A DNA stretch of 64,000 bases from Actinomycetota bacterium (GTDB lineage Bacteria > Actinomycetota > Thermoleophilia > Gaiellales > Gaiellaceae), in the NCBI GenBank assembly GCA_005888315.1, contig VAWH01000019.1, positions 1 through 64,000 of the forward strand, given 5' to 3'. Positions 1 through 64,000 of this stretch are shown here, piece after piece. Position 1 is the stretch's first letter. Each line of letters starts with the position of its first letter. The notes under the pieces are model-generated. The model did no database searches. It saw only the letters and a list, made by a program, of their open reading frames with translations, and was not told the DNA's origin. The translations under genes were made by a program, and so were the position numbers.

Positions 1-63
1 AGCCTCACCTCGGCTCTTGGGCAAGGAGGAGGGGGCTCACGGGGGAAACCCGGTTTCCCCCGT

Positions 64-133
64 GCTCGTCACACGGGGCGTGAGCCCCACCGGATTTTGA
101 GTCCGGCGCGTCTGCCAGTTCCGCCACTTCGGC
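64..133 (-). tRNA. tRNA-Leu(CAA)-like gene, 3' part not recognisable
   Basis: Read on the minus strand from 133, the 5' acceptor strand GCCGAAG, a leucine-type D arm (TGGCGGAACTGGCAGACGCG), an anticodon stem CCGGA/TCCGG with loop CTCAAAA (anticodon CAA) and a long variable arm (GGGGC-TCAC-GCCCC) are all clear. After the variable arm there is no GTTCGA-type T loop, and no CTTCGGC strand that could close the acceptor stem appears before base 1. Instead there is a 12-bp hairpin (68-42, CACGGGGGAAAC/GTTTCCCCCGTG). The gene is therefore truncated, interrupted, or damaged by an assembly artefact at a contig end. The identity of the 5' two thirds is secure; function as a tRNA is doubtful. Confidence 0.6.
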
Positions 134-280
134 GCAGGAGGGAAGAGTAACCCCGTTCGGTCGCCGAGAACCTCTGCGCGGATGACGCACCTCGGCGAAC
201 GCTCCGAGGCGAGCCATTACGATGCCAGCGGCCACTCCTTGCGGCGTGGCGCCCAGCTTCTGCGGAGGAAAGGACCCACC
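134..280. other. Spacer before amino-acid transporter
   Basis: No gene was recognised here. The stretch contains the leader of the substrate-binding protein with a strong ribosome-binding site (GGAGGAAAGG, 264-273). A longer open frame from 182 runs into the gene, but its first 33 residues lack the character of a signal peptide and are not counted. Confidence 0.5.
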
Positions 281-1162
281 ATGCATCGCCAGAAGATCTC
301 GACTGTGCCAGGGCTCGCCTTGCTCGCACTCGCCGTCGCCCTCGCGGCCGGCTGCGGAGGCGGCGGGAAGAAGGCCTCGAGCACGACGACCGCGTCCACC
401 GGTACCACCACCAACATCCAGGCCCCTGCGAACATCAAGAGCGCGGGCAAGCTCGTGTTTTGCAGCGACATCACGTACCCGCCGGAGGAGTTCTACAAGG
501 CCGGTACCACTACGCCGCAGGGTTCCGACATCGACATCGGGAACGAGGTTGCGAAACGGATGGGAGTCACTGCCCGCTTCGACAACACAGGCTTCGAGGG
601 CATCATCGCGGCGCTGCTCTCGAAGAAGTGCGACGCGATCATCAGCGGGATGAACGACACGCCGGAGCGGCGCAAGCAGGTCGCGTTCGTCGATTACCTC
701 AAGGTCGGCCAGTCGTTTCTGATCGCGAAGAGCAATCCGAAGCACATCACCGACATCAAAAGTCTCTCCGGGAAGGTCGCCTCGGTCGAGGTCGGGACGA
801 CGAACAAGGACTACCTCGACGCCCAGAACAAGAAGCTCACGGCGCAGGGCGTTAAACCGTTCAAGATCATCACGTTCCCAAAGGACACTGATGCGGCCAA
901 CGCGCTGAAGACGGGCAAGGTCGACGCCTACTTCGCCGACTCCCCCGTTGTCGCCTACTACGTGGGCAAGGATCCTTCGTCCTTCTCGTTCGCAAAGAAC
1001 CCCGAAGTGGTCAACCCGATCCCGATCGGGATTGCGATCCGGAAGGGTGATACCGAGCTGCAGAACGCCGTCACCCAGGCGATCAAGGCGATCTACTCCG
1101 ACGACACGATGAAGCAGATCATCGCGAAGTGGAAGCTGCCTGCCTTCCCCGTCAAGACGTAG
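281..1162 (+). CDS. ABC transporter substrate-binding lipoprotein, polar amino acids
   Basis: This is a 293-residue solute-binding protein of the bacterial family 3 type (SBP_bac_3), which captures polar amino acids outside the membrane and delivers them to the permease encoded next. The N-terminus is a lipoprotein signal with lipobox LAAGC, lipid Cys at about residue 25, followed by a Gly/Lys and Ser/Thr-rich tether. The mature part starts with the usual GKLVFCSDITYPPEEF segment and carries the family ligand region (TGFEGIIAALLSKKCDAIISGM). The ATG at 281 is chosen because GGAGGAAAGG lies just upstream and the signal peptide begins there. Permease and ATPase follow in the same direction. The exact substrate (glutamate, glutamine, or a basic amino acid) cannot be read from sequence. 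Confidence 0.9.
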   Translation: MHRQKISTVPGLALLALAVALAAGCGGGGKKASSTTTASTGTTTNIQAPANIKSAGKLVFCSDITYPPEEFYKAGTTTPQGSDIDIGNEVAKRMGVTARFDNTGFEGIIAALLSKKCDAIISGMNDTPERRKQVAFVDYLKVGQSFLIAKSNPKHITDIKSLSGKVASVEVGTTNKDYLDAQNKKLTAQGVKPFKIITFPKDTDAANALKTGKVDAYFADSPVVAYYVGKDPSSFSFAKNPEVVNPIPIGIAIRKGDTELQNAVTQAIKAIYSDDTMKQIIAKWKLPAFPVKT

Positions 1163-1171
1163 TGAAGTCGC

Positions 1172-1966
1172 ATGCTCGCGGCGTTCGAGTGGCACATCCT
1201 GTGGCAGCGGATCTTCCACCCTGACCACGTCTTCGTCCTCGCTCTCTGGCGAACGATCTACATCTCCGTAGCGGCGCAGGTCTTCGGCGTCCTGCTGGGC
1301 CTGATCGCGGCCCTGATGCGGATGTCGAAGATCTGGCCGCTGCGGGTGCTGTCAGGCCTCTACGTGCTCGTTTTTCGCGGCACGCCGGTGATCGTGCAGA
1401 TCTTCTTCGTCTACTTCGGCGCCAATCTCCTCTTCGGCTTCAACCTGATCCCGCGCACGGCGAACTTCGGCCTCTTCCAGCTCGACGGTGCGGCGTTCGC
1501 GGGCATCGTCGCGCTGTCGATCAACGAGGGCGCGTACATGCGGGAGATCATCCGCGCCGGGATCGACGCGATCGACAGGGGCCAGATGGAGGCGGCGCGC
1601 TCGCTCGGCATGCACTACCGCCTGGCGATGCGCCGGATCGTCCTGCCGCAGGCCGCTCGGGTGATCGTGCCGCCGCTGGGGAACGAGTTCAACAACATGC
1701 TGAAGACGTCCTCACTGATCTTCTTCATCGGCGTGACGGAGCTCTTCGGTGACGCGGAGATCCGCTACTCCACCACCTTCAAACCCGTCGAGTACTTCAC
1801 CGCGGTTGCCTTCTGGTACCTGGTGCTGACGACGATCTGGAGCGTGATCCAGGCGCAGATCGAGCGGAAGCTGAGCGTCAGCGAGCGCGGTGAGGAGCCG
1901 AGCTTCCGCGAGCGCGTCTTCCAGGCGTGGGCTCCCGTCGCAGCGTGGGGGAGGGGCGCCCGGTGA
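1172..1966 (+). CDS. ABC transporter permease, polar amino-acid family
   Basis: This 264-residue integral membrane protein belongs to the His/Glu/Gln/Arg/opine permease group. Hydrophobic helices begin at about residue 20, and the cytoplasmic EAA loop that docks on the ATPase is visible at about 139-160 ([20 protein letters not shown]). It starts nine bases after the binding-protein stop, and its own stop overlaps the ATPase start as GTGA. Only one permease gene is present, so the channel is probably a homodimer. The C-terminal 25 residues are hydrophilic and look unrelated to the membrane core. Confidence 0.9.
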
Positions 1967-2736
1967 GCTCGAACGGCTTCGTGATGAGCGCTCACGAGGT
2001 GCGGAAGCGTTTCGGCCGCCTCGAGGTGCTGAAGGGAGTCTCGCTCGAGGTCAAGCGGGGCGAGGTGGTCTGCGTCATCGGACCATCCGGCTCCGGCAAG
2101 ACGACGTTCATTCGCTGCATCCACCACCTCGAGAAGATCGACGGCGGCCGGATCGAGGTGAACGGCCACCTGATCGGCTACAGGGAGCAGAACGGGAAGC
2201 TGATCGAAGATTCGGAGCGGAGCATCGCCAGGCAGCGCGCGGAGATCGGCATGGTCTTCCAGCGCTTCAATCTCTTCCCCCACAAAACGGCGCTCGAGAA
2301 CGTGATCGAGGCGCCGGTGCAGGTTCGCGGCGTCCCGAAGCGGCAGGCGATCCAGCAGGCCGAGGAACTGCTGCGTCGGGTCGGTCTCGCAGACAAGCGC
2401 GATGTCTACCCGGGCAAGCTCTCGGGCGGCCAGCAGCAGCGTGTCGCGATCGCGCGCGCTCTCGCGATGCGGCCGGCCCTGATGCTCTTCGACGAGCCGA
2501 CGAGCGCGCTCGACCCCGAGGTGATCGGCGAAGTCTTGGACGTGATGAAGGAGCTCGCGCTCGAAGGCATGACGATGATCGTCGTCACGCACGAGATGGG
2601 CTTTGCCCGCGAGGCCGCCGACCGCGTCGTGATGATGGATGACGGGCGGATCATCGAGGAGGGCACGCCCGAACACTTCTTCCGCGAACCGCGCGAGGAG
2701 CGGACGAAGCAGTTCCTCTCGAAGATCCTGGTCTAG
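1963..2736 (+). CDS. ABC transporter ATP-binding protein, polar amino acids
   Basis: This is the nucleotide-binding subunit (257 residues) of the importer encoded with the two preceding genes. Walker A (GPSGSGKTT, about residue 40), the signature [14 protein letters not shown] (about 154), Walker B ([14 protein letters not shown], about 175) and the switch histidine (VTHEMGFA) are intact. An extra hydrophilic stretch before the Q-loop (about 70-95) is typical of the HisP/GlnQ branch. The GTG at 1963 is preferred over an in-frame ATG at 1927 because it has a purine-rich site (GGGGGAGGGG) and forms a coupled overlap with the permease stop. Its stop codon shares a CTAG with the convergent gene. 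Confidence 0.92.
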
Positions 2737-4247
2737 CGGTCGGTCGTTACGCGAATCGGGAAGTACGGGGGTGACAGGAGGAAGCCGACGCGGGGCGGGC
2801 CCCCGGCGCGGCCGTGCGCCATCTCCAGCGCCGTCCCGATCCCCTGTGTGGGAACGAAGCCGAGCTGCCGCGCCGCGACGGCGTCCCGGCAGCCCGCGAC
2901 GATGACGGCGCCGAGGCGGCCGAGGGCGGGCGCGCACGCGCTCCAGTCGGCGAAGGGGAGCAGCGGGTGGCACGACCGCCGGCCGCGGTAGGCATCGATC
3001 GCGCGCGGGTCGTCGGCGGCCTCTCGCTCAGCCTCCAACAGCTCGACTGACTCGCGCCCGAAGCGGGTCGTCGCCTGGAAGAAGGCGCGGTAGGGCTGCT
3101 GTGTCGGGTGGGAGAAGCGCCGGTGGAAGCGGTGGAGCACGATCGCGGTCCCCCCGTCGGCGAGCGGAAAGCCGTCGCGCCACATCCTCAGCGCAAGCCC
3201 GAGCGCGAGGTATGCCGCGAGGAGCGGATTCGGGCGCTCGCGTGGCAGGAAGGGCGTCGTCCGCGGAATCCCGATCACGATCGCGTCGAGCTGGCCGTCG
3301 AGGGGCGCCGAGCGCGCCTCGACGCCACGGAGCAGCGCCTCGGCGTGCGCGACCGAGGGCGGCCCGCCGTAGGCCGCCGCGAGCGAGAGGTCGCGCCGGA
3401 CGGAGCGGATGATCCGATCGCGCGCCCAGGCCGGCAGCAGCCCGAACGGTCGGCGCAGGGGCGAGCCCACGATTCGCTCGAGCGCTTCCTGCTCGTAGGG
3501 ATAGCCGCGGGCAGCGCCGGCGAGCCGCGGGTGGTTGAAGGTCAAGGACGCGCCGATCAGCGGGACGCGCCGCGACAGCTCCCGCTCGATCGCGACGCCG
3601 AGCTGCCAGCCCTGGGAGGCGCTGGTCTCCAGCAGCGAGTAAGCCCCCGCGGCACGCAGCGCTTCCCGGCCTGAGGCGGCGAGCAGCGCCGCCGGGCCGC
3701 CGTGGAGGACGGTCTCGGCGGCGGTGACCACGACGATGACGTCGGTGTCGAGCAGAGCGGGATGAACGCGCAGAGGAATCCGCCCTGAGTGTCCGATCTC
3801 GACTAGGCCCGGGTCCTCCGCGTCGTGGATGGCGACGCGGCCGCGGAAGCGCCGGGCGAACTCGGGCGAGACGATCCCAAGCTGCTCGAGGTCGCGGTCG
3901 GCGAGCCGGCGCGCGAGCCCTCCGGCAACGAGAAGTGTCTGGTTCTGAACCGGAATGCCCGCGCGTTCGAGCTCGTCGACCACGGCGCGGATCGCCGCCC
4001 GCCGCGGGTCGTTCTGGGCGGTCGGGATCGGCAGCGACGGCGGCTCGATCACGACGGTCGCCCGGCCGCCGCGGCGGACGAGCGCCTCGAGGGGCTCGCC
4101 GACGAGGGGGAACCGAAGCGCGTCCCGCACGGCCGCCCCGACGTCGGCGATCGCCTCGCCCGGCGCCAGCGGCCGCAGGATGACGGCGTCGTCGGGCGCG
4201 TTCACAACCATCAGCCGCGAGCCCGCGAGCATCGGCACGCGGTTCAC
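2733..4247 (-). CDS. LarA-like (DUF2088) protein, degenerate active site
   Basis: This 504-residue protein resembles nickel-pincer lactate racemase LarA and its DUF2088 relatives: the N-terminal half has a [12 protein letters not shown] segment where LarA has its D(x)TRP motif, an AIHDAEDP segment and a glycine-rich [17 protein letters not shown] segment. The histidine of the LarA GLH motif is replaced ([16 protein letters not shown]), and the lysine that would carry the pincer cofactor is not evident. It is therefore probably not a canonical lactate racemase; an epimerase of another hydroxy acid or a non-catalytic relative is possible. It starts with GTG inside the GTGA overlap at the end of the GNAT gene, so the two are co-translated. 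No larB, larC or larE is nearby. Confidence 0.6.
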
Positions 4248-5194
4248 GGCAGTGCGCGGTAGAGCCTGTAATAGGTGGGGCGGAAGCCGAGCCGCGGCCA
4301 GTGGCGCGACGAGATCAGGTTGACGGAGCGCCAGTCGGTCGTTATCGAGCGGAAGCCGTGTTCATGTGCCCAGGTCAGCGCATGGCCGGTCAGCGCCAGG
4401 CTGACGCCGGTCCGGCGCGCCGCCGGCAGCGTCGCCGCGTGCGAGAGGTCGATGTTGTGTTCCGGAACGCGCAGATCGCCGGTCGGCCGCCGGTAGAGAA
4501 CGGCGTGCCCGAGCGGCCGCCCGGCGCGCTCGGCGACGAAGTGGGTGTGCAGCTCCGGGTCGTCCCAGAGATCTCTCCAGTCCGCCCGGAATTCCTCGTC
4601 GCTCGGGATCGCCAGCCCGGAGAAGCTCGGCGGCCCGGCTTGGTGCTCCCAGAGGCTGCGGTCGAGCCGTGCGACCAGCTCGAGATCGCCGGGCGTGCCC
4701 GGGCGAATCCGGACGTCGGCCTCGACCGGCTTCATTGCCGCGGTCTCCCGCACGGCCCAGACGTACTGCACGCCAAAGGCCAGGCGCAGCCAAGGGTCGG
4801 CGAGCGCCTCGTCGCTGGCCGGGATCAAGGCGAGGTGACGCGTCGCCCCGGCCGCGACCCAGCGTGCTGCGAGCGCCGCGTACAGGTCGCGAATCGCCTC
4901 ACCTCGACCGTCGGCGGCCGCGCAGCCGGCGAAGTCCACGATGGCGCGCCTGTCGCCGAGCTGCGCGTCCTCCTCGACGCGGCCGATCACGTAGGCGACG
5001 ACCTCGTCCCCGCTGAGCGCGACGACGCCGGCCGCCGCCTCGTGATCGAGATCACGTTCCAGCTGAGCGCGAAAGTCCGAGACCTCCGGCAGCAGCCGCT
5101 CCGCCTTGCGGTGGCGGGCGTGGCGGTCGGCGAGCAGCCTCTCTGCAGCGGCGAGATGCTCGTCTTCCAGCGGCTGGACTTCGATCCCGGGCAT
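4244..5194 (-). CDS. Tandem-domain GNAT acetyltransferase
   Basis: The 316-residue product appears to contain two GNAT folds in tandem. The N-terminal copy (about 1-150) has weak acetyl-CoA motifs, while the second (about 155-316) has a clearer core with a C-terminal Asn/Arg-rich ending ([27 protein letters not shown]) typical of the last GNAT strands. The two-domain arrangement resembles mycothiol synthase and various amine or peptide acetyltransferases; the substrate is unknown. The ATG at 5194 is chosen because a TATCGT -10 box (minus strand, 5209-5204) lies nine bases upstream. It overlaps the polA promoter back to back and is coupled to the LarA-like gene downstream. Confidence 0.7.
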   Translation of the reverse strand: MPGIEVQPLEDEHLAAAERLLADRHARHRKAERLLPEVSDFRAQLERDLDHEAAAGVVALSGDEVVAYVIGRVEEDAQLGDRRAIVDFAGCAAADGRGEAIRDLYAALAARWVAAGATRHLALIPASDEALADPWLRLAFGVQYVWAVRETAAMKPVEADVRIRPGTPGDLELVARLDRSLWEHQAGPPSFSGLAIPSDEEFRADWRDLWDDPELHTHFVAERAGRPLGHAVLYRRPTGDLRVPEHNIDLSHAATLPAARRTGVSLALTGHALTWAHEHGFRSITTDWRSVNLISSRHWPRLGFRPTYYRLYRALP

Positions 5195-5203
5195 CGGCGC
5201 GGG

Positions 5204-5213
5204 ACGATAGCTT
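5204..5213. promoter_or_regulatory. Overlapping divergent -10 boxes, GNAT and polA
   Basis: On the plus strand TAGCTT (5208-5213) ends six bases before the GTG of polA. On the minus strand TATCGT (5209-5204) ends nine bases before the ATG of the GNAT gene. Both predict leaderless or nearly leaderless transcripts, and the overlap implies that the two promoters compete. Confidence 0.45.
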
Positions 5214-5219
5214 TGACCC

Positions 5220-7760
5220 GTGAGCCCGAAGACCTTGACCGGCGAGGAGCTGCAGCTCGACGACGCGCCTGCGCGCGAGTCCGAGCTCTTCCTCGTCGAC
5301 GGCAACAACCTCGCCTACCGCGCCTTCTTCGCGCTGCCGGAAGAGCTCGCGACGAGCGAGGGCTTCTCGACGAACGCCCTGCTCGGCTTCACGAACATGC
5401 TCTTCAAGCTGCTCGCCGACTACAGGCCGAAGGGCGTCGCGGTCGCCTGGGACACGCGGCCCGTGCACCGGCACGAGCTGCTCGACACTTACAAGATCGA
5501 GCGGAAGCCGATGCCCGGGCTGCTCTCGGAGCAGTTCCCATTTTTCCGGCCGATCGTCGAGGCGTTTGGCTACCGCAACCTCGAGTTCGAGGGGTGGGAG
5601 GCCGACGACGTGATCGCGACGCTGGCGACGCTCGCCGACGAGGCCGGGGTCAAGACCACCGTCGTCTCGACCGACCGCGACGCCTTCCAGCTCGTCTCCG
5701 ACAACGTCGCGCTGATGATGACCCCGCGAGGAGTCTCCGATGTCCACGTCTACACGCCGGAGCGCGTCGAGGCGCGCCTCGGGATCAGGCCGGACCAGGT
5801 GCCGGACTTCATCGGGCTCAAGGGCGATCCCTCGGACAACATCCCCGGCATCCCCGGGATCGGCGACAAGACTGCCGGCCAGCTGATCGCCCAGTACGGT
5901 TCGCTCGAGGAGGTGATCGAGCACGCCGACGAGCTGACGCCGGCGCGCTCGCGGGCGGTCAAGGAGCACGCCGAGCAGGCGCGGGCGGCGAAGGAACTCG
6001 CGACGATGCGGCGCGACCTGGAGCTCGACTGCGATCCGGCCGAACTCGTACTGGCGCCGCCGGACCGCTCGCAGCTGAAGGAGATGTTCCGGCGCTTCGA
6101 GTTCCGGAACCTGCTCAACCGGGTCGACGAGCTGGACGAGGCCGTGCCGGCCTCGGCGCGCGAGGTCGAGGGCGTGGCGGTGCCGTGGCGGGAGGGCGAG
6201 CTCGTCGGCTCGGGGGGCTTCGCCGCGGACGCCGAACGCGCGGCGCTCGCCACCGAGCACGAGGTCCTGGTCGGGCCGCGGCCGGAGCGGCTCGAAGGCG
6301 AGCTCGTCGCGCACGACGCGAAGGCGCTTCGCGTCTCGGCCGCCGACGACACGATGATCGCCGCGTACCTGATCGAACCGAGCCGCGCCTCGTACGAGCT
6401 CGACGATCTCGCGGCGGAGTACGGCGTCGAGCTGCTGCCTCAGCCGGAGGCCGAGGAGGAGACCGCCCGGCTCGTCCGTCACGCCGCCGCGACGCTGCGC
6501 CTGCGCGAGCCGCTGCTCGAGCGCGTCCGCGAGCGCGGCCACGAACAGCTCTACCGCGAGATCGAATTGCCGCTGACGCCGGTCCTGGTCGCGATGGAAC
6601 AGGTCGGCGTCAAGATAGACACCTACCGGATGGGCGAGATCACGGCGCGCCTCGCCGACCGGGTCGAGGAGCTCGAGGCGAAGGCGCACGAGCTCGCGGG
6701 CGAGGAGTTCATGCTCGGCTCGACGCAACAGGTCGCGCGGATCCTGTTCGAGGAGCTGGAGCTGACGCCCGGGCGGAAGGGCAAGACGGGGTACTCAACC
6801 GACACCCGCGTCCTGCGGACGATCCGCGGCGAGCACGAGATCGTGCCCGTGATCGAGGAGTGGCGCGAGTACTCGAAGCTCCTGAACACCTACCTCGGGC
6901 CGCTGCCGTCGCTGCTCGGCGAGGACGGCCGGCTGCACACGACCTTCAACCAAACGGTCGCCGCGACGGGCCGCTTGTCGACCTCGAACCCGAACCTGCA
7001 GGCGATCCCGATCCGAACCGAGCTCGGCCGCGAGATCCGCTCCGCGTTCGTCGCCGAGCAGGGCTGGAAGCTCGTCTCCGCGGACTACTCGCAGATCGAG
7101 CTGCGGATCCTCGCGCACGTCTCGGGGGAGCCGAAGCTGCGTGAGGCGTTCGCGCGCGGCGAGGACATCCACCGCGCGACCGCGGCCGAGGTTTTGGGGG
7201 TCGATCCCGCCGCGCTGACGACCGCCCAGCGCTCGATCGCGAAGATGATCAACTTCGGCATCGTCTACGGGATCTCGGCCTTCGGGCTCTCGGAGAACCT
7301 CGAGATCCCGCGGGAGGAGGCGCAGGCCTACATCGACGCTTACCTGGCGCGCTTCCCGCACGTGCAGGACTTCATCGAGCGAACGATCGAGCGGGCGCGC
7401 GAGGACGGTTACACGACGTCGTTGCTCGGGCGTCGCCGGCCCGTGCCGGAGCTGCGGGCGTCGAACCGGCAGACACGCTCGCTGGGAGAGCGGCTGGCGG
7501 TCAACTTCGTCATGCAGGGCTCGAACGCGGACATCATCAAGGTGGCGATGATCGCGATCCACCGGCGGCTGCGCGAGGAGGGCCGCGCGGCGCGGCTCGT
7601 GCTGCAGATCCACGACGAACTCCTGCTCGAGGCGCCGGAGAACGAGGTTGCGGCTGTGAAGGACCTCGTGCGCGAGGAGATGTGCGGCGCGTACGAGCTG
7701 GACCCGCCGCTCGCAGTCGACGTCGGCGCCGGGGACGACTGGCACGAAGCTAAGTCGTGA
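5220..7760 (+). CDS. polA: DNA polymerase I
   Basis: This 846-residue family A DNA polymerase fills repair gaps and removes RNA primers. The 5'-nuclease domain spans about 22-290 (LFLVDGNNLAYRAFF, then the helix-hairpin-helix around GIPGIGDKTA at about 210). The 3'-5' exonuclease region (about 300-425) is strongly reduced: the catalytic DxE motif is absent and only the DTMIAAYLIEP remnant remains, so proofreading is probably lost, as in Taq and Bacillus Pol I. The polymerase domain has motif A (SADYSQIELR, about 620), the O-helix (RSIAKMINFGIVYG, about 670) and motif C (QIHDELL, about 795). It starts with GTG behind a near-adjacent -10 box and overlaps the next gene by GTGA. Confidence 0.96.
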   Translation: MSPKTLTGEELQLDDAPARESELFLVDGNNLAYRAFFALPEELATSEGFSTNALLGFTNMLFKLLADYRPKGVAVAWDTRPVHRHELLDTYKIERKPMPGLLSEQFPFFRPIVEAFGYRNLEFEGWEADDVIATLATLADEAGVKTTVVSTDRDAFQLVSDNVALMMTPRGVSDVHVYTPERVEARLGIRPDQVPDFIGLKGDPSDNIPGIPGIGDKTAGQLIAQYGSLEEVIEHADELTPARSRAVKEHAEQARAAKELATMRRDLELDCDPAELVLAPPDRSQLKEMFRRFEFRNLLNRVDELDEAVPASAREVEGVAVPWREGELVGSGGFAADAERAALATEHEVLVGPRPERLEGELVAHDAKALRVSAADDTMIAAYLIEPSRASYELDDLAAEYGVELLPQPEAEEETARLVRHAAATLRLREPLLERVRERGHEQLYREIELPLTPVLVAMEQVGVKIDTYRMGEITARLADRVEELEAKAHELAGEEFMLGSTQQVARILFEELELTPGRKGKTGYSTDTRVLRTIRGEHEIVPVIEEWREYSKLLNTYLGPLPSLLGEDGRLHTTFNQTVAATGRLSTSNPNLQAIPIRTELGREIRSAFVAEQGWKLVSADYSQIELRILAHVSGEPKLREAFARGEDIHRATAAEVLGVDPAALTTAQRSIAKMINFGIVYGISAFGLSENLEIPREEAQAYIDAYLARFPHVQDFIERTIERAREDGYTTSLLGRRRPVPELRASNRQTRSLGERLAVNFVMQGSNADIIKVAMIAIHRRLREEGRAARLVLQIHDELLLEAPENEVAAVKDLVREEMCGAYELDPPLAVDVGAGDDWHEAKS

Positions 7761-8671
7761 GCCGGCCCCAGACGCAGCAGCCTGCTGAAGGTTCGGCGGC
7801 CGAGCCCGTTCGCGACCGGTGGTCCCGATGGGTGCTCAAGATGCGGGACGACAGCGATCCCGACGAGCGGCGGCGTGCCGAGTTCGAGCAGCTGCGCGAG
7901 CGGGTCCTCTGTAACGCCGACATCCGTCAAGGCGATGTCGCCCTCGACGTCGGTTGCGGCGACGGCTGGATCGCCTTCGCCGCCCTCGAACGCGTCGGCC
8001 CTGACGGCCGGGTCGTCTTCGCCGACGTCTCGCAGGATCTGCTCGATCACTGCCGCAGCCTCGCGGATGAGCTCGGGGTGCTCGCCCGCTGCGACTTCGT
8101 GAGAGCCTCGGCCGACGAGTTGTCGCTCGCGGACGCATCGGTCGATGTGGTCACGACGCGCTCTGTGCTGATCTACCTCGACCGCACAGGCAAGGAGCGT
8201 GCGCTGCGCGAGTTCCACCGCGTTCTTCGTCCCGGCGGCCGCCTCTCGATCGCCGAGCCGATCAACTCGTTCGCCTACCCGGAGCCGGCAGGCTGGCTGG
8301 TCGGGTACGACCTTCGCGAGATCGCCGAGCTGGCGCAAAAGGTGCGTGATGCCTTGTCACCGCCGGGCGAGCGGACGCTGATCGACTTCGACGAGCGCGA
8401 CCTCCTCGCTTGGGCCGAAACGGCCGGTTTCGATCCGCTCCTTCTCGACTACGAGGCGAAGCTCGAGCCGGGATCGTGGATGCACGGCTCGTGGGAACGG
8501 GTGCTGAATCTCGCCGGCAACCCGCTCGCCCCGACCTTGGGCGAGGCGATCGAGCGCGCATTGGCGCCAGAGGAGGCGGACCGATTCGAGGCGCACCTGC
8601 GTCCGCTCGTGGAAGCGAACGCAGGCCGCGGGCGGATGGCGTTCGCGTTCCTCCGCGGCATCAAGCCATGA
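7757..8671 (+). CDS. Class I SAM-dependent methyltransferase
   Basis: The 304-residue protein has a Rossmann-type methyltransferase core. Motif I (ALDVGCGDGW, about residue 62) binds S-adenosylmethionine, an acidic VVFADVS loop follows, and DVVTTRSVLIYL and VLRPGGRLSIAEP are the later UbiE/COQ5-like motifs. Its target is unknown. It starts inside the polA stop (GTGA) and its stop overlaps the next start (ATGA), so it is translated together with polA and the hydrolase. The first 50 residues are hydrophilic and poorly conserved in appearance. Confidence 0.85.
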   Translation: MSRPQTQQPAEGSAAEPVRDRWSRWVLKMRDDSDPDERRRAEFEQLRERVLCNADIRQGDVALDVGCGDGWIAFAALERVGPDGRVVFADVSQDLLDHCRSLADELGVLARCDFVRASADELSLADASVDVVTTRSVLIYLDRTGKERALREFHRVLRPGGRLSIAEPINSFAYPEPAGWLVGYDLREIAELAQKVRDALSPPGERTLIDFDERDLLAWAETAGFDPLLLDYEAKLEPGSWMHGSWERVLNLAGNPLAPTLGEAIERALAPEEADRFEAHLRPLVEANAGRGRMAFAFLRGIKP

Positions 8672-9498
8672 AGGTCGAGCTCGCAGACAACTACGGGCTG
8701 TTCGTCGAGGAGCTCGGCAGCGGCTTCCCGGTGATCGTCCTCCACGGCGGGCCGGGTATGGATCACACCATGTTTCGGCCGTATCTGGACCCGCTGGGCG
8801 ATGAGTTCCGGCTGCTCTACGTCGACGAGCGCGGCCAGGGCCGTTCCGATCGCGTCGATCCCACGACGCTCACGCTGGACGTCTTTGCCCGCGACGTCGA
8901 TCGGCTCGCCCAAGCCCTCCGGCTCGGCAGTTTCGCCCTGCTCGGCCACTCTTTCGGCGCCATCATCGCGACGTATCACGCGACCGAGATCGACACCGCG
9001 GCCGCCTACGTCATCTCGTCCGGCGGCGATGCGAGCGAAGCGCTGGACGCCGATGTCCAGGCCTCGCTGGACGCGCTGGGAGACGACGGCGACGCGATCG
9101 CCGCCTCCTGGGAGGCCGAGAAGACGGTCGAGACCGAGGAGCAACTCAAGCAGCTCCTGCGGGACCAGATGCCGTTCCACTTCCACGGCGAGCCGCCGTC
9201 GGGCTACCTGGCGGAAACGGTCGGTTCGCCGGACGTCCTCCGCCACTTCGCCAAGATCGGCTACGGCGCCTTCGACTACCGCCAGAAGCTGAGCGGCGTC
9301 GACAAGCCGACGCTCGTCATCGTCGGCGAGCACGACCGCACGACGACACCGCGAGCGGCGGACGTCCTGCACGAGGGCATCCCCAGCAGCGAGCTGGTTG
9401 TGATCCCTGCCGCCGGCCACATGAGCTTCGTCGAGCAGACCGAGCTTTACCTCGCGGCTGTACGCCGCTTCCTGAGCGGCGTCGCGGTCCAAGCCTGA
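8668..9498 (+). CDS. Alpha/beta hydrolase, proline-iminopeptidase-like
   Basis: This 276-residue protein of the S33 peptidase/alpha-beta hydrolase type has the oxyanion-hole motif HGGPGMDH, the nucleophile elbow GHSFGA (Ser about 94), an acid in VGEHDRTT (about 223) and the catalytic His in AAGHMSF (about 251). Proline iminopeptidases share the HGGPG motif and the DERGQGRSD segment seen here, but ester or amide hydrolases cannot be excluded. The ATG at 8668 is preferred because it lies in an ATGA overlap with the methyltransferase stop and the fold begins directly after it. No signal peptide is seen, so it is cytosolic. Confidence 0.82.
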   Translation: MKVELADNYGLFVEELGSGFPVIVLHGGPGMDHTMFRPYLDPLGDEFRLLYVDERGQGRSDRVDPTTLTLDVFARDVDRLAQALRLGSFALLGHSFGAIIATYHATEIDTAAAYVISSGGDASEALDADVQASLDALGDDGDAIAASWEAEKTVETEEQLKQLLRDQMPFHFHGEPPSGYLAETVGSPDVLRHFAKIGYGAFDYRQKLSGVDKPTLVIVGEHDRTTTPRAADVLHEGIPSSELVVIPAAGHMSFVEQTELYLAAVRRFLSGVAVQA

Positions 9499-9512
9499 CC
9501 AAAACCCGGGGC

Positions 9513-9518
9513 TATACT
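9513..9518 (+). promoter_or_regulatory. -10 box of rpsA
   Basis: TATACT ends ten bases before the TTG start of rpsA, so the transcript would begin only a few bases before the start codon. No clear -35 box was found. Confidence 0.4.
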
Positions 9519-9528
9519 GACCGCCGCT

Positions 9529-11067
9529 TTGGCGAACGAGACAGTCAACCCCGAAACCGAGACGACGGAGGCCCCGGCCCCCGCCGAGGAGCTCGACGAA
9601 GCGCCGGCTCCGGCCGAGCAGCTCGACGACTCCGCGTTCTGGACGACTGGCCCCGAGGGCGAGCTCGTCCCGAACTACGACGCGACATTTCCGACGATCA
9701 ACGAGGGCGAGGTCGTCCACGGCACCGTCGTGCGGGTCGACAAGGACGAGGTGCTCGTCGACATCGGCTACAAGTCGGAAGGCGTCATCCCGGTCGCCGA
9801 GCTCTCGATCCGCCGCTCGGTCAACCCCGAGGACGAGGTCCAGGTCGGCGAGGAGATCGACGCCCTCGTGCTCACGAAGGAGGACGCCGAGGGTCGGCTG
9901 ATCCTCTCCAAGAAGCGGGCGCGTTTCGAGCTCGCCTGGAAGAAGATCGAGGGCGCCGCCGAATCGGGGGAGCCGGTAACCGGCAAGGTGATCGAGGTCG
10001 TCAAGGGCGGCCTGATCCTCGACCTCGGCGTCCGGGGCTTCCTGCCGGCCTCGCTGGTCGACATCCGCCGGGTCCAGGATCTCGACGAGTTTCTCGGGCA
10101 GGAACTTGGCGCCAAGGTGATCGAGCTCAACCGCTCGCGGAACAACGTCGTGCTCTCACGCCGCGCCGTGCTCGAGGACGAGCGCAAGGAGCAGCGGCAG
10201 CAGATTCTCGACCGGCTGAATCCCGGCGACGTCGTCGACGGTCAGATCTCGAACATCGTCGATTTCGGCGCCTTCGTCGACCTGGACGGGATGGACGGAC
10301 TGATCCACATCAGCGAGCTCTCCTGGAGCCACGTCAACCACCCATCCGAGGTGCTCGAGATCGGACAGGACGTGAAGGTGAAGGTGCTCGACATCGACCG
10401 CGAGCGCCAGCGCATCTCGCTCGGCCTCAAGCAGACGCAGTCGGATCCGTGGCAGCAGGTGCTCGACACCTACAACGAGGGCGACGAGGTCGAAGGCAAG
10501 GTGACGAAGGTCGTCACCTTCGGCGCCTTCGTCGAGATCCTCCCGGGCGTCGAAGGGCTCGTGCACATCTCCGAGCTCGCCCAGCACCATGTCGAGAACC
10601 CGCGCGAGGTCGTTTCGCAGGGCGACGAAGTGAAGGCCAAGATCATCGAGGTCGACGGCGAGCGCCGCCGGCTGTCGCTCTCGCTCAAGCGAGTCGAGGG
10701 CGGCGGCGTCGTGGCGCGCGCCGACGACGCGGAGCCGATCGAGGGGACTCCGGACTTGGACCTTTCGGAGGAGGTGTTCCCCGAGGCGCCGGCAGCCGAA
10801 GCGATGGAGGCCCCGGCAGACGAACCAGTGGAGGCCCTGGCAGATGAACCAGTGGAGGCCCCTGCCGCCGAAGCCGTAGATACGCCTGAGGCCGAAGCCG
10901 TGGAGACCCCAGGCGGCGAGGCTTCCGAGACGGCACCGCCGGAGACGGGTGATGTGCCGCCCGAGGTCGTCGACGAGAGCATCGAAGCCGACGCGGCAGC
11001 GCCGGACGAGCCGGGCCCCGGAGATTCCGAGGGCGAACCGCCCGCGGCGCCCGACCCGACGGAATAG
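9529..11067 (+). CDS. rpsA: 30S ribosomal protein S1
   Basis: This 512-residue protein binds mRNA on the 30S subunit. Four S1 OB-fold repeats are visible, beginning at about residues 57 (GEVVHGTVV), 146 (GEPVTGKVI), 229 (GDVVDGQIS) and 314 (GDEVEGKVT). Repeats 3 and 4 have the best RNA-binding faces (DFGAFVDL, TFGAFVEI, HISEL). Four repeats is the usual actinobacterial arrangement, against six in Escherichia coli. The last 120 residues are an acidic Ala/Glu/Pro-rich tail with imperfect EAPADEPVEA repeats (about 10790-10920). The frame opens with TTG at 9529 and no ribosome-binding site is obvious. coaE follows two bases after the stop. Confidence 0.95.
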   Translation: MANETVNPETETTEAPAPAEELDEAPAPAEQLDDSAFWTTGPEGELVPNYDATFPTINEGEVVHGTVVRVDKDEVLVDIGYKSEGVIPVAELSIRRSVNPEDEVQVGEEIDALVLTKEDAEGRLILSKKRARFELAWKKIEGAAESGEPVTGKVIEVVKGGLILDLGVRGFLPASLVDIRRVQDLDEFLGQELGAKVIELNRSRNNVVLSRRAVLEDERKEQRQQILDRLNPGDVVDGQISNIVDFGAFVDLDGMDGLIHISELSWSHVNHPSEVLEIGQDVKVKVLDIDRERQRISLGLKQTQSDPWQQVLDTYNEGDEVEGKVTKVVTFGAFVEILPGVEGLVHISELAQHHVENPREVVSQGDEVKAKIIEVDGERRRLSLSLKRVEGGGVVARADDAEPIEGTPDLDLSEEVFPEAPAAEAMEAPADEPVEALADEPVEAPAAEAVDTPEAEAVETPGGEASETAPPETGDVPPEVVDESIEADAAAPDEPGPGDSEGEPPAAPDPTE

Positions 11068-11069
11068 GA

Positions 11070-11672
11070 ATGACGCGACCCGTCGCGGTCGCGATCACGG
11101 GCAGTATCGGGGCCGGTAAGACCGAGGCCTTGCAGGCCTTCGCACGGCACGGCGCGGCGACGATCTCGAGCGACGACATCGTCCACCAGCTCCTCCGCGA
11201 GGATGCCGAGGTCCGCACCGCGCTCCTCGAGCGCTTCGGCACGGGCATCCTGGACGATGCCGGCAACGTCGACCGCGCGGCGATCTCGTCGATCGTGTTC
11301 GCCGACCCCGAGGCGCTCGCCTGGCTCGAGGCGCTCCTCCATCCCCGCGTCGTCGCGCACTACCTCGACTGGCGGGAGTCCCTCGCACAGCTGCCCGAGC
11401 CGCCTGCCGTCTCGGCCACAGAGGTGCCCCTCCTGTACGAGGTCGGCGGCGAGACGCGTTTCGACGCCGTCGTCGCGATCACCGCTCCCGACGAGGTGCG
11501 CCGCGCGCGCGCACGGGTGAGCAGCCCCGAGCAGCGGGAGGGCCGCCTGCTTTCCGACGAAGAGAAGCTTGAGCGAGCCGACTTCGCCTACGTCAACGAG
11601 GGCACGCTGGAGCAGCTCGACGATTTCGTCGCCGAGACCATGCGCGCCCTCGTTGCGCGGGTCGCGCCTTGA
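11070..11672 (+). CDS. coaE: Dephospho-CoA kinase
   Basis: The product (200 residues) phosphorylates the 3'-hydroxyl of dephospho-CoA, the last step of coenzyme A synthesis. The P-loop GSIGAGKTE is at residues 9-17, ISSDDIVHQLL supplies the substrate-binding Asp pair, and LLHPRV and ATEVPLLYE are further family motifs. An rpsA-coaE order is common in actinobacteria. The pantothenate genes panB and panC lie 16 kb away in the same window. Its stop overlaps the next gene (TTGA). Confidence 0.93.
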   Translation: MTRPVAVAITGSIGAGKTEALQAFARHGAATISSDDIVHQLLREDAEVRTALLERFGTGILDDAGNVDRAAISSIVFADPEALAWLEALLHPRVVAHYLDWRESLAQLPEPPAVSATEVPLLYEVGGETRFDAVVAITAPDEVRRARARVSSPEQREGRLLSDEEKLERADFAYVNEGTLEQLDDFVAETMRALVARVAP

Positions 11673-12223
11673 GACGCATCGCGGCCCTCGCCGCCGTACT
11701 CGGCCTCGCCGCCGCCGGCTTCGCCTACGTGCACGTGACCGAGCCCGGCTGGTGGGTGCGGCTCTGGTACCCGCTCAAGTACGAGACGATCGTTCGCGGC
11801 CATGCCCGCAACTACCGCCTCGACCCCGCGCTGCTCGCCGCCGTGATCTACCAGGAGAGCAAGTTCCGTTCCGGCGTGAAATCCAATTCCGGCGCGATCG
11901 GGCTCATGCAGCTGCTGCCCGACACCGCGAAGGGGATCGCCGTCCACACGGGCGGAACTCGGTTTCGCGTCCGCGACCTCTACGACCCCGAGCTCAACGT
12001 CCGCTACGGCTCGTGGTATCTGCGCCACCTATTGGACAAGTACGGGGACGAGCGCACCGCCCTCGCCGCCTACAACGCCGGTCAGGAGAACGTCGACGAA
12101 TGGCGCCGTGACGGCAAGGGCATCGCGTTTGCCGAGACCCGCCACTACGTCAAACGCGTCGAGCGCCTGAAAACCCTCTATCGGCGCGGGTATGCGAAGG
12201 AATTGGGCTCAGCATCACCATGA
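11669..12223 (+). CDS. Lytic transglycosylase (SLT family)
   Basis: This 184-residue protein cleaves peptidoglycan glycan strands. A single N-terminal hydrophobic segment (about 5-22) should export or anchor it. The SLT domain follows, with the catalytic Glu in YQESKF (about residue 63), then SGAIGLMQLLP and the AAYNAG motif. It is short but complete for a stand-alone SLT domain. TTG at 11669 is the likely start because it overlaps the coaE stop as TTGA. Its last codons enter the operator region of the next gene. Confidence 0.88.
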   Translation: MRRIAALAAVLGLAAAGFAYVHVTEPGWWVRLWYPLKYETIVRGHARNYRLDPALLAAVIYQESKFRSGVKSNSGAIGLMQLLPDTAKGIAVHTGGTRFRVRDLYDPELNVRYGSWYLRHLLDKYGDERTALAAYNAGQENVDEWRRDGKGIAFAETRHYVKRVERLKTLYRRGYAKELGSASP

Positions 12224-12261
12224 TGTTTGACAAACGCCATAGTGATGTCATAATGACATCA
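12213..12261 (+). promoter_or_regulatory. Promoter with palindromic operator for the RHH gene
   Basis: TTGACA (12227-12232), a 16-base spacer and CATAAT (12249-12254) form the best sigma-70-type promoter in the window. A perfect 19-base palindrome, TGATGTCATAATGACATCA (12243-12261), covers the -10 box, and a second palindrome CATCA-CCA-TGATG (12213-12225) sits just upstream of the -35 box. Both use the half-site TGATG. The layout is typical of an autoregulated ribbon-helix-helix repressor operator. The ATG at 12264 is nine bases after the -10 box. Confidence 0.7.
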
Positions 12262-12263
12262 TC

Positions 12264-12725
12264 ATGCAGTTACGACAGTTCATCGAAGGGCTCCAAGCCG
12301 ACCTCGAAGAGATCGCCGCCGTCGGCGACGACGCCGTCGGCGAAGCAGCTCGCAGGCTGACCGCGGCGGTCGGCGCTTCCGCCGGTCTCCGCCTCCTTGA
12401 CGCATTGACCGAGGCTGCGCTCGAGCTCTCGAGCCAGCTCCCGTCGGGGCATGTCGAGATCCGCATGTCCGGCCAGGATCCATCACTCCTTTACGTCGAG
12501 GACGAGCGCCAAGCGCCCGCGCCTCCGGCCGCGGAGGACGCGTTGGTCGCACGGATCTCGCTGCGGCTGCCCGAGGGTCTGAAGGTGGCGATCGAAGCCG
12601 CCGCCACCCGCGAGGGCGTTTCCGTCAACTCATGGCTCGTGCGCTCGCTCGCCCGTGCCGTCAGCTCGGGCGGCGGCGGGCGCAGGGGCCCAGGCAACCG
12701 ACTCACCGGCTTCGGCCGGAGTTAG
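12264..12725 (+). CDS. Ribbon-helix-helix (HicB/Arc-like) protein, likely autorepressor
   Basis: The 153-residue protein has a helical N-terminal half (about 1-55), a short strand-rich segment (LPSGHVEIRMSGQDPSLL, about 56-75), an Ala/Pro linker and a C-terminal ribbon-helix-helix domain (about 93-130: ISLRLPEGLKVAIEAAATRE, then SVNSWLVRSLARAV). Such domains bind DNA as dimers through the beta ribbon. Similar HicB-type proteins often precede DUF4097 genes in actinobacteria, with no toxin. It most likely represses its own operon through the palindromes upstream. The downstream 39-residue protein repeats its LPxGHxExR segment. Confidence 0.7.
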   Translation: MQLRQFIEGLQADLEEIAAVGDDAVGEAARRLTAAVGASAGLRLLDALTEAALELSSQLPSGHVEIRMSGQDPSLLYVEDERQAPAPPAAEDALVARISLRLPEGLKVAIEAAATREGVSVNSWLVRSLARAVSSGGGGRRGPGNRLTGFGRS

Positions 12726-12733
12726 GAGGAGAG

Positions 12734-12853
12734 ATGTTCTTGCATCTGCCGTTCGGACATGCCGAAGTGCGCGTGGACGCGCGCGATCCGAAAAAGCTCC
12801 GCCCGGCCGGCGCTCTCGACGTCATCCGTCGGGTGCGCGCTCGCAAGTCATGA
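12734..12853 (+). CDS. 39-residue protein of the DUF4097 operon
   Basis: This small gene has a strong ribosome-binding site (GGAGGAG) before ATG 12734 and an ATGA overlap with the DUF4097 gene, which support it being real. The product (MFLHLPFGHAEVRV at its start) is basic at the C-terminus and has no membrane segment. Its LPFGHAEVRVDARDPKKL stretch matches LPSGHVEIRMSGQDPSLL of the upstream protein at 9 of 18 positions, so it may be a duplicated strand pair of the same module. Its function is unknown; translational coupling to the DUF4097 gene is one role. Confidence 0.6.
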   Translation: MFLHLPFGHAEVRVDARDPKKLRPAGALDVIRRVRARKS

Positions 12854-13668
12854 GGCGCGAGACGTTCGAGACTCCCGGCGAGCTGACGCTCGACGTTCAC
12901 GTCCCGGCCGGTCGCATCGAGATCGAGACCGTGGACGCAACGACCACCGAGGTCGAGCTCGACGCCCGCGGCAGCTCCGATCAGGTGGCCGAGCTGCTCG
13001 AGGACGCTCGCATCGAGCTCCGCGAGGTGCCGGGCGGGCACGAGCTGAGCGTCGACGTCGAAGGGCGGCGCGGGATCGGCTTCGGCTTCCTGCGGAAGCT
13101 CGACGTCCGACTGGCCATCCGTACGCCTCATGGAGCCAACGTCCGCAGCGAGAGCGCGACCGCCGATTTGCGCGGGCGCGGCCGGTTCGGATCGCTCGAG
13201 GCCAAGGCGGCGTCGGGCGATGTCGACTTCGACGAGGTCGCAGGCTACGCGCGCGTCGAGGCCGCGAGCGGCGACGTGCGGGTCTCGTCCGTCAAGGGGG
13301 ACGCCGACGTCAGCACGGCCTCCGGCGACGCCAAGCTCGGCCGGGTCGAAGGAAAGCTCTCCGCGCGGGCCGCGTCGGGAGACGTGTCCGTCGACGAGGC
13401 CGGCGGTGGCGTCGAGGTGAGGACCGCCTCCGGCGACCAGCGGATCGGCTCCGTCGCTGCGGGCAGCGTCGACGTCCAGTCGATGTCGGGCGACATCAGC
13501 ATCGGCATCCGCCAGGGCTCCAACGTCTGGGTCGACGCACGCGCTATGAGCGGAGATTTGAGGTCAGAGGTCGAGCTCGGAGATGAGCCGCCGGCAGAGG
13601 ACGCCCCCCTGGTCGAGCTGCGGGCGACGTCGATGAGTGGCGACGTCACGGTGCGCCGGGCGCAATGA
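12850..13668 (+). CDS. DUF4097 (toastrack) beta-repeat protein
   Basis: The 272-residue protein is built of repeated beta strands with a recurring ASGDV motif (at least six copies of [AM]SGD between about residues 115 and 270), the mark of the DUF4097/toastrack fold found in LiaF-type envelope-stress proteins. It has no signal peptide or membrane helix, so it is probably cytosolic or peripheral. It starts with VPAGRIEIE, which resembles the LPxGHxE segment of the two upstream proteins. Both ends overlap neighbours by ATGA. The operon (DNA-binding protein, small protein, beta-repeat protein, exporter) suggests an envelope sensing or stress role, which is inference. Confidence 0.8.
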   Translation: MRRETFETPGELTLDVHVPAGRIEIETVDATTTEVELDARGSSDQVAELLEDARIELREVPGGHELSVDVEGRRGIGFGFLRKLDVRLAIRTPHGANVRSESATADLRGRGRFGSLEAKAASGDVDFDEVAGYARVEAASGDVRVSSVKGDADVSTASGDAKLGRVEGKLSARAASGDVSVDEAGGGVEVRTASGDQRIGSVAAGSVDVQSMSGDISIGIRQGSNVWVDARAMSGDLRSEVELGDEPPAEDAPLVELRATSMSGDVTVRRAQ

Positions 13669-14936
13669 CCGTCGAGGCCGGCGCCGCTCCGCGGTCGGGT
13701 CTCGTGCCACGGCTGCTTCGTGAGAACCGCGACTTCCGCGGCTTCTTCACCGGCCAGGCGATCTCGCTCGTCGGCGACCAGGTCACGCTGATCGCCCTGC
13801 CGCTCGTCGGCGTGCTCGTCCTGCATGCGGGCGCGGCCCAGATGGGCTTTCTGACGACGGCGGAACTCCTTCCGAATCTGCTCTTCGCGCTGCACGCCGG
13901 GGCCTGGATCGACCGACGCGGTCGCCGCCGCCAGGTGATGATCGTGGCCGATCTCGGACGCGCCGCGGCGCTTGCCTCGATCCCGATCGCGTACGCCTTC
14001 GACGCGCTGACGCTGACGCAGTTGTACGTCGCCGGTTTCGTCTCGGGAACGCTCAGCGTCCTGTTCTACGTCTCGTACAGCACCCTCTTCGTCTCGCTCG
14101 TGCCGCGCGAACGCTACGTCGAGGCGAACTCGCTTCTACACGGGAGCCGTGCGCTCTCGTTCGTCGGCGGCCCTAGCCTCGGCGGCTTCCTTGTGCAGTT
14201 GCTCTCCGCGCCCGTCACGCTCGTCACCGACGCGGTCTCGTTTCTCGTCTCGGCGTTCTCGCTGAGCCGCATCTCGCCGGTCGAGCCGCCGGCCGACGCC
14301 GAAGGGGGCGGCCGACTTGCGGCGGGCGCGAGGTACATCCTCGGCTCGCCAATCGTGCGTGCGTCGCTGCTCGCGACCGCGACGATCAACTTCTTCAACT
14401 TCGTCTTCTGGGCGCTCTTCATCCTCTATGCGACGAGATCGCTGCACGTGCGGCCCGGCCTGCTCGGACTGGTCCTCGGCGCCGCCTCGCTCGGAGGCGT
14501 GATCGGCTCGCTGCTGACGGGGCGGATCAGCCGGCGGATCGGGATCGGGCCGGCGTTCGCGCTCGGCTGTGTCGTCTTTCCTGCGCCACTCGTGCTCGTG
14601 CCCCTCGCAGGCGGGCCCGAATGGGCCGTGCTCGGCTTTCTCTTCCTCGCGGAGTTCCTCTCGGGCTTCGGCGTGATGATCCTCGACATCTCGGTTGGCT
14701 CGATCAGGGCTGCGCTCATCCCGGATTCGGTCCGCGCCCGCGTCACGGGCGCGTATCTGCTCGTGAACTACGGCGTGCGGCCGGTCGGCGCGTTCACCGG
14801 CGGTCTGCTCGGCAGCCAGCTCGGGCTGCGGCCGACGCTCTGGATCGCGACCGTCGGAGCGATCGCGGGCGCGCTGTGGCTGCTGCCGTCGCCGATCATG
14901 CGCCTGCGCGAGCTGCCGGAGATCGAGGTGGCCTAG
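13665..14936 (+). CDS. MFS transporter, EntS-like
   Basis: This 423-residue protein has about twelve membrane helices and the MFS signature loop between helices 2 and 3 (AGAWIDRRGRRRQVM). The pattern NRDFRGFFTGQAISLVGDQVTLIALPL at the start is typical of the MFS_3/enterobactin-exporter-like group, usually drug or siderophore exporters. It is co-translated with the DUF4097 gene (ATGA at 13665). Substrate unknown. Its stop shares CTAG with the convergent DUF1360 gene. Confidence 0.85.
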   Translation: MTVEAGAAPRSGLVPRLLRENRDFRGFFTGQAISLVGDQVTLIALPLVGVLVLHAGAAQMGFLTTAELLPNLLFALHAGAWIDRRGRRRQVMIVADLGRAAALASIPIAYAFDALTLTQLYVAGFVSGTLSVLFYVSYSTLFVSLVPRERYVEANSLLHGSRALSFVGGPSLGGFLVQLLSAPVTLVTDAVSFLVSAFSLSRISPVEPPADAEGGGRLAAGARYILGSPIVRASLLATATINFFNFVFWALFILYATRSLHVRPGLLGLVLGAASLGGVIGSLLTGRISRRIGIGPAFALGCVVFPAPLVLVPLAGGPEWAVLGFLFLAEFLSGFGVMILDISVGSIRAALIPDSVRARVTGAYLLVNYGVRPVGAFTGGLLGSQLGLRPTLWIATVGAIAGALWLLPSPIMRLRELPEIEVA

Positions 14937-15409
14937 TCGACGCGGTCCTCGACCTCGTTGGCCTTTGCCGTCAGCGCCGCGAAGCCTGCCTGTAGGAAGT
15001 CGTTCACGGCGGCCGCTCCCAGGGACCAGGTCAAAAGCCGGCCGAAGCGAGGCGCCAGGATCTGGGTCGACGCAAGGCCCGCCGCCGTCCACGTGCCGAT
15101 GCAGCGGGTGCAGGTGACGAGCTCGCCGATCGCCTGCTCCATGCCGCCCTCGACCGGCTCCTCGTCTCCGCTGTGTGCGTGGCCGCGGACGAACGGCTGG
15201 CGGATGAAGCTCGTCACCTCGTCATGAGAGAGCGTTCGCGCCGCCTTGAACGAGGCAGCCGCGAGCACGGCGAAGTCCAGCGGCGTCTGGCATTGAGGAT
15301 CGCGATCGAGCAGCCGCCCGAGCGCGCCGGCGGTCGCGAGCAGGCCGGCGAAGGCGCCGGCGATCCCTGCGTAGGAGCCGTAGGGCGGGCGCCTTTCGAA
15401 CGCAGACAT
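14933..15409 (-). CDS. DUF1360 family protein
   Basis: The 158-residue product has weak membrane helices and the CTRCIGTW motif that marks DUF1360 (usually C-x2-C-x-G-x-W), plus the segment [22 protein letters not shown]. The family is of unknown function and often membrane-associated; the two Cys could bind metal. ATG 15409 is chosen; an in-frame ATG at 15442 would run into the uvrB coding region. Its 5' end therefore lies in the uvrB promoter. Confidence 0.75.
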
Positions 15410-15415
15410 CGCAGC

Positions 15416-15421
15416 TAGCCT
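15416..15421 (+). promoter_or_regulatory. -10 box of uvrB
   Basis: TAGCCT ends seven bases before the ATG of uvrB, so transcription would start at or next to the start codon. A weak -35 candidate TTTCGA is at 15394-15399. A CGAAC half site at 15397-15401 has no GTTCG partner, so no LexA box is claimed here. Confidence 0.5.
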
Positions 15422-15428
15422 GTTCCTG

Positions 15429-17429
15429 ATGGCCGAGTTCAAAACATCCGCCGCCTACCAGCCGACTGGCGACCAGCCGGACGCGATCGCCACCCTGTCC
15501 GAGGGGCTGCGGGCCGGCGAGCGCTACCAGACGCTGCTCGGGGCGACCGGCACGGGGAAGACGGCGACGATGGCGTGGATCATCGAGGAGGTCGGCAAGC
15601 CGGCGCTGCTGATCGCGCACAACAAGACGCTCGCGGCACAGCTCTGCAACGAGCTACGCGAGTTCTTTCCGAACAACGCCGTCGAGTACTTCGTCTCCTA
15701 CTACGACTACTACCAGCCCGAGGCCTACGTGCCCCAGGCCGACCTCTACATCGAAAAAGACTCGTCCCAGAACGACGACATCGCGCGACTGCGGCTCGCC
15801 GCGACTTCGGCGCTGTTCACCCGCCGGGACGTGGTCGTCGTCGCGTCCGTCTCGTGCATCTACGGGCTCGGCTCGCCGGAGGAGTGGCGCGAGCGCGTGC
15901 TGATCCTGAGCGTGGGGGAGGAGCACGACCGCGATCTCGCGCTGCGCAAGCTGATCGACAGCCAGTACGTCCGCAACGACTCGGTGCTCGGCCGCGGCCG
16001 CTTCCGGGTCAAGGGCGACCTGGTCGAGGTGCAGCCGGCGAACTCGGAGACCGCGTACCGGATCTCGTTCTTCGGCGACGAGGTCGAGCAGATCAGCCAC
16101 TTCGACCCGCTCACGGGCGAGATCTACGCGCACCTCGACAACGTTGCGATCTGGCCGGCAACGGAGTACGTCACCTCCAAGCCGACGATCGAGCGCGCCG
16201 TCGACGAGATCCGCCACGAGCTCGAGCAGCAGGTCAAGCAGTTCGAGTCGGAGAACCGGCTGCTCGAGGCCCACCGGATCCGCCAACGCACCGAATACGA
16301 CCTGGAGATGCTGCAGGAGCTCGGTTTCTGCAACGGGATCGAGAACTACTCGCGGATCCTGGAAGGCCGTGCGCCCGGCACGCACCCGTTCACGCTGCTC
16401 GACTACTTCCCCTCGGACTTCGCCGTCTTCGTGGACGAGTCGCACCAGACGGTGCCGCAGCTCGGCGGCATGTACGAGGGCGACCGCTCGCGCAAGCAGA
16501 CGCTCGTCGACTACGGCTTCCGGCTGCCCTCCGCGCTCGACAACCGGCCGCTGCGCTTCGACGAGTTCCTGGAGAAGGTGCCCCAACTCGTGTTCGTCTC
16601 AGCGACGCCGGGCCCGTTCGAGCTGCGCCACTCGACCCGGATCGCCGAGCAGCTGATCCGCCCCACCGGAATCGTCGATCCCGAGGTCGAGCTGCGCGCG
16701 ACGAAGAACCAGATCGACGACCTGCTGAACGAGGTTCGTCGCCGCGAAGAAGTGGGGGAGCGTGTCCTCGTCACGACGCTGACGAAGAAGATGGCCGAGG
16801 ATCTCACCGACTACCTGCTCGAGTCCGGCGTCAAGGCGCGCTACCTCCACTCCGAGATCGACACGCTGGAGCGGATCCAGATCATCCGTGAGCTGCGGCT
16901 TGGCGAGTACGACGTGCTCGTCGGCGTCAACCTGCTTCGCGAGGGTCTCGACCTGCCAGAGGTCTCGCTCGTGGCGGTGCTCGACGCCGACAAGGAGGGC
17001 TTCCTGCGCGGCAAGACGGCGCTCGTTCAGACGATCGGCCGCGCGGCGCGGAATACCAACGGCAAGGTGCTGATGTACGCAGACAAGCTGACCGAGGCGA
17101 TCAAGGGTGCGCTCGACGAGACGAACCGCCGCCGCGCCAAGCAGCTCGCCTACAACGAGGAGCACGGGATCACGCCTGAGTCGATCCAGAAGGGCGTCTC
17201 CGACATCGCCGAGTTCCTTTCGCTGGAGTCGCCGACCGTGCCGGGGCGCCGCCGCCGCGACGGCCGCAAGGTCGAGGGCCTGAGCTCCGAGGAGCTCGAG
17301 CGGCTCGTGATCACGCTCGAGGAGGAGATGTTCACGGCCGCGGAGGAGCTGCGCTTCGAGTACGCGGCGAAGCTCCGCGACGAGATCAAGGACCTGCGCC
17401 GCGAGTTGCTGGCGGCGGCGCCCAGCTAG
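15429..17429 (+). CDS. uvrB: Excinuclease ABC subunit B
   Basis: UvrB (666 residues) is the damage-verifying helicase of nucleotide excision repair. Walker A ([12 protein letters not shown], about residue 38), the beta-hairpin that probes DNA ([12 protein letters not shown], about 92-103), the DESH box (VFVDESHQ), the helicase motif with QTIGRAARN and the C-terminal UVR domain that contacts UvrC (about 625-660) are all present. Length is normal. uvrA lies 6 kb downstream; uvrC is not in the window. No ribosome-binding site is seen, in agreement with a leaderless message. Confidence 0.97.
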
Positions 17430-17441
17430 GGTCAGCCGCAG

Positions 17442-17723
17442 ATGACGCTCGGCTTCATCATCGCGATCCTGGTCTGGGGCTTCATCATCGGCGGGCTCGC
17501 GCGCTTCGCGGTGCCCGGCCCGGACCCGATGCCGATCTGGATGACCACCGCGATCGGGATCGGCGGCTCGCTGATCGGCGGCATCCTCTCCCGCCTCATC
17601 TTCGGCACGCCGACGAGCTTCTTCTTCGCCTTCCTCGGCGCTGTCCTCCTCGTCGTGCTGTACCGGAAATTTGTCCAGCACCGGCCGATCACGGGCCCGG
17701 GCGTGCGACGGCCGCCCGCCTGA
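17442..17723 (+). CDS. GlsB/YeaQ/YmgE-like membrane protein 1
   Basis: This 93-residue protein has three hydrophobic helices with the glycine-rich motifs IIGGLARFAVPGPDP and IGGSLIGG that mark the transglycosylase-associated (GlsB/YeaQ) family, small inner-membrane proteins linked to general stress. A hydrophilic tail of about 20 residues ends in RRPPA. It starts 12 bases after uvrB with GCCGCAG before the ATG, so it may be read through from uvrB. The family's molecular function is not known. Confidence 0.8.
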   Translation: MTLGFIIAILVWGFIIGGLARFAVPGPDPMPIWMTTAIGIGGSLIGGILSRLIFGTPTSFFFAFLGAVLLVVLYRKFVQHRPITGPGVRRPPA

Positions 17724-17758
17724 GGTTTCCTCGCCGCGCGGTCGGAAACACCGCGGGC

Positions 17759-18007
17759 ATGCACTGGATCTGGTTCATCATCGTCGGCGCCGTCGTCGGC
17801 GCCCTTGGAAGGCTGTTTCACCCCGGTCGCGACCCGATGGGCTGGCTCCTGACGATCGCGATCGGAATCGTCTCGATGATCATCGCCGCGGCGATCTCAG
17901 GCGGTTGGCTCGCCTTCGTCATCGGCGTGATCGTCGCGATCATTCTCGTCGCGCTCGTGGGCCGATTCTTCGGCGAGCGGCGAGGCGGAGTCACAGCCGG
18001 CATCTAG
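17759..18007 (+). CDS. GlsB/YeaQ/YmgE-like membrane protein 2
   Basis: The 82-residue product is a second member of the same family, with IIVGAVVGALGRLFHPGRDPMG matching the first helix and loop of its neighbour, so the pair probably arose by tandem duplication. It is shorter at the C-terminus. Its stop shares CTAG with the convergent phosphoesterase gene. Confidence 0.75.
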   Translation: MHWIWFIIVGAVVGALGRLFHPGRDPMGWLLTIAIGIVSMIIAAAISGGWLAFVIGVIVAIILVALVGRFFGERRGGVTAGI

Positions 18008-18825
18008 GCCGGTTCTACCTGGAGGGGCTCACTGCCGCGCGGAAATTTCCTCACGGCGGTGAGCCCCCAATCGTCCTCGCGCCAGACATAGGTCTCGACG
18101 ACGAGCTCGTGCTCGTGGACTTCGTAGACGTGCAGGCCACGCGCCTCGCCGCGGCGGTCGGGGCGCGGCTGACCGAGCCCGGGCGCGACGGAGACGGTCG
18201 CCCCGCGCAGGCTTCCCGGGGCGACCTCGAACTCGTGCCGCTCCGACACGGCAGCTTGGTGGATGTGGCCGGCGAGGATCAGCTCGGCGCCGGCGTCGAC
18301 GAGTGAGGCGAGCACGTGTGTCCGCCGAGCGACCGGCTTCTTCCGCGAGCGCCACGGGGCGCCGATCAGGTGGTGGTGGAGGACGACGACGCGCAGCGCC
18401 TCGGCTGGCGCTGCTGCCAGAAGCTCGGCTGCCCGCCGTAGCTGCGCCGAGCGGAGGCCGCCGGACTGGTGGCGCCACGGCCGCACCGAGTTGAGGCCGA
18501 CGACGAAGAGGTCGTCCGCTCGGTGCACCGGCTCGCAGGTCTGCCAGTGCCGCTCGAACTCGCGGAACGGATGGGTGAACCGGGCCGGGATCGCCCAGGG
18601 GATGTCGTGGTTGCCCGGGATGACGAGCAGCGGCCGTTCGAGCCGCTTCAGAAACGCCGCCGCGCGGTCGTGCTCGGCCGGCTGTGCACGGTGGGTCAGA
18701 TCCCCGCTTGCAACGATCAGGTCGGGGTTGACGCGCTCGATCAGCGTCGCCAGAGCGCGTTCGACATCCGGCTCCTCAACGGTGCCGACATGCAGGTCGG
18801 AGAGGTGGAGGAGCCGCGCTGGCAC
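18004..18825 (-). CDS. Calcineurin-like metallophosphoesterase
   Basis: The 273-residue protein has the full metal-binding set of the family in order: DLHVG (about residue 10), SGDLTH (about 41), GNHD (about 71), HHH (about 150) and GHIH (about 185). These coordinate two metal ions for phosphodiester or phosphomonoester hydrolysis. The CpdA/Icc-type cyclic-nucleotide phosphodiesterases are the nearest well-known relatives, but the substrate cannot be assigned. It starts with GTG at 18825, nine bases after a TAGCCT -10 box, and is divergent to the next small gene. Confidence 0.85.
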   Translation of the reverse strand: MPARLLHLSDLHVGTVEEPDVERALATLIERVNPDLIVASGDLTHRAQPAEHDRAAAFLKRLERPLLVIPGNHDIPWAIPARFTHPFREFERHWQTCEPVHRADDLFVVGLNSVRPWRHQSGGLRSAQLRRAAELLAAAPAEALRVVVLHHHLIGAPWRSRKKPVARRTHVLASLVDAGAELILAGHIHQAAVSERHEFEVAPGSLRGATVSVAPGLGQPRPDRRGEARGLHVYEVHEHELVVETYVWREDDWGLTAVRKFPRGSEPLQVEPA

Positions 18826-18834
18826 CGGCGAAAG

Positions 18835-18847
18835 AGGCTAGTACACT
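18835..18847. promoter_or_regulatory. Back-to-back divergent -10 boxes
   Basis: The minus-strand box TAGCCT (18840-18835) serves the phosphoesterase and the plus-strand box TACACT (18842-18847) serves the small gene at 18855. They are one base apart, and each ends seven to nine bases from its start codon. Confidence 0.5.
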
Positions 18848-18854
18848 GAGTTAT

Positions 18855-19094
18855 GTGCCCGACGAAACGACCGAGATCTTCGATGATCTCTATCTCGGCC
18901 TGCGCGCCGGCGGCGCCATGCGCAAGCAGCGCCGCGGCGAGCCGCTGACGGACGAGGAGCAGGAGGCCCTCGGCCGCTGGCAGCGCCTCTCTACCTGGCG
19001 CAAGGCCGCGGCCGTCGGCGCCTTCGGAGTCGGGACGTTCGGGCTCGGGTTTACCTTGGGTGGACTCGTGTTCGGAAAATGGCGTAAGGCTTAA
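18855..19094 (+). CDS. Small protein with C-terminal glycine-rich hydrophobic segment
   Basis: This 79-residue protein is not recognised. The first 55 residues are charged (PDETTEIFDDLYLGLRAGG, then a basic stretch), and residues 57-75 form a glycine-rich hydrophobic segment (AAVGAFGVGTFGLGFTLGGLVFG) that could insert in a membrane. The GTG start is seven bases after a -10 box. Its stop overlaps that of the next gene in a TTAA palindrome. The consistent promoter and stop architecture argue that it is real. Confidence 0.6.
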   Translation: MPDETTEIFDDLYLGLRAGGAMRKQRRGEPLTDEEQEALGRWQRLSTWRKAAAVGAFGVGTFGLGFTLGGLVFGKWRKA

Positions 19095-20152
19095 GCTTCC
19101 GCGTCCTTAGCCGGGAAAAGAAGTGTTGGGACTTCTTCCTCGGCCGGATCCTTGTCGCGAACGATCACGTCCACGAGCGTGACGAGAACCGCGGCGATCG
19201 GCACCGCGAGCAGCACGTAGATGCCGCCGAGCAGCAGGCCGATCGCGGTGACGGAGACGAGGACGACGAGCGGTGACAGACCGACCGCGTGCCCGAGCAC
19301 TTTCGGGACGACGATGTAGTCCTCGACCAGGCGCACGACGAGAACCGCGAGACCTGCGGCGAGCGCGATCTGCCACGAGTCCGTCAGCCCAACCCCGATT
19401 GCGACGCCTCCGGCGGTCAGCGGGCCGACGATCGGAATGATCTCGACGACCCCGGCGAAGATGCCGAGCAACAGCCAGAACGGCACGCCGATCGCCCAGA
19501 AGGCGAGCGAGAGAACGGTCCCGACGAAGGCGATCAGCACGAGCTGGCCGCGAACGAAGGCGCCGAGCTTCGCGTCGATCAGGTCCCAGGTGTCGCGAAT
19601 GGTCTTCCTGTGCTCACGCGCCACGAGGGATAAGACGACGCGCCTCGCCCGGTCGCGCTCGAAGATCCAGTAGGCGGCGACCGCGAAGGTGAAGAAGATC
19701 GCGATCAGGACCTCGAAGGCGGTCTTCGTCACGCTTACGGACGCGTGTACGAGCGAACTCGCGGCCGGGAGCTTCTTCAGGCGCTTCTGCAGGGCGCGCA
19801 GGACCGTGTGCTTGATTCCGGTCGAATTCCTCGTCGCCTTGTCCAGGGCGTTTCTCGAGGTCGGGACACCGCCGAGTGCCTGGCCGACCTGGTCGACGGC
19901 GCGCGGGACGACCAGCCAGAGGAACAGCGCCACCACGCCGGCGAGGACGAGGTAGTGCACCGCGAGGCCGACGCTGCGCGGCACCCGTCGCGCCTGCAGC
20001 CATTCGATCCCGGGCCGCATCGCGGCCGCGATCACCAGCCCGAGGAAGAACAGCGAGACCAGGACGCGCAGCTTCCAGAGCGCGAGCGCGAGCGCGACGA
20101 TCCCGACGACGACCAGCGTCGCAACGGCTGCCTTTCGGGCAACTTGTCCCAC
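19091..20152 (-). CDS. AI-2E family (UPF0118/PerM-like) membrane protein
   Basis: The 353-residue protein has the AI-2E transporter layout: two N-terminal helices, an extracytoplasmic region (about 80-130), then a block of about six helices. The motif GVPFWLLLGIFAGVVEIIPIVGP and the later DYIVVPKVLGHAVGLSP are family hallmarks. Members export small molecules or Na+/Li+ in exchange for protons; the substrate here is unknown. The GTG at 20152 is preferred over an upstream in-frame codon because GAGGGGAAG precedes it and the membrane segments begin soon after. Confidence 0.85.
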   Translation of the reverse strand: MGQVARKAAVATLVVVGIVALALALWKLRVLVSLFFLGLVIAAAMRPGIEWLQARRVPRSVGLAVHYLVLAGVVALFLWLVVPRAVDQVGQALGGVPTSRNALDKATRNSTGIKHTVLRALQKRLKKLPAASSLVHASVSVTKTAFEVLIAIFFTFAVAAYWIFERDRARRVVLSLVAREHRKTIRDTWDLIDAKLGAFVRGQLVLIAFVGTVLSLAFWAIGVPFWLLLGIFAGVVEIIPIVGPLTAGGVAIGVGLTDSWQIALAAGLAVLVVRLVEDYIVVPKVLGHAVGLSPLVVLVSVTAIGLLLGGIYVLLAVPIAAVLVTLVDVIVRDKDPAEEEVPTLLFPAKDAEA

Positions 20153-20307
20153 GGTTGAGTCTTCCCCTCTGTTGTAGGCGCGGCAAACAGGGGTGAGAGG
20201 GCGGCGCTGCCGCCTGTCCGCGCAGCGGACCAGGGCAGGGCGTCTGGGGGGCACTGGCAGGCTTCTCCCGGAGAAGGAAGGCGCGATGCAGCGGCGAAGC
20301 CGCGCGC
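20153..20307. other. Spacer with three hairpins
   Basis: No gene is seen between the divergent AI-2E and PH-domain genes. Three inverted repeats are present: GGCGGC-GCT-GCCGCC (20200-20214), CCTGTCCGC-GCA-GCGGACCAGG (20213-20234, one bulge) and CTTCTCC-C-GGAGAAG (20262-20276). Promoters for both genes must lie here, but none is convincing. Confidence 0.5.
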
Positions 20308-20733
20308 GTGCGTGTAGACGACGGTGAGCGCATCTACCTCGACTCCAGACGTCATGGGATCGTCTTGGCGCCCGCGCTCGCCCGCGCGTTCCTTCTCGCC
20401 GCGGCGGGAGGGCTGCTCGTCTCGCTCGCCTGGCCCTTTGCGGTTGCCGGCGCCGCGCTCGTCATCGTGGCTGCGCTGCTCGCGCTCCGTGCCACGTGGA
20501 AGTGGGAGCGAACGCACGTGATCGTCACGGACGACAGGCTCGCGCTCGTTCGCGGCACGCTTCGCCGCCGGATCGCGGCGGTGCGCCTCGAGCGCGTCGG
20601 CGCGGTGGAGGTCGAGCAGAGCCTGCTCGGCAGGGTGCTCGGCTACGGGACGCTGATCGCAGGACCGCTCGAGATCACGTACGTGCCCCAGCCGGGCAGC
20701 GTCTACGGGCTCGTTGCGAGCCGCGCCCCGTAG
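20308..20733 (+). CDS. Membrane protein with bacterial PH domain
   Basis: The 141-residue protein has two adjacent hydrophobic helices (about 20-60) followed by a beta-rich domain (WERTHVIVTDDRLALVRG, then VEQSLLGRVLGYGTLIAG) that matches the bacterial PH (DUF304/bPH2) pattern. Such proteins sit on the inner membrane face and have no assigned activity. The frame opens with GTG at 20308, but the N-terminus is uncertain. An ABC exporter pair follows 17 bases later. Confidence 0.72.
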   Translation: MRVDDGERIYLDSRRHGIVLAPALARAFLLAAAGGLLVSLAWPFAVAGAALVIVAALLALRATWKWERTHVIVTDDRLALVRGTLRRRIAAVRLERVGAVEVEQSLLGRVLGYGTLIAGPLEITYVPQPGSVYGLVASRAP

Positions 20734-20750
20734 GCTGCCTTGCGCCCCGC

Positions 20751-21635
20751 GTGATCGAAGTCGAACATCTCACCAAGCGCTACCGCAGCGCCGTCGCGGT
20801 CGACGACCTGAGCTTCAGCGTGCCGCGCGGGCGGATCACCGGTTTCCTCGGGCCGAACGGGGCCGGGAAGACGACGACGCTGCGCGTGCTGCTCGGGTTG
20901 GCCCTGCCGACGAGTGGGCGCGCGACTCTGGCGGGGCGACGCTATCGAGAACTGGACGCGCCGCTCCGAACGGTCGGCGCGGTGCTCGAGGCCTCCAATT
21001 ACCACCCGGCGCGCAGCGGACGGAACCAGCTACGAGTCCTTGCGGCAGCGGCCGGGATCTCGCGGCAGCGCATCGATCGCGTTCTCGCCGACGTCGAGCT
21101 GACGGGGGCGGCCAAGCGCAGGGTCGGTGGCTACTCGCTCGGGATGCGGCAGCGTCTCAGCGTTGCCGCCGCGCTGCTCGGCGAGCCCGAGCTGCTCGTC
21201 CTCGACGAGCCCGCCAACGGGCTCGATCCGGAAGGCATTCGCTGGCTGCGGAACTTCCTCCGCTCGTTCGCGGAGGGCGGCGGGACCGTCTTCGTCTCGA
21301 GCCACGTGCTGGCCGAGGTGTCCCAGCTCGCCGACGAGGTCGTGATCATCCACCGCGGCAAGCTCGTCGCCCACCAGTCGGTCGCGGAGCTGACCCTGCA
21401 AGCGGCCGGCGCGACTCGCGTCCGCTCGCCGCGGGCGGAGGAGCTGCTGGCGAGGCTCCGCGCTGCCGGGATCGAGGCAGAGCCGACCCCCGCGGGGCCC
21501 CTCGCCGTCCACGCGCCGCCCGAGCGGGTCGGCGACCTCGCGGCCGAGGCCGGTATTCCGTTGCACGAGCTCGTCGCCGAGGCCGGCTCTCTCGAGGAGG
21601 CGTTCCTCGAGCTGACCGCGGAGCCTCGGCAATGA
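20751..21635 (+). CDS. ABC exporter ATP-binding protein
   Basis: This 294-residue ATPase has Walker A (GPNGAGKTT, about 38), a YSLGMRQRLSVAAAL signature (about 128, a degenerate LSGGQ typical of CcmA/bacitracin-type exporters), Walker B (LLVLDEPANGLDPEG) and switch His (SSHVLAEV). The last 80 residues form the regulatory extension common in DrrA/BcrA-like proteins. GTG at 20751 is the likely start. The permease overlaps it by ATGA. The substrate is unknown. Confidence 0.88.
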   Translation: MIEVEHLTKRYRSAVAVDDLSFSVPRGRITGFLGPNGAGKTTTLRVLLGLALPTSGRATLAGRRYRELDAPLRTVGAVLEASNYHPARSGRNQLRVLAAAAGISRQRIDRVLADVELTGAAKRRVGGYSLGMRQRLSVAAALLGEPELLVLDEPANGLDPEGIRWLRNFLRSFAEGGGTVFVSSHVLAEVSQLADEVVIIHRGKLVAHQSVAELTLQAAGATRVRSPRAEELLARLRAAGIEAEPTPAGPLAVHAPPERVGDLAAEAGIPLHELVAEAGSLEEAFLELTAEPRQ

Positions 21636-22378
21636 ACGCGTTGCGCGCAGAGCTCCTCAAGGCCCTGACGACCCGCCTGCTGCTCTGGTTTGGAGTGGGG
21701 CTGCTCGCTTTTCTGACCCTGGTCCTCTCGATCCACATCGGCTCGACCGACCCCGAAACCCTGGGCGAGCTCTCGACACAGCGCTCGACGCTCGCTTTCG
21801 GCGGCCTGGCAGCGATCGTCGCGGTTTTGATCGGCTCGCTGCTCGTGACAGCCGAGTACGCCCACGGGACGATCAACCAGAGCTTCCTCGCCGTGCCCGT
21901 CCGCGAGAAGTTGCTCGCGGCCAAGCTGGCCGCGGCGGTTCTCGTCGTCCTCGTGCTCGCGGTGTTCGTCGATGTGGCCACGTTGGTGATTGCCGAGCTC
22001 TGGTTCCACGGGCGCGGCTTGAGCCTGCACCTCGGGCGCGACACCATGACGCCCTTCCTCGGCGCCGTCGGCGCTTCGATGCTGGCCGCGGGGATCGGTG
22101 TCGGAGTCGGCGCGGTGCTGCGGAGGCAGACCGGCGCGATCATCGCGATCCTGCTCTGGCTGCTGATCGGAGAAGGCGTGATCAGCGCGGCGGGCGACGC
22201 GGCACGGTTTGCGCCGGGCCATGCGCTCGGAGCAGTCGTCACCGCGCACGCGAGCGGGACAAGGGACATGCTCGGGGTCTGGGCGGCCGCCGTCGTCGGG
22301 CTCGTCTACGTGGCGGCCTTCTGCGGCGCCGGCTTCCTGGTCGTGCTCGGCTCGGACGCGCCGAGCAGCGGCGACTAG
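21632..22378 (+). CDS. ABC-2-type exporter permease
   Basis: The 248-residue membrane protein has six predicted helices and the ABC-2 pattern in which TAEYAHGTI precedes the third helix (residues about 73-81). It forms the membrane part of the exporter with the ATPase encoded just before, with which it is translationally coupled. Its stop shares CTAG with the convergent gene. Confidence 0.82.
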   Translation: MNALRAELLKALTTRLLLWFGVGLLAFLTLVLSIHIGSTDPETLGELSTQRSTLAFGGLAAIVAVLIGSLLVTAEYAHGTINQSFLAVPVREKLLAAKLAAAVLVVLVLAVFVDVATLVIAELWFHGRGLSLHLGRDTMTPFLGAVGASMLAAGIGVGVGAVLRRQTGAIIAILLWLLIGEGVISAAGDAARFAPGHALGAVVTAHASGTRDMLGVWAAAVVGLVYVAAFCGAGFLVVLGSDAPSSGD

Positions 22379-23019
22379 AACTGGCACCAGCGCGGCATTT
22401 CGTCGGAGACGCCGAGGAGGATCTCCAGCTTGGCCGGCAGGTAGTCCGGGAAGAGCGCGTAGGCGGTCAGGCGAGCGTGACCCTCGACGAGGACGAGCGG
22501 CGTTCGTGCCGTGGTCGTGACCGCAATCAGTTCTGGCGGTGGCGGCGTCGTCTGCAGCGCCGCCGCCAGCGGCTCGTGCTCGGCGGCCGTGGCGTCGGCG
22601 CCCTCATCTTCGAGGATCCTGCGCGCGGCGTCGCGCGGGCGTCGAGTGCCGCCGGACAGCTCCAGCCACCAGTCCCAGTCGATGTAGAGGATGTCGAGGA
22701 CCTCGTCACGCTCGAGCGCCGCCCGGAACCACTCGACCTGCTGCGGGAAACCCCCGAACAGCCCGTCGCGCCGCTCATAAGCCCGATGCTCCTCGAGGAG
22801 CCGCCGCCGATACGCGTTCGCCTCGACATCGCCGAGGTCAGGGCGGCGCAACAGGTCTTCGGTACGCCTGTCGCGCGCCAGTAGCGTGCGGAGCTTCTTG
22901 CCGTAGCGGCCCGAGTCGAGCTCGCCACGTAAGAAGACGGCGATCATTTCCTCCTCGCTGGCCGGGCCTAGAAGCCGCATGCGACGAAGGTACTCCCCGC
23001 GTGACACCAAGCGGGCCAT
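22375..23019 (-). CDS. Unrecognised protein with ParB-like VEGHxRLTA segment
   Basis: The 214-residue cytosolic protein is not assigned. It is highly charged, with a central DILYIDWDWWLELSGGTRRP segment and a C-terminal LVLVEGHARLTAYALF motif like the phosphate-binding EGxRR turn of ParB/sulfiredoxin-fold proteins. A final DEMPRWCQF completes it. It is divergent from uvrA across a spacer of 54 bases that contains a LexA-type box, so it could be damage-inducible, which is inference. Confidence 0.5.
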   Translation of the reverse strand: MARLVSRGEYLRRMRLLGPASEEEMIAVFLRGELDSGRYGKKLRTLLARDRRTEDLLRRPDLGDVEANAYRRRLLEEHRAYERRDGLFGGFPQQVEWFRAALERDEVLDILYIDWDWWLELSGGTRRPRDAARRILEDEGADATAAEHEPLAAALQTTPPPPELIAVTTTARTPLVLVEGHARLTAYALFPDYLPAKLEILLGVSDEMPRWCQF

Positions 23020-23028
23020 CCCAAATTA

Positions 23029-23042
23029 CGAACACTTGTTCG
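23029..23042. promoter_or_regulatory. LexA-type SOS box
   Basis: CGAACACTTGTTCG has perfect CGAAC/GTTCG arms with a 4-base spacer and matches the Gram-positive/actinobacterial LexA consensus CGAACRNRYGTTYG at all but one position. It overlaps the -35 region of uvrA, so a bound LexA would block RNA polymerase. It also lies 10 bases from the divergent gene's start. Confidence 0.7.
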
Positions 23043-23064
23043 ATCGGTCAACCGCGGCTAAACT
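23036..23064 (+). promoter_or_regulatory. uvrA promoter
   Basis: TTGTTC (23036-23041), a 17-base spacer and TAAACT (23059-23064) form a plausible promoter that ends nine bases before the ATG of uvrA. The -35 element lies inside the LexA-type box. Confidence 0.6.
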
Positions 23065-23073
23065 GGCTTGTTC

Positions 23074-25917
<2,844 letters not shown>

Positions 25918-25943
25918 GCAGCTCTAGCGGATCGCGCGTGGCG

Positions 25944-25949
25944 TACGCT
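25944..25949 (+). promoter_or_regulatory. -10 box of Yip1-type gene
   Basis: TACGCT ends six bases before the GTG at 25956, the commonest spacing seen at leaderless starts in this window. Confidence 0.4.
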
Positions 25950-25955
25950 GCGGCC

Positions 25956-26609
25956 GTGACGACGCAGGCCGAGCCCGTGCGCCGGAACGAGTCGCGCGCT
26001 TGGTGGTTGCGGGCATTGCTGGTCGCGCAGGCGCCGCGGCCGGTGCTCGCCGCTTTGAGGGACGATTCCCGGGAGGCGGCCGAGGACCGCCAGGACGCGA
26101 TTGCCGCCGTCGTCTTCCTCGCCGGGCTCGCTCTCACCCTGGCCAGCTCCCAGGCCGGGTCGTTCGCCGACGATCCCGACCGCGCGGGGATCGTGATCCC
26201 CGTCTGGCTCTTCATCGCCGGCCTGTTCGTCGGGATCGTCAATTACTGGCTCGGGGGCGGCGTTCTCTATCTCGCGCTCGACTGGCTCGGCGCGCGAGGC
26301 AGCTACCGCCAGGCGCGCCACCTGCTGGCCCTGGCGGCGGTGCCGCTGACGTTCTCGCTCGTGTTGCTGCCGGTGCGGCTCGCTCTCTACGGCGGCGATA
26401 TCTTCCGCAGCGCCGGCTCGGACTCAGGCTCCGGCGCGCACGTCTTTACCGTGCTCGAGGCGGGCTTCGCTCTCTGGGCCCTCGTCTTGCTCGCGATCGG
26501 CATCCGCTCCGTCCACCGCTGGAGCTGGGCGCGCAGCGTCAGCGCGGTCGCGCTCTTCGGCGCGCTCGTGGCCGTCGCCGACCTAGCGTTGAACGTTCTC
26601 GGGGGCTAG
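25956..26609 (+). CDS. Yip1-type membrane protein
   Basis: The 217-residue protein has a hydrophilic N-terminus of about 45 residues and then five hydrophobic helices, a layout typical of the YIP1 family (PF04893). Segment VNYWLGGGVLYLALDWLGARGSYRQARHLLALA is family-like. No function is known for bacterial members. The last 27 bases overlap the 3' end of panB on the other strand, the only long convergent overlap in the window. Confidence 0.65.
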   Translation: MTTQAEPVRRNESRAWWLRALLVAQAPRPVLAALRDDSREAAEDRQDAIAAVVFLAGLALTLASSQAGSFADDPDRAGIVIPVWLFIAGLFVGIVNYWLGGGVLYLALDWLGARGSYRQARHLLALAAVPLTFSLVLLPVRLALYGGDIFRSAGSDSGSGAHVFTVLEAGFALWALVLLAIGIRSVHRWSWARSVSAVALFGALVAVADLALNVLGG

Positions 26610-27485
26610 CTCTGCCTTGAAGTCGGCGAGCTCCTCGTCCGGGATCGAATACGTGTGCTGCTCCTCGGGAAAGCGACGCTCGCGCACGTCGGCGGCGTAG
26701 CGCTCGAGCGCGTCTCGGATCTCGGTGGCCAGGTCGGCATAGCGCTTGACGAAACGCGGCGCGCGCCCCTGGTAAAGACCGAGCAGGTCGTGGTAGACGA
26801 GCACCTGGCCATCGGTGGCCGCGCCCGCGCCGATCCCGATCGTCGGCACCGTCAGCGCCTCGGTCACCCGCTCGGCGACGGCCGCGGGGACGGCTTCCAG
26901 CACGATGGCGAAGCAGCCGGCGCGCTCGAGTGCGAGCGCGTCCTCGTAGAGCTGCCGCGCCTGATCGGCGGTGCGGCCCTGAGCCTTGAAGCCGCCGAGC
27001 ACGGTCGCCGACTGCGGCGTCAGGCCGACGTGGCCCATGATCCCGATGCCGGCGCCCGCGATCGCGCGGACGCGCGAGAGCGAAGGGCCCGCACCCTCGA
27101 GCTTGACCACGTCGGCGCCGCCCTCCTTGACGAAGCGAACCGCGTTGTGGACGGCGTCGTCGTCCGAGGCCTCGTAGGTGCCGAACGGCATGTCGCCGAC
27201 GATCAGGGGGCGCTTGGCCGCTCGCGCGACCGAGCGGGTGAGGAAGAGCATCTCGTCCATCGTCACCGGCACGGTCGAGTCGTGCCCGAGGACGACCATC
27301 GCGGCAGTGTCGCCGACAAGGATCAGGTCGATCCCGGCCGCGTCCGCCAGCCTGGCGCCGGGCGCGTCGTACGCAGTGACCATGACGATCTTGTCGCCGC
27401 GGCGCTTCATCTCGAGCAGCTCGGGGAGGGCGAGCTTTCCGGGTGCGGGCGTGGCGGGGCCGGGTTTCCGGGGACGAGTGCTCAT
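26583..27485 (-). CDS. panB: 3-methyl-2-oxobutanoate hydroxymethyltransferase
   Basis: PanB (300 residues) adds a hydroxymethyl group from methylenetetrahydrofolate to 2-oxoisovalerate to make ketopantoate, the first step of pantothenate synthesis. Metal and substrate motifs are present: VGDTAAMVVLGHDSTVP, MGHVGLTPQS, the catalytic Glu in VLEAVP and IGIGAGAATDGQVLV. About 30 residues precede the core, and the start is the ATG at 27485 inside the panC stop (ATGA). The C-terminal 20 residues are not part of the core. Confidence 0.95.
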   Translation of the reverse strand: MSTRPRKPGPATPAPGKLALPELLEMKRRGDKIVMVTAYDAPGARLADAAGIDLILVGDTAAMVVLGHDSTVPVTMDEMLFLTRSVARAAKRPLIVGDMPFGTYEASDDDAVHNAVRFVKEGGADVVKLEGAGPSLSRVRAIAGAGIGIMGHVGLTPQSATVLGGFKAQGRTADQARQLYEDALALERAGCFAIVLEAVPAAVAERVTEALTVPTIGIGAGAATDGQVLVYHDLLGLYQGRAPRFVKRYADLATEIRDALERYAADVRERRFPEEQHTYSIPDEELADFKAELAPENVQR

Positions 27486-28246
27486 GCGCGCTCCTTGTCG
27501 AGAATTACGTTGTCGATCAAACGGGTCTTGCCGACGCGGACGGCCGCTGCCAGCACGCGGGGCTCGAAGTCGGCGACCTCGACGTAGTCGACGTCGAGAT
27601 CGTTCAGCCGCGCTCGGGCCTGCGCCGCATCCTTGGTGGCGAGCGCCCGAGGCAGCGCCAGCGCGCGCTCGCGCTCCGCGGGCGAGAGGTAGGCGTTCCG
27701 CGAAGAGAGGGCGAGCCCGTCGCCGTCCCTGATGGTGGGGACGACGCGGATCTCGACAGTCAGATCCAGATCGCGAACCATCCGCTTGACGACCGCGACC
27801 TGCTGGGCGTCCTTTTGGCCGAAGTAGGCCCGGTCTGGGCGGACGACGTTGAGCAGCTTCAAGCAGATGGTCGCGACGCCGCGAAAGTGGCCGGGGCGAA
27901 ACTCGCCTTCGAGTGTCCGTCCGAGCTGCTCGACCTCGACCCATGTCTGGAACCCGGGCGGGTAGAGCTCCTCGGCAGAGGGTGCAAAGAGGATGTCGAC
28001 GCCTGCTGCCTCTGCGAGTTCCGCGTCGCGCTTCTCGTCGCGTGGGTAGGCGGCGAGGTCCTCGTTCGCACCGAACTGGGCCGGATTGACGAAGAGGCTG
28101 GCGACGACGACGTCGTTCTCAGCGCGGGCCGCGCGGAAGAGCGCGAGGTGGCCCTCGTGGAAGCCGCCCATTGTCGGCACCAAGCCGACGGTTCCGTCGC
28201 GTGTCACCAGGCTGGAGGCATCGGCGATCGTCCGGACGATCTTCAC
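27482..28246 (-). CDS. panC: Pantothenate synthetase
   Basis: PanC (254 residues) condenses pantoate and beta-alanine with ATP. The nucleotidyl-transferase HIGH motif is HEGH in TMGGFHEGHLAL (about 28), the KMSKS-like loop is SSRNAYL (about 180) and PGHFRGVATI is a pantoate-binding segment. It is slightly shorter than the usual 280 residues, with a trimmed C-terminal domain. The GTG at 28246 lies in the GTGA overlap with the panG-like gene, so the operon is tightly coupled. Confidence 0.94.
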   Translation of the reverse strand: MKIVRTIADASSLVTRDGTVGLVPTMGGFHEGHLALFRAARAENDVVVASLFVNPAQFGANEDLAAYPRDEKRDAELAEAAGVDILFAPSAEELYPPGFQTWVEVEQLGRTLEGEFRPGHFRGVATICLKLLNVVRPDRAYFGQKDAQQVAVVKRMVRDLDLTVEIRVVPTIRDGDGLALSSRNAYLSPAERERALALPRALATKDAAQARARLNDLDVDYVEVADFEPRVLAAAVRVGKTRLIDNVILDKERA

Positions 28247-28908
28247 GAGCGTGTTGCCTCTGCCAGGACGTCGTAGAGCGGCTCCAGCTCGGGCCGGGTG
28301 GCGCGGATCGCCTCTCGGTGCGCCTCGACGGTTTCCCAGTCGCCGCGCTCGATCGGGCCCGTCAGCTCGAAGCCGTTCTCGATCGTCCGCTGCATCAACG
28401 GCACGAGCGCCTCCGGCGGCGCCCCCGCGGCGCGGAAGAGCTCTGCCGCAACGCGGTGCAGCGTGACGAGGTAGTTGGAGGCGATCGCGGCGCCGGCGTG
28501 GTAGAGGGGCCGCGCCTCGTCGGCGAGCTCGAACGGCGTTAGGCCGAGCAGCCGCGCCAGCTCGAAACCGCGCTCCCGGGCCTCGGCCGTCCCGGCGGTG
28601 ACCGCCGCGAAGGCGCCGTCGAGCTGCTCGGGGCCTCGCGCGCGCGTGAACGTCTGGAGGGGGTGAAGGCCGAAGCGACGCGGGTGCGGGTCGAGTGCGG
28701 AGAGCGGTGTGCCGCCGCTGACGTGCGCGATCCAGCCATGTCCCGGGACCAGGTCCCGGGCCACGTCGCGAATCGCCGCGTCCGGAACGCACAACAAGGT
28801 CAAGTCTGCGCCGTCCTCGCGCAGCTCGACGCCGCGCTCCTGGAGGCGTGCGGCGACCGCCGAGCCGACCCGGCCGCGACCGATCACGTTGACGCTTTCG
28901 AACACCAT
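28243..28908 (-). CDS. panG: DUF2520 Rossmann oxidoreductase, PanG-type ketopantoate reductase
   Basis: This 221-residue protein has an N-terminal NADP-binding Rossmann motif (VIGRGRVGSAVA) and a helical DUF2520 domain with HVSGGTPLSAL and HPLQTF (about 85-105). The DUF2520/COG5495 family includes PanG, a ketopantoate reductase found in Francisella that replaces PanE. It is the first gene of an operon with panC and panB, exactly where a ketopantoate reductase is needed, and no PanE was seen. The assignment rests on family and context. The ATG at 28908 has GGAG five bases upstream. Confidence 0.65.
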   Translation of the reverse strand: MVFESVNVIGRGRVGSAVAARLQERGVELREDGADLTLLCVPDAAIRDVARDLVPGHGWIAHVSGGTPLSALDPHPRRFGLHPLQTFTRARGPEQLDGAFAAVTAGTAEARERGFELARLLGLTPFELADEARPLYHAGAAIASNYLVTLHRVAAELFRAAGAPPEALVPLMQRTIENGFELTGPIERGDWETVEAHREAIRATRPELEPLYDVLAEATRS

Positions 28909-28980
28909 TTCGCTCCAGTTCCGTAGCGGATACCGGGCAGCCGAAGCGTACCTGGGTACCGGTATCGTGGGCGGGCTTCG

Positions 28981-30828
28981 ATGCGGTTGCGGGGTCTCAT
29001 CGTCCTTACCGCGCTCTGCGCAGCGCTTGGCGCTCCGCAAGGCGCTCCGGCCGCGCACGCACTGTTCGTGCCGTGCGGGCCGAACGGGCTCGAGTGCACG
29101 ACACTGGACGTTCCGCTCGACCGGAGCAGCGCGACTGCCGGCACCGTTTCCCTCCACGTCGAGGAGCTGCCCGCCCCGGGCACGCGTCGCGGCGTCCTCT
29201 TCCTCGTCGCGGGCGGGCCCGGACAGGCGTCGTCTGGCACGTTCCAACTCGGTACGAACGCGATCGACTACCGCAGCCGGTTTCCGGGCTACACGCTGGT
29301 CGCCTTCGACAACCGCGGGACGGGGCGGTCAGGCGTCCTCCGCTGTCCGGAGCTCCAGGCGGTTCCGTTCGCCTCGCCCGCGACGGCGCGGCCGCTCGTC
29401 GCGAAGTGCGCGACCGAGATCGGCCCCAGCCGCGCCTTTTACTCCACCCGCGATCACGTCGACGACATCGACGCCGTGCGCCAGGCGCTCGGCGTCGACA
29501 GGATCGCGCTCTGGGGCACGTCGTACGGGACGCAGCTCTCCGTCGCGTACGCGCTCACCTACCCGAGTCACGTCGAGCGGTTGCTCCTCGACTCGGTCGC
29601 CGATGCGCAGGGCCGCGACCCGTTTGCGCTCGACGACCTCCGGCAGATGCCGAAGGGGCTCGCGTCCCTGTGCTCGGGACGGCTGTGCAGGGCAGCGACC
29701 TCGAACTTCGTCGGCGAGGTCGTGAAGCTGGCGAACCGAATGGCCAGGCGTCCACTCGCCGGCAAGGTGGCGAAGCCGGGCGGCGGGACGAGGACCGTGC
29801 GGGCATCCGGCATCGACTTCCTGAGCGGCGCCGTCCTCGACAGCGACCTGAATGCGGGCCTCGTCGCCGAGCTGCCGGCCGCCGTGCACGCGGCGCTGCG
29901 GGGCCGGCCGCGTGCGCTGCTACGGCTCGTCCAGCTCGACCGCGAGACGTCGATCACCCCGGCCGAGGACCTGAGCATGGGGCTGTACACCGCCACCGTG
30001 TGCGACGATGGGCCGTTCCCGTGGGATCCGGAGACGCCGGTCGCGCAACGCGCGGCCTTGCTCGCCGCGGCGCGAAACGCGCTCCCGCGCGGCTCGACCG
30101 GCCCGTTCGGCCGCTGGGCGACCGATCTGGGGCCGGCCGCGTTCTGCCTCCTCTGGCCGCCGCAGGCGCGCCGTCCGGGAATCGGATCGGGGCCGCTGCC
30201 TAACGTGCCGGTGCTCGTCTTCGCGGGTGAGCGCGACCTGCGCACGCCTGCCTCCAATGCCGCCGCGATCGCGGCGCGGTTCCCACAAGGACACCTCGTG
30301 ACGGTGCCGGGCGTGGGCCACAGCGTCCTCGGCGCCGACTTCACCCGCTGCGCCGACGACGCCGTCGGGACGTGGCTCTCGGGCGGCATCCCTCCGTCGC
30401 GCTGCCCGCGCTCGCCGATGCTCGTCAACCCGATCGGCCCCTTCCCGGCGTCCTTCCCGTCGTCAAATCGGCGCGGCGTGCGCGGCCGGACGCTGGCCGC
30501 CGTAGCGAAGACAGTGCGGGAGGCCGCGGCTTCGTGGGCGTTCGCGTTGACGGGATTTTCGACGCCGCATTCGATCGCCGGCCTCTACGGCGGCGCCATC
30601 CGCACGTCGGGAACGACCTTCGCCCTGAAGCGGTACAGCCTGGTTCCGGGGTTGCAGGTGAGCGGGAAACTCCGGCTCTACCGGCCGGACACGGGCTCGA
30701 CGCTTCCAGCCCGGTTCGTCGGCTCTCTGCGCGTTCTGGGGCCGAAGGCGGCGCACGGCAGCCTTTCTGTCAGGCCGGGGGCCCTTGTCGGCCGCCTCGG
30801 GGGGCGGCGGGTGCGCGGGTCGGCCTAG
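28981..30828 (+). CDS. Secreted alpha/beta hydrolase of the tripeptidyl-aminopeptidase type
   Basis: The 615-residue protein has a signal peptide (about 1-27) and an alpha/beta hydrolase core with the oxyanion segment VAGGPGQASS, the nucleophile GTSYGTQ (Ser about 182), an Asp in VFAGERDLRTP (about 416) and a His in GVGHSVLG (about 446). A lid lies between and a TAP-like C-terminal subdomain follows. About 150 extra residues after the core form a beta-rich region of unknown role. Related Streptomyces enzymes remove tripeptides outside the cell. The ATG at 28981 has no clear ribosome-binding site. Confidence 0.85.
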   Translation: MRLRGLIVLTALCAALGAPQGAPAAHALFVPCGPNGLECTTLDVPLDRSSATAGTVSLHVEELPAPGTRRGVLFLVAGGPGQASSGTFQLGTNAIDYRSRFPGYTLVAFDNRGTGRSGVLRCPELQAVPFASPATARPLVAKCATEIGPSRAFYSTRDHVDDIDAVRQALGVDRIALWGTSYGTQLSVAYALTYPSHVERLLLDSVADAQGRDPFALDDLRQMPKGLASLCSGRLCRAATSNFVGEVVKLANRMARRPLAGKVAKPGGGTRTVRASGIDFLSGAVLDSDLNAGLVAELPAAVHAALRGRPRALLRLVQLDRETSITPAEDLSMGLYTATVCDDGPFPWDPETPVAQRAALLAAARNALPRGSTGPFGRWATDLGPAAFCLLWPPQARRPGIGSGPLPNVPVLVFAGERDLRTPASNAAAIAARFPQGHLVTVPGVGHSVLGADFTRCADDAVGTWLSGGIPPSRCPRSPMLVNPIGPFPASFPSSNRRGVRGRTLAAVAKTVREAAASWAFALTGFSTPHSIAGLYGGAIRTSGTTFALKRYSLVPGLQVSGKLRLYRPDTGSTLPARFVGSLRVLGPKAAHGSLSVRPGALVGRLGGRRVRGSA

Positions 30829-30859
30829 AGGTCATTTGCGACCCGTCCGAGCCGCCGCT

Positions 30860-30865
30860 TAAACT
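30860..30865 (+). promoter_or_regulatory. -10 box of FmdB-like gene
   Basis: TAAACT ends nine bases before the ATG at 30875, the same hexamer and spacing as at uvrA. Confidence 0.45.
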
Positions 30866-30874
30866 CTCGCCGCG

Positions 30875-31081
30875 ATGCCGATCTACGAGTACGTGTGCAT
30901 GGAGTGCGAGTCGCATTTCGAGGAGCTCGTCCGGAACGGTCACGATCCCGACTGCCCGGACTGCGGCGCCGAGAACGTGCGCAAGCAGTTCTCCGTCTTC
31001 GCGGCTCACGGCACCGCCGAGCAACCGAGCTTCGGCGCTTCCGGTGGCGGTTGTTGCGGCGGTTCGTGTGGCTGCCACTGA
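30875..31081 (+). CDS. FmdB-type zinc-ribbon protein
   Basis: The 68-residue protein starts MPIYEYVCMECESHFEELV and has two CxxC knuckles (CMEC, CPDC) that should bind one zinc, as in the FmdB regulatory family (PF09723). Its C-terminal tail is Gly/Ser/Cys-rich (GGGCCGGSCGCH). The role of the family is poorly known; FmdB was proposed as a transcription regulator. It overlaps the uracil-DNA glycosylase gene by 14 bases. Confidence 0.85.
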   Translation: MPIYEYVCMECESHFEELVRNGHDPDCPDCGAENVRKQFSVFAAHGTAEQPSFGASGGGCCGGSCGCH

Positions 31082-31703
31082 GCTAGCCGCCTTCGGGGCC
31101 GAGGTCGCCGGCTGCACCAAGTGCCGGCTCGCGGAAGGGCGGACCCAGGTCGTCTTCGGCGTCGGCGATCCAACCGCCAACCTGATGTTCGTCGGCGAGG
31201 CGCCCGGGTTCCACGAGGACCAGCAGGGCAAGCCCTTCGTCGGCCAGGCGGGCAAGCTGCTCGACAAGCTCCTCGCCGGGATCGGGCTCGAGCGCGACCA
31301 GGTCTATGTCGCGAACGTGCTCAAATGCCGGCCACCCGGCAACCGCGATCCGCAACCGGACGAGATCGAGGCCTGCGAGGGCCACCTCTTCCGCCAGATC
31401 TCGTTGATCGAGCCGAAGGTGGTGGCGACACTCGGCAATTTCGCGACGAAGCTCCTTTCCGGCAAGCCGACCGGGATCACGCGGGTCCACGGCGCCGAGC
31501 AGGAGGCGACCCTCGGCGGTCGCCGAGTGCTCCTCTACCCGCTCTACCACCCTGCGGCGGCGCTCTACACGCCGGCGATGCTGAGGGTGCTGGAGGAGGA
31601 TTTCCGGCGCTTGCCTGATCTACTCGGCGGCGCGATCGAGGAGCCGGAGCCGATGCTTGCCACGCTGGCTCCCGAGCCGGCGGTTCAGCTCGGCTTGTTC
31701 TGA
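31068..31703 (+). CDS. Uracil-DNA glycosylase, family 4
   Basis: The 211-residue enzyme removes uracil from DNA. The motif FVGEAPGFHEDQQGKPFVGQAG and a C-terminal HPAAAL are the family-4 catalytic motifs, and four cysteines (CTKC near residue 15, CRPPGNR and CEGH) can hold the 4Fe-4S cluster. The C-terminus EPAVQLGLF ends with a consensus beta-clamp-binding pentapeptide (QLGLF). The GTG at 31068 lies inside the FmdB gene and gives the best N-terminus; a further upstream frame is a shadow. Confidence 0.88.
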   Translation: MAATELAAFGAEVAGCTKCRLAEGRTQVVFGVGDPTANLMFVGEAPGFHEDQQGKPFVGQAGKLLDKLLAGIGLERDQVYVANVLKCRPPGNRDPQPDEIEACEGHLFRQISLIEPKVVATLGNFATKLLSGKPTGITRVHGAEQEATLGGRRVLLYPLYHPAAALYTPAMLRVLEEDFRRLPDLLGGAIEEPEPMLATLAPEPAVQLGLF

Positions 31704-31749
31704 TCTCCCGAGCGACGCGACGGGCGTTACCAGACGCGGACGCGATCGG

Positions 31750-31768
31750 AAAATGCGGCAGCATTTTT
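31750..31768 (+). terminator. AT-rich hairpin between udg and tsaE
   Basis: AAAATGC-GGCA-GCATTTT followed by T is a perfect 7-bp stem with a four-base loop and a short T run. It could stop transcription of the glycosylase or act in the tsaE leader. The stem is AT-rich and unusual in this window. Confidence 0.4.
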
Positions 31769-31773
31769 CGCGA

Positions 31774-32223
31774 ATGACCGCTTCGGCGGCGGAGACAGAG
31801 GCGGTCGCCGCGCGGCTCGCCCGCGTGCTGCGGATTGGCGACGTGGTCACCGTCTCGGGCGAGCTCGGCTCCGGCAAGACGACCTTCGTCCGCGGCGCCT
31901 GCCGGGCGCTGGGAATCGAGGCTCCCGTCACCAGCCCGACCTTTACCGTTGGTCACCGCTACGCGGGAAACCCCGACGCCTCGCACCTCGATCTCTTTCG
32001 TTTCCAGGGCTTTTCGCCGGCCGAGTGGGGGGATCTGGAGCCGTACTTCGAGGATGCGATCTGCTTCGTCGAATGGCCCGAGGCCGCCGCCGACGCACTC
32101 CCCCCCGTCCGCGTCGCTGTACGTTTGTCGCACGTGGACCGAGAACACAGGACGATCGAGCTCGAGAGCGACGACCGGGAGCTGTTAGCGGATGTCTCCG
32201 GCGATGCTGACGCTCGCCTTTGA
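31774..32223 (+). CDS. tsaE: tRNA t6A modification ATPase TsaE
   Basis: TsaE (149 residues) is the ATPase of the TsaB-TsaD-TsaE complex that puts threonylcarbamoyl on adenosine 37 of ANN-decoding tRNAs. The P-loop GELGSGKTTFVRG (about 28) and SPTFTVGHRY, HLDLFRF and FVEWPEAA are all present. The ATG at 31774 is chosen; ATG 31753, which lies inside a hairpin, would add seven residues. Its 3' end overlaps tsaB by 32 bases. Confidence 0.93.
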   Translation: MTASAAETEAVAARLARVLRIGDVVTVSGELGSGKTTFVRGACRALGIEAPVTSPTFTVGHRYAGNPDASHLDLFRFQGFSPAEWGDLEPYFEDAICFVEWPEAAADALPPVRVAVRLSHVDREHRTIELESDDRELLADVSGDADARL

Positions 32224-32797
32224 CACGGCCACGAGCGTCGCGACCAGCGCGCTCGTCCGCGATGGGGAGGTGCTGGCAGAGCGCGCATCGCGGGCGGTGC
32301 GTGTGCTGGCCGACGCCGACGAGCTGCTGGAGGAGGCGGGCGCCGACCCGCGCGAGCTGAGCCGCCTCGTCGTCGGCACCGGGCCGGGGAGCTTCACCGG
32401 TGTACGGATGGGCCTTGCGGCCGCGCGCGCGCTCGCGTTCGCGCTCGAGCTGCGGCTCGCGGGAGTCTCGACGCTCGAGGCGCTGGCCGCAGGCTCGCCG
32501 GGGGCTCTCCCCGTCGTCGACGCCGGCCGCCGCGAGGTGTTCGCGGTGGTTGACGGGGCTCCGGCCGCGGTCGCGCCGGACGAGCTGCGCCTCGAGCCTG
32601 GGACGACGTGCGTCGGCGACGGCGCCATCCGCTATCGCGAGGTGCTCGAAGCGCTCGGCGCGGAGATCCCCCCGCGGGAGAGCGAGCTGCACGTGCCGCG
32701 CGCCCGGTTCCACGCCGAGCTCGCGCGCGAGTTCGGCGACCCGGAAGCGGTCGAGCCGCTCTACCTCAGGGTTCCCGATGCGGAGCAAGCGCGATGA
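32192..32797 (+). CDS. tsaB: tRNA t6A protein TsaB
   Basis: TsaB (201 residues) is the scaffold partner of TsaD. The N-terminal ASKHA-type segment (LTLAFDTATSVATSALV) and VVGTGPGSFTGVRMGLAAARALA are typical. It is shorter than usual because the segment before the GPGSFTG motif is reduced, and the C-terminal half is thin. Two start codons (32192 and 32204) are possible. rimI overlaps it as ATGA. Confidence 0.9.
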   Translation: MSPAMLTLAFDTATSVATSALVRDGEVLAERASRAVRVLADADELLEEAGADPRELSRLVVGTGPGSFTGVRMGLAAARALAFALELRLAGVSTLEALAAGSPGALPVVDAGRREVFAVVDGAPAAVAPDELRLEPGTTCVGDGAIRYREVLEALGAEIPPRESELHVPRARFHAELAREFGDPEAVEPLYLRVPDAEQAR

Positions 32798-33273
32798 AGG
32801 AGATGACGCGGGTCGAGCTGCGTCGGCTCGAGATGCGCGACCTGAATGCGATCGAGCGGATCGAACGCGCCTCCTACCCGACACCGTGGTCGCGCTCGAT
32901 GTTCGCCAGCGAGCTCGCAAAGCCATCTTCGATCTGCCTCGGCGCGTTCGATCTCGAGAGCGGCGAGCTCGTCGGCTACCTCGTCATCTCCCGCTATGTC
33001 GACGCCTGGCACGTGATGAACGTCGCGGTCACGGCCGAGCACCGCCGCCGCGGGATCGCGACGACGTTGCTGGAGCGCCTGTTCGAGCTGACGGCGGGAC
33101 GGGGCCGCCGCGGCTACACGTTGGAGGTCCGCGTCTCGAACACCGGTGCCGTCGCCCTCTACGAGCGGCTCGGTTTCAAGCCCCGCGGCGTCAGGCGCGG
33201 CTACTACACCGACAACCGCGAGGACGCGCTGATCATGTGGAAGGATCCGATCAGCGAGCCGGACGAGAGCTGA
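32794..33273 (+). CDS. rimI: Ribosomal-protein-alanine N-acetyltransferase RimI
   Basis: The 159-residue GNAT enzyme acetylates the N-terminus of ribosomal protein S18. It has MNVAVTAEHRRRGIATTLL for acetyl-CoA binding and EVRVSNTGAVALYERLGF for the family-specific ending. The ATG at 32794 is in the ATGA overlap with tsaB. Its place between tsaB and tsaD is the usual gene order in actinobacteria. Confidence 0.92.
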   Translation: MKEMTRVELRRLEMRDLNAIERIERASYPTPWSRSMFASELAKPSSICLGAFDLESGELVGYLVISRYVDAWHVMNVAVTAEHRRRGIATTLLERLFELTAGRGRRGYTLEVRVSNTGAVALYERLGFKPRGVRRGYYTDNREDALIMWKDPISEPDES

Positions 33274-33293
33274 ACGCCAGTCCCAATCCCGCC

Positions 33294-34277
33294 GTGCCAG
33301 TCCCTACAGGCGGTCGGATCCTCGGTCTCGAAACGTCCTGTGACGAGACCGCGGCCGCGGTCATCACCGGCGACGGACGGATCCTCGCCAACGTCGTCTC
33401 CTCCCAGGCCGAGCTGCACGCTCGCTTCGGGGGTGTAGTGCCGGAGGTGGCCTCGCGGCGACACCTCGAGCTCGTTATCCCTGTGACGCGCGAGGCTCTC
33501 GGTGAGGCCGGGATCGAGCTTGCGGAGGTCGACGCCGTCGCGGTCACGCAGGGGCCGGGTCTCGTCGGTGCGCTGCTCGTCGGCCTCGCGGCCGCGAAGG
33601 CGCTTGCTTGGGCGAACCACCTGCCGCTGGTGCCGGTCGATCACCTGCATGGCCACGTCGCGTCGCTCTACCTCCAACCCGAACGGGTCGAGCCGCCGTT
33701 CCTCTGCCTGCTCGCGAGCGGCGGCCACACCTTGCTGATCGACGTTGCCGAGCCGGGCGGCTTCCGGGTGCTCGGCACGACGCTCGACGACGCCGCCGGC
33801 GAGGCCTTTGACAAGGGCGCGCGACTTCTTGGCCTCGGCTACCCGGGCGGCGCGGCGATCGACCGGCTCGCTCGCGAGGGCGACCCCGCCGCCTTCGATT
33901 TCCCGGTCGCGCGCGTGCCCGGGCTCGATTTCTCGTTCTCGGGCCTGAAGACGGCGCTGCTCTACGCCGTCCGCGACCTCCCGGAGGACGAGCTCGAGCG
34001 TCGCCGGGCCGACCTGGCCGCGAGCTACCAGCGCGCCATCGTCCGCGCGCTCGTGCGTCGCACGCACGAGGCGGCCGAGCAAACCGGGGCGACGAAGCTC
34101 GCGGTCGTCGGCGGCGTGGCGGCGAACTCGGAGCTGCGCGCCGCCCTGCCCGACGCGGCCTTCGCGCCGCTACCGCTCTGCACCGACAATGCGGCGATGA
34201 TCGCCTCGGCCGCGCGTTACACGGACGCGGTCCCGCTCCCCGGTTATCTTGCTCTCGATGCGTACGCCTCTGGCTAG
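33294..34277 (+). CDS. tsaD: tRNA threonylcarbamoyltransferase TsaD
   Basis: TsaD (327 residues) transfers threonylcarbamoyl from the adenylate to A37 of tRNA. It has the start motif ILGLETSCDETAAAV, the metal-binding HLHGH (about 117), the ASGGHTLL nucleotide loop and VVGGVAANSELR near the C-terminus. The GTG at 33294 gives a full-length enzyme; a CTG at 33270 overlapping the rimI stop is less likely. The last 20 bases overlap the subtilase gene. Confidence 0.95.
   Translation: MPVPTGGRILGLETSCDETAAAVITGDGRILANVVSSQAELHARFGGVVPEVASRRHLELVIPVTREALGEAGIELAEVDAVAVTQGPGLVGALLVGLAAAKALAWANHLPLVPVDHLHGHVASLYLQPERVEPPFLCLLASGGHTLLIDVAEPGGFRVLGTTLDDAAGEAFDKGARLLGLGYPGGAAIDRLAREGDPAAFDFPVARVPGLDFSFSGLKTALLYAVRDLPEDELERRRADLAASYQRAIVRALVRRTHEAAEQTGATKLAVVGGVAANSELRAALPDAAFAPLPLCTDNAAMIASAARYTDAVPLPGYLALDAYASG
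34245..34250 (+). promoter_or_regulatory. -10 box of the subtilase gene inside tsaD
   Basis: TATCTT lies in the last tsaD codons and ends seven bases before the ATG at 34258, so the subtilase can be transcribed separately from the t6A operon. Confidence 0.35.
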
Positions 34278-36852
34278 AGCCGCTCAGGCGCTTCCGCTCG
34301 GCATCGTTGCGCTAGGCGCGCTGGCGTTCGTCATCGGCGCGGGTGGGACGCGCGTGGCGCTGCCGACGCTCTCGTCGACCGCCGCGGCCTGGCGCGGGCT
34401 CGCCGGCAGCGCGCGGCCGAAGGTCGACGTCGGGCAGCGCGTGATCGTCGTGCTCAAGGCTCCCTCCCTGGCACAGCGCGTGGCGCGTGCCGGCGGGAGG
34501 GCGTCCGACTCGGAGGAGCGGCAATGGACCACCTCGGCCCTCGCCGCGCAGCAGCAGGTCCTGGCCACGCTGGCGCAACACGGGGTGCAGGTGCGGGTCG
34601 ACTACTACTTCTCGCGGGTCATCAACGGGTTCTCGGCCGCGCTCGACTCCGAGGCGGTCGCGCTGCTGGAACGGGAGCCCGAGGTGGCCGGCGTCTATCC
34701 GGCGCGCGTCGCCTACCCAGCGACGATCTCCTCGCAGCTCCTGGCCAAGGACGAGCTCGCGCGCGGCGCTGCGCATCGCCCGGAGATCGTGCTGCCGGGC
34801 TTCGACGGCCGCGGAGTCACGATCGCGCTCCTCGACACCGGCGTCGACCGGGCGCAGCCGTTCCTCCGAGGACGCGTCCAGGACGGAATCAACGTGCTCA
34901 GCGACGGCGACCTCCATGCGCTCGCCGCGACCAAGCCGGACGACGCGACGAGGCTCGAGCGACACGGGACCGAGATGGCAGGCCTGCTCGTCGGGGCCGG
35001 CGGGCCGGAAGGACTCGCCGGGATGGCGACGGGCGCCTCGGTGCTGCCGATCCGCGTCGCGGGCTGGCAGCAGGACGTCGCCGGCGGCTGGGCGGTCTAC
35101 GCGCGGACCGACCAGCTGATCGCCGGCCTCGAGCGGGCGGTCGATCCGAACGAAGACGGTGACGCGCACGACGCGGCCCGGATCGCCCTCGTCCCCCTGG
35201 CCGCGCCGTACGCAGCGTTCGCCGACGCGCCGGACGCGCGAGCCGTCGAGGGCGCGCTTGATCTGGACACGCTGGTCGTCGGCGCGGCCGGGAACGACGG
35301 CCCGGCCGGTCCGGCATTCGGAAGCCTGTCGAGCCCGGGTGGATCCCCGGCGGCGCTGAGCGTCGGGGCGGCCGACCTGCGCTCGCAGGCGGAGGAGGTG
35401 AGGGTCGTCGTCCGCGTCGGCCTCGACGTGCTCGTCGACCGCTTGCTGCCGCTCGCCGGGGCCGTACTCCCGACGCGGGCCCGGGAGCTCGCGCTCGCGG
35501 AGCCGCAGGCGCGCGGCTACCACGGCAGCCCGGGCGGCTTCCGGGCCGCGCCGTCACTGGATTCGTTCTTCGACCGGCACGGCCTCAGCGTCGTCGCGGG
35601 CCGCGCCGCGCTCGTACGGGCGGGCGACGATCCGGTAACCGCGGTCGAGAACGCGGCCCGCGCGGGCGCCGCGGCAGTCGTCCTCTACGGAACGTCGATT
35701 CCCGCAGGCGGCCTGGGACTCGACGAGAGCGTGCCCGTGCCGGTGGTCGCGGTCCCGGAGGACGTCGCCCGCACCGCGCGCGACGCGCTCGCCGGCGGCC
35801 GTCACCCGGCCCTCTCGCTCGGTGCCTCGCGTGTGACTCGGAACGGCACCGCCGGCGCGGTCGCCCCGTTCTCCTCGCGCGGTCTCTCCTTCGACTGGCG
35901 CGTCCGGCCCGATCTGGTCGGCCCCGGGGTGGCGCTGATGACGTCCGAGCCCTCGGCGGCGGAGGATGGGACGCCGGCTTTCGGAACCGTCAACGGCTCG
36001 AGCGCCGCCGCCGCGACGGTTGCAGGTGCCGCGGCATTGCTCGCTCAGGCTCGGCCCGACCTGGACGCGCGGGCGCTTCGCAGCATCCTCGCCGGCCACG
36101 CCCGCCCCTTCGAGGACGCGTCTGTGACGGCCCAGGGCACCGGCCTGGTCGACGTGGGCGCTGCGGCGGCCGCCGAGTTCGGGACGGATCCGACCAGCCT
36201 GGCCTTCGGGCCGGCCGACCGCGCGAACTGGCACTCCGTCCAGGAGGTGAAGGTCCGGAGCTTGTCGACGCGGCTGCTCTACATGCGGGTGACGCTGCCG
36301 CAGACCGGCGGCGCCGGTCTGGCGTTGACCGCCTCGCCGGCCCGCTTCCGACTGCGTCCGGGTGGCGAGGTCACGATCCACGTCAAGGCAGCCTTCCAGG
36401 GGAGACCCGCAGACAGCCCGGCGGCCGAAGGAACGATGGAGATCGGCTCGCGCTCGACGCTGCCGTTACGAGTGCCGTGGGTGATCCCGTTCGGTCGCGA
36501 CCGAGCACCGCTTCTCTCGGCTGTTGGGCTCTCGAAGAAGAGCTTCAAGCCCTCGGACACGACTCCGGCCGTGCTTTCCTTCCGCGCCGGCGGTCTCGGG
36601 CCGGGAGAGGAGGGAGCCCAGGTGCAGCCGGTCGGCCGCCTGGACATGCTCCTGACGAGCGAATCCGGCAGCGACCTCGGACTCCTCGTCCGCATGCGTG
36701 ACCTGCTCCCCGGCAGCTACGCGTTCGGCTTGACGGGTCGCGACCCCAACGGAAACACGCTGCCCGCCGGCGACTACACCCTCACGCTGATCGCGTTTCC
36801 ACCCGACCACAGCCGCCCGACCTTCCGGCAGGTGACGTTCACGATCCAATAA
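34258..36852 (+). CDS. S8 family serine peptidase with PA insertion, secreted
   Basis: This 864-residue subtilase has an N-terminal hydrophobic signal (about 1-35) and a propeptide (about 55-160) that may fold like an I9 inhibitor. The triad is Asp in ALLDTGVD (about 194), His in ERHGTEMAG (about 236) and Ser in GTVNGSSAAAATVAG (about 580); the oxyanion Asn is in AAGNDGP. The segment around the Ser reads GSSAAAA in place of the usual GTSMAAP. A PA-like domain (about 450-535) splits the catalytic domain, and a C-terminal beta region follows (about 640-864). The ATG at 34258 is preferred to TTG 34249. Substrate unknown. Confidence 0.85.
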   Translation: MRTPLARAAQALPLGIVALGALAFVIGAGGTRVALPTLSSTAAAWRGLAGSARPKVDVGQRVIVVLKAPSLAQRVARAGGRASDSEERQWTTSALAAQQQVLATLAQHGVQVRVDYYFSRVINGFSAALDSEAVALLEREPEVAGVYPARVAYPATISSQLLAKDELARGAAHRPEIVLPGFDGRGVTIALLDTGVDRAQPFLRGRVQDGINVLSDGDLHALAATKPDDATRLERHGTEMAGLLVGAGGPEGLAGMATGASVLPIRVAGWQQDVAGGWAVYARTDQLIAGLERAVDPNEDGDAHDAARIALVPLAAPYAAFADAPDARAVEGALDLDTLVVGAAGNDGPAGPAFGSLSSPGGSPAALSVGAADLRSQAEEVRVVVRVGLDVLVDRLLPLAGAVLPTRARELALAEPQARGYHGSPGGFRAAPSLDSFFDRHGLSVVAGRAALVRAGDDPVTAVENAARAGAAAVVLYGTSIPAGGLGLDESVPVPVVAVPEDVARTARDALAGGRHPALSLGASRVTRNGTAGAVAPFSSRGLSFDWRVRPDLVGPGVALMTSEPSAAEDGTPAFGTVNGSSAAAATVAGAAALLAQARPDLDARALRSILAGHARPFEDASVTAQGTGLVDVGAAAAAEFGTDPTSLAFGPADRANWHSVQEVKVRSLSTRLLYMRVTLPQTGGAGLALTASPARFRLRPGGEVTIHVKAAFQGRPADSPAAEGTMEIGSRSTLPLRVPWVIPFGRDRAPLLSAVGLSKKSFKPSDTTPAVLSFRAGGLGPGEEGAQVQPVGRLDMLLTSESGSDLGLLVRMRDLLPGSYAFGLTGRDPNGNTLPAGDYTLTLIAFPPDHSRPTFRQVTFTIQ

Positions 36853-36857
36853 ATCCC

Positions 36858-36863
36858 TATACT
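36858..36863 (+). promoter_or_regulatory. -10 box of the glutamate dehydrogenase gene
   Basis: TATACT lies 54 bases before the preferred GTG and leaves a short leader with the ribosome-binding site AAGGAG (36908-36913). This is one of the few leadered genes in the window. Confidence 0.45.
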
Positions 36864-36917
36864 CGCCCCCGCGATTTGCAGCGACTTTTCCATTTGCCGA
36901 GCGCCGAAGGAGCGTCC

Positions 36918-38192
36918 GTGACCACACTCGAACTCCCCGAATCACACCTCCGCGAGAACCCCTACGACATCGCCAGGGAGCAGCTGCGCCGGGTCGCGGA
37001 GCTGTTCGCAGTCGACCCGAACCTCGTCAACGTGCTGCAGGAGTGCAAGAAGGCGGTCGTCGTCTCGGTGCCGGTGTCTATGGACGACGGCAGTATCGAG
37101 GTCTTCGAGGGCTACCGCGTCACGCACAACATCGCCCGCGGGCCGTCGAAGGGCGGCATCCGCTACCACCCGGACGTCGAGCTGGACGAGGTCAAGGCGC
37201 TCGCGATGTGGATGACGTGGAAGTGCGCGCTGATGGGCATCCCATTCGGCGGCGCCAAGGGCGGGATCGCCGTCAATCCGAAGAAGCTCACGCCGGGCGA
37301 GCTGCAGCGGATGACGCGCCGCTACACGAGCGAGATCATCAACGAGATCGGTCCCGAGAAGGACATCCCGGCCCCCGACGTCGGCACAGACGGGTCGGTG
37401 ATGGCATGGATCTTCGACACCTACTCGATGAACAAGGGCCACTCGGTGCTCGGCGTCGTCACCGGCAAGCCGCTCAACATCGGCGGCTCGCTCGGCCGGC
37501 TCGAGGCGACGGCGCACGGCGTCCTCTACTGCATCCAGGAGGCGATTCGCAAGCGGGAGATGCGGATGGACGGCCTGCGCGTGGTCGTCCAGGGCTTCGG
37601 GAACGTCGGCAGCTTCCTGGCCAGGTTCCTCGCCGAGCAGGGCGCGATCGTGATCGGGGTCTCGGACTCGAGTGGGGGGATCTACAACGAGGCAGGTCTC
37701 GACATGGTCGCAGTGCTGGCGCACAAGCAGGAGACCGGCGCCCTCGAGGGACTTCGCGGCGCCGACTCGGTCACGAACGAAGAGCTGCTCCTCCTCGACT
37801 GCGACGTGCTGGCGCCGTGCGCCCTTGAGCAGGTGATCACGACCGCGAACGCCGGCCAGGTGAAGGCGAAGATCATCGCCGAGGGGGCAAACGGGCCGGT
37901 AACTCCCGCCGCGGACGAGATCCTCGACGATCGGGGCATCCTCGTCCTTCCGGACGTGCTCGCCAACGCCGGCGGCGTCGTCGTCTCGTATTTCGAGTGG
38001 GTCCAGGGCCTGCAGGAGTACTTCTGGAAAGAGGACGAGATCAACTCGAAGCTCCGCGACATCACCACGCGCGCGTTCAACGAGACCTGGCGCACGTTCG
38101 AGGAGCGCAAGACGAGCATGCGCCTCGCCGCGTACGGGCTGGCGGTTAGGCGCGTCGCCGATGCGACAATCACGCGTGGGCTCTATCCGTAG
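36918..38192 (+). CDS. gdhA: Glutamate dehydrogenase (Glu/Leu/Phe/Val family)
   Basis: The 424-residue enzyme interconverts glutamate and 2-oxoglutarate plus ammonia. The catalytic Lys is in PFGGAKGGI (about 112), an upstream KGGIRYHP segment binds substrate and VQGFGNVGSF begins the NAD(P) domain. Length and PAPDVGTD segment fit the Glu/Leu/Phe/Val dehydrogenase family. GTG at 36918 has AAGGAG at the right spacing; a TTG at 36876 is possible but would add a poorly supported 14-residue extension. A glutaredoxin-like gene overlaps its 3' end by 32 bases. Confidence 0.92.
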   Translation: MTTLELPESHLRENPYDIAREQLRRVAELFAVDPNLVNVLQECKKAVVVSVPVSMDDGSIEVFEGYRVTHNIARGPSKGGIRYHPDVELDEVKALAMWMTWKCALMGIPFGGAKGGIAVNPKKLTPGELQRMTRRYTSEIINEIGPEKDIPAPDVGTDGSVMAWIFDTYSMNKGHSVLGVVTGKPLNIGGSLGRLEATAHGVLYCIQEAIRKREMRMDGLRVVVQGFGNVGSFLARFLAEQGAIVIGVSDSSGGIYNEAGLDMVAVLAHKQETGALEGLRGADSVTNEELLLLDCDVLAPCALEQVITTANAGQVKAKIIAEGANGPVTPAADEILDDRGILVLPDVLANAGGVVVSYFEWVQGLQEYFWKEDEINSKLRDITTRAFNETWRTFEERKTSMRLAAYGLAVRRVADATITRGLYP

Positions 38193-38442
38193 CCCCCGTG
38201 TAGTTGTCTACAAAGCTGAGGGCTGCCATCTCTGCGAGCGGGCCGGCGCGCAGCTCGCCGAGCTTCGCGCGGAACTGGGGTTCGAGCTGGTCGAGGTCGC
38301 GATCGACGGTGACCCCGAGCTCGAGTCGCGTTACCGCGAGTTGATCCCGGTCGTCGAGATCGACGGCGAGCGCGTCTGCACCTACTACGTGCAGCCCGAG
38401 CCGTTCCGGCGCAAGCTGGCGGCGGCACAAGCGGCGGGTTAA
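38161..38442 (+). CDS. Glutaredoxin-like protein
   Basis: The 93-residue thioredoxin-fold protein has CHLC as its redox motif in VVVYKAEGCHLCERA, then IDGDPELESRY and a cis-proline segment ELIPVVEIDG. It resembles the short glutaredoxin-like DUF836 group. The partner thiol is not known. The ATG at 38161 overlaps the dehydrogenase gene; the later internal start is less likely because the fold begins at about residue 12. Confidence 0.82.
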   Translation: MRQSRVGSIRSPRVVVYKAEGCHLCERAGAQLAELRAELGFELVEVAIDGDPELESRYRELIPVVEIDGERVCTYYVQPEPFRRKLAAAQAAG

Positions 38443-38503
38443 ACGAGGGGTTTGTGACATCACTTCGCGGCGTGGGGAGCGGAATTGGCAGAATGCTCGT
38501 GCG

Positions 38504-39154
38504 GTGTTACAAACTTCTGAGCGCGCGGAGGCTTCGAACGACCGGTTAGGCGTCGGCGTCGCCGCTCGTCTGAGTCGCTATCTCCAAGTCCTGACCCAGT
38601 CGAAGAAGATGGGCAAGGACCGGATCTCCTCGCAGGAGATCGCGGACTACACGAACATCAACGCAACACAGATCCGCCGCGACCTCTCCACCTTCGGGAA
38701 GTTCGGTAAGCGGGGCGTCGGTTACAACATCGACTCGCTGCTCGGCGAGATCCGCAAGATCCTGCGGACGCAAGGGCAGCACAACGTCGCGCTCGTCGGG
38801 GCCGGGCGACTCGGGCAGGCGATCGCGAGCTCGCCGATCTTCGCCGAGCACGGGATCAACATCGCCGCGGTCTTCGACACGGATCCCGAGAAGGTGGGAC
38901 GCGAGGTCGGCTCGATGCCCGTCAGCGACTACCGGCAGCTTCGGGACGCGGTTCGCGAGAAGAACATCATCGTCGGCGTCATCGCGGTGCCGGCGGACAG
39001 CTCGCAGGAGGTCGCCGACGAGCTGGTCGCCGCGGGCGTCAAGATCATCTTCAACTACTCCGAGGCGCTGCTCGACGTTCCGCACGACGTGCAGGTGCAC
39101 ACGTCCAATCCGGCCGTGGAGCTCTTGCACGCGCTCTACTTCCACCTGACCTAA
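38504..39154 (+). CDS. rex: Redox-sensing transcriptional repressor Rex
   Basis: Rex (216 residues) is a dimeric repressor that senses the NADH/NAD+ ratio. The N-terminal winged helix (about 15-85: SRYLQVLTQSKKMG, SSQEIADYTNINATQIRRDLSTFG) binds DNA and the Rossmann domain (VALVGAGRLGQAI, about 98) binds NADH. ALYFHLT is the usual C-terminal swapped helix. The GTG at 38504 follows a CAGAAT -10-like box by nine bases. A TTGTGA half site at 38452 has no proper partner. Confidence 0.93.
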   Translation: MLQTSERAEASNDRLGVGVAARLSRYLQVLTQSKKMGKDRISSQEIADYTNINATQIRRDLSTFGKFGKRGVGYNIDSLLGEIRKILRTQGQHNVALVGAGRLGQAIASSPIFAEHGINIAAVFDTDPEKVGREVGSMPVSDYRQLRDAVREKNIIVGVIAVPADSSQEVADELVAAGVKIIFNYSEALLDVPHDVQVHTSNPAVELLHALYFHLT

Positions 39155-39307
39155 CGGGCCGCGAACGCGTCTGCAGCGGACGGGCTTCCCTGTAAAGGAA
39201 GTGCAACTTTTCGTCCACACCCGTCCGCGCGCGACAGTTCGCGGGGACAGTCCCCGGTTTTCGTCCCGCGCCGTGCCGCCGCGAGCGCGGACGAGGAGGC
39301 TTCGGCC
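39155..39307 (+). other. Spacer with hairpins and a ribosome-binding site
   Basis: No gene is seen. CTTCC-CTGTAAA-GGAAG (39185-39201) and CGGGG-ACAGT-CCCCG (39242-39256) are inverted repeats. GAGGAGG (39293-39299) serves the glycosyltransferase start. Confidence 0.55.
39242..39261 (+). terminator. Possible intrinsic terminator after rex
   Basis: CGGGG-ACAGT-CCCCG is followed by G and TTTT (39258-39261), the best terminator-like structure between rex and the glycosyltransferase gene. The stem is short. Confidence 0.4.
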
Positions 39308-40555
39308 GTGAAGATCGTCTTCTGGCACGGGTACCTGCTCGGCGGCACGGGCTCGAACGTCTACACGCGCGCGCTCGCGCGGGCCTGGAGCCGGCTGGGC
39401 CACGAGGTCGTGGTCGTCTGCCAGGAGCGCAACCCGGGCGCCTACGACCTCGGCGGCGCCCGCGTCGTCCGGCCCGAGCTGCCGGACCGCCTGCTGCCGG
39501 TGTTCGTGCTCGACCGTTACGAAGGGCTCCAGCCGAAGCTCCTCCAAGACCTGATGGCGGCGGAACGCGACCGCTACGTCGAAGCGAACGCCGCCGCCGT
39601 TCGCGCCGAGCTCCCCGCGGATCTCGTCTTCGCCAACCACGTGCTGCCGGGCGGCGCCGTGGCCGCCGCCGCGGGTGCCCCGTACGCCGTGAAGGCACAC
39701 GGCTCCGAGCTCGAATACTCGCTCCGCGCCAGCGCCGAGCTGGCTGAACGAGGCAGGGAGTCGCTCGAGCAGGCCCGCGCCGTCTTCGTGGGCTCGGCCC
39801 ACATCCGGGCCGTGCTCGAAGACGTCGTCGGCCACGTCGACCGCGTCCACGAGGTGCCGCCGGGCGTCGACGTCGACGAGTTCGCCCCTGAAGATCGGCG
39901 CGAGGCGCTCGCCCACCTGCTCGACGAGGCCCGTCGCGATCCGCCGAATCCCGCCAACGCGGCAGAGCGGCTCCCCGACGAGGGCAACGCCGACCGGCTG
40001 GCGGCCTGGTTCGAGAGCGCAGAGCCGACTGTTCTCTACTTCGGCAAGCTCCTCTACAACAAGGGCGTCCACCTCCTCTTCGAAGCGCTACGCGAAACCG
40101 GCGCCCGTGCCGTCGTCGTCGGCTTCGGGGACTATCGCGCCGAGCTCGAGCGAATCGCGGCCCCGCGAACCCTCTTCACCGGCCCGCTCGAGCACCGGCA
40201 TCTCGTGCACCTGATCCCACTCTGCGAGGTGACGGTCGTGCCCTCGATCTTTCCCGAGGCTTTCGGGATGGTCGCCGCCGAGGCGGCGGCGGCCGGCTCG
40301 CTGCCGCTCGTCGCCCGCCACTCGGGCCTCGCCGAAATCGCCGACGGCTTCGCCGCCGAATACCCCGCCGCCTACAGCGGGCTGACCAGCTTCGAGACCG
40401 GCAACTCGCACGACCTCGCCGCCAAGCTCGGCCGCCTGCTCGAGCTGCCCGACCAAGAGCGGCAGAGCCTCCGCGAGGCGGCGCGCCGGGCCGTCGTCGA
40501 GCGCTGGAGCTGGGAGCAGGTCGCGGTGAGATTGCTCCAACCCTTCACCAACTAA
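39308..40555 (+). CDS. Glycosyltransferase family 4
   Basis: The 415-residue enzyme has two Rossmann-like halves. The N-terminal half opens with the GT4 donor-side glycine loop (WHGYLLGGTGSNVYTRALAR). The C-terminal half has the ADP-sugar segment LYFGKLLYNKGVHLL and the E-x7-E motif (FPEAFGMVAAEAAAAG, about residue 315). Its relatives include MshA and BshA, which make the sugar part of mycothiol and bacillithiol, but the acceptor cannot be read from sequence. The GTG has GAGGAGG eight bases upstream. A glutamate-cysteine-ligase-like gene follows after 12 bases. Confidence 0.82.
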   Translation: MKIVFWHGYLLGGTGSNVYTRALARAWSRLGHEVVVVCQERNPGAYDLGGARVVRPELPDRLLPVFVLDRYEGLQPKLLQDLMAAERDRYVEANAAAVRAELPADLVFANHVLPGGAVAAAAGAPYAVKAHGSELEYSLRASAELAERGRESLEQARAVFVGSAHIRAVLEDVVGHVDRVHEVPPGVDVDEFAPEDRREALAHLLDEARRDPPNPANAAERLPDEGNADRLAAWFESAEPTVLYFGKLLYNKGVHLLFEALRETGARAVVVGFGDYRAELERIAAPRTLFTGPLEHRHLVHLIPLCEVTVVPSIFPEAFGMVAAEAAAAGSLPLVARHSGLAEIADGFAAEYPAAYSGLTSFETGNSHDLAAKLGRLLELPDQERQSLREAARRAVVERWSWEQVAVRLLQPFTN

Positions 40556-40558
40556 AGT
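40553..40558 (+). promoter_or_regulatory. -10 box of the carboxylate-amine ligase gene
   Basis: TAAAGT overlaps the glycosyltransferase stop codon and ends nine bases before ATG 40568. The ligase may therefore have its own leaderless transcript. Confidence 0.35.
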
Positions 40559-40567
40559 GACGCCCCC

Positions 40568-41725
40568 ATGGGTGACACGCAGCGGCTTACCCCCGATGAA
40601 CAGATCCGCTCTGCGCGGGAGGCGTACGAAAACGGCCGGGACTTCACTGTCGCAGTCGAGGAGGAGTTCGCGGTGCTCGACCCCGAGACGCTTTCACTCG
40701 CGAACCGCTTCGAGGAGCTGCAATCGGCCGCCAAGGGAACGCCCCTCGAAGAGCACCTCGTCGGCGAGCTGATTGCCTCCGAGGTCGAGGTTCGCACGGG
40801 CCGCTGCGACAGCTTCGCCGAGGCGGCCGCGAAGATCGGCGAGCGGCGCACACAACTCGACGAGCTCGCGGGCGGCCTCGGGATCGCGCTCGCCGCGGTC
40901 GGCACCCATCCCTGGAGTCCCTGGCAGGAGCAGCGGATCATCGACACGCCGCACTACCGCGCGAACGATGAGCTGCTCCGTTACGTCGTCTGGCGCAACA
41001 ACACCTTCGGCCTGCACGTCCACGTTGGGATCCGAGGCGCCGACCGCGCGATCGCCGTCTGCAATGGGTTGCGGAACTACCTACCGGAGCTGCTCGCCGT
41101 CTCGGCGAGCTCGCCGTTCGTGGAAGGCGTCTTCACGCATCTGCACTCGGCGCGCACCGAGATCTTCACGCGCACGTTCCCGCGCTGCGGCGTTCCGGAC
41201 GCCTACGAGAGCTGGCGTGCCTACGAGGAATACGTCCGCTTCCTCTACGACACGCGCTCGATCGCCGAGCACACGCAGATCTGGTGGAGCGTGCGCCCGC
41301 ACCTGGCCTTTCCGACCGTCGAGATCCGGATCTGCGATGCACAGCCCGACCTCGAAGAGTCGCGCTCGCTCGCGGCCCTTGCTTATGCGCTGACGGCCAG
41401 GATCGCGCGGGCGCTCGACGAGGGCGAGCCGCTGCTCGACTACCCGCACCGGCTGATCGAGGAGAACTTCTGGCGCGCGATCCGGTACGGCCTTGCGGGC
41501 GAGCTGATCGACCTCGCGAGCGGCGACGTCCGTCCGGCCCGTGCGCACCTCGAGCGCCTGCTCGAATGGGTCGCCCCGCTTGCCGAGGAGCTCGGCGCGG
41601 CGCAGTATCTGGCCGTGCCGACCGCGAACTCCGCCGAGCGCCAGACGGCTCAGCACGAGGATGGCGCGACGATGGAGGAAATCTACGCCGGGCTCGTGCG
41701 TCAGGGAGCGACAGTTCGTGGCTGA
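40568..41725 (+). CDS. Carboxylate-amine ligase, YbdK/GCS2 type
   Basis: The 385-residue enzyme belongs to the glutamate-cysteine ligase family 2: VAVEEEFAVLDPETL supplies the N-terminal acidic metal ligands, NTFGLHVHVG the central His pair and HLAFPTVEIRICD the ATP site. Such enzymes join an amine to a glutamate gamma-carboxyl; YbdK has weak glutamate-cysteine ligase activity. It is immediately downstream of a GT4 glycosyltransferase and shares eight bases with the DUF1844 gene. The substrate pair is unknown. Confidence 0.82.
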   Translation: MGDTQRLTPDEQIRSAREAYENGRDFTVAVEEEFAVLDPETLSLANRFEELQSAAKGTPLEEHLVGELIASEVEVRTGRCDSFAEAAAKIGERRTQLDELAGGLGIALAAVGTHPWSPWQEQRIIDTPHYRANDELLRYVVWRNNTFGLHVHVGIRGADRAIAVCNGLRNYLPELLAVSASSPFVEGVFTHLHSARTEIFTRTFPRCGVPDAYESWRAYEEYVRFLYDTRSIAEHTQIWWSVRPHLAFPTVEIRICDAQPDLEESRSLAALAYALTARIARALDEGEPLLDYPHRLIEENFWRAIRYGLAGELIDLASGDVRPARAHLERLLEWVAPLAEELGAAQYLAVPTANSAERQTAQHEDGATMEEIYAGLVRQGATVRG

Positions 41726-42044
41726 GGAAGAACCGCAGCAGCCGCCGGAAACCGAGCAGGAGCTGGTCGAGCAGCTCCAGGCGGAGCTCAGCCGGCTCCA
41801 GGTCTCGGATCTGCTCGTCCAAACCGTCTACACGATCTCGTCGCTGGGCTACCACCGCTTGAGCGGCGACAACAAGGATCTCGACCAGGCCCGTCTGGCG
41901 ATCGAGGCGTTGAAGGCGCTGGTTCCCGTGCTCCAAGGGACGGTCGCCGACGAGGTGGTTCGCGACTTCAACCAGGTGCTCGCGAACATGCAGCTCGCCT
42001 ACGCCTCGGCAGCCGCGGAGGGGCCGGCGGAGGAGAATCCCTAG
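41718..42044 (+). CDS. DUF1844 family protein
   Basis: The 108-residue protein is helical and matches DUF1844 by the motif VSDLLVQTVYTISSLGYHRL and an acidic N-terminus. The family has unknown function and occurs widely in actinobacteria and myxobacteria. The GTG at 41718 lies in the last codons of the ligase with GGGAG upstream. Its final residues are Glu/Ala/Pro-rich. Confidence 0.75.
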   Translation: MAEEEPQQPPETEQELVEQLQAELSRLQVSDLLVQTVYTISSLGYHRLSGDNKDLDQARLAIEALKALVPVLQGTVADEVVRDFNQVLANMQLAYASAAAEGPAEENP

Positions 42045-42080
42045 GCTCTGTCGCCTGAACCTGTTACAAGCTGGTCGAGG

Positions 42081-43865
42081 ATGACCGGGGGTCTGAAACC
42101 AGTGAAGCGCGTCCAGGTGCTGCTCGCGCTGGTGGGGGCGTCTCTCCTGCTCGCAGCGCCGGGCACTGCGCTCGGTCACCCGCGCGGCGTCATGCCGATT
42201 GCGGCCTCGACCCGTCCGGTGCCCATTCCGATTCCACAGCCGTTCGGCGTCACAGCGCCGGTGGCTCTCGATTACTGGGGCGGACCGGTGATGCCGTTTA
42301 CCGAGAACGCGATCGTGCTCTGGGGCGCCGCAGGCCACACGAGCTCCTTGACCGCCGGCCTGCCGGGGTTCCTGACGGCTATCGCCGGTGCAGGCAACGC
42401 GAATCCCTACAACATCGCGCTCGATTATCCAACCCAGGGCCTGAGCGGCACGACCTCGAACCAGCCGCTCACGCTTGCAAGCCGTTATCTCGGCGCGTTC
42501 ACGATCACCCCCTCGATCTCCGCGACCACCATCAGCGACGATCAGGTCGCGGCGGAGCTGGCCGCCCAGATCGGCGCCGGCGCCCTGCCTCCCCCGCGGG
42601 TCGCCTTCGGCGGCCCGGTCACTGAGTACTACGTCATGTTCCCGCCGGCGGACACCGTCTGCCTCGGAAGCGACTGCTCGAACGTCCAGTTCTGTGCGTA
42701 CCACTCCAACTCCGTCTACGCGGGCACGCCGTTCACGTATGCGGTCCTGCCGGAGAGCACGCCTCCGAACTCCGGCTGCGGAGCGAGTAGCGGAGGCGAC
42801 GGCTTCGGGAACCTGACCTCGATGACGAGCCACGAGCTCGTCGAGTCGGTGACGGACCCCGAGATTGGCTCAGCCTTCGGGTTGGCCCCGCCACTCGGCT
42901 GGTACGACGCAGTCAACGGCGAGGTTGCCGACATCTGCGCCGGTCCCGGCGACCAGGCAAGCCTGGCCTTCGGCGGGAGCACTTGGTTCGTGCAGAAGGA
43001 ATGGAGCAACGTCGAGCACGCATGCATCGCCTCGCACACACCCGGCGGCCTGAGGGGCGTGGCCGCCGCCTTCACGACGTCGGCGGGCGCAGGGAGTGCG
43101 CTCACGTTCGACGCGAGCGCGAGCAGCTCGCCGAATGGAAGCCCGGCGATCGCGAGCTACGCATGGGACTGGGGCGACGGAAGCTCGAGCACCGGCGCGT
43201 CGCCGACGATCGCCCACACGTTCGCCACACCCGGGGCGCGCCTGGTGACGCTGATCGCCACGGACGCGAGCCGAGCGAGCGGCGCGCAGTTCGCCACCGT
43301 GACTACGCGAAATTTGAGCGTCGGCGTCAGCGGGCCCGGCCAGGTGACGAGCGCGCCGAGCGGCGTCAGTTGCGGCGGGACGTGTGGCGCCAACTTCCTC
43401 GACGGAGCGGCTGTGTCGCTGACCGCTGCGCCCGGTCCGGGGGCTGCCTTCTCGGGTTGGAGCGGCGACTGCGCCGGCCAGCCCGCGACGTGCGCGGTGA
43501 CGATGAACGCCGCCCGGACGGCAACTGCGAGCTTCACCCCGCTCTGCGTGGTGCCGAACCTCAGCGGCCAAACGCTTGGGGCGGCAGAGACGGCACTGCC
43601 GGCGGCGCACTGTTCGGCAGGAACAATCAGGTCGGTCTACTCCAGGGTCGTCGCCAAAGGCCGGGTTGTCTCGCAAAGCGCGCCTGCCGGCCAGCAGCTC
43701 GCCAACGGGACCTCGGTCAACCTGGCCGTCAGCAAGGGGCGGCGACCCGCGAAGGTGACGCTTTGCTACCGGCACCACACGGTTCACGTGACCAAGGCGG
43801 TCGCGAGAAGGCTTCGCCGGCACGGCGCGAAGCTCGGCACTTGTCGCAAGGTGAGGCGCCGCTAG
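42081..43865 (+). CDS. Secreted protein with HELVE-TDP, PKD and PASTA-like domains
   Basis: The 594-residue product begins with a signal peptide (about 9-33). A central domain has a zinc-protease-like segment MTSHELVESVTDPE (about 250) with WYDAVNGEVADIC after it, then a PKD domain (about 325-405, YAWDWGDGSSSTG), a glycine-rich repeat with two CxGxC pairs (about 420-480) and a PASTA-like module (about 490-555, VVPNLSGQTLGAAETAL). The C-terminus is basic and Cys-containing. A surface or cell-wall-binding role is likely; peptidase activity is unproven. ATG 42081 has a weak ribosome-binding site. Confidence 0.65.
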   Translation: MTGGLKPVKRVQVLLALVGASLLLAAPGTALGHPRGVMPIAASTRPVPIPIPQPFGVTAPVALDYWGGPVMPFTENAIVLWGAAGHTSSLTAGLPGFLTAIAGAGNANPYNIALDYPTQGLSGTTSNQPLTLASRYLGAFTITPSISATTISDDQVAAELAAQIGAGALPPPRVAFGGPVTEYYVMFPPADTVCLGSDCSNVQFCAYHSNSVYAGTPFTYAVLPESTPPNSGCGASSGGDGFGNLTSMTSHELVESVTDPEIGSAFGLAPPLGWYDAVNGEVADICAGPGDQASLAFGGSTWFVQKEWSNVEHACIASHTPGGLRGVAAAFTTSAGAGSALTFDASASSSPNGSPAIASYAWDWGDGSSSTGASPTIAHTFATPGARLVTLIATDASRASGAQFATVTTRNLSVGVSGPGQVTSAPSGVSCGGTCGANFLDGAAVSLTAAPGPGAAFSGWSGDCAGQPATCAVTMNAARTATASFTPLCVVPNLSGQTLGAAETALPAAHCSAGTIRSVYSRVVAKGRVVSQSAPAGQQLANGTSVNLAVSKGRRPAKVTLCYRHHTVHVTKAVARRLRRHGAKLGTCRKVRRR

Positions 43866-43931
43866 CGCCGGCGCTGCGGCGCACCCGCGGCGCGTTTGAT
43901 AGAAACTGCGCCGCGCCGGGGCATCCCGGCG
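43864..43931 (+). promoter_or_regulatory. Structured leader of hppA
   Basis: Three adjacent inverted repeats occur after the stop of the secreted protein: AGCGCCGGCGCT (43864-43875), CGGCGCGTTT-GATAG-AAAC-T-GCGCCG (43888-43913, one bulge) and CGCCGGG-GCAT-CCCGGCG (43914-43931). The last two are directly adjacent. A ribosome-binding site GAGGGAGG lies beyond them. They may end the upstream transcript or form an RNA control element. Confidence 0.5.
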
Positions 43932-43953
43932 CTGACTTTGTGAGGGAGGCGGA

Positions 43954-46005
43954 TTGAGCGGGTTTTTCCACCATCACACCGTGCTGTTCGCGCTTCTCTG
44001 TGCGGGCGCGGCGATCGGGTTCGGGATCGGGCTGACCGTCTGGGTGCTCGGCCAGGCTGCCGGGACGGAGCGCATGCGCGAGATCAGCCGCGCGGTGCAG
44101 GAGGGAGCGGCCGCCTACCTCAGGCGCCAGTACACGACGATCGGCCTCGTCTCGATCCTGCCTTTCCTCCTGATCGGCTTCTACCACAAGCTCGGCTGGG
44201 GCACGGCCGTCGGCTTCCTGATCGGAGCGGGCCTCTCGGCCGCGGCCGGATTCATCGGCATGAACGTCGCCGTGCGCGCCAACGTCCGGACCGCGGAGGC
44301 GGCCCGCCATGGCCTCAAGCCCGCCCTCAACGTCGCGTTTCGTGCCGGCTCGGTGACGGGCCTGCTCGTCGTCGGCCTGGGCCTGTTCGGCGTCGCCGGC
44401 TACTACGGGATCCTGACGGGCTGGTTCGACAAGTCGCAGGACGCGGCGATCCGTGACCTGATCGGCCTCGCCTTCGGCGGCTCGCTGATCTCGGTCTTCG
44501 CGCGTCTCGGCGGCGGCATCTACACGAAGGCCGCCGACGTCGGCGCCGACCTCGTCGGCAAGATCGAGGCCGGGATCCCCGAGGACGACCCCCGCAACCC
44601 GGCCGTGATCGCCGACAACGTGGGCGACAACGTGGGGGACTGCGCCGGCATGGCCGCCGACCTGTTCGAGACCTACGCCGTCACCGCCGTCGCCGTGATG
44701 CTGCTGGGCCTGAGCTTCCCGTTCCACGGGCGCTTGCCGCTCTATCCGCTCGCCCTCGGCGGCATCTCGATTCTCGCCTCGATCGTCGGTGTCTTCTTCG
44801 CTCGCGTCGGGCGCCGCGGCTCGATCATGAACGCGCTCTACAAGGCGGTCTTCGTTGCGACCTTCCTCTCCGCGCTGGGGTTCATCCCGGTCACGCTCGC
44901 CTTCGACGACAACTCGAAGTACAGCTTCTCCGACCTCTACGTCTCGTCGATCGTCGGGCTCGTCGTCACTTTCCTGCTCGTCGCGATCACCGAGTTCTAC
45001 ACGGGCACGCGCTGGCGCCCGGTGAAGTCGATCTCGCGCGCCTCGCAGACAGGGCACGCGACGAACATCATCGAGGGCCTCGCCGTCGGGATGCAGGCGA
45101 CGGCCGCCCCGGTGATCGTGATCGCCGCCGGAATCCTGGTCGCCCACCACTTCGCGGGCCTGTACGGGATCGGCGTCGCCGTGATGGCGCAGCTCTCGAT
45201 GACGGGCCTGATCGTCGCCCTGGACGCGTACGGCCCGGTCACCGACAACGCGGGCGGGATCGCCGAGATGGCGGAGCTGCCGGAATCGGTGCGCGCGATC
45301 ACCGATCCGCTCGACGCGGTCGGGAACACGACCAAGGCGGTCACGAAGGGGTACGCGATCGGCTCGGCCGCCCTGGCCGCCCTCGTGCTGTTCGACAGCT
45401 ACCACAGCGAGCTCGACCGTCAGGGCTTGAACGGGATCACCTTCGCGCTCGACGACGCCTGGGTGATCGCAGGTCTGTTCATCGGCGGTCTGATGCCTTT
45501 CCTGTTCGCCTCGCTCGCGATGGAGGCCGTGGGCCGCGTAGGCGGTCAGGTCGTGACCGAGGTGCGACGCCAGTTCCGCGAGATCCCGGGGATCATGGAA
45601 GGCACGGCCCGGCCCGAGTACGGGCGGGCGATCGACATCGTCACCGGCTCGGCGATCAAGAGCATGCTGCTGCCGGCTTTGATCCCGATCGCGTTCCCGA
45701 TCATCATCGGCGTCATCAACGCCCGCATGCTCGGCGGCCTGCTGATCGGGACGATCGTCACCGGCCTCTTCCTCGCGATCGCGATGACCTCGGGCGGCGG
45801 CGCCTGGGACAACGCGAAGAAGCTGATCGAGGACGGCGCCTATGGCGGCAAGGGCTCAGAGGCCCACGCGGCCGCGGTCACGGGGGATACGGTCGGCGAT
45901 CCCTACAAGGACACCGCTGGCCCGGCGATCAACCCGATGATCAAGATCACGAACATCGTCGCGATCCTGATCATTCCGCTGCTCGTGTCGATTCACGGCC
46001 CTTAA
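43954..46005 (+). CDS. hppA: K+-independent membrane H+-pyrophosphatase
   Basis: The 683-residue protein has about 16 membrane helices and pumps protons using pyrophosphate hydrolysis. The catalytic motifs DVGADLVGK and [21 protein letters not shown] (about 220) are intact. The segment [18 protein letters not shown] contains Lys and Thr at the positions that separate K+-independent from K+-dependent enzymes, so this is predicted to be the K+-independent proton pump. The TTG start follows GAGGGAGG at the right distance. Its stop overlaps the KimA-like gene's stop as TTAA. It begins a potassium and membrane-energy island. Confidence 0.95.
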
Positions 46006-48278
46006 CGCATCAACTGGTACGGGACCGAGGCGAGGATCACATTAGGTTCGAACAGCAGTAGACGCTTCAGATAGAGCGCCCGTTGCTTATGGAGCGCACG
46101 ACTCAGCCCGCGAACGACGAGCTCCGGCATCACGAGCACGACCTCTGTGCGACCGGCGTCGGTCAAGTCGCGGAGGTAGGCAAGCAGCGGGTTGCCGATG
46201 TCGCGGTAGGGGGCCTCGTCGATCTCCAGCGGGATCCGAGGCCCGTGTGTGACCCACTCGTGGCGCAGCGCCTCCGCTTCGTCCGCGCTGAAGGCGAAAT
46301 TGACCGCTCGGGTGTCTTTGATTCCCAGCGTGCGCGCGTAGTTGACTGCCCGCATTGACGACGCGTCCACGCCGGAGACCAGAACGCGAACGACGGCCCG
46401 TTCCGGCGGTGCCTCCTCCGTGCCGGCGAGCGCGGGTACGTCCGCCACGACGACGCCCGGTTCAGCCAGGAGCCGGAGCTTCAGCAGCAGCGCACGCGGA
46501 TGCCTGAACACCTCGAGGAGCGACGGACGCCGAAAGAGCTCCGGCAGGACGACGGTGACGAAGCTCGACTCGCCCCTCGGCAGGCGCCAAACCTGTTCGA
46601 GCACGGCCTCCGTGACGCCGAGCGACCCGTCGAGGACCTCCAGGTGCGACCGCTCGTCCGAGAAGCGGAACCACCGCGGCTTGATGCCGGGGTCGGTGCC
46701 CCGCGTCGGGACATGGATGGCCCGGAAGCCGTTGTTGCTCGTCTGCTCCGTGAACCAGAGTGCGCCGGCCGTCGCCTCGTCGATCGACTCGACCAGAAGC
46801 AAGGTCGAATTGCGTGGGGGTGGCGCCGCAACGACTGCGTCCGCGCCGGCATGCAGCCGCCGCGCGATCCCACGGTAGTGACGGCGGACTGCGTAGCACG
46901 CGAGCACGAGGAGCGGGATGGCGACAGTGACGAGCCAAGCGCCAGCCGCGAACTTGGTGACGATCACGATCGTCGCGACGACCCCCGTCGCCGTGGCGCC
47001 GATGCCGTTGACGAGCGCGCGGTAGCGCCAGCCGGGTTCGCGGACGCGCTTCCAGTACCGGACCATGCCGGCCTGCGAGAGCGTGAAGGCGGTGAAGACG
47101 CCGATCACGTACAAATGGATCAGCGAGTTGACGTTCGCGCTGTAGATCCAGATCAGCAAGCCCGCGAGGGTCGCGAGCACGAGCATCCCGTTCGAGAACA
47201 CGAGCCGGTCGCCGAGGTTCGTGAATTGCCTCGGAGCGAAGTTGTCCCGTGCCAGCAGCGCGGCGAGACGAGGAAAACCCTGGAAAGACGTGTTCGCGGC
47301 GAGAACGAGAATCAGCAGCGTCGTCGCCTGCACCGTGTAATACAGGAAGCTCGCGCCTGATCCCGCGGGAAAGGTGGCGCGGGCGATCTGCGAGACGACA
47401 GAGGCCGTCTGACTCGGCCGCGCGTGCTCGTGAACGGCGAGATAAGAGACGCCGAGGAAGAGCGTGATCGCGATCGCGCCGAGGACGGCGAGTGTCGTTG
47501 CGGCATTCCTGCCATGCGGACGCTTGAACGCATTGACCCCGTTCGCGATCGCCTCCACACCGGTGAGGGCCGTCGAGCCCGAGGAGAAAGCGCGCAGCAA
47601 CACAAACAGGGTCACGCCGCCGGCACCGGTTGCGACTGGATGAGGAACGACGGCGTGGGGGGTCTCGCCGAGAAGGCTCTTCACGAGCCCGACGGCGACC
47701 AACGCGAACATCGCCGTGACGAAGGCGTAGGTGGGGAGCGCGAAGGCAAGCCCCGACTCACGGACGCCGCGCAGGTTGATCAAGACGATTACGCCGAGAC
47801 AGCCGAGCGAGAGCAGGACCTTGTGGGGCTCGAGCGAGGGCGCCAGCGAGGTGACCGCGAAGATGCCCGCAGCGATCGAGACGGCTACCGTGAGCACGTA
47901 GTCGGTCAGCAGCGCGGCGGCGCCGACGAGGCTCGGAAAAGTGCCGAGGTTGTCCTTGGCGACGATGTAGGCGCCGCCGCTCGTCTCGTAAGCCTGCACC
48001 GTCTGGCGATACGACGCGACAACGATCGTGAGCAGCGCCGCGATCGCGATCGAGATGGGGAAGACGAGATGCACCGCCCCGGCAGAGGCGGCAACCAGCA
48101 CGACAAGCGCGGACTCGGTCGCATAGGCCACCGACGAGAGCGGGTCGGAGGCGAAGATCGGCAGCGCCAGCGTCTTCGGGAGCAGTGTCTCCTCCAGCTC
48201 GCCGCTCGCCATCGGCCGACCGACGATCGCCCGCTTCAGAGTGCGGACCGGTGGCGCCTCGAGTGTCGCGCGACTCAT
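46002..48278 (-). CDS. KimA/YdaO-like K+ importer
   Basis: The 758-residue protein has an APC-fold core of about 12 membrane helices (to about 490) with [17 protein letters not shown] and [13 protein letters not shown] and a large C-terminal cytosolic region (about 510-758). That layout matches KimA/YdaO, a high-affinity K+ importer whose C-terminal domain is inhibited by cyclic di-AMP in Bacillus. The ATG at 48278 forms ATGA with the Usp gene stop. It is one gene away from a KdpDE-like pair, which supports K+ transport. Confidence 0.82.
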
Positions 48279-48814
48279 GCGACGGCTCGCTCGACTCTTG
48301 GCGGAGCGCCGGTCGCGATCATCACCGGACAGGGGGCGTCGTTCAGCACCGACCAAACGTCGCGCGAGAACGGCCGGCGGAATCCGCGCTGCGAATCGAC
48401 GGGTGCTCCGAGGACGATCAGCGACGCCCGCACCTCCGCGGCCGCTTCGGCGACACCGCGCCCGAGTTCACCGGGCCGCGCGCGGACGATCCGAGTGTGT
48501 GCGCCGACGCCGTAGCTCTCGGCGAGCGCACGCTCGCGGGCAAGCTCGATGCGGAGCGCAGCCTCCTCCTGCTCGAAGTGGGCGTCGAGCGGTAGCTCCC
48601 AGTCGACGTAAAGCGGTGCGAGCAGGAGCACGCGCGAGCCGCGGTCGGATGCGAGCCGGCAGGCCAGATCGAGCGCGTGCCGGGTTTGCTCGACGCCGAG
48701 CAGCGGAACGAGGACCATCCGCTGAAGCCCGATCAGGCGACGGGTCGTGTGGCGAAGGCGGCGGCGCCCGCGATCGAGTGCGTGCCGGGAGATGAAACGC
48801 CGGAAAGACGCCAC
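48275..48814 (-). CDS. Universal stress protein
   Basis: The 179-residue product carries a Usp domain (VLVPLLGVEQTRHALDLACRL, then SLIVLGAPVD, about 32-165) after a basic N-terminal extension of 30 residues. The G-2x-G-9x-G[ST] ATP motif is not visible, so it probably does not bind ATP in the classical way. It is the first gene of a two-gene operon with the KimA-like importer and may be its regulatory partner. GTG 48814 follows a TACGTT -10 box by six bases. Confidence 0.78.
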   Translation of the reverse strand: MASFRRFISRHALDRGRRRLRHTTRRLIGLQRMVLVPLLGVEQTRHALDLACRLASDRGSRVLLLAPLYVDWELPLDAHFEQEEAALRIELARERALAESYGVGAHTRIVRARPGELGRGVAEAAAEVRASLIVLGAPVDSQRGFRRPFSRDVWSVLNDAPCPVMIATGAPPRVERAVA

Positions 48815-48820
48815 CCGACG

Positions 48821-48826
48821 AACGTA
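48821..48826 (-). promoter_or_regulatory. -10 box of the Usp-KimA operon
   Basis: TACGTT (minus strand) ends six bases before GTG 48814, giving a leaderless transcript. No -35 box is visible, in keeping with a need for an activator at the direct repeats upstream. Confidence 0.5.
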
Positions 48827-48848
48827 CGCCAGGCCGTGTCAGAGCCGC

Positions 48849-48889
48849 CTCAAGATTGCGTCGTCCCGTCTCAAGATTTGCTCAAACCG
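48849..48889 (-). promoter_or_regulatory. Direct repeats upstream of the Usp-KimA operon
   Basis: CTCAAGATT occurs at 48849-48857 and 48870-48878, and a related CTCAAACCG at 48881-48889, giving start-to-start distances of 21 and 11 bp, that is one or two turns of DNA. Such phased direct repeats are typical for OmpR/KdpE-type response regulators. They lie about 35 to 75 bases upstream of the predicted transcription start. The KdpDE-like pair encoded next door is the obvious candidate binder. Confidence 0.55.
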
Positions 48890-48928
48890 CCCGAAAAGCC
48901 GGCAGACGGAGGGTCGACTAAGGCCGAG

Positions 48929-50008
48929 TCAGAACGGCACCGCGGCGGCCTCTTCAATCTCCGGGAGTTCGAGCACGAATGTCGAGCCTCCGGTCGAATC
49001 CGACGCCACTTCCACCCAAACCCGACCGCCGTTCGCCTCGGCGAACCCCCGTGCAATCGCAAGGCCGAGGCCGCTCCCGGGGCCGGCGTTGCTTCCACGT
49101 TCGAAGGGGTCGAAGATCCTTTCCCGGTCTGCCTCGGCGATGCCCGGACCTCGATCGCGGACGCGGACGGCGATGCGCCCACTGTCGGCTTCGACCGTAA
49201 CGTCGACCGGATCGCTCGGGGATGAGAACTTCAAGGCGTTCTCGAGCAGGTTGACCAGAACCCGGTTGAGCTGCCGACCGTCAACACGAACGAGCCCGAG
49301 ATCGGCGGCGAAGTGGATCTCGACGCGGTCGGCCTCGCGGCCGAGTTGCTCGAGGGCCGAGGCGAGCAACGCATCGACGGTCCACAGCTCAGGCGTTCGT
49401 CTCGCCGGACCGGCTTCGAGTCGCGAAAGATCGAGCAGATTGTTGACGAGCCGCTCGAGGCGGTGCACTTCGATCCTGATCGTCTCGAAGAGTTCTTCGC
49501 GCTCTCCGGCGCGCAGCTCGACGGACGGACTGTCCAAACCCTCGCTCGCAGCGCGGATCGCAGTCAGCGGCGAGCGAAGGTCGTGACTGACGGCGTGGAG
49601 GACAGCGGTCTTGACCGCGTCGGCTTGGCGAAGCGTCTCTGCCTCGACCGCCTGGCGGGCGAGCCGACGTGAACGCGTCGCGAGCTCGCCGACAACGACT
49701 CCGACGATCAGGTAGACGACGAGCGCGACCCAGTTTTCGGACTCGCGGAGGGCGAACGTGTGCACCGGCGGCAGAAAGAGGAAGTTGAACGCCAGCATCG
49801 AGCCGACGGAGACTGGAATCGCATAGGCGAGACCCGAGACGACAGCGACGGCCACGACGGCGAGCACGTAGAGCACGCCGAGGCTGACCACCGGTGCGAT
49901 CGGACGGAGCGCATAGACGGCGCCGGTTACAACGGCAACGGCGCCGATGCTGAACGCGATCCCCGCACCCCGCTTCCCCCAGCCGCCGTTGAGGCCTTCG
50001 CTCTGCAA
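48929..50008 (-). CDS. KdpD-like sensor kinase lacking the N-terminal half
   Basis: The 359-residue kinase has the DUF4118 four-helix membrane region of KdpD (about 15-110, including FLFLPPVHTF), a HisKA domain with the phosphoacceptor His in AVSHDLRSPLTAI (about 142) and an HATPase domain (NLLENALKFSS, DRGPGI, GSGLGLAI). Full KdpD has about 900 residues; the N-terminal KdpD and Usp domains are missing here. It follows the response regulator by three bases, and its start is TTG 50008 with no strong ribosome-binding site. No kdpFABC genes are nearby. It is best viewed as a K+ or turgor sensor. Confidence 0.88.
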   Translation of the reverse strand: MQSEGLNGGWGKRGAGIAFSIGAVAVVTGAVYALRPIAPVVSLGVLYVLAVVAVAVVSGLAYAIPVSVGSMLAFNFLFLPPVHTFALRESENWVALVVYLIVGVVVGELATRSRRLARQAVEAETLRQADAVKTAVLHAVSHDLRSPLTAIRAASEGLDSPSVELRAGEREELFETIRIEVHRLERLVNNLLDLSRLEAGPARRTPELWTVDALLASALEQLGREADRVEIHFAADLGLVRVDGRQLNRVLVNLLENALKFSSPSDPVDVTVEADSGRIAVRVRDRGPGIAEADRERIFDPFERGSNAGPGSGLGLAIARGFAEANGGRVWVEVASDSTGGSTFVLELPEIEEAAAVPF

Positions 50009-50011
50009 GGG

Positions 50012-50728
50012 TCAGGTTTCCCGCGTGAGCGGGTTCACGAGCCGGTAGCCGGCTCCCGGCTCCGTCAGCAGGTAGCGGGGCCGAGCAGGGTCGGGCTCGA
50101 GCTTCCGCCGCAGTTGCGAGACGTAGACGTGCAGGTAGTGCGACTCGGCGTCGTAAGCAGGCCCCCAGACTTCACGCAAGATCGCCGGATGCGTCAACAG
50201 CTTTCCCTCGTTTCGCGCGAACAGACTCAGGAGATCGAACTCATTCGGCGTCAACGCGACGGGCTTCCTCCCGAACGTGACTGCCCGCTTGTCGAGGTCG
50301 ACGAGGAGCTCACCGATCTGGAAGATCGGCCCCGTCTCGGGCGCCGTTCTGCGGAGAGCGGCTCTCAGCCGCGCCAGCAGCTCCTCGGTGCCAAACGGCT
50401 TGGTCACGTAATCGTCGGCGCCCGCGTCGAGCGCCGCGACCTTCTCCCCTTCGTCGCCGACTGCGGAGAGGACGAGGATCGGCGCCTCCGACCAGGCGCG
50501 CAGTTCCCGGCAAACCTCCGCTCCGTGCCGGTCCGGGAGTACCAGGTCCAGGATCACAGCCTTGGGAGGGCGAATCGCGGCACTTCGGAGCGCCTCCTCG
50601 CCGGTGGCGGCAGTGACGACCTCGTAGCCCGCGCCCCGCAGCGTGGCCTGCAGCGCGCGCAGGATGTGTGGCTCGTCGTCGACGACGAGAATGCGGTCGT
50701 CACTACGCGCAGTTGCCGCTGCCTTCAC
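50012..50728 (-). CDS. KdpE-like response regulator
   Basis: The 238-residue OmpR-family regulator has a receiver domain with the acceptor Asp about 61 in VILDLVLPDRHG, the acidic pair in LVVDDEP and Lys in VTKPFG, followed by a winged helix (ALTPNEFDLLSLFARNEGKLLTH) as in KdpE. The GTG start is six bases after a TATCCT -10 box. It is cotranscribed with the KdpD-like kinase, and the adjacent repeats (48849-48889) are a plausible target. Confidence 0.9.
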   Translation of the reverse strand: MKAAATARSDDRILVVDDEPHILRALQATLRGAGYEVVTAATGEEALRSAAIRPPKAVILDLVLPDRHGAEVCRELRAWSEAPILVLSAVGDEGEKVAALDAGADDYVTKPFGTEELLARLRAALRRTAPETGPIFQIGELLVDLDKRAVTFGRKPVALTPNEFDLLSLFARNEGKLLTHPAILREVWGPAYDAESHYLHVYVSQLRRKLEPDPARPRYLLTEPGAGYRLVNPLTRET

Positions 50729-50734
50729 GGAAAC

Positions 50735-50778
50735 AGGATAAGTCGGGCGGAGTAGCTCGCCGCGGCTGAAAGTAGAGT
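50735..50778. promoter_or_regulatory. Divergent leaderless promoters, kdpE-like and APC gene
   Basis: The minus-strand box TATCCT (50740-50735) ends six bases before the kdpE-like GTG. The plus-strand box TAGAGT (50773-50778) ends six bases before the GTG of the APC-Usp gene. The region between them could hold shared control sites, but no repeat is evident. Confidence 0.5.
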
Positions 50779-50784
50779 CCCGCC

Positions 50785-52674
50785 GTGCCGCGGCGGCGCC
50801 GCCAGCAGGGCCTCGAGCGCGTCCTGGGGACGCCGGCGCTGTTCGCGACCGCATACGGGAACGTCGGCTCCTCGATCTACTACGCGCTAGGGCTCGTCGC
50901 CGGGATCGCGCTCGGCCTGACGCCGCTCGTCTTCGTGATCAGCGGGCTGATCTTCGCTGCGACGGCCGCGACGTACGCCGAGGGGACGGTTCGCTTTCCC
51001 GAGGCGGGCGGCTCCTCGAGCTTCGCGCGCCATGCCTTCGACGAGCTCGTCTCCTTCGGCGCCGCCTGGGCGCAGATGCTCAATTACGTGATCACGATCG
51101 CCATCTCGGCTTTCTTCGTGCCGCACTACCTCTCGATCTTCTGGGGACCGCTGCGCGACAACCCCTGGGACATCGTCGGCGGCGCGATCGTGATCGTGCT
51201 GCTCGTGCTCCTGAACATCGTCGGCATCCGCGAAGCGGCCAGCCTGAACATCTTCCTCGCGGTCGTCGACTTCGCGACCCAGCTGCTGCTCGTGCTGATC
51301 GGGTTTGCACTCGTCTTCAGCCCTCACCACGTATTCTCGGCGAACCTGCACTGGGGCGTCGCGCCGACGTGGTCGAGCTTCTTCCTCGCGATCCCGATCG
51401 CGATGATCGCCTACACGGGGATCGAGACGGTTTCGAACCTCGCCGAGGAGGTGCGCGACCCGCCCCGCGACATTCCGCGCTCGATCTCCTGGGTCGCGGG
51501 CGCCGTCTTCGCGATCTACTTCACGCTGCCGCTGATCGCACTGTCGGCGCTGCCGGTGCGGCATGTGGCCGGGGGTTACGAGACGAAGCTCGGGCTGACG
51601 CCGGACAAGGGCGGCTTCGCGAACGATCCGGTGCTCGGGCTCGTCGAGCACCTCGGCCTGCACGGGACGGTGCTGAGCGCCGCGAAGGTCTACGTCGGCA
51701 TCCTCGCCGCGACAATCCTCTTCATCGCCACCAACGCGGGCGTGATCGGCGCCTCGCGAATCACCTACGCGATGGCGAGCCACCGTCAGTTGCCGGAGAT
51801 CTTCCGGCGCCTGCACCCGAAGTTCAAGACGCCCTGGTTCTCGCTGGTCGTGTTCGCCGGGATCGTCGCGATCGCCGTCCTTCTGCCCGGCAAGACCACG
51901 TTCCTGGGCGACATGTACGCGTTCGGGGCGATGCTCTCGTTCACGATCGCCCACGCCGCGGTGATCGCGCTGCGGGTCAAGCGGCGGGAGCGCGAGATGC
52001 GCTTTCGCGCGCGCCCGAACGTGACGATCGGCGGCGTCGACTGGCCGCTGTTCGCGATCTTCGGGGGGCTCGGGACGGCCGCGGCCTGGGTGGTCGTGAT
52101 CGTGCAGAAGCCGGACGCGCGCTGGGTCGGCTTCGGCTGGCTCGTCCTGGGCTTGCTCTTCTACGTGGGCTACCGCCGCTACGCCGTGCGGGCGCCGCTG
52201 CGCGAGACCTTGCGCGCGCCGATCCTGATCGGGCCGGCGATTGCGCTCGAGTACCGCAGCATCCTGGTGCCCGTGAAGCCGGGCCGGGAATCCGAAGAGG
52301 CGATCGACTTCGCCTGCCGGCTCGCGGCCGAGCGCGGCTCTTCGATCGCGGCCGTCAGCGTCGTCGTGATGCCGCTCGAGCTGCCTCTCGACGCCGAGTT
52401 GCCGGAAGCCGAGGCGGAGGCGAACAAGGCGCTCGACGCGGGGGTCGCGATCGGCGAGCTCTACGGAGTGGACGTGATCGCGCGGCTCCTGCGGGCTCGA
52501 AGCCCCGGCCGCGCGATCGTCCGCGAAGCCGAGCGGCGTCAAGCGGAGATCATCGTCCTCGGCGCGCCGCGCCTGGACCGGCCCCGGCGCGCGATCTTCA
52601 GCGAGACGGTCGACTACATCCTCAAGAACGCGCCTTCCCGGGTGATGGTGGCGGCGGGGCGGAAAGTGGCATGA
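50785..52674 (+). CDS. APC-family permease fused to Usp domain 1
   Basis: The 629-residue protein has a 12-helix APC permease (about 1-465: GTPALFATAYGNVGSSIYYALG, then AIPIAMIAYTGIETVSNLAEE) fused to a C-terminal universal stress protein domain (about 490-629, RSILVPVKPGRESEEAIDFACRL). The Usp domain lacks the ATP-binding glycine motif. Such fusions may sense a ligand and gate an amino-acid or cation transporter; the substrate is unknown. It is divergent from the KdpDE-like pair and overlaps the small gene at its end. Confidence 0.8.
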   Translation: MPRRRRQQGLERVLGTPALFATAYGNVGSSIYYALGLVAGIALGLTPLVFVISGLIFAATAATYAEGTVRFPEAGGSSSFARHAFDELVSFGAAWAQMLNYVITIAISAFFVPHYLSIFWGPLRDNPWDIVGGAIVIVLLVLLNIVGIREAASLNIFLAVVDFATQLLLVLIGFALVFSPHHVFSANLHWGVAPTWSSFFLAIPIAMIAYTGIETVSNLAEEVRDPPRDIPRSISWVAGAVFAIYFTLPLIALSALPVRHVAGGYETKLGLTPDKGGFANDPVLGLVEHLGLHGTVLSAAKVYVGILAATILFIATNAGVIGASRITYAMASHRQLPEIFRRLHPKFKTPWFSLVVFAGIVAIAVLLPGKTTFLGDMYAFGAMLSFTIAHAAVIALRVKRREREMRFRARPNVTIGGVDWPLFAIFGGLGTAAAWVVVIVQKPDARWVGFGWLVLGLLFYVGYRRYAVRAPLRETLRAPILIGPAIALEYRSILVPVKPGRESEEAIDFACRLAAERGSSIAAVSVVVMPLELPLDAELPEAEAEANKALDAGVAIGELYGVDVIARLLRARSPGRAIVREAERRQAEIIVLGAPRLDRPRRAIFSETVDYILKNAPSRVMVAAGRKVA

Positions 52675-52853
52675 ATCTCTACCGCGGCGCGACCGCGCTC
52701 TTCGGGTTGGCGTTTCTGGGGATCGGGATCGCGCTGCTCGTCGTCACTGCGGCGGCGGGCGGCGGTGTCGTCGGGTACGTGCTGGGCTTGCTCTTCGCGG
52801 CCCTCGGAGTCGGCCGGCTGTACCTGTTGTGGATGCGTACGCCGCGGCGCTGA
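52671..52853 (+). CDS. 60-residue two-helix membrane protein
   Basis: The product has two hydrophobic helices (about 8-28 and 34-52) separated by a glycine turn and a basic C-terminus (RLYLLWMRTPRR). Its ATG overlaps the APC-Usp stop (ATGA), so it is translated with the transporter. Not recognised; it may be a small subunit or chaperone of the transporter. Confidence 0.55.
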   Translation: MNLYRGATALFGLAFLGIGIALLVVTAAAGGGVVGYVLGLLFAALGVGRLYLLWMRTPRR

Positions 52854-52949
52854 GCCGGGTTCAGTGCCAGCCGCGGGAGGGACAGTTCCTCGAGGGGATT
52901 GCCCTGAAACGGGCCCGGGGCGAGGCACTGCCTCGGCCGCCGGCGGGCA

Positions 52950-52955
52950 TAAGCT
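52950..52955 (+). promoter_or_regulatory. -10 box of second APC-Usp gene
   Basis: TAAGCT ends six bases before GTG 52962, the same arrangement as at 50785. Confidence 0.45.
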
Positions 52956-52961
52956 GCCGCC

Positions 52962-54854
52962 GTGGCCCGCAAGCTCCCACGGTTGCAGCGCGTGCTCGAC
53001 GCGCCGGCGCTGTTCTCGATCGCCTACGGCGAGATCGCCTCGTCGATCTACTTCGCCCTCGGAATCATCGCCTTCCACGCGCTCGGCTTCACGCCGGGCG
53101 TCATGCTCCTGACGGGCGTGCTCTTCCTGCTCGTGTCGCTCTCCTACGCGGAGGGCACGGCCGCGATCCGTGAGACGGGCGGCGCCGCAACGTTCGTTCG
53201 GATTGCCTTCAACGACCTCTGGGGCTTCGTCACGGGTTGGGTGCTCTTCCTCGACTACCTGATCGTGATCGCGCTCTCGGCCCTTTATGTTCCGCACTAC
53301 GCGGCCGCGGCGATGTTCAGGTCGGTCCGGAAGCCGTGGGACGTCGTCTTCGGCTGCGCCGTGATCGCGGGCATCGCGGCCTTCCGCCTGCTTCGCAACC
53401 GCCGCATCTTCCGCTTCGCCCTCGTGATCGCGCTCGTCGATCTCGCCACTCAGATGCTGCTCGTCCTGCTCGGACTCGCGCTGCTCTTCTCGCCGCACGC
53501 CCTCGCGCAGGGAACGTCCCTCGGCAGCAATCCGAGCTGGCACTCGATCGTCTTCGCGCTGCCGCTGGCAATGCTCGCGTACACCGGTCTCGAGACCGTC
53601 GCCAACCTCTCGGAGGAGGTCCGGCGCCCCGGCCGCGATCTTCCCCGCAGCGTCTTCAGCGCGATCGGGCTCGTCGTCGTCCTCTACGCCGCGATCGCCG
53701 TCGTCGCCTTGTCGGCTTTCCCCGCCCGACACGGAACGGAACTCGGCAGCACCTGGGTCAAGGCGCCGTTGATGGGGATCGTCGCGCGCCTCCGCGACCA
53801 CCTGCCGAACGTGCTCGGCGTGCCGCTGCAGATCTTCGTCGGCACGTCGGGGGCGCTGATCCTGGTGACCGCGGCGGCCACCTCGATCGCGGGCTTCGGG
53901 CGCCTCGCCTATTCGCTCGGCGAGCATGGACAGCTGCCGCGGGTGTTCGGACGGCTGAGCCGCCGCTCGGTCATCGCGCCCCAGTCGATCGTCGCCGCCT
54001 CGCTGATCTCGATGACGCTGCTGGTGGCGACGGCGGCGGCGCTCAAGCACCCGGTCTTCTTCCTCGCCAGCCTCTACAGCTTCGGCGTTCTGCTCGCCTT
54101 TACGGCGGCGCAGCTGGCCGTGATCAAGCTGCGCTTCAGCCACCCGGAGAAGCGCCGGCCTTACGTGGTGCCGCTGACCATCGGCCGGGTGCCGCTCCCG
54201 GCGGTCGTCGGCGCCTTCCTCACCGGGGTCGTCTGGGTGCTCGCGCTCGCGACGCACGCGGGCGCCCGCTACGGCGGCCCCGTCTGGCTGTTCGCCGGTC
54301 TGGTCCTTTACGTGCTCGTCCGCCGCTCGCGCGGAGAGGGCCTGCGCGAGCGCGTCGTCTCGGCCGACGAGCACCGGGACCTCACCGAAGCTCAGTACTC
54401 GAGCATCCTCGTCCCTCTGAAGCTCGGCCCGATCGGCGAGGAGATGGTCGCGACGGCGGTCAAGCTCGCCCAGGAGGCGGGCGCCTCGGTCTGGGCGCTG
54501 CATGTCGTCCGCGTGCCGATGGAGCGGGCGCTCGAGGACGCGCTGGCCGACGAGGAAGAGGGTGCTGCGGCCGCCCTGGCGGAGGCCCGGCTCCTCGGCG
54601 CGGATCACGGCGTCGAAGTCGAGGGGAAGACGGTTCGGGCCCGCTCGATCGGCGATGCAATCGTCAGCCAGGCGAAGGAGCTCGGCGTCGACCTGATCGT
54701 GCTCGGCTCGGCGCCGAAGTGGCGGCGCCAGTCGCGCTTCTTCTCCCCGACGGTGGAATACGTGCTCAAGAAGGCCCCCTGCGAGGTACTCGTGGTTGCC
54801 TTCCCGCAAGGGGTTTTGGAGGAGGAGGAAGAGCCTGTATATGCCTCTACATAA
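52962..54854 (+). CDS. APC-family permease fused to Usp domain 2
   Basis: This 630-residue paralogue of the previous fusion keeps the same order: 12-helix APC core (about 1-455, with DAPALFSIAYGEIASSIYFALG and LPLAMLAYTGLETVANLSEE) and Usp domain (about 478-620, SSILVPLKLGPIGEEMVATAV). The two proteins are clearly related but diverged, so they probably carry different substrates. The C-terminus is acidic (EEEEE). Two TrkA-type proteins follow. Confidence 0.8.
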   Translation: MARKLPRLQRVLDAPALFSIAYGEIASSIYFALGIIAFHALGFTPGVMLLTGVLFLLVSLSYAEGTAAIRETGGAATFVRIAFNDLWGFVTGWVLFLDYLIVIALSALYVPHYAAAAMFRSVRKPWDVVFGCAVIAGIAAFRLLRNRRIFRFALVIALVDLATQMLLVLLGLALLFSPHALAQGTSLGSNPSWHSIVFALPLAMLAYTGLETVANLSEEVRRPGRDLPRSVFSAIGLVVVLYAAIAVVALSAFPARHGTELGSTWVKAPLMGIVARLRDHLPNVLGVPLQIFVGTSGALILVTAAATSIAGFGRLAYSLGEHGQLPRVFGRLSRRSVIAPQSIVAASLISMTLLVATAAALKHPVFFLASLYSFGVLLAFTAAQLAVIKLRFSHPEKRRPYVVPLTIGRVPLPAVVGAFLTGVVWVLALATHAGARYGGPVWLFAGLVLYVLVRRSRGEGLRERVVSADEHRDLTEAQYSSILVPLKLGPIGEEMVATAVKLAQEAGASVWALHVVRVPMERALEDALADEEEGAAAALAEARLLGADHGVEVEGKTVRARSIGDAIVSQAKELGVDLIVLGSAPKWRRQSRFFSPTVEYVLKKAPCEVLVVAFPQGVLEEEEEPVYAST

Positions 54855-54868
54855 AAGAGGTCGTGAGC

Positions 54869-54874
54869 TATGGT
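54869..54874 (+). promoter_or_regulatory. -10 box of the first trkA gene
   Basis: TATGGT ends six bases before the GTG at 54881. Confidence 0.45.
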
Positions 54875-54880
54875 GAGCGG

Positions 54881-55315
54881 GTGAAAGCATTGGTGATCGG
54901 CTGCGGCCGAGTGGGGTCGAACGTGGCACTTCAACTCGCCGAGGAGGGGTGGGAGGTGACCGCGGTCGACGAGAAGGAAGAGGCGCTGACGAGGCTCGGC
55001 GAGAACTGGCGCGGCGGCTTCGTGCTCGGCCACGGCATGGACGCCGACGTGCTCCGCGAGGCCGGAATCGAGGATGCCGACGCGGTCGTCGTCGCCACGA
55101 ACGGGGACAACACGAACCTCGTCATCGCGCAGGTGGCGATGAAGCGGTTCGACAACCAGTGCGTCGTCGTCCGCATCCTCGACCCCGCGCGCGCCGACTT
55201 TTACCGCACGCTGGGTCTGCGCACGATCAGCCCGACGAAGACGGCGATCAGCGAGCTGCTGGACGCCGCGCGCGCCTGCGAGGTCAGGCCGCGCGAGACC
55301 GCGCCCACGGCATAG
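54881..55315 (+). CDS. TrkA-type RCK-N protein
   Basis: This 144-residue protein consists of one RCK-N (TrkA-N) domain: VIGCGRVGSNVALQL for the dinucleotide loop, then VTAVDEKEE with the acidic residue that favours NAD(H). It has no RCK-C domain. Such proteins gate K+ uptake systems, usually as dimers or pairs with a second TrkA; the next gene encodes one. A nested inverted repeat separates the two genes. No trkH/ktrB channel is in the window, so the transporter partner is unknown. Confidence 0.85.
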   Translation: MKALVIGCGRVGSNVALQLAEEGWEVTAVDEKEEALTRLGENWRGGFVLGHGMDADVLREAGIEDADAVVVATNGDNTNLVIAQVAMKRFDNQCVVVRILDPARADFYRTLGLRTISPTKTAISELLDAARACEVRPRETAPTA

Positions 55316-55342
55316 TAGTGCCTCATCCAGCAATACATGCCG

Positions 55343-55454
55343 GCTTCTGGCCCGCGATCACGCGGCGCCAGAGTCCACCCTCGCTCTTGCCAAGGCTGCC
55401 AGCCTTGGCCGCGAGCGAGTGCGGCCTCTGGCTTGGTGCTCGCGACCCAGAAGC
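55343..55454 (+). repeat. 112-base nested inverted repeat between trkA genes
   Basis: Four nested stems are seen: GCTTCTGG/CCAGAAGC (55343-55350 with 55447-55454), GCCAGAG/CTCTGGC (55367-55373 with 55426-55432), CTCGCTC/GAGCGAG (55380-55386 with 55413-55419) and GCCAAGGCT/AGCCTTGGC (55389-55397 with 55401-55409), plus CGCG/CGCG (55353-55356 with 55441-55444). The two arms align over about 54 bases. It can be a structured RNA, an attenuator or a mobile palindromic element. Confidence 0.7.
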
Positions 55455-55481
55455 TCGACGGCATTACTGGAAGGGGCACGG

Positions 55482-56150
55482 ATGTACGTCCTGATCGCAG
55501 GCGGCGGCAAGATCGGTGCCAACCTCGCCCGGAGCCTGCTGCGCGACGGCCACGGCCACGAGGTGACGTTGATCGAGCAGCGCCGAGACCGCTACGAAAG
55601 GCTCGAGCACGAGTTCGAGCACCAGGTGCAGCTGGGCGACGCGACGGAGATCCACGTGCTCGACCGTGCCGGCATCGCGCGGCCGCCCGACGTCGTCGTC
55701 GCAGTCACCGGCGACGACGAGGACAACCTGATCATCTGCCAGCTCGCTCGTGAGAAGTACGGGGTCGGCAAGGTCGTCGCCCGCGTGAACGATCCCCGCA
55801 ACCAGGCCCACTTCGACCTGCTCGGGATCTCGGCGACCGTCTCGGCGACGGCCAGCATCATGGCGCTGATCGAGCACGAGGTGCCCGAGCACGACCTGAT
55901 CCACCTGCTGGAGCTCCGCAAGGAGAACCTCGAGATCGTCGAGGTGCAGATCGACAAGAGCGCGCCGGCGGCCGGCAAGCGCGTCGAGAAGCTGAGACTC
56001 CCGGAGGGCTCGCGGCTGATCTCGATCACCCGCAACGGCAAGTCCGAGATCGCGATCGGCTCGACCGAGCTGCAGCCCGGCGACCAGGTGCTCGCGATCC
56101 TTCAGCCCGGCAAGGAGGACGAGCTCCGCCGGGTGCTGCTGAAGGCCTGA
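55482..56150 (+). CDS. TrkA-type protein with RCK-N and RCK-C
   Basis: The 222-residue protein has RCK-N (LIAGGGKIGANLARSL; VTLIEQRRD) and an RCK-C ligand-binding domain (about 140-222, EIVEVQIDKSAPAAGKRVEKL...). It is the second TrkA-type subunit and may pair with the single-domain protein encoded upstream to control K+ flux. ATG 55482 has GGAAGGGG seven bases upstream, so it is a leadered gene. Confidence 0.88.
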   Translation: MYVLIAGGGKIGANLARSLLRDGHGHEVTLIEQRRDRYERLEHEFEHQVQLGDATEIHVLDRAGIARPPDVVVAVTGDDEDNLIICQLAREKYGVGKVVARVNDPRNQAHFDLLGISATVSATASIMALIEHEVPEHDLIHLLELRKENLEIVEVQIDKSAPAAGKRVEKLRLPEGSRLISITRNGKSEIAIGSTELQPGDQVLAILQPGKEDELRRVLLKA

Positions 56151-56186
56151 CGCCGCTCTGCGGTCTTCGGGCACGATTCCCTCGTC

Positions 56187-57596
56187 GTGTGGCGCCGCGT
56201 TCTCCTTTTCGCCATGGCTCTCGCCCTCGTGCTCGCGGCCTGCGGGTCAGCCTCTGTCCGGCAGAGCGCTGAGGTAGGCGGCGACTGGACCCGCTTCGGC
56301 TACGACGCTGCCCGGCATAACGCGGGTCCGAAAAACACCGGGATTACGGCCGCGAACGTGCGACGGCTGCGCCGCCAGCGCGTGACGCTCCCAGGGACTG
56401 TCGACGCGTCGCCGATTTACCTCCGCGGAGTCCGGATCCACGGAGCTCGGCACGACGCCTTCTTCGTGACGACGTCGTACGGGCGCACGATCGCGATCGA
56501 CGCTGCGAGCGGCGCGATCCTCTGGCGTTTCACGCCGCGCAGCTACTCCTCCATGGCAGGCTCGTACCGGATCACGAACTCGACCCCTGTCGCCGATCCG
56601 AACCGCAAGTTCGTCTACGCCGCATCTCCGGATGGACGGGTGCACAAGCTCTCGGTTGCCAGCGGGGCCGAAGCTCGTGGCTGGCCCGTCCGCGTGACCC
56701 TTTTGCCACAGCGGGAGAAGCTGGGCACCTCGCTCAACTTCGCGCGCGGCCTCGTCCTGCTCGGGACCGGCGGCTACCTCGGTGACGCACCTCCCTACCA
56801 AGGACACGTCGTCGCGATCAATGCTGCGACCGGCCGCATCGCTCACGTCTGGAACTCGCTGTGCTCGAACGTGCATCGCCTGATCTACCCTCCGAGTTGC
56901 GCGCACAGCGATTCGGCGATCTGGGCCAGGTCGGGAGTCGTCGTGGCGCCCGGATCGGGGAACCTGCTCGTCGCGACCGGCAACGGGGCCTTCGACGGCA
57001 GGCGAAACTGGGGAGACAGCGCCTTGATGCTGACCCGGAACGCCGGCCGCTTGCTCCGGAACTGGACGCCCCGCAACTACGCGAGCCTGGAGAGCGGCGA
57101 CGTCGACCTCGGCAGCACCGCGCCGGCGCTCATCGCCGGGTTCGCCGTGCAGGGAGGCAAGGACGGCAAGCTGCGGCTACTCAGTCTCTCGCGCCTGGGC
57201 GGCCGGCTCGGCGCGACTGGCGGCGAGTTGCAGACAGTTACGGCGCCCGGCGGCGCCGACGTCTTCACCGCGCCGGCGGTCTCGGGGAAGCGCCTGTTCG
57301 TCGCGACGGATTCCGGCCTTGACTGCTACGTACTCAGTGGTCGCCGGCTTCACCTCTCCTGGCACCGCCGGGAGGGCGGCACGAGCCCGGTTGTTGCCGG
57401 GCGATTGCTCTACGTGTACAACGGGTCGTTGAACGTCTACGCGCCTGCGACCGGCAAGCTGCTCGCCTCGTTCAGCGCCGGTGGCGCGGCGCACTGGAGC
57501 AGTCCGATCGTGACGGACGGCCGTGTTGCTCTGTCCGAAGGAAGCGCGAACGACCACAGCACGAGCGGGGTCCTCGACATCTTCCGCCTGCCCTAG
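56187..57596 (+). CDS. PQQ-type beta-propeller lipoprotein
   Basis: The 469-residue protein starts with a lipoprotein signal (lipobox LVLAAC, Cys about 19) and contains PQQ-like beta-propeller repeats: DASPIYLRG, IAIDAASGAILWRF, VVAINAATGRIAHVW, FTAPAVSGKRLFVATDSG, LNVYAPATGKLLASF. Many such proteins are assembly scaffolds or dehydrogenases; no PQQ-binding Cys pair or metal residue is clear, so the role is unknown. GTG at 56187 is the likely start. It is not obviously linked to the K+ genes upstream. Confidence 0.78.
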   Translation: MWRRVLLFAMALALVLAACGSASVRQSAEVGGDWTRFGYDAARHNAGPKNTGITAANVRRLRRQRVTLPGTVDASPIYLRGVRIHGARHDAFFVTTSYGRTIAIDAASGAILWRFTPRSYSSMAGSYRITNSTPVADPNRKFVYAASPDGRVHKLSVASGAEARGWPVRVTLLPQREKLGTSLNFARGLVLLGTGGYLGDAPPYQGHVVAINAATGRIAHVWNSLCSNVHRLIYPPSCAHSDSAIWARSGVVVAPGSGNLLVATGNGAFDGRRNWGDSALMLTRNAGRLLRNWTPRNYASLESGDVDLGSTAPALIAGFAVQGGKDGKLRLLSLSRLGGRLGATGGELQTVTAPGGADVFTAPAVSGKRLFVATDSGLDCYVLSGRRLHLSWHRREGGTSPVVAGRLLYVYNGSLNVYAPATGKLLASFSAGGAAHWSSPIVTDGRVALSEGSANDHSTSGVLDIFRLP

Positions 57597-57620
57597 TGCG
57601 CGCCGTCGGAGCAGCGGCCC

Positions 57621-57845
57621 TCAGCCGGCGCGGCGGCGGCGCACCTGCGGGCCCTGCTGGCCGAGCGCGGCATACGCGATCGCCTGCAGCGACTCGTTCA
57701 GGCTCCGCAGCTCGTGCGCCAGGCGGGCGAAGCCCTCGGCATGGTCGAGGCTCCGGTTGAGCACGTGGATCTCGTCGACCAGCTTGTCCAGGCGCTCGAG
57801 CACCGCGTCGAGCTGACGGTCATCGAGGGGATTGCGCTCGGGCAT
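57621..57845 (-). CDS. 74-residue helical protein
   Basis: The product is mostly helical with heptad-like leucines (LDAVLERLDKLVDEIHVLNRSL) and a basic C-terminus (QVRRRRAG), which suggests a coiled coil. Its ATG is seven bases after a TAGAAT -10 box (57858-57853). Not recognised. It follows the VanZ gene on the same strand. Confidence 0.55.
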   Translation of the reverse strand: MPERNPLDDRQLDAVLERLDKLVDEIHVLNRSLDHAEGFARLAHELRSLNESLQAIAYAALGQQGPQVRRRRAG

Positions 57846-57852
57846 CGGCTCG

Positions 57853-57858
57853 ATTCTA
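57853..57858 (-). promoter_or_regulatory. -10 box of the 74-residue protein gene
   Basis: TAGAAT (minus strand) ends seven bases before the ATG at 57845. It lies just before the stop of the VanZ gene. Confidence 0.4.
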
Positions 57859-57865
57859 CGCCGCG

Positions 57866-58213
57866 TCAGTCCACCCAACGACGCGCTCGCACGAAGACGA
57901 GCACGCCGATCAGGACACCCGTCGAGTCGATCGCGACGTCGAGCGGCGACGAGTGCCGGCCGCTGACGAAGTGCTGGTGCACTTCGTCCGTGATCGCGTA
58001 AGCGATCCCGAGCAGGAACGCCGGCAGCTCGCGGCCCATCGCCCGCATCAGCAGCAGCCCGAGGATCGCGTACTCGGTCACGTGCGCGCCCTTGCGGAGG
58101 ATTGTGTCCCAGGTGCCGAGGCCCGTGCCGAGATGGGCGATCGACGAGAGCGCGAAGATCACCGCCGCCCAGGCGACGACCGGCAGCCATGTCGAAAGGC
58201 GCGAGGGTGGCAC
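57866..58213 (-). CDS. VanZ family membrane protein
   Basis: The 115-residue protein has four hydrophobic helices and the VanZ-like motif RKGAHVTEYAILGLLLMRA, with AYAITDEVHQHFVSGRHSSPLDVAIDSTG after it. VanZ-type proteins confer low-level teicoplanin resistance in some hosts, but most have an unknown envelope role. The GTG at 58213 is six bases after TACCAT on the minus strand, back to back with the cobalamin riboswitch promoter. Confidence 0.82.
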   Translation of the reverse strand: MPPSRLSTWLPVVAWAAVIFALSSIAHLGTGLGTWDTILRKGAHVTEYAILGLLLMRAMGRELPAFLLGIAYAITDEVHQHFVSGRHSSPLDVAIDSTGVLIGVLVFVRARRWVD

Positions 58214-58219
58214 GGAAGG

Positions 58220-58229
58220 ATGGTAGTCT
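58220..58229. promoter_or_regulatory. Divergent -10 boxes, VanZ and B12 operon
   Basis: The minus-strand box TACCAT (58225-58220) serves VanZ and the plus-strand box TAGTCT (58224-58229) would start the riboswitch RNA near 58236. The two overlap. The plus-strand box is a weaker call. Confidence 0.4.
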
Positions 58230-58238
58230 CGGCCGAAA

Positions 58239-58380
58239 GGCGAGCGGTAAGGGAACCCGGTGCAAGTCCGGGACGGTCCCGCCGCTGTGAGGGGAGACGC
58301 TCTGTCGCCAAGAGCCACTGGCGCAAGCCGGGAAGGCGGCGGCAAAGGGAGCCCCGAGTCAGAAGACCTGCCGTTTCGCC
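58239..58380 (+). promoter_or_regulatory. Cobalamin riboswitch
   Basis: The core matches the B12 aptamer: GGGAACCCGGTGCAAGTCCGG, then ACGGTCCCGCCGCTGTG, GCCACTGGCGCAAGCCGGGAAGG and the B12 box GAGTCAGAAGACCTGCC (58356-58372). A P1 stem can form between GGCGAGCGG (58239-58247) and CCGTTTCGCC (58371-58380). The downstream CCTC (58392-58395) can pair with GAGG of the ribosome-binding site, so translational control is plausible, which is inference. It precedes the DUF4430/ECF operon. Confidence 0.93.
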
Positions 58381-58410
58381 GGAACCGAACCCCTCGCGGA
58401 AGGAGGATTC

Positions 58411-59028
58411 GTGTACCGACGCTCTTTCGCATTCGTGGCAGCCCTTGCTGCCGTCCTCGTCCTCGTGCCGGCGGCGCTCGCCGCGCGCGTGCACGTTCGC
58501 GTCGAAGGCAAGACGCAGACGATCTTCGGCTCGACCGAGCCGACCCTCAATGTGAAGGCGAACGCGCTCGACGCGCTCGACGCAGCCAGTCTGGCGGGCG
58601 AGTTCTACTACCACGTCGCGCCGACCGCCTTCGGTCCGTACGTCGATCAGATCGGCCGTTACCCGGCCCTACCGGGCTCGCCCAATGGGTGGGTGTTCAA
58701 GGTCAACGGGATCGTGCCGCCGGTCGGCGCCGATCAGGTCACCGTCAAGGACGGCGACACTGTGCTCTGGTACTGGGCGACGTTCACCGGTGCCGCCGGG
58801 CCGCTGACGCTCGAGGTCGAGACGTCGAGCGTCCGCGGCAAGCGCTGCTTCTTCGCGACCGGCCGCAACGACGCCGGCCGTGCCTCGAGGGTGCGCGGCG
58901 TTGTCTTCACCCTGAACAGCCGCCGGGTCGGCTCGAGGAGCGGAGTCCTCTGCACGCGGCTCGGTCGCTACGCGGTCCGGGTCGCCAAGGCCGGCGCGAT
59001 CCGCTCGCGGACGTACAGCGGCCGGTGA
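58411..59028 (+). CDS. Exported DUF4430 protein 1
   Basis: The 205-residue protein has an N-terminal signal peptide (about 1-25) and a DUF4430 domain (about 60-115: FGPYVDQIGRYPALPGSP, NGWVFKVNGIVPPVGADQ, VKDGDTVLWYW). DUF4430 forms the C-terminal half of animal transcobalamin, which closes over B12. A beta-rich C-terminal part follows. The GTG start has AAGGAGG four bases upstream and is the first gene behind the riboswitch. Its stop overlaps the next start (GTGA). Direct B12 binding is predicted, not shown. Confidence 0.82.
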   Translation: MYRRSFAFVAALAAVLVLVPAALAARVHVRVEGKTQTIFGSTEPTLNVKANALDALDAASLAGEFYYHVAPTAFGPYVDQIGRYPALPGSPNGWVFKVNGIVPPVGADQVTVKDGDTVLWYWATFTGAAGPLTLEVETSSVRGKRCFFATGRNDAGRASRVRGVVFTLNSRRVGSRSGVLCTRLGRYAVRVAKAGAIRSRTYSGR

Positions 59029-59708
59029 GACGGCTGGTGGCCGCCGGGCTCGCAGCCGCCGCCCTCGCGGGCTGCGGCTCGAGCCACACCAAAGGGAGCG
59101 CGACGCTCTGGATCACCCGCGACCGCGGGCAGCACGTCATGCTCGTCGCCAGGGTCAAGGCCGGGCAGACGGCAATGCAGGCGCTCCAGCACGCGGCGAC
59201 GGTGAAGACGAGCTACGGCGGCCGCTTCGTGCAGTCGATCGACGGCGTCTCAGGCAACCGGTCGGCGCGCAGAGACTGGTTCTACTTCGTCAACGGCTAC
59301 GAGGCCGACCGGGGCGGCGCTGACTATACGCTCCACCCGGGCGACGTCGAGTGGTGGGACTACCGGCCGTGGAAGCACGCAATCCACGTCCCGGTTGTCG
59401 TCGGCGCGTTTCCGGAGCCGTTCCTCCACGGCTACGCCGGCAAGACTCGCGATGCGGCGATCGTCTTCGAGGCGGAGGCGCTGAGGCCGCAGGCGAGCGC
59501 GCTCGGAAAGCTGATCCACGCGAAGGCGGTGACCGCGGACGAGCTCGGCGACGCGAACGTGCTCTTCCTGACCAAGGCGGACGTGCCGCTGTCCGCGACG
59601 AGCAAGGGAGCCGGGGCGCCGGTGCGGTTCGTGATCGGGCCGACGGCGGCGCGCCGGCTGCTCGCGGATCCGAAGCTCGTTCGCTTTCGCTACTCGGGGC
59701 TGCGGTGA
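59025..59708 (+). CDS. DUF4430 lipoprotein 2
   Basis: The 227-residue product is a lipoprotein (lipobox LAGC, Cys about 17) with a DUF4430 domain (about 45-115: VKAGQTAMQALQHAAT, YGGRFVQSIDGVSGN, WFYFVNGYEADRGGADYTLHPGDVEWWDY). A second region (about 120-227) has no clear family. It overlaps both neighbours by GTGA. It is likely the cell-surface partner of the previous protein. Confidence 0.82.
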   Translation: MRRLVAAGLAAAALAGCGSSHTKGSATLWITRDRGQHVMLVARVKAGQTAMQALQHAATVKTSYGGRFVQSIDGVSGNRSARRDWFYFVNGYEADRGGADYTLHPGDVEWWDYRPWKHAIHVPVVVGAFPEPFLHGYAGKTRDAAIVFEAEALRPQASALGKLIHAKAVTADELGDANVLFLTKADVPLSATSKGAGAPVRFVIGPTAARRLLADPKLVRFRYSGLR

Positions 59709-60403
59709 GGCCGGCTCCGGCAGCAGCGCTTCTGTTCGGGCTGGCGGCGGCTGCGCTGCTGGCCCGGCACACCGTCTCGGTGGCGGCGCTCGCGGCGCTG
59801 CTGCTCCTCGTCTGCCTCCGGGCCCCCGTCTCGCGCCGCTGGCCCTATCTCGTCGGCGCGGTCGGCTCGGCGGCGGCGCTGTTCGTGCTGACGCCGTTCG
59901 TCGAGCGGCTGCCCGGGACGGTGTACTGGAGCGGGCCGTCGATCCCGGTCGTCGGGACGCTGGACGTCACCTCGACCGAGCTCTCCGGCGCGCTCTTCAA
60001 TGCGTGCCGACTCGCCGCGGTTTCGCTCGCTTTCGCCGTGTACGCGCTCTGGCTCGACCACGACCGTCTGGTGCAGGCGGCCGGATTCGCGAGGCGCTCC
60101 GTGCTCGCCGTCGCGCTGGCGACCCGGCTCGTGCCCGCGCTGGAGCGCGACGCGTCCGGGTTGGTCGAGGCCCTGCGCGGCCGCGGGGTCGAGCCGGAGG
60201 GGCTCCGCGGCCGCGCCCGATTACTGTCGCCGCTCCTCGCCGGGTCCCTCGAGCGGAGCCTGAACCTGGCCGAGGCGATGGAGGCGCGCGGTTTTGGCCG
60301 TCCCGGGGCTACGCGGCTACCGCAGCCGCGCTGGGGCGCGCGCGAGCAAGTGGCATTGGCCGGCGCGGTGCTCGCCGTCGTCGTGGGAGCGCTGTGGCTC
60401 TAG
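59705..60403 (+). CDS. ECF transporter transmembrane protein EcfT
   Basis: The 232-residue membrane protein is the T-component that couples ATP hydrolysis to the substrate component. Two Ala-Arg-Gly-type coupling motifs are visible: ALRGRGVEPEG (about 158) and AMEARGFGRPG (about 193). N-terminal hydrophobic helices precede them. It begins in a GTGA overlap and overlaps the ATPase by ten bases. Confidence 0.88.
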   Translation: MRPAPAAALLFGLAAAALLARHTVSVAALAALLLLVCLRAPVSRRWPYLVGAVGSAAALFVLTPFVERLPGTVYWSGPSIPVVGTLDVTSTELSGALFNACRLAAVSLAFAVYALWLDHDRLVQAAGFARRSVLAVALATRLVPALERDASGLVEALRGRGVEPEGLRGRARLLSPLLAGSLERSLNLAEAMEARGFGRPGATRLPQPRWGAREQVALAGAVLAVVVGALWL

Positions 60404-61758
60404 CGCGCACAGAAGGCTTGTCGTATGCGTACCCGGGCTCGGCCGTCCCGGCGCTACGGGACGTGTCTGTGGATCTGGCACCGGGACAGGTCACGTTGGT
60501 ACTGGGCCGTTCCGGGTCCGGCAAGTCGACCCTGCTCCGCGCCTTCGCCGGCCTTGTTCCCCACTTCCACGGCGGTCGCTTCTCCGGCCGCGTCGAGGTC
60601 GCCGGCCTCGACACGCGGCGGCACCACCCGGCGCGGCTCGCCGGCACGGTCGCCACCCTCTTTCAGGATCCCGAGGACCAGGTCGTCTTCACCCGCGTCC
60701 TCAACGAGGTTGCGTTCGGGCTGGAGAATGTCGGCACGCCGCCTCGCCAGATCGAGGGGCGGGCGCTCGAGGCCCTGCGCTCGGTCGGCGCCGAGCACCT
60801 TGCGGGGCGGCTCGTAACCGAGCTTTCCGGCGGGGAGCTGCAACGGGTTTGCCTGGCCGCCACGCTCGCCCTCGAGCCGCAGCTGCTCCTGCTCGACGAG
60901 CCGACGTCCCAGCTCGACCCCGAGGCAGCGAAAGCGCTGATCGAGCTGGCGCTGCAGCTCGCCCGCGACCGCGGCACGTCGGTTGTGTTGTCCGAGCAGC
61001 GGCCGGTCTTGCCGTTCGAGATCTGTGATCGCGTGCTGTTCCTCGAGGACGGGCGCCTGGCGTTCGATGGCCTGGTCGGCCGGGCTCGAACCTGGCTCGA
61101 ACAGCACCATCCCTTGTTCGTTTCGGACGGTGGGTGGGCCGGTGTACACCGGCCCACCCACGGGCAAGTCACGTGCCGTTTGGACGGTGTTTCGTTTGCG
61201 TACGAAGACAACCTGCTCGTCTTGGACAGCGCCAGCATCGAGCTCCGGCGCGGCGAGATCGTCGCGCTCGTCGGCCCGAACGGCTCTGGTAAGACGACGC
61301 TCGCGAAGCTCGCGGCCGGGCTGCTCGAACCGCTGAGCGGCCGGGTCGAGCGACGCGGTCGCCCCACCTACCTCTCACAGGATCCGGGCCGCTACGTCCT
61401 CCGCGAGCGCGCTCTCGACGAGGTCGCGGTCGGCGTCGACGGCGATCTCGCGGCCGCGAGTCGCGCGCTAGCCGCAGTCGGTCTCATCGGCTGCGAGGAC
61501 CGGCATCCGCGCGACCTGTCGAGCGGTGAGCGCGAACGCCTCGCGCTGGCGGCCGTGCTCGCGCCCGACCCCGACCTGCTCGTCCTCGACGAGCCGACCC
61601 GCGGCGTCGACCCCGAACGCAAGCTCGAGCTCGCGGCGCTCCTGCGGGCGAACACAACTCGGGCGACGCTGGTCGTCACCCACGACGTCCTGTTCGCGAA
61701 GACGGTTGCCGACCGCATCGTCTCGCTGGCGCCCGACCGGGAGCTCGCGAATGTCTAG
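60394..61758 (+). CDS. ECF transporter ATPase, two fused ABC domains
   Basis: The 454-residue protein joins two ABC ATPases. Domain 1 (about 1-235) has [22 protein letters not shown] and LLLLDEPTSQLDPE, but the switch His is replaced (VVLSEQRP). Domain 2 (about 250-454) has GPNGSGKTT, SSGERERLALAA, LLVLDEPTRGVDPE and a normal switch His (VVTHDVLF). The fused A-A' arrangement is common in actinobacterial ECF importers. It provides the energy for the T and S components. Confidence 0.92.
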   Translation: MALARTEGLSYAYPGSAVPALRDVSVDLAPGQVTLVLGRSGSGKSTLLRAFAGLVPHFHGGRFSGRVEVAGLDTRRHHPARLAGTVATLFQDPEDQVVFTRVLNEVAFGLENVGTPPRQIEGRALEALRSVGAEHLAGRLVTELSGGELQRVCLAATLALEPQLLLLDEPTSQLDPEAAKALIELALQLARDRGTSVVLSEQRPVLPFEICDRVLFLEDGRLAFDGLVGRARTWLEQHHPLFVSDGGWAGVHRPTHGQVTCRLDGVSFAYEDNLLVLDSASIELRRGEIVALVGPNGSGKTTLAKLAAGLLEPLSGRVERRGRPTYLSQDPGRYVLRERALDEVAVGVDGDLAAASRALAAVGLIGCEDRHPRDLSSGERERLALAAVLAPDPDLLVLDEPTRGVDPERKLELAALLRANTTRATLVVTHDVLFAKTVADRIVSLAPDRELANV

Positions 61759-62425
61759 GACGGTGATCGGCGGCGCGGCTGCCGCTGCCTTCGCGGCCGC
61801 CGCGTGGGCGGCGACGACGCCGCGGCAGGCCGCGCTCGCGCTCCTCCTGCTCGCGGCCGCGCTGCTCGTCGCCGGCGCCGCGTGGCTCGAGCCGGGCCTC
61901 GGCGCGAGCAAGACGCTCGCGCTCGTCGCCACGCTCGCCGCGGCGGCAGCCGGCGGACGCGTCCTCTTCGCGGCGATCCCCGGCGTGCAGCCTGTGACGG
62001 TGATCGCGGTCGCTGCCGGCGCGGCGCTCGGCGCGCGCGCGGGCTTCGGAGTCGGCGCCCTAGCGGCGCTCGCGTCGAATTTCTTCCTCGGCCAGGGTCC
62101 GTGGACACCGTGGCAGATGTTGGCGTGGGGTGGGTGCGGGGTCGTCGGCGCCCTCGCAGCGCCGCTCGTCCGCAGGCGAATCCCGTTCGCACTCCTGTGC
62201 TTCGTGCTCGGCTTCGCCTTCAGCGGCCTGATGGACGTCTGGGAGTGGTACAGCTTCTACCCGCACACGTGGGCGGCCCTCACCGTCCAGCTCGGCCGGG
62301 GCTTCTGGTTCGACGCCGCACACGCGCTCGGCAACGTTGTCATCGCCCTCGTTGCGGGCCCGGAGCTGAGACGGCTGCTCGAGCGCTACGGGCGGCGCCT
62401 CCGCACGGAGGTCGTCTGGGCGTGA
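61751..62425 (+). CDS. ECF transporter S component, predicted cobalamin
   Basis: The 224-residue membrane protein has about six helices rich in Ala and Gly in the N-terminal part, matching ECF substrate components. Motifs include VTVIAVAAGAALGARAGFGVGALAALASNFFLGQGPWTPWQM and AFSGLMDVWEWYSF. The substrate is inferred from the upstream cobalamin riboswitch and the DUF4430 neighbours, as in CbrT; it could also take up a corrinoid precursor. It overlaps the ATPase stop by eight bases. Confidence 0.8.
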   Translation: MSRTVIGGAAAAAFAAAAWAATTPRQAALALLLLAAALLVAGAAWLEPGLGASKTLALVATLAAAAAGGRVLFAAIPGVQPVTVIAVAAGAALGARAGFGVGALAALASNFFLGQGPWTPWQMLAWGGCGVVGALAAPLVRRRIPFALLCFVLGFAFSGLMDVWEWYSFYPHTWAALTVQLGRGFWFDAAHALGNVVIALVAGPELRRLLERYGRRLRTEVVWA

Positions 62426-63237
62426 GGCTGGCGGCCCTCGTCGCAGCTGCAGCCGTCGCCGCCTCGCCGGGGGCGAGCGGAGTCGGCTTCCTACAGTCAC
62501 GGCAGGCCGAAAACGGCGGCTTCGCGGAGGCCGGGCAACCGGCCTATCCGCAGCTGACCGCCTGGGCCGTCCTCGGCGTTCGCGCGGCCGGAGCGACGCC
62601 GAGCGACGCCGCGGCCCGCTACCTCGTCCAGCACGAGTCTGAGTTGAAGAGCACCACGGACCTCGCCCTCGTCGTGCTCGCCGAAAACGCCCTGGGGCAA
62701 AGAGCCGACCGCCCGCTGGCTCGTCTCCGCGTGTTCGAACAGCCGAACGGCTCGGTCGGCGGCCTCGTCAACGGCACCGCCTGGAGCGTGCTCGCCTTTC
62801 GAGCGACGGGTACGCCCATCCGCCGCCGGACGATTCGGTGGCTGCTGGCGCGCCAGAGTCGCGCAGGGGGCTGGGGCTGGACAGCGCGCGCCGCCGACTC
62901 GAACGACACTGCCGCCGTCGTCGAGGCCCTTCGCGCCACAGGCGTCGGCGGCCGCCCGATCCGGCGTGCGCTGCGGTTCCTGCTCGGCTTCCGCAACCGC
63001 GACGGCGGCTTCGAGCTGACTCAGGGCCGCGGCTCGGACGCGCAGTCGACGGCCTGGGTTGCCCAGGCCTTCCTCGCGGCAGGCAAGCCCCCGCCGCGCG
63101 GCGCGCTCGCCTACCTGCGGCGCCTGCAGCGCGCCGACGGCAGCTTCCGGTACTCGAGGCGCTACTCGGCAACTCCCGTGTGGGTGACCGCGCAAGTGCT
63201 CCCGGCGCTGGCGCGAAAGCCGTTCCCGCTTCGCTAG
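62422..63237 (+). CDS. Exported alpha/alpha-toroid protein with prenyltransferase/squalene-type repeats
   Basis: The 271-residue product has an N-terminal hydrophobic signal (about 1-20) and five helical repeats with the QxxxGGF core: SRQAENGGF (about 28), EQPNGSVGG, QSRAGGWGW, RNRDGGFEL and QRADGSFRY. This is the alpha/alpha barrel of prenyltransferases, squalene cyclases and the N-terminal half of transcobalamin. No catalytic Asp motif of a cyclase is evident. It is the last gene of the B12 operon and overlaps the S-component gene as GTGA, which argues for a B12-capture role rather than terpene chemistry. Confidence 0.82.
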   Translation: MRLAALVAAAAVAASPGASGVGFLQSRQAENGGFAEAGQPAYPQLTAWAVLGVRAAGATPSDAAARYLVQHESELKSTTDLALVVLAENALGQRADRPLARLRVFEQPNGSVGGLVNGTAWSVLAFRATGTPIRRRTIRWLLARQSRAGGWGWTARAADSNDTAAVVEALRATGVGGRPIRRALRFLLGFRNRDGGFELTQGRGSDAQSTAWVAQAFLAAGKPPPRGALAYLRRLQRADGSFRYSRRYSATPVWVTAQVLPALARKPFPLR

Positions 63238-64000
63238 ACGTCGCGCGCGAACCACTGCCGGCGCCAGAGTCGCCTGTAGCCGAGCGACCGGTTGAGCTCG
63301 AGCATGGCGATGTTGTCCTCGTCGCTCGCAGTCAGGATCTCGCGAATGCCGTGCTCCGCAGCCCAGTTGATCGTGTGCAGCTTCGCCAGTCGAGCGAGGC
63401 CCTGACCGCGGAACCGCGGCACGGTCGCGGTCCACTCGTTTTCGGCCTGGCGCCGCTCGGCGTCGACGAGCAACCACGAGAGCGAGACCGGCCGCCGGTC
63501 ACCGTCGAGAATCGTGAACGAGCCGCTTCGCTCGAGGAGCGGGTTCTCGAACATCGCCTGGCGCCATTCCTCGAGGGTCGGCGCCGGCCCCGCCGGCACG
63601 AAGGCGCCTGCCTCGGCCCAGAGCCCGTAGAGGTCGCGCTCGCGACCGGCGAGTCCGTCCAGGCTCGCGACTTCGAAGCCGTCCCGCTGCGGGAGCTCGA
63701 GACGGTCGGGGGCGAGGCTGCAGACGATGTCGGCCTCGGTCGCTTGGTAGCCGCGAGCGATCGCAAACGCTGCGCCTTCCGAGTCGTTCTCGACGACCGT
63801 CCCGAGCCGCCTCGCGCCGGCCTCGATCGCGTGGCGCTCGACACGCTCAGCGAGCTCCGTGCCGAGGCCGCGACCGCGATGCCCCGGCCGCACCGCCACC
63901 CACGCCCGCGCTTCGTCCGTCGACCCACCTTCCCATTTGAGGTACGCGCTTCCGTAGCCGACGACCGCGCCGCCGTCGAGGGCGATCAGCGAGAGACGGC
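63234..64000 (-). CDS. Tandem-domain GNAT acetyltransferase, N-terminus outside the window
   Basis: The open frame runs off the right edge; 255 residues are visible. Two GNAT-like copies are present: the first has VRPGHRGRGLGTELAERV, the second PRFRGQGLARLAKLHTINWA and EDNIAMLELNRSLGYRRLW near the C-terminus. The layout resembles the GNAT protein at 4244-5194. Substrate unknown. Its stop shares CTAG with the B12 operon's last gene. Confidence 0.82.
   Translation of the reverse strand, partial: RLSLIALDGGAVVGYGSAYLKWEGGSTDEARAWVAVRPGHRGRGLGTELAERVERHAIEAGARRLGTVVENDSEGAAFAIARGYQATEADIVCSLAPDRLELPQRDGFEVASLDGLAGRERDLYGLWAEAGAFVPAGPAPTLEEWRQAMFENPLLERSGSFTILDGDRRPVSLSWLLVDAERRQAENEWTATVPRFRGQGLARLAKLHTINWAAEHGIREILTASDEDNIAMLELNRSLGYRRLWRRQWFARDV

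Follow-up and report, generated by a model that had tools for sequence, protein, structure and literature searches.

A predicted cobalamin-riboswitch operon for a CbrT-type importer and putative capture proteins resembling transcobalamin

How does a soil actinobacterium that is unable to make vitamin B12 obtain it, and why should its importer of the ECF type be encoded together with exported proteins, when ECF S components are generally thought to function without extracellular capture proteins? These questions are raised by a locus near the end of a 64-kb stretch of genomic DNA (64,000 nucleotides; hereafter referred to as the window). The first-pass annotation had described it as a B12 riboswitch followed by six genes, encoding two DUF4430 proteins, EcfT, a fused EcfA-A', an S component and a toroid, and Rfam and Pfam matches bear this description out (Table 1). 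The system as a whole suggests an importer of the CbrT type to which capture proteins resembling transcobalamin have been added; to the whole explanation, a corrinoid importer with transcobalamin-like capture and hand-off, we assign a probability of about 0.65.

Table 1. Coordinates within the window of the riboswitch and the six genes that follow it
Feature	Position	Strand	Evidence
Cobalamin riboswitch (RF00174)	58204..58389	+	Rfam 98.2 bits, model 1-189 in full
D1, secreted DUF4430 protein, 205 aa	58411..59028	+	PF14478 46.5 bits
D2, DUF4430 lipoprotein, 227 aa	59025..59708	+	PF14478 51.7 bits
EcfT transmembrane coupling protein, 232 aa	59705..60403	+	PF02361 CbiQ 44.5 bits (cut-off 25)
EcfA-EcfA' fused ATPase, 454 aa	60394..61758	+	Two ABC_tran stretches, 180 bits
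S component, CbrT homologue, 224 aa	61751..62425	+	Profile match to CbrT
Toroid, exported alpha6/alpha6, 271 aa	62422..63237	+	SQHop_cyclase_C 36 bits (cut-off 26.1); AlphaFold2 model

The riboswitch, the sole Rfam match within the window, was detected with an E-value of 2.8e-23 (gathering score of the Cobalamin model, 31.5), and D1 starts on the same strand, 21 bases 3' of the riboswitch end. The start at position 58239 that had been given for the operon clips the 5' end of the riboswitch and has to be moved to 58204. Successive genes from D1 to the toroid overlap by 4, 4, 10, 8 and 4 bases, so that the earlier statement that every junction overlaps by 4-10 bases agrees with the gene coordinates. 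The fused ATPase remained below the cut-offs of both TIGR04520 and TIGR04521. The gene order is repeated in essentially all intact related loci and the arrangement is therefore not due to chance.

The S component by itself matches DUF6580 weakly, and 33 of 36 relatives match ECF_trnsprt. When the profile of its family (alignment A6) was compared with the PDB, CbrT (6fnp_A) was retrieved with an E-value of 4.9e-27, the next match being at 0.027, and positions 25-195 of the profile aligned to residues 5-176 of the CbrT chain, which amounts to homology over the whole length. For CbrT, a role as a transporter subunit for both cobalamin and cobinamide is proven (PMC5997447). An EcfT protein of the CbiQ family and two ECF ATPase domains, as a CbrT-type transporter needs, are also present. 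The source genome (94.8% complete) encodes the B12 subunit of methylmalonyl-CoA mutase, a B12-dependent enzyme. Within this genome, no BtuC was found, the sole FecCD match being a ZnuB-like permease, and no corrin-ring methyltransferase was found, the sole PF00590 match being RsmI. The genome uses B12 with neither BtuC nor corrin-ring methylases. Genomes with corrin synthesis carry the toroid less often (6 of 65) than those without (24 of 55; Fisher p = 1.6e-5 over 120 genomes, with ancestry ignored). The match to CbrT and the genome context support the earlier proposal of a CbrT-like B12 importer of the ECF type, and the sequences make it very probable that the operon encodes an importer of cobalamin or another corrinoid.

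The DUF4430 domain occupies residues 52-123 of D1, where it is followed by a C-terminal region, and residues 47-113 of D2. Both D1 and the toroid begin with signal-like hydrophobic stretches. D2 carries the lipobox LAGC with its cysteine at residue 17; a lipobox was found in 43 of 50 D2 relatives, and Cys17 is kept in at least 90% of relatives. The idea that DUF4430 is a domain of the transcobalamin beta type is supported, since the beta domains of human and rat transcobalamin exceed the PF14478 cut-off (23.8 bits) and the D1 profile matches these beta domains with an hhalign E-value of 9.8e-6. When the D1 profile was searched against the PDB, the best match was transcobalamin-2, at a weak E-value of 0.29; the single sequences of D1 and D2 gave no match there. 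By profile comparison, D1 is homologous to the transcobalamin beta domain. Direct homology of D2 to the same domain was dropped because its profile-to-profile E-value of 0.2 is at the level of the S-component negative control (0.22); D2 is tied to transcobalamin solely through the Pfam family. The DUF4430 model also matches in the Lactococcus lactis and Methanosarcina acetivorans controls, and searches of plasmids gave one weak DUF4430 match, in Burkholderia, and otherwise none.

The AlphaFold2 model of the window toroid (pLDDT 95.1, pTM 0.91) predicts twelve helices, forming six alpha hairpins, after an N-terminal helix. In fold, it comes closest to class II terpene cyclases, namely squalene-hopene cyclase (1sqc; Z 27.0, rmsd 2.6 over 249 residues) and drimenyl diphosphate synthase, and no transcobalamin-family chain is among the best 50 fold matches listed. 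The toroid portion of one related protein, that of locus L125, resembles terpene cyclases (Z 27) as well as intrinsic factor (Z 23.0 over 244 residues), the latter match being seen in this one relative only. SCO2321_fam (NF053823), a family of membrane proteins, matches the window toroid with an E-value of 7.9e-17, below its curated cut-off. A terpene cyclase with an intact active site had been named in advance as a finding that would speak against the split-transcobalamin proposal; the resemblance in fold was indeed found, and the active site is not intact. The position of the DxDD motif reads DSND in the window protein, lacking the catalytic Asp, and an active terpene cyclase is therefore unlikely here. 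Among 66 aligned toroids, the general-acid position is likewise Asn in 25, and the last Asp is replaced by Leu, Ser or Met in 19. The DxDD-like motif is canonical in about one third of the relatives, and these, as judged by the motif, may be catalytic.

Comparison of related loci links the toroid to both the DUF4430 proteins and the importer. Across 120 Thermoleophilia genomes, 58 have both toroid and DUF4430 and 51 have neither, with one of the two occurring singly in 4 and 7. Of 68 related loci, 42 encode the toroid and the S component as a single fused protein, and in 41 of these 42 fusions a hydrophobic segment precedes the toroid, placing it outside. In five to six unlinked loci (L115, L116, L117, L121, L123 and L126), a D1-toroid pair without ECF genes lies behind a B12 riboswitch of its own. 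L125, also behind a riboswitch, encodes DUF4430 and toroid in one protein, in the order beta then alpha. The alignment used for folding this fusion (A5) had a real depth of 14 DUF4430 rows and 12 toroid rows, plus 22 end-trimmed copies of the query, and the aligner used for comparison is order-dependent, so that a beta-alpha chain is not matchable to an alpha-beta chain in one alignment. At L115, D2 also occurs with the T-A-S genes under one riboswitch, without a toroid. In several Actinomycetota genomes outside Thermoleophilia the toroid is adjoined by D2 only, and D1 is thus not required everywhere. In a large actinobacterial genome (L171), a toroid matching SCO2321 is part of a cluster of the order T-A-S-toroid-D1, and a B12 riboswitch lies close by on the opposite strand. 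The repeated gene order, the 58 genomes with both components and the two kinds of fusion uphold the link among toroid, DUF4430 and ECF genes that had been proposed. The description of the capture components as separate surface proteins suits the window, where the genes are separate, but has to be amended for the relatives: most of them have the toroid attached to S, and one has it joined to DUF4430 in a single chain.

On this basis, the toroid and the DUF4430 proteins probably act for the importer outside the cell, either capturing its substrate or handing it over. The riboswitch would repress the operon when adenosylcobalamin is plentiful. An extracellular DUF4430 protein, either D1 first or the membrane-anchored D2, would take up cobalamin on its beta domain, and the toroid, acting like the alpha domain of transcobalamin and intrinsic factor, would shut over the other face of the ligand and thereby join with the beta half around it. 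Such a two-chain clamp is mechanically possible, because the separated alpha and beta domains of human transcobalamin assemble only upon addition of cobalamin (PMC5599065). The loaded clamp would sit at the opening of the CbrT-like S component, since the toroid lies beside S and in most relatives is fused to it; S would then receive the vitamin, and EcfT and the two ATPase domains would reset S. By analogy with the animal proteins, these results suggest that B12 capture in bacteria may rely on a clamp in two parts like that of transcobalamin; for a true two-sided clamp of toroid and DUF4430 we consider the odds to be even. Against the clamp stand the terpene-cyclase folds of the toroid, the D2 profile with its non-significant match to the transcobalamin beta domain, the domain order of L125, which is the reverse of that in transcobalamin, and the genomes in which only D2 adjoins the toroid. 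A further-reaching version is tentative: the clamp would close upon its ligand with the alpha half built onto S, making capture and membrane passage one machine, and the animal carriers would be a branch of a DUF4430-plus-toroid system older than animals.

The main competitor to the clamp leaves the ECF part as a B12 importer and capture to DUF4430 alone, with the toroid as a lid, a receptor or an anchor for S that never touches the ligand. The isolated transcobalamin beta domain binds cobalamin by itself (PMC5599065), the riboswitch-controlled D2-T-A-S genes of L115 do without a toroid, and the nearest folds of the toroid are not transcobalamins; however, riboswitch-controlled D1-toroid pairs without ECF genes and the L125 fusion would be odd for a mere prop of S, and we consider this explanation rather unlikely. 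An enzymatic role is much less probable; the toroid would then be a catalyst carried in the B12 regulon, similar to class II terpene cyclases or of another alpha/alpha-toroid type, whose substrate is either a corrinoid or some surface molecule. The fold matches and the canonical motif of some relatives would suit an enzyme, whereas the replaced motif residues, the position outside the membrane, the frequent fusion to S and the control by a B12 riboswitch argue against it.

Two other explanations concern the substrate. The surface proteins might select among corrinoids, the main substrate being cobinamide or another cobamide rather than cobalamin; CbrT binds cobinamide as well (PMC5997447) and selectivity in transcobalamins lies with the alpha domain (PMC11107200), so this possibility has points in its favor, and we rate it as unlikely, below the lid or anchor and above the enzyme. 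Import of cobalt in the manner of CbiMNQO would fit the CbiQ family membership of EcfT and the control of cobalt transporters by B12 riboswitches, for instance in C. difficile (PMC11477304), but it conflicts with the strength of the match between S and CbrT. We rejected it as highly improbable, since the corrin-ring methylases, for which such cobalt would be needed, are missing from the genome.

The preferred reading, a corrinoid importer with transcobalamin-like capture proteins, would show how B12-dependent soil actinobacteria without corrinoid synthesis acquire corrinoids. If its parts bind B12, it accounts for the accessory proteins of an operon widespread across Actinomycetota, both DUF4430 and the SCO2321 family gain a function, and the question of where transcobalamin came from can be put to the test. 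Going by titles and abstracts, none of the openly accessible papers found to mention DUF4430 deals with bacterial B12 uptake, and in the literature that was searched no bacterial counterpart is described from which the B12 carriers of animals might have arisen.

Among known systems, ECF-CbrT of Lactobacillus delbrueckii (6FNP) shares with the window operon a homologous S component, EcfT, two ATPase domains and the B12 context. The window operon differs in being a dedicated module, with a fused EcfA-A' in the same operon and a riboswitch in front, and in adding two DUF4430 proteins and a toroid that is fused to S in most relatives. Bacteroides BtuG, BtuH and BtuJ are also surface capture proteins feeding a B12 importer, in their case an outer-membrane importer of the TonB type. 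Their folds are unrelated to those of the window proteins, BtuJ being a beta jelly roll (PMC12751083). Transcobalamin, intrinsic factor and haptocorrin resemble the bacterial proteins in having a DUF4430-type beta domain and an alpha6/alpha6 toroid partner, both extracellular. The bacterial parts are two or three separate chains, one of them a lipoprotein, whereas transcobalamin holds both halves in one chain with alpha before beta; the single chain of L125 has beta first. The bacterial toroid is closer in fold to terpene cyclases, and its proposed hand-off would be to an ECF importer, in contrast to the endocytic receptor that receives the vitamin from the animal carriers.

A cobalamin riboswitch, the sole Rfam match within the window, lies 21 bases upstream of six closely packed genes on the same strand, whose successive members overlap by 4, 4, 10, 8 and 4 bases. 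They encode two DUF4430 proteins (D1 and D2), EcfT, a fused EcfA-A' ATPase, an S component and an alpha/alpha toroid, as the first-pass annotation had described; only its riboswitch start had to be moved, to the beginning of the Rfam match (58204). Cys17 of the D2 lipoprotein is almost invariant among relatives. The operon ends at the toroid gene, because a GNAT-type acetyltransferase-like gene (63234–63899, minus strand; family assigned by eye) meets it tail to tail with a 4-base end overlap. On the other side, a frame for a putative VanZ-like membrane protein (57866–58195, minus strand) is directed away from the riboswitch and apparently starts just before it.

Cobalamin riboswitch operon in the window
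Feature	Position	Strand	Assignment
Cobalamin riboswitch	58204-58389	+	Rfam, 98.2 bits
D1	58411-59028	+	above DUF4430 cut-off
D2	59025-59708	+	above DUF4430 cut-off; lipoprotein
EcfT	59705-60403	+	CbiQ-like
EcfA-A'	60394-61758	+	two ABC domains
S component	61751-62425	+	CbrT-like by profile
Toroid	62422-63237	+	matches squalene-cyclase-type repeats

The linker between the two EcfA-A' ATPase domains contains, in frame, a perfect 32-base palindrome (61130–61161; GTGGGTGGGCCGGTGTACACCGGCCCACCCAC). The host genome has three sites for the 22-base core of this palindrome, one of them exact and two differing at a single base, and the core was not found in the related loci; the palindrome thus resembles a small repeat element that inserted into the gene.

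The proposed pairing of the toroid with DUF4430 in B12 operons is borne out by the related genomes. Among 120 Thermoleophilia genomes, 58 had both proteins, 4 had DUF4430 alone, 7 had the toroid alone and 51 had neither. In these genomes, 44 of 80 toroid matches had a DUF4430 match within 8 kb on the same contig, many of the others being on short contigs. A search for relatives of the toroid gave eighty, almost all from Thermoleophilia-type actinobacteria, judged by their records. Intact loci kept the constant order riboswitch, D1, D2, EcfT, EcfA-A', S component, toroid. At locus L115, one riboswitch precedes D2-EcfT-EcfA-A'-S and a second precedes D1-toroid, and D1-toroid pairs with their own upstream riboswitch occur at L116, L117, L121, L123 and L126. 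Other Actinomycetota families outside Thermoleophilia kept D2-EcfT-EcfA-A'-S-toroid, and one 7 Mb genome outside Thermoleophilia had EcfT-EcfA-A'-S-toroid-D1. At L125, a single protein consists of DUF4430, a carboxypeptidase-regulatory-like domain and the toroid, its gene being preceded by a riboswitch and followed by an S component gene. The co-occurrence, the separate riboswitch-led pairs, the L125 fusion and the wider Actinomycetota loci, taken together, show that DUF4430 and the toroid are linked with one another and with B12 control. In Thermoleophilia, the protein usually paired with the toroid appears to be D1.

Toroid relatives at L131, L132 and L127 lie away from DUF4430 and ECF genes and bear an additional C-terminal domain, possibly representing the same fold with a different function. 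The Thermoleophilia-type operons at L032, L034 and L074 carry a Bifidobacterium breve label, which is probably wrong.

The two halves are separate proteins in the window, as had been claimed, but this does not extend to all relatives: besides the D1-toroid fusion at L125, the S component and the toroid form a single polypeptide at 42 of the 68 loci where both were readable, mostly within one order and not as independent events. S components usually have a cytoplasmic C-terminus, and 41 of the 42 fusions have a hydrophobic segment between the two parts, which puts the toroid, as predicted from sequence, outside.

A profile of 36 S components matched CbrT (6fnp), an S component experimentally proven for cobalamin and cobinamide (PMC5997447), over nearly its full length with an E-value of 4.9e-27, the runner-up reaching only 0.027; the importer is thus CbrT-like, as first suggested. 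In the host genome (94.8% complete), corrin-ring methylases were not found, because the only TP-methylase appears to be RsmI. The only FecCD match is probably a ZnuB-like permease, not BtuC, and a predicted methylmalonyl-CoA mutase B12-binding subunit is encoded; these names were assigned by reading the sequences. Since this subunit is present while the ring methylases and BtuC are missing, the host uses B12 without being able to build the corrin ring and without BtuCDF, and the operon is evidently how it obtains the vitamin. At least five TP-methylases were present in 6 of 65 toroid-bearing genomes versus 24 of the 55 others in the survey (Fisher p 1.6e-5, shared ancestry uncorrected).

A second, weak cobalamin riboswitch match in the host genome (L181, G000:C49:6284-6422; 34.9 bits) neighbours DJ-1/PfpI-like and NUDIX-like frames (families by eye), which are not known B12 genes. 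Five genomes of one genus within the host's family (G009, G033, G051, G063, G075) have neither toroid nor DUF4430, yet have one strong B12 riboswitch, which may control a replacement importer.

The nearest solved folds of the toroid model (pLDDT 95.1) were squalene-hopene cyclase and drimenyl diphosphate synthase (Z 27), and Foldseek concurred. An intact terpene cyclase can be rejected for the window protein: the fold matches, but DxDD reads DSND, with Asn at the catalytic proton-donor position. About a third of toroid relatives keep the canonical motif. For the L125 fusion model (pLDDT 92.6, pTM 0.79), terpene cyclases again came first (Z 27), followed by intrinsic factor (Z 23.0, 244 residues). 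Because of this match, the modelled fold is one able to serve as a B12 alpha domain, though not demonstrably nearest to such a domain.

As for the beta domain of transcobalamin, the human and rat sequences themselves matched PF14478 (29.2 and 31.3 bits; cut-off 23.8). In an hhalign comparison, the D1 family profile aligned with them over 69 columns at 25% identity (E 9.8e-6, probability 82.5%), sharing the pattern F-x-Y...G-P-Y...G...W, and its top match among 177,635 PDB sequences was transcobalamin-2, at a weak E of 0.29. Direct profile comparison of D2 with the beta domain gave no match (E 0.2, the negative-control level). D2 did, however, match D1 (E 3.9e-12), and its link to transcobalamin runs through Pfam DUF4430.

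Isolated human transcobalamin beta domain binds cobalamin, and the separated alpha and beta domains assemble only in its presence (PMC5599065); cobalamin is bound initially by beta, after which alpha closes and provides the selectivity (PMC11107200). By analogy, D1 or D2 would take cobalamin and the toroid would close on it, either beside the S component or joined to it; this CbrT-like S component would then accept the cobalamin, with EcfT and the ATPases driving it. Of these steps, import is almost certain; a clamp of toroid and DUF4430 closing on cobalamin is plausible.

Within the open literature, the papers mentioning DUF4430 do not, judged mainly by title and abstract, have bacterial B12 import as their subject, and searches there for transcobalamin together with ECF transport or bacterial homologues, judged from titles, abstracts and some passages, did not turn up a description of this arrangement. 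Already known are CbrT-type ECF import, B12 riboswitches and DUF4430 as a transcobalamin-type domain, the last by Pfam family membership and PMC4350170.
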